Assembly: GCA_025362075.1 (NCBI GenBank)
Contig: JANYIL010000214.1
Location: forward strand, 1 to 40,964
Direction of reading: 5' to 3'
Length of the DNA: 40,964 nt
DNA from: Chloracidobacterium sp.
GTDB lineage: Bacteria; Acidobacteriota; Blastocatellia; Pyrinomonadales; Pyrinomonadaceae
Below, piece after piece: positions 1 through 40,964 of the stretch (position 1 is its first letter; each line of letters begins with the position of its first letter). Made by a program: the position numbers and the translations under genes. Below the pieces are notes generated by a model. That model saw only the letters and a list, made by a program, of their open reading frames with translations, was not told where the DNA came from and did no database searches.

Positions 1-383
1 ATGACGATCTTGTCGCTCGGTTTAACATCCGACCACGGCGGTGCAATAATGAAATCGCCGATCTCGGTCGGCTTCCAATGCCGTTTCCATTCGGCCAGCC
101 AATCTTCGTTGACAACTTCCATCGACGTGATCGTATGGGCCGTTTTGGCTGGCAGATCATAAATCTTGAAACCAAGACCGATCTCGCGGAGCAGTTCACC
201 CGTATCAGGCAACTCGTGAAAATAACCGGTCACACGCAAACTCTCATTCGCCGACTTTCGCAGGCTGTCAACCTCGGTACCGAGCGCTTCGAGAGCGTTC
301 AGCCCGTATTGGACAGCATCGACAGCCGCCGCAGATGTCTCGACGTCAATCGCAAACCATTTTTGGGGCACGGGATCGCTCAT
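1..383 (-). CDS. prmA: Ribosomal protein L11 methyltransferase, N-terminal part (truncated by window edge)
   Basis: Manual minus-strand translation MSDPVPQKWFAIDVETSAAAVDAVQYGLNALEALGTEVDSL...DWLAEWKRHWKPTEIGDFIIAPPWSDVKPSDKIVI resembles the PrmA N-terminus. It is open to the window edge, and its ATG overlaps the era stop (ATGA). Confidence 0.8.
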   Translation of the reverse strand, partial: MSDPVPQKWFAIDVETSAAAVDAVQYGLNALEALGTEVDSLRKSANESLRVTGYFHELPDTGELLREIGLGFKIYDLPAKTAHTITSMEVVNEDWLAEWKRHWKPTEIGDFIIAPPWSDVKPSDKIV

Positions 384-1279
384 TGGTGAATACCAATGTC
401 ATCGAGATCGCGTTCGCGATTGCGCCAATCCTCGACGACCTTGACGAATAGCTTGAGGAAGACTTTCTTACCCAAAAGCTTTTCGATATCGACCCGCGCC
501 TTGGTGCCGATATCTTTGATGCGAGAGCCCTGCTTGCCAATGATGATCTTCTTCTGCGACGAGCGCTCAACATAGATCGCGCAAAATATCCTTGTGAGCC
601 CCGGCTCGCTTTCATCAAAAACCTCGGTCACGACCGCCGTCACATACGGGATCTCTTCGCCGGTGGTTGCCAGGATCTTTTCCCTGACCATCTCAGCCGC
701 AATAGCCCGCGTCGATTGATCGGTCATCTCGTCGTCCGCGAATATCGGCTCGCCCGGTGGCAGATGCTTGACGATCTGGTCGAGAAGGTTGTCGATCGCG
801 TCACCCTTGAGCGCGGAAATGGGCACGATCTCGGCAAATTCAAATTCGGTCGAGTAATTCTCTATCAGCGGCAGCAGGGCGGCCTTGTCGTGGAGCTTGT
901 CGATCTTGTTCAGTACGAGCATGCTCGGCTTTTCCGCTTGTTTCACGAGGTCGAACACGAAACGGTCGCCGTTACCCGTCGAAACGGACGAGTCCCGCAT
1001 CAGCACGATCAGGTCGACCGTCATTATCGCGTCGTGCACGGCCGACATCATCCGCCGATTGAGCAGATGTCCGGGTTTATGCACGCCGGGCGTATCGATA
1101 AAAACTATCTGCCCACCCTCGCGATTGACGATGCCCTTGATTCGGTGACGTGTGGTCTGCGGCTTGTTTGAGACAGCCGCGATCTTTTCGCCGACGAGGC
1201 GATTGAGAAGTGTCGATTTTCCGGCATTTGGCCGGCCAATAAGAGCGACATAGCCGCTGCGAAAACTGGTCGATGACAT
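380..1279 (-). CDS. era: GTPase Era
   Basis: G1 GRPNAGKST, G3 DTPGVHKPGH, G4 NKID, and a C-terminal KH domain (IIIGKQGSRIKDIGTKARVDIEKLLGKKVFLKLFVKV). Confidence 0.97.
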   Translation of the reverse strand: MSSTSFRSGYVALIGRPNAGKSTLLNRLVGEKIAAVSNKPQTTRHRIKGIVNREGGQIVFIDTPGVHKPGHLLNRRMMSAVHDAIMTVDLIVLMRDSSVSTGNGDRFVFDLVKQAEKPSMLVLNKIDKLHDKAALLPLIENYSTEFEFAEIVPISALKGDAIDNLLDQIVKHLPPGEPIFADDEMTDQSTRAIAAEMVREKILATTGEEIPYVTAVVTEVFDESEPGLTRIFCAIYVERSSQKKIIIGKQGSRIKDIGTKARVDIEKLLGKKVFLKLFVKVVEDWRNRERDLDDIGIHQ

Positions 1280-1422
1280 TAATTAAACGGTAGCAGAGTT
1301 TCCGGGCAATGCCCACTTACGGTTCGACTTCGGGGAGGAGTAGGCTTATACGCAACAAACGATCATTTGCTTGACAAAGATTAACGTCCGGCAGTGTTTC
1401 GAATCCATGGCAGGCAATGAGG

Positions 1423-3246
1423 TTACGGTTTTATAAGGCGTTGCTTCGCGTCCATAGCTTCGCGGTATGCTCCGTTTTTGACGTCGTTGAGCTTAATGGC
1501 CTCGTCGTAGAGCTTGATAGCGTAGTCGTTTTGATTAAAGAATTCGTAGATACGCCCGAGTGCGACAAATGTCAGTGACAGCAGAGCACTCTCGGTGTAC
1601 TGGTTGGCCGTTCTGAGTACGTTGCTGTAAGCGGTCTTGGCTTCGAGCAGTTTCTTGCCCTGAGCTTCCGCGTCGGTAATTCCCTCGGCCGAGAGGCTCG
1701 CGACCCGCCCCATGCTGTAATAGATCCGGGGCTCCGACGGATACTGGGTCAAAAGCTGCTTTAACTCAGCATTCGCCTTTGGCAGATCCTTGGCATCGAT
1801 CATCTTCTGAATTTCCAGAAGACGTGTCGTCACGGGATTTTCCGCAACGGTGAGGCGCGTTTCAGGATGAAGCTTACGCTCCTCGCGGGCAGCGAGAGCA
1901 CGCTTGCGGATGTCGCCGGAATTAGCTATGCGAGCCGTTTCTTTCGCCGGATCAAAGGTTGCTATCATTTCGCGTAGGGACGCCGCGATGTCGAAACCGG
2001 AATCTTCGACGCCCTTCAACTGCTCGGCAAAATAAAGCGACAGCACCGCGCCTTTTTGATAATCGTCGTACAACTGCAAAGTAGCCTCGTCGTCTAGCGA
2101 TACCTTAAATTTCTTGAGTTCGTCGGTGACCGCCCGTTTGTCGGTATCTATCTTTGCCTGCGCAACGTTTTGCGTCTTGCCGTTTTGCTGTAACTGATCT
2201 ATTTTCTGCCTCGCCTGGTCGGTCGCGATACGGATCTTTTCGAATTCGGCCTGCCGGACATCCACTGCGGCCACGAGCGAATGCGATAGGCACAGGAAAA
2301 TGTCAGGTGAAATATTTGGCAACGTTTTGCGCAGATCGTCGAGCAGCGGTTTAGCCCAATCGTGCATTGCCGAGATCTCCTTGGCCCGGCTAAGAACGAT
2401 CGGATCGACGACAAACTGTAGAAACGCCCGGCGGCCGTCGGAATTGCCGATAACCGTGTCGGGCGGAATGATTACGTAGTAATCGTCGCGAATGTTAAGA
2501 AAATTGATCGTACCCTTTGGTGCGAGGTTTTCGGGGACGACGTAGAAATGACGGTCGTGCTCGCGGGTCTCGATCTTGGTCAGAGTCTGCGTTTTGCTTG
2601 TCCCTTTTTTTGTCTCGATCTTAATCTTTTCGGAAAAAATTAGCTGCGGCCGGGTGTGGAGATAATCAAGCAAGTCGCCCACCATATCACGCGTCGATGA
2701 GCGCAGGTTCCCGTCGGCCAGCAATTTCCCGTCCTTTACGTAATCGTCGAGTTTTGAGCTAATCACGGACCGACGGTAAAATTCGCGGGTGAGCGGAGCA
2801 AAATCGAGTACGTCGAGCAGATTGCCGGGCAGATCATTGGTAATGATCGGATCGGCCAGCTCCGGCACCGGCGTCAGCGTGTAGGCCATCGAGATAAAAG
2901 GCGCAACAATCTCGGCGTCGGTCGCCTTGGCGTTACGTTTTTTGTATTGGAGCACAAAGCCCGAGATCTTTCGCCGAAGGTCTTCCGGCAGACTGGCATT
3001 ATCCTTCAACAATTGCGCGCGAAACTTCGCCCCCTGATCCGAAAGCGGCGTGTTGATCAGCTTTTCCTCAACGCCGGCAGCATTCGTCGTGGTCGCCATT
3101 TCGAGTGCCGCGAGGACGACGATAAGACGCTTATCCGGTTCGACGCGGACGCCGTAATTCGTCAGGTCAAAGCCGGGTGCCGGGGCCTGGCCCGAGACAC
3201 CCAGGGCGAAAATCGCCATCATCAAAAATAAAAAAACTCTCTTCAT
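1423..3246 (-). CDS. Secreted protein with C-terminal TPR-like repeats, otherwise uncharacterised
   Basis: Signal peptide MKRVFLFLMMAIFALGVSGQA from an internal ATG at 3246. The C-terminus has a TPR pattern (PSEPRIYYSMGRVASL..., YAIKLYDEAIKLN). Confidence 0.75.
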   Translation of the reverse strand: MKRVFLFLMMAIFALGVSGQAPAPGFDLTNYGVRVEPDKRLIVVLAALEMATTTNAAGVEEKLINTPLSDQGAKFRAQLLKDNASLPEDLRRKISGFVLQYKKRNAKATDAEIVAPFISMAYTLTPVPELADPIITNDLPGNLLDVLDFAPLTREFYRRSVISSKLDDYVKDGKLLADGNLRSSTRDMVGDLLDYLHTRPQLIFSEKIKIETKKGTSKTQTLTKIETREHDRHFYVVPENLAPKGTINFLNIRDDYYVIIPPDTVIGNSDGRRAFLQFVVDPIVLSRAKEISAMHDWAKPLLDDLRKTLPNISPDIFLCLSHSLVAAVDVRQAEFEKIRIATDQARQKIDQLQQNGKTQNVAQAKIDTDKRAVTDELKKFKVSLDDEATLQLYDDYQKGAVLSLYFAEQLKGVEDSGFDIAASLREMIATFDPAKETARIANSGDIRKRALAAREERKLHPETRLTVAENPVTTRLLEIQKMIDAKDLPKANAELKQLLTQYPSEPRIYYSMGRVASLSAEGITDAEAQGKKLLEAKTAYSNVLRTANQYTESALLSLTFVALGRIYEFFNQNDYAIKLYDEAIKLNDVKNGAYREAMDAKQRLIKP

Positions 3247-3417
3247 TGATAAAATCGTTTCGATCCTAAAGAAATTCGCTCTAATTAAAGATGATGTTAG
3301 CTCCGTCAAAGATGTATTAAACCTGTCGCAAAAATGCGAAAGGATAAAGGAACAAACTGCTTTTCCTTTACCCTTGGTCAAAATTGCCGGACGTAATGCT
3401 AATGAGCGCCGCTCTAT

Positions 3418-3765
3418 TTAGTTATAGCTTGCAAGAGCCTCGCCTTCGTCATCGTAAACGTCGAAAACGGTCAAAAGCTTAGTAATCGCAAGGAGATCCT
3501 GGATCTTCTGTGTCAATTTCAAGAGCTTTAACGTGCCGCCTTCCTTTTTAACGGCAGTAAAGCTCGAAACCAGCTCACCGATACCGCTCGAATCAATATA
3601 CCCGACACCCGCCAGATTGAGCAGGATCTTGTTTTTGCCTTCGCCAAGCAATCGACGGATAGTCGTTCGCAGTGCAACGCTTCCCTCGCCGATCGTAACT
3701 TTGCCGCTAAGATCAAGGATCGTAACGTCGCCCGCCTGGCGTTCCGAAATTGTAATATCTGCCAT
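3418..3765 (-). CDS. STAS-domain anti-sigma factor antagonist (SpoIIAA/RsbV-like)
   Basis: 115 aa, STAS pattern [16 protein letters not shown]...[22 protein letters not shown] with the phospho-acceptor region DSSG. Purine-rich RBS upstream. Confidence 0.93.
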
Positions 3766-3850
3766 GTGTTTCTCCTCTTAACTTAATTATTAATTGCGAT
3801 AGCCGATTTTAGAACAATATCAATTCAAAAGTCCAAACTGCAATTGGTTA

Positions 3851-4261
3851 TTATCGCCGCTTCACCATTTTGACGACCATCCCTCCATCGTCGTGATTTG
3901 ACCAGCTCACTTCGTCCATAAACGAATTCATAAAGAGTATCCCGCGACCGCTTGCCTTCAAGAGATTTTCGGGATTCGTCGGATCCGGAATATCGTCAAC
4001 CGCAAAACCACTGCCATGGTCTCGAACCATTACCTCAAACCCGTCGGACGAATCGGCGAACGTAACCTCGACGTATTTCGACTCGTCAAATTTGTTGCCG
4101 TGCTTAACCGCATTGGCGACCGATTCGCGGATCGCAAGGTCGATGGCGGAGACGAAATCGTCACCAAAACCTCGGCTCTTGGCGAATTCGTCCGCTTCGA
4201 TCGCCGCTTGATCGACTGATTCGATGCGGCTTGGCAGCTTGATCTCTCTTATCTCAGACAC
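3851..4261 (-). CDS. HATPase_c serine-protein kinase / anti-sigma regulatory factor (SpoIIAB/RsbW-like)
   Basis: IRESVANAVKHGNK N-box, VMVRDHGSGFAVDDIPDP, GRGILFMNSFMDEV. Confidence 0.92.
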   Translation of the reverse strand: MSEIREIKLPSRIESVDQAAIEADEFAKSRGFGDDFVSAIDLAIRESVANAVKHGNKFDESKYVEVTFADSSDGFEVMVRDHGSGFAVDDIPDPTNPENLLKASGRGILFMNSFMDEVSWSNHDDGGMVVKMVKRR

Positions 4262-4338
4262 AGTATGTTCTGTAAGTTAGCCGTTTAAGGCAGTTGCTGT
4301 CAAGACAAAACAGCCAGTTTCGGTCTAAGATTGTAAAT

Positions 4339-5640
4339 ATGAAGATCAGCCCCGCGTCACACGTGCGCGGAACCATCCGGCTTCCCGGTGACAAATCGAT
4401 ATCCCACCGGGCGGCAATGCTGTCGGCAATGGCCGTCGGCGAGACGCGAATCGACAATTTCGCGTCGGCCGAGGACTGTGCCTCGACCATCTCGTGTCTC
4501 CGGTCTTTGGGCGTCGCGATAGAGCGCGCCGGCAATACCGTCGTCATAAATGGCGTCGGTAAAACGGGCTTTTTCCCGCCTGCTGGGCCATTGGATTGCG
4601 GTAATAGCGGCACGACCATGCGACTGCTTTCGGGGATCGTTGCCGGACAAGATTTTCCTTGCGTCCTCATCGGAGACGAATCACTGCAAATGCGGCCGAT
4701 GAAACGAATCATTGGGCCGCTCACCGAAATGGGAGCCGCGATCACATCCAACGACGGCCGGGCCCCGCTCAGCATATCCGGCAAAAACCCGTTGACGGCG
4801 ATTGAATATCGGCCACCCGTTGCGTCGGCTCAAATAAAATCATGCGTCTTGCTCGCCGGGCTTAATGCGGATGGCGAAACCACCGTTATCGAAACCGTCC
4901 AGACCCGCGACCACACCGAGCGAATGCTGCGTTGGTTTGGCGTTGATGTCGCCGCCACCGAAACTGAAGGCGGCTTGCGGATCACTGTCTCAGGTGACGC
5001 CGTACTCACGTCACGCGACCTCATTGTTCCGTCGGACATCTCGTCGGCGGCCTTCTTCATGGTCGCTGCGGCGTGCCTCCGGGGGTCCGACATCGTGCTG
5101 CCAAACGTCGGTTTCAATGCCAGCCGGGCGGCGATCTTTGATGTCCTTGGCGATCTGGGGGCCAACATGCGGTTGACAGGTCAGCGTGAAGTCAACAACG
5201 AACCGGTCGCCACCATCCGCACCCAAGGGGGGATTTCGGCCGCCAAAACACCTAGAGCGAACCTTGTAAACGGGCCCACGGTCGCCAATCTGGTCGACGA
5301 GGTCCCGATCCTCGCCGTGTTCGGCACTCAGATAGATGGCGGCATCGAAATACGCGATGCCGCCGAGCTTCGCGTTAAAGAATCCGATAGAATTGCGGCG
5401 ATCGTCGAAAATCTCCGCCGCATGGGGGCCACGGTCGAGGAATTTCCCGATGGCCTAAAGGTCGAACGTTCGGACCTCGCGGGAGCGGTGATCGATTCAT
5501 TCGGTGATCACCGCATAGCGATGGCATTCGCCGTCGCCGGCCTGCTCGCGAGCGGCGAAACGGAGATCACCCGTGCGGAATGCGCCGATATCTCATTTCC
5601 GGGCTTTTTTGATACGCTTGCCTCGATCACAGATGCGTAA
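4339..5640 (+). CDS. aroA: 3-phosphoshikimate 1-carboxyvinyltransferase (EPSP synthase)
   Basis: GTIRLPGDKSISHRAAML, DCGNSGTTMRLLSGI, ELRVKESDRIAAI, FGDHRIAMAFAVAGL. The ATG at 4339 is preferred over the track start at 4294. Confidence 0.97.
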   Translation: MKISPASHVRGTIRLPGDKSISHRAAMLSAMAVGETRIDNFASAEDCASTISCLRSLGVAIERAGNTVVINGVGKTGFFPPAGPLDCGNSGTTMRLLSGIVAGQDFPCVLIGDESLQMRPMKRIIGPLTEMGAAITSNDGRAPLSISGKNPLTAIEYRPPVASAQIKSCVLLAGLNADGETTVIETVQTRDHTERMLRWFGVDVAATETEGGLRITVSGDAVLTSRDLIVPSDISSAAFFMVAAACLRGSDIVLPNVGFNASRAAIFDVLGDLGANMRLTGQREVNNEPVATIRTQGGISAAKTPRANLVNGPTVANLVDEVPILAVFGTQIDGGIEIRDAAELRVKESDRIAAIVENLRRMGATVEEFPDGLKVERSDLAGAVIDSFGDHRIAMAFAVAGLLASGETEITRAECADISFPGFFDTLASITDA

Positions 5641-6148
5641 AGACACTCGCATAGCGTTGACTGGTTTCATGGGCGTCGGTAAATCGAGCGTCGCGCGGCA
5701 TCTGGCGCATGTATTGAAATGCCGTTGGATCGACCTCGACCGCGTAATCGAGGAGAATGCGGGAAGAATCGTGGCCGATATTATCGATCAGGACGGTATC
5801 GATTTTTACCGCACGCTCGAAGCTCAAAATCTGGAACGTGTCCTAAATGACACCGATTCCAATATACTGAGTCTCGGCGGCGGAACATGGACCGTTCCCG
5901 CCAACCGCGAACTGATAAAAGGCAATGGTTTTACCAGCGTCTGGCTCGAATCGTCGTTCGAGCATTGCTGGCTGAACATCACCTATTCGCGCAAGGATCG
6001 CCCGCTTGCCCGCGACAAAACGGCGACCCGCAAACTTTTTGAGGATCGGCAAAAGGTATATTGTCTAGCCGATTGGCATTTTATCGTCCGCGCTGATTAC
6101 ACCTCGTATCAGGTCGCAAAGCAGATCGCCGACGAAATTTTCTCGTGA
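5633..6148 (+). CDS. aroK: Shikimate kinase
   Basis: Walker A GFMGVGKSSVARHL, WIDLDRVIEENAG, LSLGGGTW, RKDRPLAR. The ATG at 5633 overlaps the aroA stop by 8 nt. Confidence 0.92.
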   Translation: MRKDTRIALTGFMGVGKSSVARHLAHVLKCRWIDLDRVIEENAGRIVADIIDQDGIDFYRTLEAQNLERVLNDTDSNILSLGGGTWTVPANRELIKGNGFTSVWLESSFEHCWLNITYSRKDRPLARDKTATRKLFEDRQKVYCLADWHFIVRADYTSYQVAKQIADEIFS

Positions 6149-6325
6149 AATCCGCATTTTTATCTTGCGAAATTTTCTAATTTCAATCACTATAATCTCA
6201 CTAATTAATTAGAGCTTGCCGCCGGGGTTTTTGGGGGCGAGTGTCGGTTGCTTAGGATCGCCTATATTCATTGGGTATTTGCGATAATAGACGTACATAA
6301 TAAACAGAATTTTTCGGGAGGAAAA

Positions 6326-6802
6326 ATGAAAGTTCAATTTTTAACAGTTCTAATGCTGGCGGTCGCTTTATTCATGAGCGCGTGCGGCAAGAGCGATGCT
6401 GACCTGACAAAAGCGGCCACCGACAAGCTGACCGCCGACAAGGTTACGGGCGTGACTGTCGCCGTCAAAGACGGCGTCGCCACGCTGACGGGCGAGGTTG
6501 CGGACATTACGGTTAAGAGCAAGGCTGAGACTTCTGTCAAAGCCGTCGAGGGCATCAAGTCGGTGACCAATAACTGCACAGTTAAACCACCGCCACCACC
6601 ACCGCCACCGTCACCGGACAAGATGCTTGAAGGCACGATCAACGAGTCGCTCAAGAAGAAAAACATCACCGGCGTAACCGTTGCGGTAGCTAACGGCGAA
6701 GTAACGCTGAGCGGAACAGTCGACAAGGCAAAGGTTGCCGAAGTCATGATGTCCGCAAACGAAGCCAAGCCTAAGAAAGTCATCAATAATCTCAACAAAT
6801 AG
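6326..6802 (+). CDS. Lipoprotein with two BON domains joined by a polyproline linker
   Basis: Lipobox FMSAC, two copies of (ITGV)TVAV..G.VTL.G.V, linker KPPPPPPPPSPDK. RBS gggagg before the ATG at 6326. Confidence 0.88.
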   Translation: MKVQFLTVLMLAVALFMSACGKSDADLTKAATDKLTADKVTGVTVAVKDGVATLTGEVADITVKSKAETSVKAVEGIKSVTNNCTVKPPPPPPPPSPDKMLEGTINESLKKKNITGVTVAVANGEVTLSGTVDKAKVAEVMMSANEAKPKKVINNLNK

Positions 6803-6818
6803 GCCGACAGGAGGAAAT

Positions 6819-7193
6819 ATGTCACTACAAGAAAAATATCAATCACTTCTTGAACTCGCGAATTCCAACGGCACGACCTATACGCTAGAGGAAGGCGATG
6901 GAGTTTTACACATCAATGGTTCGGCCCCGGACGACGCGGCGAAAGCTGCTCTCTGGGCCGAATACGAAACCCTCGACCCTGGCTTTTCGTCGAGCGACCT
7001 GATCCTGAATGTCACCACCGGAGGGGGCGACGCCGGCGGCGGTGCCAATACATACACCGTCGAACCAGGCGACAGCCTGTCGAAGATCGGTGCCAAATAC
7101 GGCGTTGCATGGAAGGCGATCTTCGACGCCAACCGCGACACCATCCACAACCCGGATATGATCCATCCGGGACAGGAAATTAAGATTCCTTAA
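6819..7193 (+). CDS. LysM-domain protein with a BON-like N-terminal region (YgaU/Kbp-like)
   Basis: C-terminal LysM TYTVEPGDSLSKIGAKYGVAWKAIFDANRDTIHNPDMIHPGQEIKIP. RBS aggagg. Confidence 0.88.
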   Translation: MSLQEKYQSLLELANSNGTTYTLEEGDGVLHINGSAPDDAAKAALWAEYETLDPGFSSSDLILNVTTGGGDAGGGANTYTVEPGDSLSKIGAKYGVAWKAIFDANRDTIHNPDMIHPGQEIKIP

Positions 7194-7216
7194 GTGGAAA
7201 CTTTGATAGTCTGATC

Positions 7217-7253
7217 TAAGCCTGCTCATCTCGATGGGCAGGCTTAATTTTTT
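7217..7253 (+). terminator. Intrinsic terminator downstream of the LysM gene
   Basis: taagcctgctcat-ctcg-atgggcaggctta stem (about 12-13 bp including one G-T pair) followed by attttttc. Confidence 0.88.
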
Positions 7254-7371
7254 CGCCACAAATCATACAAATAACAGGAACAGGAGATTCAATTCTCATT
7301 CGTGCCGTTCGTGTCATTAGGGGCTAATTTCTGATTCGATAGTTTGCTACTAATTTGCTACATTTCAGTTA

Positions 7372-8958
7372 ATGTCTTTGGAAACAGACTTTATCGTCAT
7401 CGGCAGCGGCGTAGCGGGTTTGCGGGCGAGTATCGAGCTTGCAAAAGGCGGTGCGAGCGTTGCCGTTCTTACCAAGGATAAGGCCAGCGAATCGAACACG
7501 GAATATGCCCAGGGCGGCGTTGCGGTCGTTCTCTCAGAAGATGATAATGCCGAGCTGCACGAGGATGATACGCTCGTCGCAGGAGCCGGGCTTTGCGACC
7601 CGCTTGCTGTCGAAACGCTCGTCACCGAAGGCACAAAATACATCAAGGAACTGATCGATTGGGGCATCGAATTTGACCGCGAGGGCGGCAAGCTGCTGAT
7701 GGGGCAAGAGGCGGCCCATTCACGGCGGCGTATTTTGCACGCTCATGGCGATTCGACCGGAGCGGAATTTGTCCGCTCGCTGATCGCCCGGGCCGGAGCG
7801 GAAAAAACAATCAATCTCACTCCATTTGCGAACACCGAGAGCCTGATCATTAACAACGGCATATGCGTTGGCGTCCGTTTCCGCGATCCCGTCCTGCGTG
7901 CTCCGCGCGAACTCTACGCCAAAGCCGTGATCATGTGTACCGGCGGTGCCGGACAGCTTTATATGCATACGACCAATCCGCCGGTCGCGACAGGTGACGG
8001 GATGGCGATGGCGTATTTTGCGGGGGCCGAGATGGCGGATATGGAGTTTGTCCAGTTTCACCCGACGGCCCTCGATCTCGAAAAAGCCCCCAGATTTCTT
8101 CTGACCGAGGCGATGCGCGGCGAGGGCGGTATTCTCAAAAACAAATACGGCGAACGCTTTATGCCGCACTACGACGAACGGCTCGAGCTTGCACCCCGCG
8201 ACATCGTCTCACGCTCGATCGTCGCCGAAATGCGGCGAACCGGCACGCGAAACGTCTTTCTCGACATGACCGCACTCGACGAAGATTTCCTAAAACATCG
8301 GTTCCCCAAAATTTACGCAACCTGTGCTACCTTCGGCCTCAATATCGCAAAAGACCCTTTGCCTGTTTCGCCCGCGTCGCATTATTGCATGGGCGGCATC
8401 CGCACCGACCTTTGGGGCCGCAGTACGCTGCCGGGCCTTTATGCCGCCGGTGAGGTAACGTGTACAGGTGTTCATGGAGCCAATCGACTGGCGTCCAATT
8501 CCCTACTTGAGGGACTGGTGTTCGGTGCCCGTGCGGGTGAAGCCGCAGCAAAGGATAGTTCCGAGTTCCGAGTTCCGAGTTCCGGGTTGGGAACTCCAAA
8601 ACTTGGAACTTGGAACTCGGGACTCGGGACGGCGATGTCAACAGCGGTTAAGAAACGCGTCAAACGAATAATGTGGGAACGCGTCGGCATTATCCGCGAC
8701 CGCGACTCGCTGCGACGTGCCTTGAAAGAATTTGAGCAGATCGCGGCGGGTAATTTGAGCACTTCGTCGAGAAATTTCGTCACCCTTGCAAAACTTGTCG
8801 CTTCCGCCGCTCTCTGGCGAGAAGAGTCACGCGGCGGCCATTTTCGTTCCGATTTCCCTGAGCAGCATGAGGAATGGCGCGTTCATTCGATCCAGCGTCT
8901 TGACACCGGCATTTCTTCGGCGTCGCAAATGAATTTTGACACCGCCCGTGCGGAATAG
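7372..8958 (+). CDS. nadB: L-aspartate oxidase
   Basis: FAD motif DFIVIGSGVAGLRASIELA, EYAQGGVAVVLSEDDN, HSRRRILHAHGDSTGAEF, SHYCMGGIRTD, GEVTCTGVHGANRLASNSLLEGLVFG. Contains an in-frame repeat insertion (see repeat feature). Confidence 0.95.
   Translation: MSLETDFIVIGSGVAGLRASIELAKGGASVAVLTKDKASESNTEYAQGGVAVVLSEDDNAELHEDDTLVAGAGLCDPLAVETLVTEGTKYIKELIDWGIEFDREGGKLLMGQEAAHSRRRILHAHGDSTGAEFVRSLIARAGAEKTINLTPFANTESLIINNGICVGVRFRDPVLRAPRELYAKAVIMCTGGAGQLYMHTTNPPVATGDGMAMAYFAGAEMADMEFVQFHPTALDLEKAPRFLLTEAMRGEGGILKNKYGERFMPHYDERLELAPRDIVSRSIVAEMRRTGTRNVFLDMTALDEDFLKHRFPKIYATCATFGLNIAKDPLPVSPASHYCMGGIRTDLWGRSTLPGLYAAGEVTCTGVHGANRLASNSLLEGLVFGARAGEAAAKDSSEFRVPSSGLGTPKLGTWNSGLGTAMSTAVKKRVKRIMWERVGIIRDRDSLRRALKEFEQIAAGNLSTSSRNFVTLAKLVASAALWREESRGGHFRSDFPEQHEEWRVHSIQRLDTGISSASQMNFDTARAE
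8557..8630. repeat. Heptad-repeat palindrome inside nadB
   Basis: Four tandem AGTTCCG (8557-8584), a spacer, then inverted heptads AACTTGG, AACTTGG, AACTCGG, GACTCGG (8600-8627). Encodes approximately SSEFRVPSSGLGTPKLGTWNSGLGT. Confidence 0.9.
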
Positions 8959-9001
8959 TTAAAATCGACCAAACCGGAAATCCGTTAGCAATAGATCCGC
9001 A

Positions 9002-10594
9002 ATGCAAAACTCGGCTACAACTCTAAATTTGGCGTCGATAATCTCGCATCATGCACGACTCGCACCCGAGAAAGAAGCGATCGTCTGGGAGAACGTCCGC
9101 CTGACCTTTGGCGCACTCGATAAACTCTCCAATCGCGTCGCCAACGCCCTGGTCGAAATGGGTATCGGCCACGGCGACAAGGTCGCGCTCAACTGCACAA
9201 ATCTGCCGTATTTCCCAGTCGTTTATTACGGAATTATGAAAGCCGGTGCGGTTGTCGTGCCGCTGTGCGTGCTATTTAAGGCGGGTGAGATCGAATATCA
9301 CCTGCGCGATTCGGACGCCAACGCCGTCTTTGTCTTCGAGGGCTCCGAGGAATTGCCAATGCTGCTATCGACGAAAGCTGCATTTGATCGTGTCGAGACC
9401 TGTGAACATCTTGTCGTTATGACCGCCGACCGGATGGGCCAGTCACCTCTTCCCGAACACAAAACACTGACACAGATCACGTTCGACAAATCCGAAGATT
9501 TTGAGATCTATCCGACGCGGCCTGACGACACATGCGCGATCCTTTATACCTCCGGAACGACCGGACAGCCGAAAGGGGCCGAGTTGACGCATCTAAATCT
9601 GATGTCGAATGTTACATCGACCTGGCTGACGCATATGCCGATGCTCGACTTTACGGATTTTCAGCAGAAAACATGCCTGATAACGCTGCCGCTCTTTCAC
9701 ACGACGGGACAGACCGTGCAAATGAACACAAATCTTTTCGGCGGGAACCGCGTCGTTCTTTTACCCCGTTTTGATCCAAAACAGACGCTCGACACGATGA
9801 TCTCGGAAAAGGTTAATTTCTGGGTCGGTGTGCCGACGATGTATTGGGCATTGCTCAATTACATCGATGAAACCGGCTGTGATGTCAGCCGCGTGGCCGA
9901 AAACATGAAAGTTTGCACATCGGGCGGTGCCCCGATGCCGGTTGAGGTGATGCAGAGGTTTGAGGAAGCATTCGGCGTCCGCGTTTTTGAGGGTTACGGC
10001 CTCTCCGAAACCTCACCGCTTGCGACATTTAATCATTTTGAAAGGCCGTCAAAGCCGGGAACGGTCGGAACACCTATCTTTGGCGTCGAGGTCAAATGTG
10101 TTGACGATAAGGATACGGAAGTAAAACGCGGGATACGCGGCGAGGTCGTCATTCGCGGCAACAATATTATGAAGGGCTACTATAAACGCCCCGAAGCGAC
10201 CGCCGAGGCATTTCGCAACGGCTGGTTTCACACCGGTGACATCGGCATCATGGACGACGAAGGCTATCTCTCGATCGTCGACCGCAAAAAAGACATGATC
10301 CTCCGCGGCGGTTATAACGTCTATCCGCGACAGCTCGAAGAGGTCATAATCACGCACCCGTCTGTTTCTTTGTGCGCCGTGATCGGTGTGCCGGACGACA
10401 GGTTGGGCGAAGAGGTCAAAGCGTTTGTCGTTCTAAAACAGGGACAGGAACTTACGCGTGAGGAATTTATTGCGTGGTGCAAATCGCAGATCGCCTCCAA
10501 CAAATACCCGCGCCACGTCGAATTCCGCGACGCCCTGCCGATCGGCAACACCGGCAAGATATTCAAACGGGCATTGAAAGAGGAAGTGAAATAG
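9002..10594 (+). CDS. Acyl-CoA synthetase / long-chain-fatty-acid-CoA ligase (AMP-binding family)
   Basis: AILYTSGTTGQPKGAELTH, EGYGLSETSPLATFN, GWFHTGDIGIMDDEGYLSIVDRKKDMILRGGYNVYPRQLEE, GNTGKIFKRALKEE. Confidence 0.95.
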   Translation: MQNSATTLNLASIISHHARLAPEKEAIVWENVRLTFGALDKLSNRVANALVEMGIGHGDKVALNCTNLPYFPVVYYGIMKAGAVVVPLCVLFKAGEIEYHLRDSDANAVFVFEGSEELPMLLSTKAAFDRVETCEHLVVMTADRMGQSPLPEHKTLTQITFDKSEDFEIYPTRPDDTCAILYTSGTTGQPKGAELTHLNLMSNVTSTWLTHMPMLDFTDFQQKTCLITLPLFHTTGQTVQMNTNLFGGNRVVLLPRFDPKQTLDTMISEKVNFWVGVPTMYWALLNYIDETGCDVSRVAENMKVCTSGGAPMPVEVMQRFEEAFGVRVFEGYGLSETSPLATFNHFERPSKPGTVGTPIFGVEVKCVDDKDTEVKRGIRGEVVIRGNNIMKGYYKRPEATAEAFRNGWFHTGDIGIMDDEGYLSIVDRKKDMILRGGYNVYPRQLEEVIITHPSVSLCAVIGVPDDRLGEEVKAFVVLKQGQELTREEFIAWCKSQIASNKYPRHVEFRDALPIGNTGKIFKRALKEEVK

Positions 10595-10651
10595 TTTGTT
10601 TTGCGTTCGCCGCGAATTTGCGTGAAACTTAATATTTGTTGATCGTTAAGA

Positions 10652-11008
10652 ATGTTTCACACCAAACTGCTCGTATTCCTTATTTTTGTCGTTTTCGGCC
10701 TCGTTTCCTGCTTTGATTCAAAGCCCAAACGCTACGTCATCGCCGACAGCAAAGCCTACGAGGCCTCACTTTTCCGCCAACATTGCGCGATCTGCCACGG
10801 ACCCGAGGGCGAAGGCAAGACGCTCGATGACGGCAAGATAGTGCCGAACATGCGCGAAGGGGAACTGCTCAAATTTCACACCGAGGCTGAGATATATAAA
10901 CAAATATCCGCCGGCGGCAACGGCATGGCGCCATTTCGCGACATCCTAACGGAGCGTGAACTGAATCTGCTGGTGAAGTTTGTCCACGACGAACTGAGAA
11001 AGCAGTAA
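10652..11008 (+). CDS. Single-haem cytochrome c lipoprotein
   Basis: Lipobox-like GLVSC, CAICH haem motif, distal GNGMAPFRDILTERELNLLVKFV. Confidence 0.88.
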   Translation: MFHTKLLVFLIFVVFGLVSCFDSKPKRYVIADSKAYEASLFRQHCAICHGPEGEGKTLDDGKIVPNMREGELLKFHTEAEIYKQISAGGNGMAPFRDILTERELNLLVKFVHDELRKQ

Positions 11009-11011
11009 GAT

Positions 11012-11090
11012 TTAACCACAGATGGACACAAATAAACACAAATTCGGATTTCTATCTTATCCGTGTCTATCTGTGTTCATCTGTGGTTAA
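11012..11090. repeat. Inverted repeat, 'ACCACAGATG-GACACA' family
   Basis: ttaaccacagatggacacaaataaacacaaat versus reverse complement of the right arm TTAACCACAGATGAACACAGATAGACACGGAT; arms separated by about 10 nt. Confidence 0.9.
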
Positions 11091-11099
11091 ATATTTCTT

Positions 11100-11993
11100 A
11101 TGAAAGTACTCATCACAGGTGCAAGCGGTCTGGTCGGTACGGAACTGCAAAAATCGTTTACCCAAAAGGGCTACGAGATGCTGCTGGCTTCGCGCAAAGA
11201 GCCGACGGATGAACGACATATCCAGTGGAGCATCGAGGAAGGCTTTTCTGAACCCGCCAAACTAGAGGGCATTGACGCGGTCGTCCACCTTGCGGGCGAA
11301 AATGTCAGCGGGTTTCGCTGGACTGACGAAAAGAAAAAGGCGATCCGCGACAGCCGTGTGCTGGGAACACGAAACGTCGTTGACGCGATCTCTAAACTCA
11401 AAAACAAGCCTAAAGTGTTCGTCGCTTCGTCAGCCATTGGTTTTTACGGCGAACGCGGCGACGAAGAGGTCACCGAATCAAGCGCGGCTGGAGACAACTT
11501 TCTCGCGGGCGTCTGTAAGGAATGGGAAGCCGAATCACGCCGCGCCGAAGACGCCGGCATCCGCACGGTTCTGCTTCGTACCGGGATCGTTTTGTCAAAA
11601 GACGGCGGAGCGTTGGGAACGATGCTGCTACCGTTTAAGCTGGGCGTCGGCGGTGTAGTCGGCAGCGGCAAACAGTGGATGAGCTGGATCTCGATGGACG
11701 ACGAGATCGCCGTCATCAACTACGTCATCGAAAACGAAAACATCCGTGGTGCTGTCAATTCTGCCTCGCCGCATCCTGTTACGAATCATGAGTTTACCAA
11801 AACCCTCGGCGAAGTTCTGTATCGACCGACGTTTTTGCCATTGCCGGAATTTGCCGTCTCGATGGTCTTTGGCGAGATGGGCGATGCTCTCCTGCTTGCA
11901 AGCACTAAGGTGATGCCAAAACGCCTGGAAGATGCTGGGTTTGAATTCAAATATCCCGACCTGAAAACAGCAATTCAACACGCCGTTGGGTAA
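11100..11993 (+). CDS. TIGR01777-family NAD-dependent epimerase/dehydratase (SDR39U1/YfcH-like)
   Basis: MKVLITGASGLVGTEL, VVHLAGENVSGFRWTDEKKKAIRDSRVLGTR, SSAIGFYGERGDEEVTE, WMSWISMDDEI. Confidence 0.95.
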   Translation: MKVLITGASGLVGTELQKSFTQKGYEMLLASRKEPTDERHIQWSIEEGFSEPAKLEGIDAVVHLAGENVSGFRWTDEKKKAIRDSRVLGTRNVVDAISKLKNKPKVFVASSAIGFYGERGDEEVTESSAAGDNFLAGVCKEWEAESRRAEDAGIRTVLLRTGIVLSKDGGALGTMLLPFKLGVGGVVGSGKQWMSWISMDDEIAVINYVIENENIRGAVNSASPHPVTNHEFTKTLGEVLYRPTFLPLPEFAVSMVFGEMGDALLLASTKVMPKRLEDAGFEFKYPDLKTAIQHAVG

Positions 11994-12001
11994 GAGTTTT
12001 C

Positions 12002-12142
12002 AACGCAAAGACGCAAAGTAGCTAAGACGCGAAGGAAACGAAAACAGCTTCGGCATAACCAAGTCAATAGATTTGATTTCTGTTTGTGGCCGTCTGTTTA
12101 TTTGCGTTTAATTCTTCCTTTGCGTCTTTGCGTCTTTGCGTT
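12002..12142. repeat. Inverted repeat, 'CGCAAAGA' family, abutting the stop of the cyclase gene
   Basis: Left arm aacgcaaagacgcaaag...gacgcgaaggaa; right arm reverse complement AACGCAAAGACGCAAAGACGCAAAGGAA; loop about 75 nt. The last two bases overlap the cyclase stop codon. Confidence 0.9.
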
Positions 12143-12911
12143 AAGCAATCTTGAAAATCACCGGACGGCCCGGACTTGCATCTGCCTCAAACGGTGCGAT
12201 CTGAAGATTCAATAAATACTCGCCGTCCCGAACACTGTTCGGCACATAGATCAACTCGGTTATCGTGCTGTTGATACGGGTCGCGGAATTTATCTCAAAA
12301 CTTCCCTGCTCAACATTCCAGAAAATACGATGATTCGAGAGCCTGCCTTCATCATAAATGCGGTCGATCGACGGCATATCGACGAGCAAATGCCGTAGTC
12401 CAGATCCAACGATCCATTCAATCGCGTCCGTGGTGAAATAAGGTGGGATATTCCCCTCGCCATATTGCCGCGTTAGTTTGCTGTCGTCATTCGGGAGCGT
12501 CCGGACAATGAGACCCGACTGGACCGCAAGCGTCGCGCTTGCAAACGCCGCATGCGGCATAAATGACGTTTGCAGCAAATCAGCGGTTATAAGGTATTCG
12601 CTGCCAGTGCTCTCTGGCTCAACCGACACTAGCACCGCCGGAATAAATACATCCTTCAGACAATCCGTCACCGATATCCTCTCGTTCGTAATATGGCCAA
12701 CACACTCGGTATGAGTACCATTGCAGTGCGTAATAAATGTGTATTGCTCAAAATTCACGCTTCCGCCGCGCCGCGTATCACCTACGATGTCGCCAGCCTC
12801 GCAAGCCTTCGACTTTGCCGGTTCGACGCCGTAAGCATTCGGCTGTGGGCCATTGAAACTCAGCGGTATAGAGATATCGATAGGATCATTAAGATTTTCG
12901 AGATCAATCAT
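12141..12911 (-). CDS. Cyclase-family protein, probable kynurenine formamidase
   Basis: PF04199-like motif THCNGTHTECVGHI, DISIPLSFNGPQ, HLLVDMPSIDR. Only 4 nt downstream of kmo on the same strand. Confidence 0.8.
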   Translation of the reverse strand: MIDLENLNDPIDISIPLSFNGPQPNAYGVEPAKSKACEAGDIVGDTRRGGSVNFEQYTFITHCNGTHTECVGHITNERISVTDCLKDVFIPAVLVSVEPESTGSEYLITADLLQTSFMPHAAFASATLAVQSGLIVRTLPNDDSKLTRQYGEGNIPPYFTTDAIEWIVGSGLRHLLVDMPSIDRIYDEGRLSNHRIFWNVEQGSFEINSATRINSTITELIYVPNSVRDGEYLLNLQIAPFEADASPGRPVIFKIA

Positions 12912-12915
12912 CGTT

Positions 12916-14295
12916 TTAATATTTCAAATTCGTTATCTGTTCATGGACATTTTCAAGGTCGATCTCCATCACATTTTCAATCTCACCACAGATCGACATC
13001 AACAACCGATCCTGTGCGTTGCCTTTCTCTTTTGCCAAGGAATACGGCATGTCTTCGCGAAATGTAACCATTGAATATTTTGAAAAATAGTCAGGATAGG
13101 TCTGTTCGAGCTTAGTTTCGAGTTCTCGCTTACGTACGAAGACTGGATCGGCCACAGCATCGCGCATCTCGTAGAAATTTTCCTCGGCCATATCGGCGAT
13201 CGCATCGGCGTTTATCTTACGCAGCTCGCCGTATTCCTTGTAGACCGTTTTCCATTCGGTGTGGTGTTTTGCAATTAGCTGGCCCAACACGCGAACATCC
13301 TCAAACGCACAGTTCATCCCCTGTCCGTAAAATGGCACCACCGCGTGGGCCGCGTCGCCGAGTAGCAGCGCCCGGCCGCCGGCATTCCACGGCCAGCATT
13401 TGATAGTGCCAAGATTGCCGGTCGGATTTGTGAAGAAATCGTCCGTCAAGGTCGGCATCAGCGGCACCGCGTCAGGAAACTCCTTGTTGAAAAAATTGAG
13501 AAGTGATTCCTTGGTCGCTAGCGCCTCAAAGGAGGAACCACCTGCGTGAACGGGTGGGTTCTTATGCGCCAAAAAGAGCGTGCAGGTAAAGCTCCCATCA
13601 AAATTCGGCAATGCGATCATCATGAATTTATGACGCGGCCAAATGTGGAGCGCGTTCGGCTCAATAGCAAACAATTCCGAAGAACCCACCCGCTCATGCA
13701 GGTGGTGCAGCCTAGGGATATGCAGTTCCTTGTAGCCATGCTCAAGCCACGTTTGCGCAAAATTAAACCGCTCGACGCCGCCGTGCAGCATCGCGTTTCG
13801 AACGGACGATCCGGCGCCGTCGGTAGCGATGAGCGTATCACCCGTGACCTTTGTACCACTGGAAAACTTCGCTTCGCCCATTGCGCAATCAAAATAGATG
13901 CATCGCTGATCGAAATGAAACCGCACGCCCGGATATTTCTCGGCTTCGTTTATCAGAGCGACGTTTAGGCCCGCACGTGAAACGGAATTTATGTACTCCC
14001 CCTTGCGTCCGGAATAAGGCAGCAGCTTTGTCTCGCCGGCAACCGAGTGGATCATCCGCCCGTACATCGGCACGGCTTCGGCGAGTATGTATTCATCCAT
14101 GCCGACCTCGCGAAGCGCCGCGATACCCCGGTCGGACAATGCAAGATTGATCGAACGCCCAGCAGCGACCTCTTCAAGCCGCATATCGCCGCGAGCCTCA
14201 TAAACATCGACAGCGATGCCGCGTTTTGCGAGATATATCACAAGCAGCGAACCCGCCAAACCGGCACCGATAATTACAACTTTAGATTCGGACAT
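12916..14295 (-). CDS. kmo: Kynurenine 3-monooxygenase
   Basis: VVIIGAGLAGSLLVIYLAKRGIAVDVYEARGDMR, GRSINLALSDRGIAALREVG, NALHIWPRHKFMMIALPNFDGSFTCTLFL, ALLLGDAAHAVVPFYGQGMNCAFEDV. Confidence 0.95.
   Translation of the reverse strand: MSESKVVIIGAGLAGSLLVIYLAKRGIAVDVYEARGDMRLEEVAAGRSINLALSDRGIAALREVGMDEYILAEAVPMYGRMIHSVAGETKLLPYSGRKGEYINSVSRAGLNVALINEAEKYPGVRFHFDQRCIYFDCAMGEAKFSSGTKVTGDTLIATDGAGSSVRNAMLHGGVERFNFAQTWLEHGYKELHIPRLHHLHERVGSSELFAIEPNALHIWPRHKFMMIALPNFDGSFTCTLFLAHKNPPVHAGGSSFEALATKESLLNFFNKEFPDAVPLMPTLTDDFFTNPTGNLGTIKCWPWNAGGRALLLGDAAHAVVPFYGQGMNCAFEDVRVLGQLIAKHHTEWKTVYKEYGELRKINADAIADMAEENFYEMRDAVADPVFVRKRELETKLEQTYPDYFSKYSMVTFREDMPYSLAKEKGNAQDRLLMSICGEIENVMEIDLENVHEQITNLKY
13535..13561. 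repeat. REP-like element A inside kmo
   Basis: gaaccacctgcgtgaacgggtgggttc; encodes NPPVHAGGS on the minus strand. Confidence 0.78.
13682..13710. repeat. REP-like element B inside kmo, inverted relative to A
   Basis: gaacccacccgctcatgcaggtggtgcag; its reverse complement ACCACCTGCATGAGCGGGTGGGTTC matches element A at 23 of 25 positions by eye. Encodes LHHLHERVGS. Confidence 0.78.
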
Positions 14296-14310
14296 TATTA
14301 CCCTCGTAGA

Positions 14311-16380
14311 CTATTTATCGTCCAGCCGGGCGACCTGCTTTCGAACCGCAACCGTGAGATTTAGGAAAAACGTCGGATCGGCCTTTGCCAGTTCCAAGGC
14401 GGTTTCGAACTCCGTTCTTGCCTCCGCTTTTCGACCTTTGCGAGCCAAAACATTTGCAAAGCTCGCATGCATTCGCGGATCATCAGGGCATATCTCAATC
14501 GCGGTTTTTGCTTCGGCATCTGCTTCATCGAGTTGGTTGGATCGCACAAATGCTGCTGCTCTATTTACGTGACTTAACGCTGCGGCAATAGGTATCTCGA
14601 ATCGTCCCTGATAGACGAAAACAGCGCCGCCCAGCATTGTGATAGGTGCGGACTTGGTCATCGGAGCGTATTCCGGGCCGCCGCGCGGAGGCAGCTCATT
14701 AGCAGATACAAATATCGTACCTTCAATAACGGTCGGCACCGGGTCCACCATCATCTCGCCGAACAGACGCGTCATGCGTGACGACATAACATGGCACGGC
14801 TGCATCGCCTTAACCATGACGTAATTTCCGGGGCCGGCGAACCAGCATTTATTCGGATCGATATTGTTTTGCTCAACATACTCCGCAGGAAGCTTTAGCG
14901 ATTGACCGTAATCTACATTTGCGTCGCGGAAGTAGTTATAGGTTTCGTTTAAGCCGCCCGCAAAATCATTTGAAAATGCCATATAGTTCGGGGCAATACG
15001 GAGCGGCGTTATTGCATGAAACACAAGGATCGCACCCAATAAATAGCGAAAGGCCGGAAGACGCCTGCACAATAAGACCGAACCGCCCGCCGCGATTACG
15101 ATAAAAAACGGATAAACCGGCAGTAAATGTCTGACACCGCTGTTAAAGCCAAACGTTAAGCTGATCCCGAAATAGACTATCGCCGGCACCAGTAAAAACA
15201 GGAGTTCGCGACGCTTGTCTTTCTCAAACGCTAGAGCGAAAAGCCCCACCGGCAAAAGCAAAAGCAGGGCAACGCTGCTCTTTACTACAAAGACAAGTGG
15301 AAAGTACCACCATTGTCCGGTCGAATAAGGGCGGTTCAATATCAGCGCGTCACGGCTATTAGCAGCCGTTATGTCAGTCAACCCGACCATAAAGGATTCG
15401 GGCAGAATGCCAAGCCCGCCTATGCCCTGAACAAGCTTCATAGTGAGCGAATTGATTGTTTCCGGACGGCCGTATTCCAGTGCATATTGCTGGAGCGAAA
15501 CCGTCTCCGCATTTGCTCGCGGCAGCGAATAATGCTGAAATCCGTAAAAAGCCCAAAGTATCGTAAAGCCGATAATCACCCAGACTGCGAAAGAAGCCGT
15601 GCGTTTTCCGACCAATTTAACGACCGCCCCCTCGCCATTCCGAAATATCAACGCATCAGCTAAAACGAGCGCGAAAAGCACCGGCAAAAAAAACAGTGCG
15701 GAGTGCTTAGACGCAAACATAAGGCCCAAGGCAGCGGCGGCAATAAAAAACCGCAGCCACGTCGATTTACTGCCGTAGCGATAGATGGCGTAAACGGCGG
15801 CGAAAGCCGTCGCCGAAATAGCCATGTCCGTTGTTACAATCGAGCCATTGGCTATAAAGTTTGGTTCGAAAGCTAATAACGCTAAGGCAGTGACACCAGC
15901 CCAAAAGCCAAACATTTCGCGCGCAGCCAGAAAAACAAGCACCGCCAAAAACAAACTTATCAAAGCAGCCGCCAAACGCACCGGAACAACAATGCTGTCC
16001 ACGCCATTCTCCACGAGAAACGTATTACCCTGAACAAAGCCGGGAACCTTTGCGGTGATCTGCGTTCCGCAGCCAGTATCCGGGGTTTCGAACTGCCGAA
16101 ACATAAGCGGCGCGGTCGCCAAAAGTTTTACGAGCGGTGGATGTTCCGGATTTATGCCGAAGTCCTTGCATTCCCAATAACGGTAGCCGGCTAAAATATG
16201 GGCCGGCTCGTCCACGACCGGACTCGTCCGCGTCGCGTGATACCAAAGCTGAACCGAGAATGCCGAAAAGAGCAGGGCTGGAATCAACGCAAATAATATC
16301 CGAGCAATCCGCCGCCGAGAAGGTTTGCCGGAGTTCTCTATACCAGCCGCTGGCTCTATTTCATTATTCATAAAATTCAA
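14311..16380 (-). CDS. Glycosyltransferase family 39 (PMT-like) membrane protein with C-terminal TPR region
   Basis: Multiple TM helices, VVDEPAHILAGYRYWECKDFGINPEHPPLVKLLATAPL (GT39 N-terminal motif), C-terminal TPR ALSHVNRAAAFVRSNQLDEADAEAKTAIEICPDDPRMHASFANVLARKGRKAEARTEFETALELA. Confidence 0.85.
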   Translation of the reverse strand: MNFMNNEIEPAAGIENSGKPSRRRIARILFALIPALLFSAFSVQLWYHATRTSPVVDEPAHILAGYRYWECKDFGINPEHPPLVKLLATAPLMFRQFETPDTGCGTQITAKVPGFVQGNTFLVENGVDSIVVPVRLAAALISLFLAVLVFLAAREMFGFWAGVTALALLAFEPNFIANGSIVTTDMAISATAFAAVYAIYRYGSKSTWLRFFIAAAALGLMFASKHSALFFLPVLFALVLADALIFRNGEGAVVKLVGKRTASFAVWVIIGFTILWAFYGFQHYSLPRANAETVSLQQYALEYGRPETINSLTMKLVQGIGGLGILPESFMVGLTDITAANSRDALILNRPYSTGQWWYFPLVFVVKSSVALLLLLPVGLFALAFEKDKRRELLFLLVPAIVYFGISLTFGFNSGVRHLLPVYPFFIVIAAGGSVLLCRRLPAFRYLLGAILVFHAITPLRIAPNYMAFSNDFAGGLNETYNYFRDANVDYGQSLKLPAEYVEQNNIDPNKCWFAGPGNYVMVKAMQPCHVMSSRMTRLFGEMMVDPVPTVIEGTIFVSANELPPRGGPEYAPMTKSAPITMLGGAVFVYQGRFEIPIAAALSHVNRAAAFVRSNQLDEADAEAKTAIEICPDDPRMHASFANVLARKGRKAEARTEFETALELAKADPTFFLNLTVAVRKQVARLDDK

Positions 16381-16421
16381 GCACTGAATCTGTAATAACG
16401 ATAACTTTTTACTTCACGATG

Positions 16422-17366
16422 TTACTGCGGATTGGTCGGCCGATGAATCTCGATCTTTTCTCCCACTTCAATAACCATCAGGTCTTCTCCCAATTCGAGC
16501 GGACCCGAGTAGGTTTTACGAGTCGGTGGAATTACGTCTTGTTCGGTTGCAGACGGGTGAACGATATGAGAATAGACAGCGAGCCTCGGTTTCACTTTTG
16601 AGAAAACCTCACCCGCTTGTTCAGGTGTCGTGTGATGGTCGATAACCGCCTTAGCCCGATCAGCATCATTTGCGGTGCGTCTTACCAATTCGGGCGAAAC
16701 CACTTCGTGAATCAGTAAATCCACTCCTCTCGCAAATTTCACTAGATTTTCAGACGGGCGCGTGTCCCCCGATAAAACCACTGAGCGACCGCTGTAATCG
16801 ATTCGATAACCAAACGCAGGTTTAATCGGCGCGTGGTCAACTTCGAACGCCGTCACCTTGACACCGTTTTTTTCGTAAACAACACCCTCGGTAATATCTT
16901 TTGCTTCGATAACAACACCGTCGGGCGAAGCTCGATCATCGTAAAGCCGGATTTTGATGTCAAAATCAAACGCCTGCTCAAGATACGACATCATTTTCGC
17001 GGTTCCTTTCGGCCCCCAAACCCGTAGAGGAGTAACGCGCCTTCCCGTTAACCAGCCAGTTAACCATAAATCGGGAAATCCGACAACGTGGTCAGAATGC
17101 AGGTGCGTTAAAAACACGCCTTGAATATCCTTGTATTTTACGTTGATTTGTGTGAGACGTTGTATTGCACCGCGGCCGACATCAAAAATTAGTTTCTGGT
17201 CACCGGCTTCGACCAAAATACTAGGTCCAAAGCGATTCATTACGGGTCGCGGATCGCCGGTTCCCAAAAGCGTGACCTTTATTATTTGCCCGTGGGCGCA
17301 AGCGAGACTAAGCACAATCGTGCAAATCGAAACCGCGATGATTTTGTAAAAAGTGTTATAAATCAT
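16422..17366 (-). CDS. Secreted MBL-fold metallohydrolase (ribonuclease Z / arylsulfatase-like)
   Basis: N-terminal signal peptide, LTHLHSDHVVGFPD, VVLSGDTRPSENL, YSHIVH. Confidence 0.9.
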   Translation of the reverse strand: MIYNTFYKIIAVSICTIVLSLACAHGQIIKVTLLGTGDPRPVMNRFGPSILVEAGDQKLIFDVGRGAIQRLTQINVKYKDIQGVFLTHLHSDHVVGFPDLWLTGWLTGRRVTPLRVWGPKGTAKMMSYLEQAFDFDIKIRLYDDRASPDGVVIEAKDITEGVVYEKNGVKVTAFEVDHAPIKPAFGYRIDYSGRSVVLSGDTRPSENLVKFARGVDLLIHEVVSPELVRRTANDADRAKAVIDHHTTPEQAGEVFSKVKPRLAVYSHIVHPSATEQDVIPPTRKTYSGPLELGEDLMVIEVGEKIEIHRPTNPQ

Positions 17367-17400
17367 ATCGTCCTCAGTTTTAGATACGTCGTTTTTCCTG

Positions 17401-18660
17401 TTAAATCAAACAATCCCTCAGGATTTCCGCGAAACGGTAAACATCTGCAAAGGAATTATATAGCGGAGCAGGGGCGACACGGATCACGTCAGGTTCGCGC
17501 CAGTCGGCGAAAACGCTGCGAGCGATGATGCGTTCGTGCAGCCCCCGGTCACTGACGCGGATCGAGAGCTGGCAGCCTCGCTGATTTGGATCTCGCGGCG
17601 TGATGATGTTGATTCGCTCATCGGCGATCTCATCGATCAGCGACTGGAGGTAGCCGGTCAATTTTCGCGACTTTTCGATCAATGCGGGCATTCCCGCCTC
17701 TTCAAAAATTTCGAGCGATGCACGCATGGCTGCCATTGGCAGCACCGCCGGATTAGACGTCTGCCAGCCCTCGGCACCGGGGATCGGCTGAAAATCCGGC
17801 TCCATCAGAAACCGCCTTTCCTTGTTATGTCCCCACCAACCGGCAAATCGCGGCAAATCAAAATTATTTGAGTGACGCTCGTGAATAAAAGCTCCGCCGA
17901 CCGCTCCGGGACCGCCATTTAGATATTTATAAGAGCACCACGGAGCGAAATCGACACCCCAATCATGCATTTTCAGCTCGATATTTCCGGCTGCATGCGC
18001 CAGATCAAACCCGACGACGGCTCCTGCCCGATGCCCCGCCTTAGTGATCGCCGCCATGTCAAACGCCTGTCCCGTCAAATAATTGACGCCGCCGAGCATT
18101 ACGAGAGCAATGGAGTCGCCTTCGCGTTCTATGATTTCGATGATGTCCTCGGTGCGCAGCGTCGATTCACCCGTCCGAGGCGTAAGTTCGATCAAAGCGC
18201 TGTTTTGAGCGTGAAATCGCAGATGCGACTCAACGGCATACTGGTCCGACGGGAACGCGCTTTTTTCAATAACGATCTTATACCTCTCGGTAGTCGGCCG
18301 GTAAAATGACACGAGCAAAAAATGAAGATTGACGGTCAATGAGTTCATCATGATCGTCTCGTTCGGCATCGCCCCGACAATTGTCGCCATTCGCTCGTTC
18401 AGTAATTCGTGATAGCTCAGCCACGGATTTTTTGCATGCATGTGGGCATCGACACCGAGCGTTTCCCAATCCTTAAGTTCCTGCTCGACGTAGCCCCGCG
18501 CAGTCTTTGGCATCAACCCGAGCGAGTTGCCGGTGAAATATATCAGCTCACCGCCAGCGACTTGGGGGAAATGAAAACGCTCGCGAAATCCGCGAAGTGG
18601 GTCGGCTGCATCCATCTCCGTCGCCGAGTCAATTGTTAAGGTCTGATCATTCATCATCAT
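17401..18660 (-). CDS. kynU: Kynureninase
   Basis: FPQVAGGELIYFTGNSLGLMPKTA, VGFDLAHAAGNIELKMHDWGVDFAPWCSYKYLNGGPGAVGGAFIHERH (PLP lysine region), GWWGHNKERRFLMEPDFQPIPGAEGWQTSNPAVLPMAAMRASLEIFEEAG. Start taken at one of the ATGATGATG codons ending at 18660. Confidence 0.95.
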   Translation of the reverse strand: MMMNDQTLTIDSATEMDAADPLRGFRERFHFPQVAGGELIYFTGNSLGLMPKTARGYVEQELKDWETLGVDAHMHAKNPWLSYHELLNERMATIVGAMPNETIMMNSLTVNLHFLLVSFYRPTTERYKIVIEKSAFPSDQYAVESHLRFHAQNSALIELTPRTGESTLRTEDIIEIIEREGDSIALVMLGGVNYLTGQAFDMAAITKAGHRAGAVVGFDLAHAAGNIELKMHDWGVDFAPWCSYKYLNGGPGAVGGAFIHERHSNNFDLPRFAGWWGHNKERRFLMEPDFQPIPGAEGWQTSNPAVLPMAAMRASLEIFEEAGMPALIEKSRKLTGYLQSLIDEIADERINIITPRDPNQRGCQLSIRVSDRGLHERIIARSVFADWREPDVIRVAPAPLYNSFADVYRFAEILRDCLI

Positions 18661-19060
18661 CGTCGTCCAGCCATAAAGCGATAACGTCCACATCGTAACG
18701 CTCCAGAATAGAATCTGCGGTCATCAGCCGAAGCCCGTGAATTCTGGCCTGAGCAACAAGCAATCTGTCGAACGGATCCTTATGATGTAACGGCAGCTCG
18801 GCGACCGCACAAGAATCCCGGACACTAATATTAAGTCGCGACAGCCCCGCGGCAGATACAACGCTGTTTATAAACTCCGCCGGAGCGGATGGCAGAGTGA
18901 GACGGCCCTTTGACCATTTAATCGCTATCTCCCAAGAACTTGCCGCAGAAAAAAATATTGGTTGATCAGGGTCGTCCAGCAGCGTCTTTGCACTCTCCGA
19001 CAACCGCCCACCGATACCCGCCGCCCAGAGAAATACATGTGTATCTAAAAGAATACTCAA
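18647..19060 (-). CDS. PIN-domain type II toxin (VapC-like)
   Basis: MSILLDTHVFLWAAG, SSWEIAIKWSKGRL, LPLHHKDPFDRLLVAQARIHGLRLMTADSILERYDVDVI. Start overlaps the antitoxin stop (ATGA). Confidence 0.93.
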   Translation of the reverse strand: MSILLDTHVFLWAAGIGGRLSESAKTLLDDPDQPIFFSAASSWEIAIKWSKGRLTLPSAPAEFINSVVSAAGLSRLNISVRDSCAVAELPLHHKDPFDRLLVAQARIHGLRLMTADSILERYDVDVIALWLDDDDDE

Positions 19061-19272
19061 CTATACTCCTCAAACTCCTCAAGTGGGTCGTCAAAATTAT
19101 CGTGAATCACGATCTGCCCCTCATACATGCCGATCCAACTCCCTTTCTTCGGTATGGGTGTGAGTTTCACAGTCTCCACGCCATTTCGCGTGATAACGAC
19201 CTCTTCGCCTTCCAGCGCCTTGTTGATCATCTGGCTAAGTTTTGATTTTGCTTCGTAAACGCTGACCTTCAT
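19057..19272 (-). CDS. Phd/YefM-family antitoxin
   Basis: MKVSVYEAKSKLSQMINKALEGEEVVITRNGVETVKLTPI, immediately upstream of the PIN toxin. Confidence 0.93.
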   Translation of the reverse strand: MKVSVYEAKSKLSQMINKALEGEEVVITRNGVETVKLTPIPKKGSWIGMYEGQIVIHDNFDDPLEEFEEYS

Positions 19273-19433
19273 ATAACGATAATAGTCTAGTCAGCTAATC
19301 TAGTCAATATTTTATCAACAAAAAACTCAACTTACGCATTATTTGATCTTATGGCTCTTTAGCAGGCCAAAAACCAGGATCGCGTAAGGTGAGTTATTTA
19401 GTTATCGCGCGGCCGCAACTTCGCCCGCATACA

Positions 19434-19817
19434 TTAATTCGCCTGTGCCGCATCGGCAAATGTCACGTTCTTCAATTTAAGCGCCGCCGCAATAGTTGCA
19501 TCGTCATCCTTTGCGGTTACCGCACCTTCCCACGCGTCGTGACCATGTTCAACCCAAGCCAGCAAAGTTCCCATTCTGGTATTAAGGAACGAGAGAGTGC
19601 GCCCATTCACGTCTGCGGGAATATTTGCCAAAATATCTTTGATTGCGCTTGTTGCCGCTATCAGACTGCCGTCATGAAAACCGGACTCCTCGGCGTCCAA
19701 AAGCGATACCGGCATACAATCGCCGGAACCATCGGTACACCCAACATGATCTTTTATTTGATACCCGCAATTTCCCGCCCTACAAAACGGTTCAATATTG
19801 CTATTTTCGTAATTCAT
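19434..19817 (-). CDS. Hypothetical protein with Cys-rich N-terminus
   Basis: RBS GAGGAG about 8 nt before the ATG on the minus strand. N-terminus contains CRAGNCGYQIKDHVGCTDGSGDC; no family recognised. Confidence 0.6.
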   Translation of the reverse strand: MNYENSNIEPFCRAGNCGYQIKDHVGCTDGSGDCMPVSLLDAEESGFHDGSLIAATSAIKDILANIPADVNGRTLSFLNTRMGTLLAWVEHGHDAWEGAVTAKDDDATIAAALKLKNVTFADAAQAN

Positions 19818-19924
19818 AATAATCTCCTCTTTTATTTGTCCTCGACTCCTAAATTACCGAAACAAATCGTCGAAATATTTGTTTCGCGGGAGAAAAGAAT
19901 TTTCGCGTTGAAAATTCGTCAAAC

Positions 19925-22879
19925 TTATCTAAAATCGCTCATCATTACCACGTCCGAAGAATCATTACCGCGTGACAGAGCAAAACCCGTGCCGTCCCGC
20001 GCCACATCAAACCGGGAAATTTGCCCCGATTCAAAGAAGGTCAACTGTTTGGGCGGGTTGTTATCTAATGTTTGACTCCACAGATTATGATTTCGTTTTC
20101 GGCTGTCCGTATAAACCAGAGCCTTTCCGTCAGGCGTCCAACGAAAGTCTCTCGATTTAATAACCAGCGGCAAATCAAGGATCTTTAACGGTGCTCCACC
20201 GTCAATCCGGTAAATCGCGATTTTTTCCGGATCGCCATAATCACAAGCGAAAACTTTACCGTCGGGCGAAACAACAGGTCGGTCTGCTAAGGTATTGGTC
20301 AGTTGAATCGGATTTCCGCCCTCCACATTTACTTTCCAAACAGTGATTAGATCGTAGGAGTTAACTCGTTGATAAACTATCCACTTGCCATCAGGCGTAA
20401 AACTCGCCTCATTTTCCTTATCCGGCGTTTCGGTCAATTGAACCGGATTGCCGCCATCAATATCAATTCGCCAAATTTCATTATTGCCGGTTCGAGTTGA
20501 AGTGAACGCGATATATCGCCCGTCGGGTGAAACCACAGGTGAAAAATTTAAGCCCTGGTCAAAAGTTAATTGCCGATTGCCGCTTCCGTTGGCATTGACT
20601 ATCCAAAGGTCGTTAGTGCGGGTCGTTATGACGCTGTAAACAATTCTGCCGTCAGGCACCCAGGCCAGGCCTGACGTTCCCTCGTCTCTGCCTTCCTCAT
20701 CCGTGATTTTTTTGGTGGAGTCCGCTTTCTCATCCCGCGAAGTCCAGATGTTGAAAAGCCGTTCACGCTTGATGGCAAGCAGCGATTTATTATCCGCCGT
20801 CAGACCCAAACCAAGATAAGTGCTGAAATCGTTGGTTATGCGCTGAGGTTCGCCGCCCGGATATGAAACCGTCCAAACCTGCGAAAATTTTGTTTCCGGA
20901 TCGCGTGCGGATAGAATAACTCCGCTTCCGTCCGCTAGCCATGCAAGACCATTGATATTAAGCCATTTCAAAGTTGAAAAACGCTTTTCCGTGCCGTCCG
21001 CGACTGAAACTTCCGTCAGATAAAACTCGGTTTTGGCCGATGAATAGACGGAACTCATAATTGTCTTGCCATCAGGGCTCCACGATACCCACTCCGGGGT
21101 TTCCCATTCAGCATAAGTCGCCAGAATGCGTTGTGAGCTGCCCTTGCTGTCCGCAAGTATCAATGATTTGTCGGCGCGAACAAACGCTAACATCTTCCCA
21201 TCGGGCGAAAAAGTTATATGTCCTTTAACGTCGCCGGTTATTTTCCGAGGATTACCGCCGAGGACCGGGATCTCAAAGAGGTTTCCTGCTGCATTACTTT
21301 CGGAAACGGTGTAATAAATATAGTTTCCGTCCGGCGTAAAGGTCAATCCACGATATTCAACCTCGGACGGCTGCACCAGCTGAACAACCGACGAAGTTGC
21401 AACCTGCCGGACCATCAGTGTTTGTTTGCCCTCATCCCGCAACGCATAGACGATATATTTTCCGTCGGGCGAAACCGAAACGATGTTTGTCGCGGTTCCG
21501 TTAAATGTCTGCTTTGTGAGACGCATCGTCTGAAAGGCATTCGAGGTGCTGACCGATGATCTCAATTTAGACACCCCGAAAATGCCACCCGCAATCAATA
21601 CGACAAACGTGGCGATACCCAGAACCATGAAACTCGGACGCGCCCTGACCTCGCTCACGGCTTCGCTGATAAATGAGCTAATGCTCCCTGAATAAAGACC
21701 GACCCGGCCCGCAGTGACGGCAGCATATTTAGCGTCAGTAACCCTTTCCGGATTTAGATCGTCGATAACACGCAAACTCGGAGGTTCAGATCTTTCCCCA
21801 AATTCGAGTGTACGTCGAAAATATTTTAAGTCCTCAAGCAGTTCGCCCGCCGTCTGGTATCGGGCGTTTGGATTTTTTCGCAGGGTTTTACGCACGATGC
21901 GTTCCAATTCGACCGGGATGTCGGTAACAAATTCGGCCAGGTGCGGCGTTTCGGTTTTTAATATGGCGGCGATGATATCGCTGGTTGTCTCGCCCGGAAA
22001 AGGCAGCCTGCCGGTAAGCATCTGAAAAAGCACGACGCCAAAGCTCCAGATATCGCTGCGAGCATCGACGTCTTTTCCGCGTGTTTGTTCGGGAGACATA
22101 TAGGCGGCCGTACCCATGATCATTCCCGCCTGTGTATTTAGCAGTTCGCGGGTTTGCGCCTCAAAATCGGCCTCGGACCTGTTCTTGTCGGTCAGTTTTG
22201 CCAAACCGAAATCGAGCACTTTCACGATCCCGTCATCGCGGAGCATGATGTTGTCGGGCTTTATGTCACGATGAACAATGCCGACAGCGTGCGCCGCCTC
22301 AAGTGCGCCCGCGATCTGGATCGAGAGATCCATCTGCTGCATCAGGGAGAGGTTTTTCATTTTGATGGCGTCATTCAGTGTCAGGCCTTGTACAAATTCA
22401 ATGACGATGTAATGCATTCCGTCGCACTCATCGATTTCATGGACGACGATTATGTTGGGGTGATTCAGGGCCGAGGCTGCCTTAGCTTCCTGAAAAAACC
22501 GTTTTAGGTTTGATTCGTCCTCATCGAATGTGGCGTTCAATATCTTGATCGCAACACGGCGTTCCAGCTTTGTGTCCTCGGCGAGATAAACCTCGCCCAT
22601 TCCGCCGGTTCCGATCTTTCGTATGATTTGATAATGATTGAGAAGGTCGCCTTTCTTCAATTCCAGGCTATCGGCAACAAACCTGTCGGCGACCTCGCCG
22701 ACGGCCGGGGATTCCAGAAAGTGATCGGCGCTCTCATAGAATGACAAGAGAGACTCGACCTCACCCCGCAATCTCTCGTCGCCGCTGCAATTTTGTGTGA
22801 TAAAATCGGCGCGCCGCTCCGGTTCCAGACGCAAAACGCCGGCAAATATTTCTTTTACTTGTCGCCAGTCTTCTTTCAC
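19925..22879 (-). CDS. Transmembrane Ser/Thr protein kinase with extracytoplasmic TolB/WD40-like beta-propeller
   Basis: YQIIRKIGTGGMGEVYLAEDTKLERRVAIKIL, IVHRDIKPDNIMLRDDGIVKVLDFGLAKL, TM helix SFMVLGIATFVVLIAGGIFGV, repeated SPDGKYIVY-type blades. Confidence 0.95.
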   Translation of the reverse strand: MKEDWRQVKEIFAGVLRLEPERRADFITQNCSGDERLRGEVESLLSFYESADHFLESPAVGEVADRFVADSLELKKGDLLNHYQIIRKIGTGGMGEVYLAEDTKLERRVAIKILNATFDEDESNLKRFFQEAKAASALNHPNIIVVHEIDECDGMHYIVIEFVQGLTLNDAIKMKNLSLMQQMDLSIQIAGALEAAHAVGIVHRDIKPDNIMLRDDGIVKVLDFGLAKLTDKNRSEADFEAQTRELLNTQAGMIMGTAAYMSPEQTRGKDVDARSDIWSFGVVLFQMLTGRLPFPGETTSDIIAAILKTETPHLAEFVTDIPVELERIVRKTLRKNPNARYQTAGELLEDLKYFRRTLEFGERSEPPSLRVIDDLNPERVTDAKYAAVTAGRVGLYSGSISSFISEAVSEVRARPSFMVLGIATFVVLIAGGIFGVSKLRSSVSTSNAFQTMRLTKQTFNGTATNIVSVSPDGKYIVYALRDEGKQTLMVRQVATSSVVQLVQPSEVEYRGLTFTPDGNYIYYTVSESNAAGNLFEIPVLGGNPRKITGDVKGHITFSPDGKMLAFVRADKSLILADSKGSSQRILATYAEWETPEWVSWSPDGKTIMSSVYSSAKTEFYLTEVSVADGTEKRFSTLKWLNINGLAWLADGSGVILSARDPETKFSQVWTVSYPGGEPQRITNDFSTYLGLGLTADNKSLLAIKRERLFNIWTSRDEKADSTKKITDEEGRDEGTSGLAWVPDGRIVYSVITTRTNDLWIVNANGSGNRQLTFDQGLNFSPVVSPDGRYIAFTSTRTGNNEIWRIDIDGGNPVQLTETPDKENEASFTPDGKWIVYQRVNSYDLITVWKVNVEGGNPIQLTNTLADRPVVSPDGKVFACDYGDPEKIAIYRIDGGAPLKILDLPLVIKSRDFRWTPDGKALVYTDSRKRNHNLWSQTLDNNPPKQLTFFESGQISRFDVARDGTGFALSRGNDSSDVVMMSDFR

Positions 22880-22922
22880 TGCAATACTCCGTAAAAAATG
22901 CGAACCGAAAAAACCTTGCGAC

Positions 22923-23699
22923 TCAAGCAGCGGTAAATCCGCCGTCGATCATGTGAATTGAGCCGGTGCAATACGATGCTTCATCGCTTGCGAGAAACAG
23001 GGCGAGGTTTGCGACCTCTTCGTTGGTGCCGTAGCGTTTCAGCGCAATCGACTCAGAAAAGCCCGTCCGCATTGCGCCGGGGTCGTCCGGTGACAATTGC
23101 GTTTCGATCGAGCGGATCATCCTATTGTCTATCGGCCCTGGACCGATCGCGTTGACGCGAATATTGAACGGCCCAAGCTCTAGAGCTGCGGTTTTTACCA
23201 GGCCGCAAACGGCGTGTTTGCTGGCGAAATAGGGCGCACCGCCCGGAACACCGATCACGCCCGCTATTGAAGACAATGCAATTATCGAACCGCTGCCGCG
23301 TTTTTTCATCGGCTCGACGCAGTATTTCATCGACAGCCAAACGCCGATCACGTTGGTACGGAGAACTTCCTCAAAATTCTCAACCGTTTGATTCTCTATC
23401 AGCGCAATTTTGCCTTCGGTACCCGCGTTTGCCAACAGGATGTCCACACCGTCAAAGGCTTCGACGGTGGCGTCAACCGCCGCTGCCATAGCTTTTTCAT
23501 CCGCTGCGTCCGCGACAAATATGGCCAAACTATTATCTATTGCAAGCCTTTCCCGCGTCTCCTTCAACTTCTCGGCAGAACGCCCGACGAGCATTACGCT
23601 GGCACCTTCCGCAAGGAACCGCTTCGCCGTTGCCTCGCCAATACCGCCTGTTGCACCGGTAACGATGGCGACTTTTCCATCCAATCTTTTCTGGGTCAT
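22923..23699 (-). CDS. SDR-family oxidoreductase
   Basis: GKVAIVTGATGGIGEATAKRFLAEGA, LLANAGTEG, YFASKHAVCGLVKTAALELGPFNIRVNAIGPG, SYCTGSIHMIDGGFTA. ATG at 23699 preferred. Confidence 0.95.
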   Translation of the reverse strand: MTQKRLDGKVAIVTGATGGIGEATAKRFLAEGASVMLVGRSAEKLKETRERLAIDNSLAIFVADAADEKAMAAAVDATVEAFDGVDILLANAGTEGKIALIENQTVENFEEVLRTNVIGVWLSMKYCVEPMKKRGSGSIIALSSIAGVIGVPGGAPYFASKHAVCGLVKTAALELGPFNIRVNAIGPGPIDNRMIRSIETQLSPDDPGAMRTGFSESIALKRYGTNEEVANLALFLASDEASYCTGSIHMIDGGFTAA

Positions 23700-23726
23700 A
23701 TTCAGTCTCCGTTTTTGGGGGAGATT

Positions 23727-23843
23727 CACCACAGAGTCACTGAGTACATAGAGAAATATGATTATGAAAGTGTAGTTCTGATTTATAAATCAAACTTTCA
23801 GATCATCTCAAAAAAATCTCCGTGTTCTCTGTGCCTCTGTGGT
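23727..23843. repeat. Inverted repeat, 'CACCACAGAG' family
   Basis: Left arm caccacagagtcactgagtacatagaga; right arm reverse complement ACCACAGAGGCACAGAGAACACGGAGA; about 60 nt loop. Confidence 0.88.
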
Positions 23844-23857
23844 AAATAATTCTTACG

Positions 23858-24313
23858 TTAGCGTTTCGGTTCTAAAACGATTTGCCGAGCAAGGCGGTTG
23901 CCCAAAACTTCCCTGATTAGCAGGCGGTCGCGATATCCCTGCATTTGTTTGGCGTCATCGCCAACGACTGTTTGGGCCAGATTGTCCGCTTTGCCTAGAT
24001 TGGCCTCGTATGATGCCAGATCTTTGTATTCGGTCAAAAGCAGCATATTCCAATCTGTGGTGCTGTGGGCCTCGGTTTGAATAGCCATATATGAAAGGAT
24101 AATTCCTTCCTTTTTGAGAGCTTCCTGCTGTTTTTTCCAATCACTGGCAAGGTAATTTTTGTATGCACCGTCCATTCCGGGTTTCATCGAGATAACGCCG
24201 ACTACCCAAACCGACCCGTCATGGTAAGGGCGATTGACCTGAGCGGATGTGACAATGCTCAGTGTCATCATTAGGACGAAGAGCGAAAAAACTAATACTA
24301 GATTGCGTTTCAT
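23858..24313 (-). CDS. Small secreted protein, uncharacterised (possibly ferredoxin-like dimeric alpha-beta fold)
   Basis: Signal peptide MKRNLVLVFSLFVLMMTLSIVTSAQ, VVGVISMKPGMDGAYKNYLASDWKKQQEALKKEGIILSYMAIQTEAHSTTDWNMLLLTEYKDLASYE. RBS before the ATG. Confidence 0.75.
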   Translation of the reverse strand: MKRNLVLVFSLFVLMMTLSIVTSAQVNRPYHDGSVWVVGVISMKPGMDGAYKNYLASDWKKQQEALKKEGIILSYMAIQTEAHSTTDWNMLLLTEYKDLASYEANLGKADNLAQTVVGDDAKQMQGYRDRLLIREVLGNRLARQIVLEPKR

Positions 24314-24333
24314 AATTTTTCTCCTGTTTTTTG

Positions 24334-24486
24334 GTCAGAACCACCTGCGGTAGCGGGTGGTTTAGCTTAACGATTTTGGTACTTCGTCAAAATTTAGGAA
24401 GTCAGTCTTTAACCATGCTACCGCAGGTGGTTCAGGCTGATGGCGTGAGTTGTTAGAACCCAGTCGCTATCGCTCCCAGTTCTGAC
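24334..24486. repeat. Cluster of three REP-like palindromes (one inverted pair plus one degenerate copy)
   Basis: 24335-24363 tcagaaccacctgcggtagcgggtggttt; 24411-24434 aaccatgctaccgcaggtggttca (inverted); 24453-24486 reverse complement GTCAGAACTGGGAGCGATAGCGACTGGGTTCTAA. Confidence 0.85.
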
Positions 24487-24491
24487 AATGG

Positions 24492-25313
24492 TTACGGAAT
24501 TATGGCTCCTGCAGTTGCCCACGCTTGCCAATGGCCGTCGCGTTTGATCCAGGTGTCGGTAAATCGGATCCTGCGGTCGTATGCGGCGCCCTTTTCGTCT
24601 TTCCCTTTTGTTCGATAGATGCCGGTAACGATGGCGGTTTTGCCGTCGACGCGAATATTCATGTCTGATGTCTCGGTCAACTCGACAGTCCCTTTGTCGT
24701 TCATCGTGTCCGCGATGTCCGCTACCTTATTCGACAGTTTTCCAGTTACTGAGCTGACGCTGCTAAAGTCGGCGGCGTAGTTTTTCTCGAACCATGCCTT
24801 GTCGCGTTTTGGTGAGGCGTCATTCCAGTCCTGCTCTAAATACCAGAGCGTCGCAACATCGTCCATTCCGTTTCCGGCGTTGCTCACAACCTGCCATTTG
24901 CCGCCGCGTTTTTCGAGAACATGAACGCTGCGGGTATAAAACGTCTCCGGCTTTCCGCCTTCGCCCTCGGGCGTCCAGACAGTATTTCGGTGCGTGATAG
25001 TCGCGGAATTAGAGGTACACGAGATCATATAATGGTCATGCGTCACCTTATCCGCCCCGGCCGGATTTGCTTTATTACGCTCAAATGTTTTCATGGTGCC
25101 GTCAATGGTTGCCGTTTTGTTTTGCATCCCCGGCAGCCCGACATAATCATCGGCGTAAATATTCGTCAGCGCGGCTTTGTCGCCGGTTTCGCCGGCCTTG
25201 CCCCACGCGCGGTCAAACGCCTCCAGAGCTGTTTTGTCGGCATTGCCGCATTCGCCGAAAGCGTATCCGACAAAGGCAAAAGTCATAACGAATATCGCAA
25301 AAATACTTTTCAT
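24492..25313 (-). CDS. Secreted protein with two tandem SnoaL/DUF4440-like (NTF2 fold) domains
   Basis: Signal peptide MKSIFAIFVMTFAFVGYAFG. Two domain copies, each running from an initial helix to a W/H-K-R-G-G/H-WQ motif (EKRGGKWQVVSNAG and IKRDGHWQAWATAG). Confidence 0.85.
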   Translation of the reverse strand: MKSIFAIFVMTFAFVGYAFGECGNADKTALEAFDRAWGKAGETGDKAALTNIYADDYVGLPGMQNKTATIDGTMKTFERNKANPAGADKVTHDHYMISCTSNSATITHRNTVWTPEGEGGKPETFYTRSVHVLEKRGGKWQVVSNAGNGMDDVATLWYLEQDWNDASPKRDKAWFEKNYAADFSSVSSVTGKLSNKVADIADTMNDKGTVELTETSDMNIRVDGKTAIVTGIYRTKGKDEKGAAYDRRIRFTDTWIKRDGHWQAWATAGAIIP

Positions 25314-25521
25314 AATTTTTCATCTCCGTTTTTTGTCAATGAGTGCAAAAGCTATGAGTTTCAGTTTGGCCGCGCCGCACTCGCATCGAGCGTAGCCTCA
25401 CAAGCATTCCGTGACCTCTCGCGTGTTTCCGAGACTTCCTTTTTCGGAAAATTTCAAGCTTTCGGTTGATAAAACTGCTTCCACTAATTTAATGCGTCAT
25501 TTTTCAAAGAACCGTACAGAT

Positions 25522-26091
25522 TTATTTTGTCAGTTCGCGATGGAGCCATGCCTTAGCCATCGCCCAATCGGTCGCGACGGTGGTTCGGGAGAGTTGCATT
25601 GTTTCGGCTGTTTCCTCGAGAGTAAGGCCGCCAAAGTATCGTAATTCGACAATGCGGGCCTGCTGCGGGTCGTGTTCCGCCAGGCGGGTCAATGCCTCGT
25701 CAAGCGCGATCAGATCGACGCTTTGCCCGCTTTGGATAACGGTTGCGTCTTCGTCAAACTGTAAAGTCTCGGCGTTTCCGCCACGCTTTGCCCGATTTTT
25801 TGCCCGAGCGTGATCGACCAAAATTCTCCGCATAATATTCGCCGCGATAGCATAAAAATGCGCCCGGCTATTAAACCGCAAATCGTGCTGGTCGATTAAT
25901 TTGATATACGCTTCGTGAATTAAAGCAGTGGTTTGCAGCGTGTGATTGGGACGTTCGCGACGCAAAAATCTGGCCGCCTGCCGATGCAGCTCGTCATAAA
26001 CGAGCGGCATTAGATCTTCCAAAGCCCGCTGATCCCCGTCGCTCCATTCGTGCAGCATTCGAGTAATCTCGTGAGATTCACCCATATTCAC
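25522..26091 (-). CDS. ECF RNA polymerase sigma factor (TIGR02999-like)
   Basis: ITRMLHEWSDGDQRALEDLMPLVYDELHRQAARFLRRERPNHTLQTTALIHEAYIKL, IVELRYFGGLTLEETAETMQLSRTTVATDWAMAKAWLHREL. Confidence 0.94.
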   Translation of the reverse strand: MNMGESHEITRMLHEWSDGDQRALEDLMPLVYDELHRQAARFLRRERPNHTLQTTALIHEAYIKLIDQHDLRFNSRAHFYAIAANIMRRILVDHARAKNRAKRGGNAETLQFDEDATVIQSGQSVDLIALDEALTRLAEHDPQQARIVELRYFGGLTLEETAETMQLSRTTVATDWAMAKAWLHRELTK

Positions 26092-26201
26092 ATCTCGCCT
26101 ATTATTAACGATTTAACGGGAGAATATATCGGGAATTTATGCAAGTCAAGATGATCGACGCGAATTGAATTTCGACCGTTTGGCGTTTAATAATGGAATT
26201 T

Positions 26202-27212
26202 TTATTCAAATCGTTCCCTGTTAAGATTCAACCAATTCAAAGCCGCCCCGTTGAACAGCGTTTCCTTTATCGAATCGTCGTAACCACAAGATTCGATAAG
26301 TCTTCCGGGCTCGGCCTCGCCGAGGGGGAAGGGATAATCGCTGCCGAGAGCGACCTGAGCGGCGCCGACGAGTTGTACCAAATGATCCAGAACTCGCGCG
26401 TCGTGAACCAGCGAATCGAAATACATCCGGCTCAAGTACCGGTTTGGATTGTTCGAATTATCGACCGCACACAGGTCGGGGCGAACGTTAAACCCGTGTT
26501 CGATGCGCCCGAGTGTTGACGGAAACGCCCCGCCGCCGTGGGCAAAGCATATCCGCAAGTTGGGCAGCCGCTCCAGCACACCGGAAAATATTAGCGAACA
26601 GATGGTCCGCGAGACCTCGGCGGGCATCCCGACAAGCCACGGGAGCCAGTATTTCTGCATGTCCCTTTCGCCCATCATGTCCCAGGGGTGAACAAAAATG
26701 GCCATTCCGAGCCGTTCGCAGGCGGCAAAAAAGTCAAAGAATTGCGGCTCACTGAGATTGAGCTGATTGATGTTCGTACCGATCTGTACACCGGCGAGGC
26801 CGATCTCTTTGCACCGTTGGAGTTCTTTCACCGCAAGGTCGGTATCCTGCAACGGCAGCGTACCGAGTCCGATAAATCGGAGTGGAAATTCGTTGACGAC
26901 CGATGCAATGTGGTCATTCAAAAATCGTGCGATCTCTACTCCATCTTTCGGTCTTGCCCAATAGCTGAACATTACCGGTACTGTCGAAAGCACCTGGACA
27001 TTTACCCCCGTCGCGTCGCATTCCTCGATTCGTTTTACCGGATCCCAGCAATTCTCATTGACATCGCGAAACGCCGTGCCGTCGTCACGAACCATGCCGG
27101 CGCAGCAGGGTTTGTAATGGTCGAGCCCTATAAAGCCCCCGTAGCCGAATTTTTCCTTCCAACGCGGAATATCTTTCGGCAGGATATGTGTATGAATATC
27201 GATCTTTAGCAC
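26202..27212 (-). CDS. 2-amino-3-carboxymuconate-6-semialdehyde decarboxylase (ACMSD)
   Basis: [133 protein letters not shown]. Closely matches recalled mammalian/bacterial ACMSD. Confidence 0.93.
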
Positions 27213-27262
27213 GGCAATATTGTGTCACGGCTCAGTGCGTGGGCAAAATGTACTAATCCACG

Positions 27263-27294
27263 AAAAAGCCCGGAAATACAAAGCATTTCCGGGC
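27263..27294 (-). terminator. Intrinsic terminator downstream of the BNR/sortilin-like gene
   Basis: Minus strand GCCCGGAAAT-gctttgt-ATTTCCGGGC followed by TTTTT. Confidence 0.88.
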
Positions 27295-27320
27295 GTACAT
27301 TTCAGCGATTTGAGACCCGA

Positions 27321-30300
27321 TTATGGATCGATCCTGTCCGGATCGTCCATATCATCGTCATCACCACCGCGACGACCGCCGCCGCCAGGCCCGGCCGTCG
27401 GCGGCTGAATATGCGGGATCTTGGCGTCGTTCATCATCGTGTTGAGCGCCGCCAGATCGACGGTTACGAGATTACGTACTTCGTCGGCTGCGGGCGGTAT
27501 CCTCTTAGAGAGAATCTCGATCTGCGCCAGTTCGTAATCGGTAGGAGCATTCGACGCACCCTCAATGGCACCCATCAGTCGGGCAACTCGCTGGCTAAGC
27601 GGTGTCGGCAGTTCAACCAATGGCGGTCCGGCCGAGCCAATAGGATTTGCATTTCCCGGCGGTGTCCCCCAATTTACATATATCGAGTCGATCTTTTTCA
27701 GCAGATCATCGGCTGCCTTTTTAACGTTGTCGGGAACCGGTGGAGCACCCGGCCGTTTCCACGCGTCGATGGCGGCAGTCAGGTTTGTCCGAAGGCCGGT
27801 AATCTGGGTCGCGGCAGCCTGGCCTTGGGTTACGAGCGGCTGTAGTTTGTTGAGGGCTGCTCGTTTCTTTGCCCGATCGTCGGCTGAGAAATTGATACGC
27901 GGGTCTTCGATCACCTTGATTGTTTTTGAGATCTCGGTATCGCCCATTTTGATTTTGACGGTATATTCGCCCGGATCTACGCGGAAGCCCTGGGCCCCAA
28001 ACCCACCAAAGCCGCCGCCGCCGCCAGCAACGCCGCCGCCCGGTACACCCTCAGCACCCGGAGCGGCTCCCGGGGGAGTTACCGGCCTTGTCCTAAGGTC
28101 CCAAACCCAGCGATTAACGCCCTTTGTCGCGTTACACTGCGCTGCCCCTCCACCGAATCCGCCAAATCCGCCGCCGCCGCCGCCGCCGCCGGGACGGCCG
28201 GCACCGGCAAGGGCCGCCAACGCTGCCGCTGCGGCCTGTGGGTTAGGCCGGGTACAATTCTGCGTCCTTACCGTCTGGCCTTTGGAATCAAGGATCGTGA
28301 TCGAGACATTCTCACGGTCGGCGAGATTGTCTTTCAGGTAAAAGTTAATGACGCCGCCATTCGGCGGATTTTGGCCGTAAAAGGCCTTGTCCGACGTCAG
28401 GTCCCTGTTGCTCCACGTGCGATACATGACCGCCTGCCGGGGATCGAACAAGAACAACTTGCTGTCGAGTACGCTCTGACTCATTTGCGTAAGCGGGCCG
28501 ATATCGTCCATCACCCAGATCGAACGGCCGTGAGTTCCGAGAATCAGGTCGTTGTCACGTGGGTGGACGAGGATGTCGTCAACCGGCACGGTCGGCAGAT
28601 TTAGCCGGATCTGGTTCCAATTTGAACCGTGATCCATTGAGGCAAACAGGCCGAATTCGGTTCCGACAAACAGCAGGCTTGTATTACGCGGATGCTCGCG
28701 AATGACGTGTACGATACCCGAATTCTGCGGCAGATTCGACGCTATTGATGTCCATGTCTCGCCAAAATCGGTCGTTCGGTAAACATAGACCTTGAAATCG
28801 CCCGACCGATGGCCGTCAAATGTTGCGTACGCCGTCCCCTCACCTTCACGCGAAGCCACGACCCGCGAAACATAAGTTCCCTTCGCAAGCCCCGGCACCT
28901 TGTCAACGACATTTTTCCAGGTCGCCGAGTCGCGCGTCACCTGTAGATTGCCGTCGTCGGTACCGACCCACAGAACGCTTTTGTTTACGGGCGACTCGGA
29001 GATCGTGGTGATCGCTGGATAATTCTGCACACCGTCGTGCCGCGAACGCGTATTCTTGTCCGGCACCCTGCCCATCACGGATAGCGTGTTCCGGTCGACA
29101 CCGGTCGTCACATCGACACTGCCAACCTTGGTCCAACTGTCGCCGCGATTGGTCGATTTAAAGAGAAAGTTGCCGCCGTAGTAAACGGTGTTTGAGTCAT
29201 TCGAAGAAATGAGGATCGGCGAATTCCACTGAAAACGGTAGGGCTTTTCGCCTTCGTCTTCGCTCGGGCGAATACTCTTGCTTTCGCCGGTTAGCGTGTT
29301 TCTCCGGCTCACATTGCCGTCCTGCGACTCGGTATAGACGGTATTGGTATCGTTCGGGTCTGGCTGGGCGTAAAATCCATCGCCGCCGCCGATCGTGTAC
29401 CAATCGTCGTTTGTGATCCCCCGCGGGTTCATCGACTGGCTCGGCCCGCACCATGCGTTATTGTCCTGCAAACCGCCGCAGATCTTGTACGGCATCCCGT
29501 TGTCGGCACCGACCTCATAAAACTGGCCGATTGGGACGGTATTCGCATAATCCCACGTTTTGCCGCGGTCGTATGTGATATTAATGCCGCCGTCGTTGCC
29601 CGTCATTAGATGGTCCGAGTTGTGCGGATCGATCCAGATGGCGTGGGTATCGGCGTGCGGGGCCCGGGCAAAATTGCCCGAAAACGTTTTGCCGCCGTCG
29701 TCGGAATACTGCATCGCGACGCCCGCGACCCACAGACGCTGGTCGTTATTCGGGTCGACACGGATTTGCGAGAAATACATCGGACGCGGGTTGCTGTTCA
29801 TGTCGCTCATGCGCGTCCAGGTCTCGCCTTTATCGTTCGAACGATAGACGCCGCCGTTCTGGTGCTCGATCAGGGCATAGACGATGTTCGTGTCTTTGGG
29901 ATAGACGACTATCGCGTTGCGACCGGTTTCATTTAGATCGACCGGCTTTGGAGTTGGCGCATTCTCGGCATCGTAAGGCATTCCCTTGGTTATTTTTGTC
30001 CAGGTTTCGCCGCCGTCGTTGGATTTGTAAATGCCGCTGCCCTCGCCGCTGCCATTAAAGCCAAAAACAGTACGGCGACGCTGATATGTGGCCGCATAGA
30101 GAATATTCGGGCTGTCGGTATCGACCGCGATGTCCGATGCGCCGGTGTCGTCGTTGACCTTTAGAACGTGCGTCCAAGTCCTGCCGCCATCGATGGTCTT
30201 AAATACTCCGCGTTCCGGGCTGGCTGCCCAGAGATTGCCGGTTGCTGCAACCCATACGATATCCGGATTGGTCGGGTGAACGACGATCCGCGCGATGTGC

Positions 30301-30824
30301 ATCGTGCCCGCGAGACCCATGTTCTTCCAGGTCTTGCCGGCATCGAGTGACTTATAGATGCCGTTGCCCCATGACGAGCTCTGGCGGTTATTCGCTTCGC
30401 CCGATCCCGCCCAAATAATTGACGTGTTCGATGGCGTGATCGCTATATCACCGATGCTCGAAACTGACTCTTTATCAAAAAGATAGTTCCACGAGGTGCC
30501 GCCGTTGATCGATTTCAGGATGCCACCGGCTGCGGTTGCGGCATAGATCGTCTTTGGATCGTTTGGCACAACCTCGATATCGTCGATACGCCCGCCCATC
30601 GTCGCGGGCCCGATCTCACGAAATTTCAGGCTCGATATGGCCGATTGAAAAGTGTTCGCAGGCGCCGGGGCCGGCGTCGCTGTCGGAGTGGCGGCCGGCC
30701 TTGCGTCTGGCGTTTTACCCTTTGGCGTCGCCTTGGGTTTCGGCTGGGCCGTTACAGAAACAACGACCGATAGTAGTAGTAAGAAAAAGACAAAAAACCC
30801 ATTTCGGGCGCGTAGTATTTTCAT
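27321..30824 (-). CDS. Secreted BNR-repeat / VPS10-sortilin-like 'glycosyl hydrolase' propeller protein with Gly-rich inserts
   Basis: Signal peptide NGFFVFFLLLLSVVVSVTAQ from the ATG at 30824. Many SxDGGxTW motifs (KSINGGTSW, KSLDAGKTW, KTIDGGRTW, KSNDGGETW, RSNDKGETW); GTHGRSIWVMDDI. Confidence 0.92.
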   Translation of the reverse strand: MKILRARNGFFVFFLLLLSVVVSVTAQPKPKATPKGKTPDARPAATPTATPAPAPANTFQSAISSLKFREIGPATMGGRIDDIEVVPNDPKTIYAATAAGGILKSINGGTSWNYLFDKESVSSIGDIAITPSNTSIIWAGSGEANNRQSSSWGNGIYKSLDAGKTWKNMGLAGTMHIARIVVHPTNPDIVWVAATGNLWAASPERGVFKTIDGGRTWTHVLKVNDDTGASDIAVDTDSPNILYAATYQRRRTVFGFNGSGEGSGIYKSNDGGETWTKITKGMPYDAENAPTPKPVDLNETGRNAIVVYPKDTNIVYALIEHQNGGVYRSNDKGETWTRMSDMNSNPRPMYFSQIRVDPNNDQRLWVAGVAMQYSDDGGKTFSGNFARAPHADTHAIWIDPHNSDHLMTGNDGGINITYDRGKTWDYANTVPIGQFYEVGADNGMPYKICGGLQDNNAWCGPSQSMNPRGITNDDWYTIGGGDGFYAQPDPNDTNTVYTESQDGNVSRRNTLTGESKSIRPSEDEGEKPYRFQWNSPILISSNDSNTVYYGGNFLFKSTNRGDSWTKVGSVDVTTGVDRNTLSVMGRVPDKNTRSRHDGVQNYPAITTISESPVNKSVLWVGTDDGNLQVTRDSATWKNVVDKVPGLAKGTYVSRVVASREGEGTAYATFDGHRSGDFKVYVYRTTDFGETWTSIASNLPQNSGIVHVIREHPRNTSLLFVGTEFGLFASMDHGSNWNQIRLNLPTVPVDDILVHPRDNDLILGTHGRSIWVMDDIGPLTQMSQSVLDSKLFLFDPRQAVMYRTWSNRDLTSDKAFYGQNPPNGGVINFYLKDNLADRENVSITILDSKGQTVRTQNCTRPNPQAAAAALAALAGAGRPGGGGGGGGFGGFGGGAAQCNATKGVNRWVWDLRTRPVTPPGAAPGAEGVPGGGVAGGGGGFGGFGAQGFRVDPGEYTVKIKMGDTEISKTIKVIEDPRINFSADDRAKKRAALNKLQPLVTQGQAAATQITGLRTNLTAAIDAWKRPGAPPVPDNVKKAADDLLKKIDSIYVNWGTPPGNANPIGSAGPPLVELPTPLSQRVARLMGAIEGASNAPTDYELAQIEILSKRIPPAADEVRNLVTVDLAALNTMMNDAKIPHIQPPTAGPGGGGRRGGDDDDMDDPDRIDP

Positions 30825-31240
30825 CGTGTTTGGTCCTCTGAAGACAGAATGTGGATTAGCGCGAAACAACAAAAGTAGACTTCACTTTAGCTTCGAATTG
30901 GTATCAATTTAGGACAGTTTTTTCTATTCTGCAACTAATATGGGGGCCGGAACACAAAGTTTACAAATATTTACAAAGCCTGGTAGGTTCGAGAGGGCTA
31001 AAAGTTTGTTTATTGCAATTTTTCGATGATTTCCCGCTGAAAAGATCGCTTCGCAATGTGTCTTTTCGAAAAAAACGCCCGATGCTGGCCTTAAAGTGCG
31101 CCATTGTGCAACGAAACGGCCGCTCTTCAACCTCCGTCTCCGGCCTCAACTTTTCACCTTACCCGCCGTTGCCGCCACCGTCGCCTACACGTCCGCATCA
31201 CCGGCCGACTAATACTCCCGCCGCATTCAGAAAATCTTTT

Positions 31241-31362
31241 GCCCACGAAACACACGAAAAGCACGAAAAGCACGAAAAGCACGAAAAGAAGCTGAATATT
31301 TAGATTCGGTTATCATGGCTCAGCTTTGATCTTTTTTCGCGCCTTTCGTATGTTTCGTGGGC
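31241..31362. repeat. Inverted repeat, 'CCCACGAAACACACGAAAAG' family with 9-nt tandem core
   Basis: Left arm gcccacgaaacacacgaaaagcacgaaaagcacgaaaagcacgaaaag; right arm reverse complement GCCCACGAAACATACGAAAGGCGCGAAAAAAG. Confidence 0.9.
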
Positions 31363-31369
31363 ACCTCTT

Positions 31370-31885
31370 TTACTCCGGCGGCTCCATGACCGCGCCACAT
31401 TTCTCGCACGTTCGCAGACTCAGGTGTCCGTAAAATTTGGCAAAAACGCCCTGAAACTGCGTTGTGATGTCCGTCAATTGAAAATATTCTTCGTATAGTT
31501 TTGCGTTACAATTTTCGCAAAACCAGAGCAGGCCGTCGAGTTCTCCGTCGCGGCGTTTGCGTTCGATGACCAGGCCAACGGTGTCGGCCCCGCGGATGGG
31601 GTTGTGAGGAACGCGCGGCGGCAGCAGAAACATCTCGCCTTCGCGGATCGGCACATCCACAGCTTTGCCGTCCTCTTGTATTTTGACCGTAATATCGCCT
31701 TCGAGCTGGTAGAATAACTCCTCGCCCTCGTCCCAATGGAAATCTTTGCGAGAATTAGGCCCACCGACGACCATCACGATAAAATCGTCGTCGTCATAAA
31801 CACACTGATTCCCGACGGGCGGCTTAAGCAAATGCCTGTGTTCGTCTATCCACTGTTTGAAATTGAACGGGCGGCGAATTGACAT
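31370..31885 (-). CDS. 3-hydroxyanthranilate 3,4-dioxygenase
   Basis: FNFKQWIDEHRHLLKPPVGNQCVYDDDDFIVMVVGGPNSRKDFHWDEGEELFYQLEGD, PPRVPHNPIR, C-terminal CENCN...CEKCG metal site. Confidence 0.95.
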   Translation of the reverse strand: MSIRRPFNFKQWIDEHRHLLKPPVGNQCVYDDDDFIVMVVGGPNSRKDFHWDEGEELFYQLEGDITVKIQEDGKAVDVPIREGEMFLLPPRVPHNPIRGADTVGLVIERKRRDGELDGLLWFCENCNAKLYEEYFQLTDITTQFQGVFAKFYGHLSLRTCEKCGAVMEPPE

Positions 31886-31969
31886 AAAAAAGGTCTGATT
31901 TGATTAATATCTTAATTTGCTTTCCAACAGTATACAATCAACGGGATAGTAGAATCGCGGGGGTAAATA

Positions 31970-33175
31970 ATGAAATTGAGGTCGAGTGAGCCATTTTGGC
32001 TGGTAAAAAATGGCTTGATCGACTCGTATCCGTCGCTCGACCGCGATATTGAAACGGACATTCTCGTTGTCGGCAGCGGCATTACGGGGAGCTTGATCGC
32101 CCATCAATGCGTTGCCGAAGGTTATAACACGACGCTCGTCGACCGGCGTGAGATTGCGCATGGCAGCTCGTCGGCCACGACTTCGATGCTTCAGTATGAG
32201 ATCGATACCTCTTTGTACGAGTTAACTGAAATGATCGGTGAAAGGGGCGCGCTGGCAAGCTACCGTGCGTGTTTTGATGCGATCGACGATCTGGGGAAAA
32301 TTTCGCGTGAGATCCGCTCAAAGTGTGGGTATAAGAAAAAGAATTCTCTTTATTTTGCCGCGTTAAAGAAAGATGTTGTGAGATTGCGAAAGGAGTTTGA
32401 CGCCCGCGAGAAACACGGATTTCCCGTAATCTGGCTTGACCCTAACGAAATCGAAGAGCAGTTTTCGTTGACAGGAACATTTGGCGGTATTTTGTCCAGT
32501 CAGGGCGGCAGCATCGACGCGTTTTGCTTCGTGCATGAGATCCTTAAATTCAATCAAAAACGGGGTCTGGCGATCTATGACAAAACGAATTTGGTCAAAT
32601 CCGAGCATAATCGGGCAGGAGCGCGTTTCACGACCGAATATGGCAACCTTATCAAAGCTCGAAAGGTAGTTTACTGCACGGGTTTCGAGAGCACCGAAAT
32701 GATAAGGGACAAGTTTGTCGACCTGCTCTCGACATACGCGATTGTCGGCGAGGTGTCCGAGGACGACCATTCATATCTGAGCCAAACCGTCTTTTGGAAT
32801 ACGGCAAAACCCTACGATTACTTCAGAACGACTGACGATAACCGCATCCTGATCGGCGGCGAGGATGAGGATTTTGTCGACACGCAAAAACGCGATTCGC
32901 TCATTGGCGAAAAGTCGGTGAGGCTCGAAAAGAAACTTAAACGGCTGATGCCGACCTTGAAATTTAGAACGGATTTTGCTTGGGCCGGGACATTCGGCGA
33001 GACAAAGGACGGCTTACCCTACATCGGTGAACATCCTAATTTCCCATCCGCATATTTCGTTCTTGGTTTCGGTGGTAACGGGATTACGTTTTCGGTGGTT
33101 GGTATGGAAATGGTCTCGGCCATGCTAAAAGGTGAAAAGCATCCGCTCGATGAATACTTTCGGTTTAGACGGTAA
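31970..33175 (+). CDS. FAD-dependent oxidoreductase (DAO family)
   Basis: DILVVGSGITGSLIAHQCVAEGYNTTLVDRREIAHGSSSATTSMLQYEID, AWAGTFGETKDGLPYIGEHPNFPSAYFVLGFGGNGITFSVVG. Confidence 0.93.
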   Translation: MKLRSSEPFWLVKNGLIDSYPSLDRDIETDILVVGSGITGSLIAHQCVAEGYNTTLVDRREIAHGSSSATTSMLQYEIDTSLYELTEMIGERGALASYRACFDAIDDLGKISREIRSKCGYKKKNSLYFAALKKDVVRLRKEFDAREKHGFPVIWLDPNEIEEQFSLTGTFGGILSSQGGSIDAFCFVHEILKFNQKRGLAIYDKTNLVKSEHNRAGARFTTEYGNLIKARKVVYCTGFESTEMIRDKFVDLLSTYAIVGEVSEDDHSYLSQTVFWNTAKPYDYFRTTDDNRILIGGEDEDFVDTQKRDSLIGEKSVRLEKKLKRLMPTLKFRTDFAWAGTFGETKDGLPYIGEHPNFPSAYFVLGFGGNGITFSVVGMEMVSAMLKGEKHPLDEYFRFRR

Positions 33176-33248
33176 TAAAGTAAGGATATTTGGGAGAAAA
33201 TGTCTGAAAGGCGCCTTTTCCTGTTTTTCGAATTAACTTTTCATTAAG

Positions 33249-33914
33249 TTACGGCCAGTCGTTCACAATCTCTGTATCACGTTCGGCGTTCTCAATCGAT
33301 CCGGCCTTTATGTCATCCTGTAAGCTCGCCCGTTTTATTTTTTCCTTTCGGACTGCATTGACGTGCCCGCGTTCCCCTCTTGATCCCATCTCAGCGATCA
33401 TACTAACAGTCCGCCAATTCCGTCCCGTTGCAGCGACTTTTAGCTTTTTGTCGATAAAACCTTTGCCGACCGCGCTATCCGTAATATGGATCTTGAGCAG
33501 ACAAGCCACGTGGCGACCCAAGATCGCGAATATCTCATTTTCGTTGCCCTGCGCGAGTAGTAAAGCCTCCTGCTCATCGGTCAGTTTATCGTTCAGGAAA
33601 AAAACATGGACATCCTTAGGGCTTTCAAACTGCCCCTCAAAAGGGTTCCACGCGACGATCTCTTCGATCTCGGCCATCGTTCGAACCATTACGGAGATAT
33701 CAAAGCCAAACTCTTTCTGAATGGCGTCGTGTATCTTCTTCGCGAGCTTTCCGTCATCGGTTTTGGCCGTTTCAAAGATCAAATTCCCGCTGTTGATATA
33801 ACTTTTTACATCCTTAAATCCAAGCGACTCAAATGTCGCACGGAGCGTTTCCATCTTGATCATGTTCTTTCCCGTGACATTAATGCCGCGGAGCAGGGCG
33901 ACGTATTTTGGCAT
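33249..33914 (-). CDS. DUF1697 family protein
   Basis: MPKYVALLRGINVTGKNMIKMETLRATFESLGFKDVKSYINSGNLIFET. ATG at 33914 rather than the 34043 track start. Confidence 0.92.
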   Translation of the reverse strand: MPKYVALLRGINVTGKNMIKMETLRATFESLGFKDVKSYINSGNLIFETAKTDDGKLAKKIHDAIQKEFGFDISVMVRTMAEIEEIVAWNPFEGQFESPKDVHVFFLNDKLTDEQEALLLAQGNENEIFAILGRHVACLLKIHITDSAVGKGFIDKKLKVAATGRNWRTVSMIAEMGSRGERGHVNAVRKEKIKRASLQDDIKAGSIENAERDTEIVNDWP

Positions 33915-33916
33915 AT

Positions 33917-34960
33917 TTAAAACGATTTCAGATCGATCACAAAGCGATAGCGAACGTCCGATTTGATGGTTCGCTCGTACGCCTCGGGGACGCGTTCCAT
34001 TGGGATCACCTCGACGTCGGACGTGATGTTGTGGGCGGCACAATAGTCTAGCATTTCCTGCGTCTCCTTGATGCCGCCGATGCTCGAACCGACGAGCGAA
34101 CGGTTGTTTGAGAGCAGCGAAAACGGTCTGAATGACGGCGGATCGGACGGCAGGCCGACCATTACCATCACGCCATTGATCGCCAGCAAACTGAGATAAA
34201 TATTCAGGTCATGGTCAGCCGAGACTGCGTCAACGATCAGGTCATAAGTGCCTTTTAGCGGCGTGAGATGTGCCGGATCGGTCGTCAAGACGAAATGATG
34301 GGCACCGAGCTTTAGGGCGTCTTCCTTTTTCGATGGAGACGTGCTGAAAACGGTAACCTCCGCTCCCATCGAAACCGCGAGTTTTACGCCCATGTGACCG
34401 AGCCCTCCGAGGCCAACGACGCCGACCTTTTGCCCGGGACGGGCATTAAAACGCTTGAGCGGCGAATACGTCGTGATGCCCGCGCACAGCAGCGGTGCGA
34501 CCGCCGCAAGGTTTTGATCAGCCGCGATCTTGAGGGCATAGGCCTCGTCAACCACGTAATGTTTTGAGTAACCGCCGTAAGTCGGAGTCGTTTTGTCCAT
34601 CTCCTTGCCGTTATAGGTGGCCGAGCAGTGGACCTTGCAAAACTGCTCGCAATCCGCCGTACAGCTCGAGCACGTCCGGCATGAATCAACAAAGCATCCG
34701 ATGCCGGCGATGTCGCCGACGGCAAATTTCGTCACATCGCCGCCGACCTGAGCGACGCGGCCGACGATCTCGTGTCCGGGCACCATCGGATAGGTCGAAT
34801 TACCCCATTCCCCGCGGGCCTGATGTATGTCCGAATGGCAGATGCCGCAAAAAAGTATCTCGATCAAAATGTCGGCCCGGCCAACCTCGCGGCGCTCAAA
34901 ATTAAGCACTTCGAACTCGGCTTCCGGCCCACTGACTGCGTATCCTGTGGTTTGTATCAT
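33917..34960 (-). CDS. Zinc-dependent NAD(P)-dependent alcohol dehydrogenase (CAD/YahK-like)
   Basis: ILFCGICHSDIHQARGEWGNSTYPMVPGHEIVGRV, GCFVDSCRTCSSCTADCEQFC, VGVVGLGGLGHMGVKLAVSMGAEVTVFSTSPSK. Confidence 0.95.
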   Translation of the reverse strand: MIQTTGYAVSGPEAEFEVLNFERREVGRADILIEILFCGICHSDIHQARGEWGNSTYPMVPGHEIVGRVAQVGGDVTKFAVGDIAGIGCFVDSCRTCSSCTADCEQFCKVHCSATYNGKEMDKTTPTYGGYSKHYVVDEAYALKIAADQNLAAVAPLLCAGITTYSPLKRFNARPGQKVGVVGLGGLGHMGVKLAVSMGAEVTVFSTSPSKKEDALKLGAHHFVLTTDPAHLTPLKGTYDLIVDAVSADHDLNIYLSLLAINGVMVMVGLPSDPPSFRPFSLLSNNRSLVGSSIGGIKETQEMLDYCAAHNITSDVEVIPMERVPEAYERTIKSDVRYRFVIDLKSF

Positions 34961-34975
34961 AATTGCTCCTTTTCA

Positions 34976-35512
34976 CTAAATCATTTTGGTCATCCTGACG
35001 CATTCGACCGACAGATCATTCCCGACCGGCACCGTTACGGATTCGTCACCTGAATAACCGCAAGCCGCGTACAGCAGAACTCCCGGCAGAGTCGCCATCA
35101 TTTCGGCCGAGCTAAACCCGCTCGCCCTGATCTCCGCTTCACATGCGGCCAAAATAGCCCTTCCGATGCCTTGTCTGGCGGCGTCCGGGTGAACAAAAAA
35201 TGCCCTTATTTTTGCCGTATCGGTTACCGGGTCAAGTAAGGCCGAATCGCGATTGCTTTCGTAAACACTTGCTCCGTAGAGGGTTCGCCGCTTGCTCCAG
35301 CCTCCGCATCCGACGATTCTTTTGTTGATCTGGGCAACAAAATAGGTGTCGTCCGCGATCAATTCAGTGTCAACCCCGAAAACCGACCCGATCGAAAGCT
35401 CGATCTTTTCGTCCGAATAATAGCCTTTTCCATGACCGCGCACCGATTCAGCGATCAGCGCGGAGATATCCGAAATATCGCTTGCGTCCGCTTTTCGAAT
35501 CTCAAATGTCAT
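34976..35512 (-). CDS. GNAT-family N-acetyltransferase
   Basis: IRKADASDISDISALIAESV, AKIRAFFVHPDAARQGIGRAILAACEAEIRASGFSSAEMMATLPGVLLYAACGY. Confidence 0.93.
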   Translation of the reverse strand: MTFEIRKADASDISDISALIAESVRGHGKGYYSDEKIELSIGSVFGVDTELIADDTYFVAQINKRIVGCGGWSKRRTLYGASVYESNRDSALLDPVTDTAKIRAFFVHPDAARQGIGRAILAACEAEIRASGFSSAEMMATLPGVLLYAACGYSGDESVTVPVGNDLSVECVRMTKMI

Positions 35513-35935
35513 TCAATCAATCGTCGCTATCACCTTCAATTCGATCGCGATCGGCGTCGGCAGCGCGTTGACCTCGACGGTCGTCCGGCACGGCCGGTTA
35601 TCAGCAAAATATTCGGCGTAAATACGATTATATACCGCAAAATCATCTTTCATATTGGTCAGGAAAACCGTCAGGTCGACGATGTTTTCCCACGACGAGC
35701 CGGCGTCCTCAACGATGAACCGGACGTTCCGAAACACCGACCGGCATTGCATTTCGATGTCGTATGACACGATCTCGCCAGCGGAGTTAAGCGCGACACC
35801 GGGTATTTGCTTCGTTCCCCGCTCACGCGGCCCGACGCCGGAAAGGAACAGCAGATTTCCGACCCGGCGGGCATGAGGATACAATCCGACCGGTTCGGGA
35901 GCCTTCGACGAGTTTATGATCGTATCGTCAGTCAT
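35513..35935 (-). CDS. RidA/YjgF family protein, probable 2-aminomuconate deaminase
   Basis: GLYPHARRVGNLLFLSGVGPRERG...QCRSVFRNVRFIVEDAGSSWENIVDLTVFLTNMKDDFAVYNRIYAEYFADNRPCRTTVEVNALPTPIAIELKVIA. Layout resembles recalled 2-aminomuconate deaminases. Confidence 0.85.
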   Translation of the reverse strand: MTDDTIINSSKAPEPVGLYPHARRVGNLLFLSGVGPRERGTKQIPGVALNSAGEIVSYDIEMQCRSVFRNVRFIVEDAGSSWENIVDLTVFLTNMKDDFAVYNRIYAEYFADNRPCRTTVEVNALPTPIAIELKVIATID

Positions 35936-36086
35936 TATGTCTCAAATACGATGTCGGGAACGGGAATATTTCCGACGTTCCCAAGCATCTTAAAGTTAGG
36001 TCGGAGCGTCTTTATGCTTTAATGAGTATATTAAAGATTGAATCCGATATGAAGCGAAAGCGCGAATTCAATAGCAGAGAGGATTT

Positions 36087-36758
36087 ATGACAACTTATCT
36101 TTTGCAATTTATTTCATTCGTATTGATGAGTACGTCGATAGCGTGCAACGTGGTTAGGTCTTCGCCCCAGATCGTTGTGCCGGACACGCCGACGCTGGCG
36201 GAATCCCCAGCCTCGAACACAAGTGGCCTACAGACTGCGGTTTTCGCGGGCGGCTGTTTCTGGGGCCTCGAAGCCGTATTTGAACACGTCAAAGGCGTAA
36301 CCGATGTGAAATCCGGCTACTCCGGCGGCGAGGCGAAAACCGCAAATTATGATCTGGTGAGCGAGGGCAACACCGGTCACGCCGAGTCGGTCAAGATAAC
36401 GTATGACCCAGCCAAGGTCACTTACATGCAGCTTTTGACCGTTTTCTTTTCAGTTGCCCATGACCCCACCGAACTCAACCGGCAGGGCCCCGACACCGGT
36501 ACGCAATACCGGTCGGTGATCTTTTACACTAACGACGAGCAAAAAACCATGGCGGCCGCGTACATGGAAACGATGGAGAAATCAAAAACGTTTTCAAAGC
36601 CGGTCGTGACCCAGGTCGTGCCCCTCAAGGCATTTTATGATGCTGAGGCATATCATCAGGATTATCTTGCCCATCATCCGAACCAGCCTTATATCGTCGT
36701 CAACGACGCTCCAAAGGTTGCGGACCTGAAGACTAGATTTCCGGATTTGTACAAGTAA
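36087..36758 (+). CDS. msrA: Exported peptide-methionine (S)-S-oxide reductase
   Basis: N-terminal hydrophobic signal with possible lipobox (STSIAC), AVFAGGCFWGLEAVFEHVKGV, GYSGGEAKTANYDLVSEGNTGHAESVKITYDP, RSVIFYTNDEQ. Confidence 0.95.
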   Translation: MTTYLLQFISFVLMSTSIACNVVRSSPQIVVPDTPTLAESPASNTSGLQTAVFAGGCFWGLEAVFEHVKGVTDVKSGYSGGEAKTANYDLVSEGNTGHAESVKITYDPAKVTYMQLLTVFFSVAHDPTELNRQGPDTGTQYRSVIFYTNDEQKTMAAAYMETMEKSKTFSKPVVTQVVPLKAFYDAEAYHQDYLAHHPNQPYIVVNDAPKVADLKTRFPDLYK

Positions 36759-36921
36759 GTCAGAACCGCCTGTGTAAGCGGGCGGCAAATACGTCGTAAA
36801 AGAATTGACCGCAGATAAACGCAGATGACGCAGATATAGAAATTGCTCTATCTGCGTCATCTGCATTTATCTGCGGCTAAATTCTGTCTAAGGTCCATTC
36901 CGCCCGCTTACGCAGGCGGTT
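36759..36921. repeat. Nested double inverted repeat between convergent msrA and the pepT-like gene
   Basis: Outer REP-like arms agaaccgcctgtgtaagcgggcggcaa / reverse complement GCAACCGCCTGCGTAAGCGGGCGGAAT. Inner arms ccgcagataaacgcagatgacgcagata / reverse complement CCGCAGATAAATGCAGATGACGCAGATA. Confidence 0.93.
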
Positions 36922-36926
36922 GCCGA

Positions 36927-38240
36927 CTATTTTTTCTCCGCCCAGATCTGCACCAGATTTACGAGCGTATCCGTGGTTTTTTCCAACCCCTTTCGCGAAT
37001 TAAACTCGAGCTTGCCGTGAAAATTATGACCGCCGGTAAATAGGTTCGGCGTTGGAAGGCCGCGGGCAGTGAGGTTCGAGCCGTCCGTGCCGCCGCGGAT
37101 CGGACGCAGTTCGGATGGAACGCCGGCTCGTTTGGCGGCCTCAATCGCGTAGTCCGTTAGCTGCGGGTAATTCTTGAGTACCTCTTTCATGTTCAGATAG
37201 CCGAGCTTGGATTCGTAATCGATCTTTACAGTCGGATATTTTTTCTGCGTTTTGGCGACTATGCTCTTTAGCAAAGTTTCCTTTGCCGCAACGCCGCTCA
37301 GGTCAAAATCGCGGATGAGTATCTTGATCGTAGTTGTCTCTTCCGACATCGCCGAAGAATATGGATGGACAAATCCAACGCGGCCCTCTGTATTTTCAGG
37401 ACGGAATTTGGCCTCATTCGGAAACGTCGCCAGAAAATTGCCCGCAGCGTACATCGAATTTATCATGATGCCCTTCGCCGTTCCAGGATGCGTATTCTTG
37501 CCATGAAACGTAACGGTCGCCGTCCGGGCTGACCATGTCTCATTCGAAATATCGCCCAGCTGCTCGCCATCGACAGTGTAGGCAAACTTTGCTCCCCATG
37601 CCTCGATCTCAAATTTATCAATGCCGCCGCCAACCTCTTCGTCGGGCGTGAACGCGACAGCAATGTTGCCGTGCTTGATCTGCGGATTTTGACTGAGCGT
37701 ATCGATCATCGTCATGATCTCCGCACAGCCCGATTTATCATCCGACCCGAGCAGCGTCGTGCCGTCCGCCGTGATGATGTCGTCGCCGATCAGATTTTTG
37801 AGATCCGGATTTTTCGCGGCGGTGATGATCTGCGATTTATCGTTCGGCAAAACAATGTCGCCGCCCTGATAATTTTTGACGATATTGACGTTAACCTCTC
37901 GACCCGAAACCGACGGCGACGTGTCCATATGAGCCATAAATCCAACCGTCGGAACCTTAAAATTGTCCGCCAAATTCCCCGGCACCATGCCGTAAACAAT
38001 GCCGAATTCGCTCACGCGAACATTTTTGACGCCGAGATCCTTCAGCTCTTTTTCCAGCAATCGAGCCAGATCAAACTGCTTCTTCGTCGACGGCGGAGCA
38101 GGCTGATCCTCAGCCGACTGCGTGTCGATCTTGACGTAACGCAAAAAGCGGCTCATGGCCGTTTCAGTCGGCGGTTTGATCTGCGCCGAAAGAGAGGAAA
38201 ACAAAATCAGTGTAAACAAAAAGGTAAATAGTATTTTCAT
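36927..38240 (-). CDS. pepT: Exported tripeptide aminopeptidase (PepT, M20B)
   Basis: Signal peptide then RFLRYVKIDTQSAEDQPAPPSTKKQFDLARLL, GFMAHMDTSPSVSG, GDDIITADGTTLLGSDDKSGCAEIMT, AFTPDEEVGGGIDKF, PIRGGTDGSNLTARGLPTPNLFTGGHNFHGKLEF. Confidence 0.94.
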   Translation of the reverse strand: MKILFTFLFTLILFSSLSAQIKPPTETAMSRFLRYVKIDTQSAEDQPAPPSTKKQFDLARLLEKELKDLGVKNVRVSEFGIVYGMVPGNLADNFKVPTVGFMAHMDTSPSVSGREVNVNIVKNYQGGDIVLPNDKSQIITAAKNPDLKNLIGDDIITADGTTLLGSDDKSGCAEIMTMIDTLSQNPQIKHGNIAVAFTPDEEVGGGIDKFEIEAWGAKFAYTVDGEQLGDISNETWSARTATVTFHGKNTHPGTAKGIMINSMYAAGNFLATFPNEAKFRPENTEGRVGFVHPYSSAMSEETTTIKILIRDFDLSGVAAKETLLKSIVAKTQKKYPTVKIDYESKLGYLNMKEVLKNYPQLTDYAIEAAKRAGVPSELRPIRGGTDGSNLTARGLPTPNLFTGGHNFHGKLEFNSRKGLEKTTDTLVNLVQIWAEKK

Positions 38241-38260
38241 AGAATTAACTCTAGCAGCGT

Positions 38261-38370
38261 GCCTTCGTCGCTAACGGCAACAAACCTATAAAGCCTGGGG
38301 TGCAATGAGCAAAGCGAATGGAACCCCAGGAAATGACCAAACCCACAACCCATAACCGAAGGCGACGAAC
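38261..38370. repeat. Intergenic palindromic element containing a CCTGGGGT...ACCCCAGG stem
   Basis: cctggggt (38294-38301) / accccagg (38323-38330), flanked by gccttcg (38261) and cgaaggc (38357). Confidence 0.65.
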
Positions 38371-38510
38371 CTCAATCCCGACAATATCGCTCATCGATGT
38401 CAACATTATACTTTCTTCAGAGACCACTGACACGGCCAGCACCAGCCGATTTGTAAATCTCCGCAAGGGGAAAACTATCAGGTGAAAACTGCGGCGTTTT
38501 CATAAAATTA

Positions 38511-38541
38511 TTTCACCACCGAGTCACAGAAAGCTCAGAGC
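38511..38541 (+). repeat. Single 'CACCACAGAG' family arm
   Basis: tttcaccaccgagtcacagaaagctcagagc. Confidence 0.7.
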
Positions 38542-38555
38542 AAGGAATCTAAATA

Positions 38556-39569
38556 CTATCTTAGTTCCTCAGTGGTGAGTAATCTTTTAACCAAATCGAC
38601 ATACAGCCCCACCGCCGTTTCGAGATCTTTCTTCAGCACAAATTCGTCCTTAGTATGTGCTACAAGTATCGATCCCGGACCGAGCAGGAGCGGCCGGCCC
38701 CAGTTGCCGAGGTGCGGGATGTCGGTGGTAAACCTGACGACCTTTTGCTTGAAGCCGTCTATCGCCAGCATCTTGACCGGCAGACTGTAGGATATGACTT
38801 CGAGTTCGCCGCGGTCGCGGATCAGGCTCTCAAGCGCGTGGTGGATCGGCTCGTCGGGCGTTGTCAGACGGATCAGAATGCCGGCCTCGGCGTTCGGCGG
38901 AATTACATTAAGAGCGATGCCGCCGCCGAGCGTTGCGATGTTGCACGTCGTCTCGCCAAAAAAATCGTCATTTGGAAACTTGGTGTGCCGAATATCTTCG
39001 AGAATATCGAGCAGCTTCTCGATCGCCGAGTCGCCCTGCTCCGGGTACGCCGAATGGGCTGCCTTTCCCTTCGTTTTGATCTTCGCCCGGAAAGCTCCTT
39101 TCGAACCGATCGCCAGATCATTGTCCGTCGGCTCACCATTGATCAGGTATTCGCATTTCGCGGCGATCGGGTGACCGTTCGCGACCTTAGCTCCGGTCGA
39201 AGCCCGCTCCTCCTCGACCGTGTAGAGCAGACCGATGTCCTCAATTCCCTCTTGTCTTAATTTTTCAGCCGCGACGATCTGAGCCGCGATTATCCCTTTG
39301 GCGTCGCACGATCCGCGTCCGTAGATCTTCTCATCGTCTTCGGTCGGCTCAATAAACGGCGGCACCGTGTCCATATGCGTCGACAGCCAAACTCGCGGCG
39401 TGTCGTTCAGATACGCGATGACATTGTTCTGATTCTCCGAAACCTTTTGAAGTTCCACCGTCCAGCCAAGCGATTCAAGGTAGTCGCGCAGATAAAACCC
39501 GACCACTTCCTCTTCGGCGGAAACCGAAGGGATGCTCATGAGAGATTTTGTTAGTTCCAATAGATCCAT
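38556..39569 (-). CDS. M20-family metallopeptidase (DapE/ArgE/LysK-like)
   Basis: MDLLELTKSLMSIPSVSAEEEVVGFYLRDYLESLGW, WLSTHMDTVPPFIEP, IYGRGSCDAKGIIAAQI, LLYTVEEERASTGAK. ATG at 39569; the track extension MCSLCLCGEIP is translated repeat. Confidence 0.92.
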   Translation of the reverse strand: MDLLELTKSLMSIPSVSAEEEVVGFYLRDYLESLGWTVELQKVSENQNNVIAYLNDTPRVWLSTHMDTVPPFIEPTEDDEKIYGRGSCDAKGIIAAQIVAAEKLRQEGIEDIGLLYTVEEERASTGAKVANGHPIAAKCEYLINGEPTDNDLAIGSKGAFRAKIKTKGKAAHSAYPEQGDSAIEKLLDILEDIRHTKFPNDDFFGETTCNIATLGGGIALNVIPPNAEAGILIRLTTPDEPIHHALESLIRDRGELEVISYSLPVKMLAIDGFKQKVVRFTTDIPHLGNWGRPLLLGPGSILVAHTKDEFVLKKDLETAVGLYVDLVKRLLTTEELR

Positions 39570-39574
39570 AGGAA

Positions 39575-39605
39575 TTTCACCACAGAGGCACAGAGAGCAC
39601 AAAGG
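39575..39605 (+). repeat. Single 'CACCACAGAG' family arm
   Basis: tttcaccacagaggcacagagagcacaaagg, same orientation as 38511-38541. Confidence 0.75.
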
Positions 39606-39608
39606 AAA

Positions 39609-40961
39609 TCAGAAAAGGGCTTTATGCAGATTTTTTATCGCAGCCGTCACAAATTCTTCCTTGATTACAAACGTCAGATTCACGCTCGATGCTCCGTGTG
39701 AGACTAGTGCGATATTTACGTCGTGGATGGTTGAAAAAACCTTCGCGGCGAGGCCGGTGCCTTCGCGGAGGCCTTCGCCGACAACGCAGATGACAGCGTA
39801 GCCGGGGTCGACCTCTACGTCGCCGAGTCGTTCGAGTTCCGTAACGATCTGTTCTAGCGAATCGGCATTATCGAGCGTCAGGGCAACCGAAACTTCAGAG
39901 GTAGAAACGACATCGATCACCTTTCGGTAACGCTCAAAGATCTGAAACAACGCGCTCATAAAGCCGTAGCTGCCGAGCATCCGGGCCGATGTGATACGCA
40001 GGATGGTGATGTTCTTTTTGTAGGCGATCGACTTGATCTTGTTCGGTGCCTCGGCCGAATCCGCCAGTACCATCGTGCCGACCGAGTCCGGTTCGAACGT
40101 ATTGCAAACACGAACCGGAATGCTATGATCGACGGCGGGTTTAATCGTTTTCGGGTGAAGAACTTTAGCCCCGAAATATGCAAGCTCGGCCGCCTCTTCG
40201 TATGAAAGGACCGGAATTGTCCGGGCCTGGTCGCAGATGCGCGGGTCGCAGGTCATCACGCCGGTCACGTCAGTCCAGATCTGCAATTCGGCAGCACGCA
40301 AAGCCGCCGCAATCAGAGCCGCTGAATAATCAGATCCGCCGCGCCCAAGCGTCGTCGTCTCGCCGCCTCGGCTCGCTGCAATAAAACCGCCCATGATCGG
40401 CACTTCGCCGGAGCCGGTCATCGGCTCAAGCTCAAGTTTTACCAGCTTCTCCGTCTCGTCAGTGATGGGCTGTGCAGCGCCGTATTCATCATCCGTCACG
40501 ATCAGCCGCCGGGAATCGACTTGGCGGGCGTTAATCCCCTTCGATTTCAGTACTTCGGCCAGCAAACGCGACGAAAGCTGTTCGCCATACGAGACAACGG
40601 CATCTTTTAGCATCGAGAGCGGCAGGCTGCGTCGGGAAACGCGCCTCAGGAGGTCCGCAAGCTCTTCGCGCGCGTAATTAAGGTCGCTTAAAAACGGGTT
40701 CGATTCCTCGGCTATATTAAATTCCCGGGTCACCTCGAGATGCCGCTCAAAATGCAGTTCAAGCGAATGGATCGCCTCGGCCGGATCGCCTTTTTTTGCC
40801 GTCTCAAACGCCGCAAGCAGCGCATCCGTCACCTTTGTCATTGCCGAAACCACCACGACGGGATGCTTCTCGATCTGCGTCGAAACGATATGGAAAACAC
40901 GCTCAAATGCGGCCACGTCCCCTACGGACGTACCGCCAAACTTCATGACTGTCGGATGCAA
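39609..40961 (-). CDS. lysC: Aspartate kinase
   Basis: VMKFGGTSVGDVAAFERV, VVVVSAMTKVTDALL, TTLGRGGSDYSAALIAAALRA, C-terminal ACT domains (VDVVSTSEVSVALTLDN). The start near the window edge is uncertain (TTG at 40961 or ATG at 40946). Confidence 0.95.
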   Translation of the reverse strand: MHPTVMKFGGTSVGDVAAFERVFHIVSTQIEKHPVVVVSAMTKVTDALLAAFETAKKGDPAEAIHSLELHFERHLEVTREFNIAEESNPFLSDLNYAREELADLLRRVSRRSLPLSMLKDAVVSYGEQLSSRLLAEVLKSKGINARQVDSRRLIVTDDEYGAAQPITDETEKLVKLELEPMTGSGEVPIMGGFIAASRGGETTTLGRGGSDYSAALIAAALRAAELQIWTDVTGVMTCDPRICDQARTIPVLSYEEAAELAYFGAKVLHPKTIKPAVDHSIPVRVCNTFEPDSVGTMVLADSAEAPNKIKSIAYKKNITILRITSARMLGSYGFMSALFQIFERYRKVIDVVSTSEVSVALTLDNADSLEQIVTELERLGDVEVDPGYAVICVVGEGLREGTGLAAKVFSTIHDVNIALVSHGASSVNLTFVIKEEFVTAAIKNLHKALF

Positions 40962-40964
40962 AAT

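Follow-up and report, generated by a model that had tools for sequence, protein, structure and literature searches.

Background

Palindromic repeats that lie in frame within genes have already been described in bacteria. Among the Rickettsia palindromic elements (RPE-1, RPE-4 and RPE-6; reviewed in PMC10969869), nearly half of the first reported copies were intragenic (PMC10969869; PMC3733652), and REPs within open reading frames (ORFs) are on record from Rickettsia conorii, Opitutus terrae, Thauera, Thioalkalivibrio and xanthomonads, as well as from other bacteria; they mostly encode 20-30 amino acids and sometimes occur twice in one gene (PMC3733652). In REPINs, two inverted REPs and a short spacer make up the unit (PMC3116915). 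The enterobacterial repeats RU-1, RU-2 and RU-3 are small mobile repeats with open frames that also lie within genes, in units of 103-168 bp (PMC2759123), and inverted repeats embedded in protein-coding genes are reported from nematomorph mitochondria (PMC6649704). Within a limited literature search, no paper on such elements in Blastocatellia was found.

The element described here, from uncultured Acidobacteriota (Pyrinomonadaceae), is a striking variant of this known phenomenon and adds a new lineage to it. As in Rickettsia, dispersed palindromes lie in frame in unrelated conserved genes and add peptides to their products, and homologues lacking the insert exist; unlike the Rickettsia elements, to which it is likened by description and not by sequence, the element occurs either singly, at about 32 nt, or as an inverted pair, ends in GTCAG, and shares its loops with several unrelated families. 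It also resembles the intragenic GTAG/CGTC REPs of O. terrae, Thauera, Thioalkalivibrio and xanthomonads, which are single or paired in ORFs, add 20-30 amino acids, sometimes twice per gene, and have tRNA synthetases and tRNA pseudouridine synthases among their hosts (PMC3733652), but differs from them in its GTCAG end, in a strong measured preference for a single peptide frame, and in the use of the same loops by several families. Its inverted pairs with spacers (45 in the genome studied) recall REPINs; unlike REPINs with RAYT transposases, it adjoined no RAYT gene at the loci read in that genome, and over a third of its copies in that genome are intragenic. It is shorter than the RU repeats (PMC2759123) and occurs in other bacteria; the nematomorph palindromes (PMC6649704) are mitochondrial, perfect and much longer.

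Protein-coding palindromes are widespread in an acidobacterial lineage; housekeeping enzymes are among their hosts, and in different species they are found again at the same loops. The added finding is that these shared loops are filled by unrelated palindromes. With dozens of related genomes at hand, additions of selfish repeats to proteins and the tolerance of loops become directly testable through presence/absence series, frame bias and structure. Annotators of these genomes should expect such inserts, which reappear from one independent assembly to another and probably do not stem from misassembly.

Methods

The window (the whole stretch of DNA analysed, 40,964 nt) is contig 254 of genome G000, which comprises 3.9 Mb in 299 contigs; nearly all of the genomes used are metagenome assemblies. 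The kmo gene was compared among species with its loops masked. Element copies were searched with a consensus allowing three or fewer mismatches and with a stricter pattern, using the reversed pattern as control.

Results and discussion

The kmo gene and its two arms

The host gene, kmo (positions 12916-14295, minus strand), encodes a kynurenine 3-monooxygenase of 459 amino acids, as judged from structural matches (P. fluorescens KMO is the top PDB match, E = 4e-90) and a fold model (mean pLDDT 84; TM 0.85 to KMO structures). The first-pass annotation had reported two inverted REP-like palindromes translated in frame within this gene, and both were found where it placed them. The arm at 13535-13561 (plus strand; GAACCACCTGCGTGAACGGGTGGGTTC) reads NPPVHAGGS in loop 2 of the protein and is degraded at its outer end, and the arm at about 13682-13710 (minus strand) reads LHHLHERVGS in loop 1 and has lost its terminal GTCAG. 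The arms, each of 34 nt, are 85% complementary, are separated by 116 nt, and belong to the CGTGA/CATGA subtype of the element rather than the GGTA subtype. Neither retains its GTCAG end, as is expected if the insertions are old. Because the sequence between them is conserved kmo sequence present in every homologue, we read the arms as two insertions and not as one unit.

Loop lengths bear on this reading unequally. Loop 1 has 14 residues in G000 and 6 in most congeners (8 longer), and it contains the sole part of the model with pLDDT below 50 (residues 200-208), in keeping with an insertion. Loop 2 is about 6 residues longer than in the KMOs of an outgroup family, in which, as in many congeners, both loops are short. 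The expectation that homologues would have shorter loops therefore held for loop 1 and, against the outgroup, for loop 2, but failed against P. fluorescens KMO, whose loop 2 is as long as that of G000; length is thus no proof at loop 2, where the argument depends on the palindrome and on comparison with congeners. That these loops vary in length anyway, P. fluorescens loop 2 included, speaks against an insertion reading, and the net gain (8 and about 6 amino acids) is smaller than the element unit, so that the insertion event is seen only coarsely in KMO.

The arrangement of arms is common to G000, G023 and G036; in G036 well-preserved arms fill both loops, whereas neither loop of its sister G030 is filled, and loop filling must consequently have occurred more than once or been lost. 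In G025, loop 2 is filled and loop 1 is not.

The element family

A search of G000 with the consensus returned 125 matches (three or fewer mismatches) compared with 8 for the reversed-pattern control, and the stricter pattern returned 115 compared with 0; within the window, 6 matches were found where shuffled sequence would give 0.60. The arm consensus is GTCAGAACCNCCTGCNNNAGCGGGNGG, with a sharp GTC end, and the element can be written GTCAG-AACCNCCTGC-NNNN-GCGGGNGG..., with two main subtypes, GGTA and CGTN. It occurs as a single arm (about 32 nt, in G031) or as two inverted, outward-facing arms separated by a spacer, with a total length mostly of 60-150 nt. There are 45 inverted pairs among 116 arms in G000, and many arms also stand singly. 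Two intergenic pairs on separate contigs (L003 and L004) have a nearly identical spacer and different flanks, which fits copying of the whole unit.

The GTCAG end is conserved across 286 arms from four genomes, and the element fits neither the GTAG tag nor the CGTC tag (the latter of the REP type that includes RPE-4/6), C preceding GTC in only 9 of the 286 arms. The near absence of C at this position is also a possible target preference. Within the genus, the element is present in 38 of 41 genomes; it extends to many genera of the family and, in a second family of the class, to three genomes, and other families sampled gave no matches or stray ones. The data thus show a dispersed repeat with a sharply defined GTC end, found both singly and in inverted pairs, and present or absent at the same loops of related species; its mobility is inferred from this distribution.

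Two further pairs of the family lie between genes of the window. The inverted pair at 24334-24437 (L020) is of the GGTA subtype, with one arm at 24338-24363 and a truncated right arm at 24417-24433; that at 36759-36922 has matches at 36763-36785 and 36900-36922. All four additional copies listed by the first-pass annotation (near 24335, 24411, 36760 and 36897) therefore exist, that near 24411 being the truncated one, but the kmo arms fall outside the GGTA subtype on which its consensus was based. The spacer of the pair at 36759-36922 holds another inverted repeat, of CGCAGATAAACGCAGATG type, apparently nested.

Copies inside genes

Intragenic arms number 44 of 116 in G000 (about 38%), 36 of 84 in G010 (43%) and 19 of 37 in G031 (51%), only 3 of 49 in G003, 6 of 19 in G106 (of another genus), 0 of 25 in G134 and 0 of 28 in G038, where an arm is scored as intragenic if an ORF of at least 150 amino acids with coding-like codon use spans the site, a rough test that 80% of random window positions pass and that was applied to stretches around the sites rather than to a gene catalogue. 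For one and the same element, the intragenic share thus ranges from 0 to about 50% among related genomes, and stop codons alone seem insufficient to explain this range.

Pfam assigned 19 of the 20 host ORFs submitted to it to families. Among the G000 hosts are chorismate synthase (aroC), leucyl-tRNA synthetase (leuS, twice), methionine synthase (metH), a lyase of aromatic amino acids that matches histidine ammonia-lyase (hutH), a CoaBC-like protein (coaBC), an RluD-like pseudouridine synthase (rluD) and a YceG/MltG protein (mltG), together with an EgtB-like protein (twice), two ABC transporters, a GH92 glycosidase and a penicillin amidase. The palindromes thus lie in dozens of ordinary enzyme genes as well as in intergenic DNA, and in the former they are apparently read through as extra protein loops.

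Comparison with solved structures and relatives locates the added residues at the arms. The alignment of AroC to 1q1l matches up to the arm and picks up again past it, HutH has 13 extra residues at its arm relative to a solved structure, and LeuS likewise has extra stretches at its elements. Across the genus, the AroC loop measures 6-10 residues in at least 10 species and 23-50 where palindromes are present. In MetH, a net insert of 30 nt is present in G031 and G009 and absent in G019 and G020, the protein remaining in register on both sides. Exact junctions were sought in the closest relatives, together with the target duplication that a MITE would have beside its terminal inverted repeats; the inserts are clear and inverted ends are present, but the flanking loops are too diverged to show a junction or duplication. 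Presence/absence among relatives, insertions relative to solved structures and dispersal in the genome together support the early suggestion of an ORF-invading mobile palindrome comparable to the Rickettsia elements. A loop of an M1 peptidase (L018, L331) and the interdomain linker of CoaBC (L025, L317) are each filled in both G000 and G031, by differing subtypes.

Reading frame

The PPAxAGG (P-P-A-x-A-G-G) frame is used by 89 of the 102 arms within genes, whichever strand they lie on. GGTA arms read forward have two stop-free frames, and 24 of 25 lie in the PPAxAGG frame (p = 8e-7). Since the alternative open frame of GGTA arms yields a peptide with Cys and Trp, selection at the peptide level would be the simplest reason for the bias. 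Two other apparent signals were discarded. An excess of C or T at the variable base of forward arms (22/22 as against 35/103) follows from the need for an open frame, in which A or G would make a stop, and the tendency of in-gene pairs to have lengths that are multiples of 3 (15/18, compared with 12/26 for intergenic pairs) is likewise partly built in.

Different palindromes in the same loops

The main element fills KMO loop 2 in G000, G025, G023, G036 (three copies), G031 and G007. In G020, G019, G034, G008, G015, G032 and others, this loop is occupied by a second family (GGCGGAAACCCGAGCGGTAGCGAGGG). A third, of CTCCCCTCC type, is found there in G012 and less clearly in G033, and in G009 it sits inside an apparent remnant of the first. 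At least three kinds of inverted repeat fill the AroC loop across species, and loops of CoaBC, PurL and asparaginase-like genes are likewise filled by differing inverted repeats, the CoaBC insert sitting between two Pfam domains. Given unrelated families in the same loops, the interdomain position in CoaBC and the low pLDDT of KMO loop 1, it seems that tolerance of the site, and not its sequence, decides where inserts persist.

Origin of the insertions and competing explanations

Very probably, the kmo palindromes arose when a mobile REP-like element, now spread through Pyrinomonadaceae genomes, inserted twice in frame long ago. Entry into genes would be roughly random, and selection would remove copies that cause a frameshift or a stop or strike a structured region, while those in surface loops or interdomain linkers could persist as short flexible peptides. 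In kmo, two copies would have settled in loops around one conserved segment and decayed since. The enzyme that moves the element probably acts in trans, and the effect on the host is likely near neutral. Intragenic palindromes are most likely functionless, selfish elements that loops and linkers tolerate, since the peptide given by their usual frame is small, flexible and stop-free. Counting against this account are the nearly all-intergenic copies of G003, G134 and G038 and the failure to tie any transposase to the element.

An ordinary REPIN, moved by an IS200-like RAYT and landing in genes by chance, would differ from this explanation only in the mover, and is a serious though less probable account. 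The 45 inverted pairs with spacers among 116 arms, the sharp element end and the 12 Y1_Tnp (IS200-like) genes of G000 would all suit it, but the end is GTCAG and not GTAG, and the Y1_Tnp genes read adjoin other hairpins or none. Of the 12 G000 loci, 10 were read and none had the element nearby; it lay within the stretch retrieved at only 2 of 40 Y1_Tnp loci of the genus (10 from G000 and 30 from relatives), and no RAYT partner consistently flanked by it was found in G000 and the six congeners; a RAYT acting on it in trans is possible but unsupported. It is improbable that the kmo pair is one captured unit with a kmo segment as spacer, moved or gene-converted as a block: its arms face outward as in paired elements and the arrangement recurs in three genomes, but the intervening segment is conserved KMO in all homologues, G025 is filled at loop 2 only, and G030, sister of G036, at neither.

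Repeated filling of the same loops across species might also point to a selected property, in kmo or elsewhere, for example a hairpin with a regulatory role or a linker of some use. We consider this very unlikely, as the loops are filled by unrelated sequences, relatives do without the inserts, host functions are unrelated, and tolerance accounts for the recurrence without function. PPAxAGG is a low-complexity peptide, and G+C-rich loop codons (Pro, Ala, Gly) might mimic a palindrome by chance; the excess over the reversed-pattern control, the nucleotide-level likeness to intergenic copies and the conserved GTCAG ends already refute this for the family, leaving it conceivable only for single degraded arms and hardly credible overall. 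Returning to insertion of a mobile element tolerated in loops, a bolder and rather doubtful extension is that the element evolved to be translatable, its one stop-free frame mapping onto itself in both orientations so that PPAxAGG is a mobile flexible peptide within genes, and that the recurring loops are a lineage-wide landing ground for many unrelated palindromic families.

Other hairpin families

Y1_Tnp genes at six G000 loci (L114, L115, L116, L119, L120 and L121) have hairpin families of their own, possibly true REP/RAYT pairs; the hairpins are CCGTGGACAAACGTCCACGG, CCACTAGCTAAAGCTAGTGG, CGTCGGG...CCCGACG and CCTGCGGCAACGCCGCAGG. In the window, a second REP-like family (GTCAGAACTGGGAGCGATAGCGACTGGGTTC) has an intergenic copy at 24454-24487 (minus strand). 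In proteins of congeners this family is translated as SEPGAIATG, a peptide present in KMO loop 3 of relatives and in the LeuS of G003; the LeuS of G017 has it as ASEPGAIATG. A further unrelated inverted repeat, of 23 nt and CCGAGTTCCGAGTTCC type, lies in frame at 8558-8630 (plus strand) in a variable stretch of a nadB-like gene (7372-8958, plus strand), and is a second coding inverted repeat of the window.
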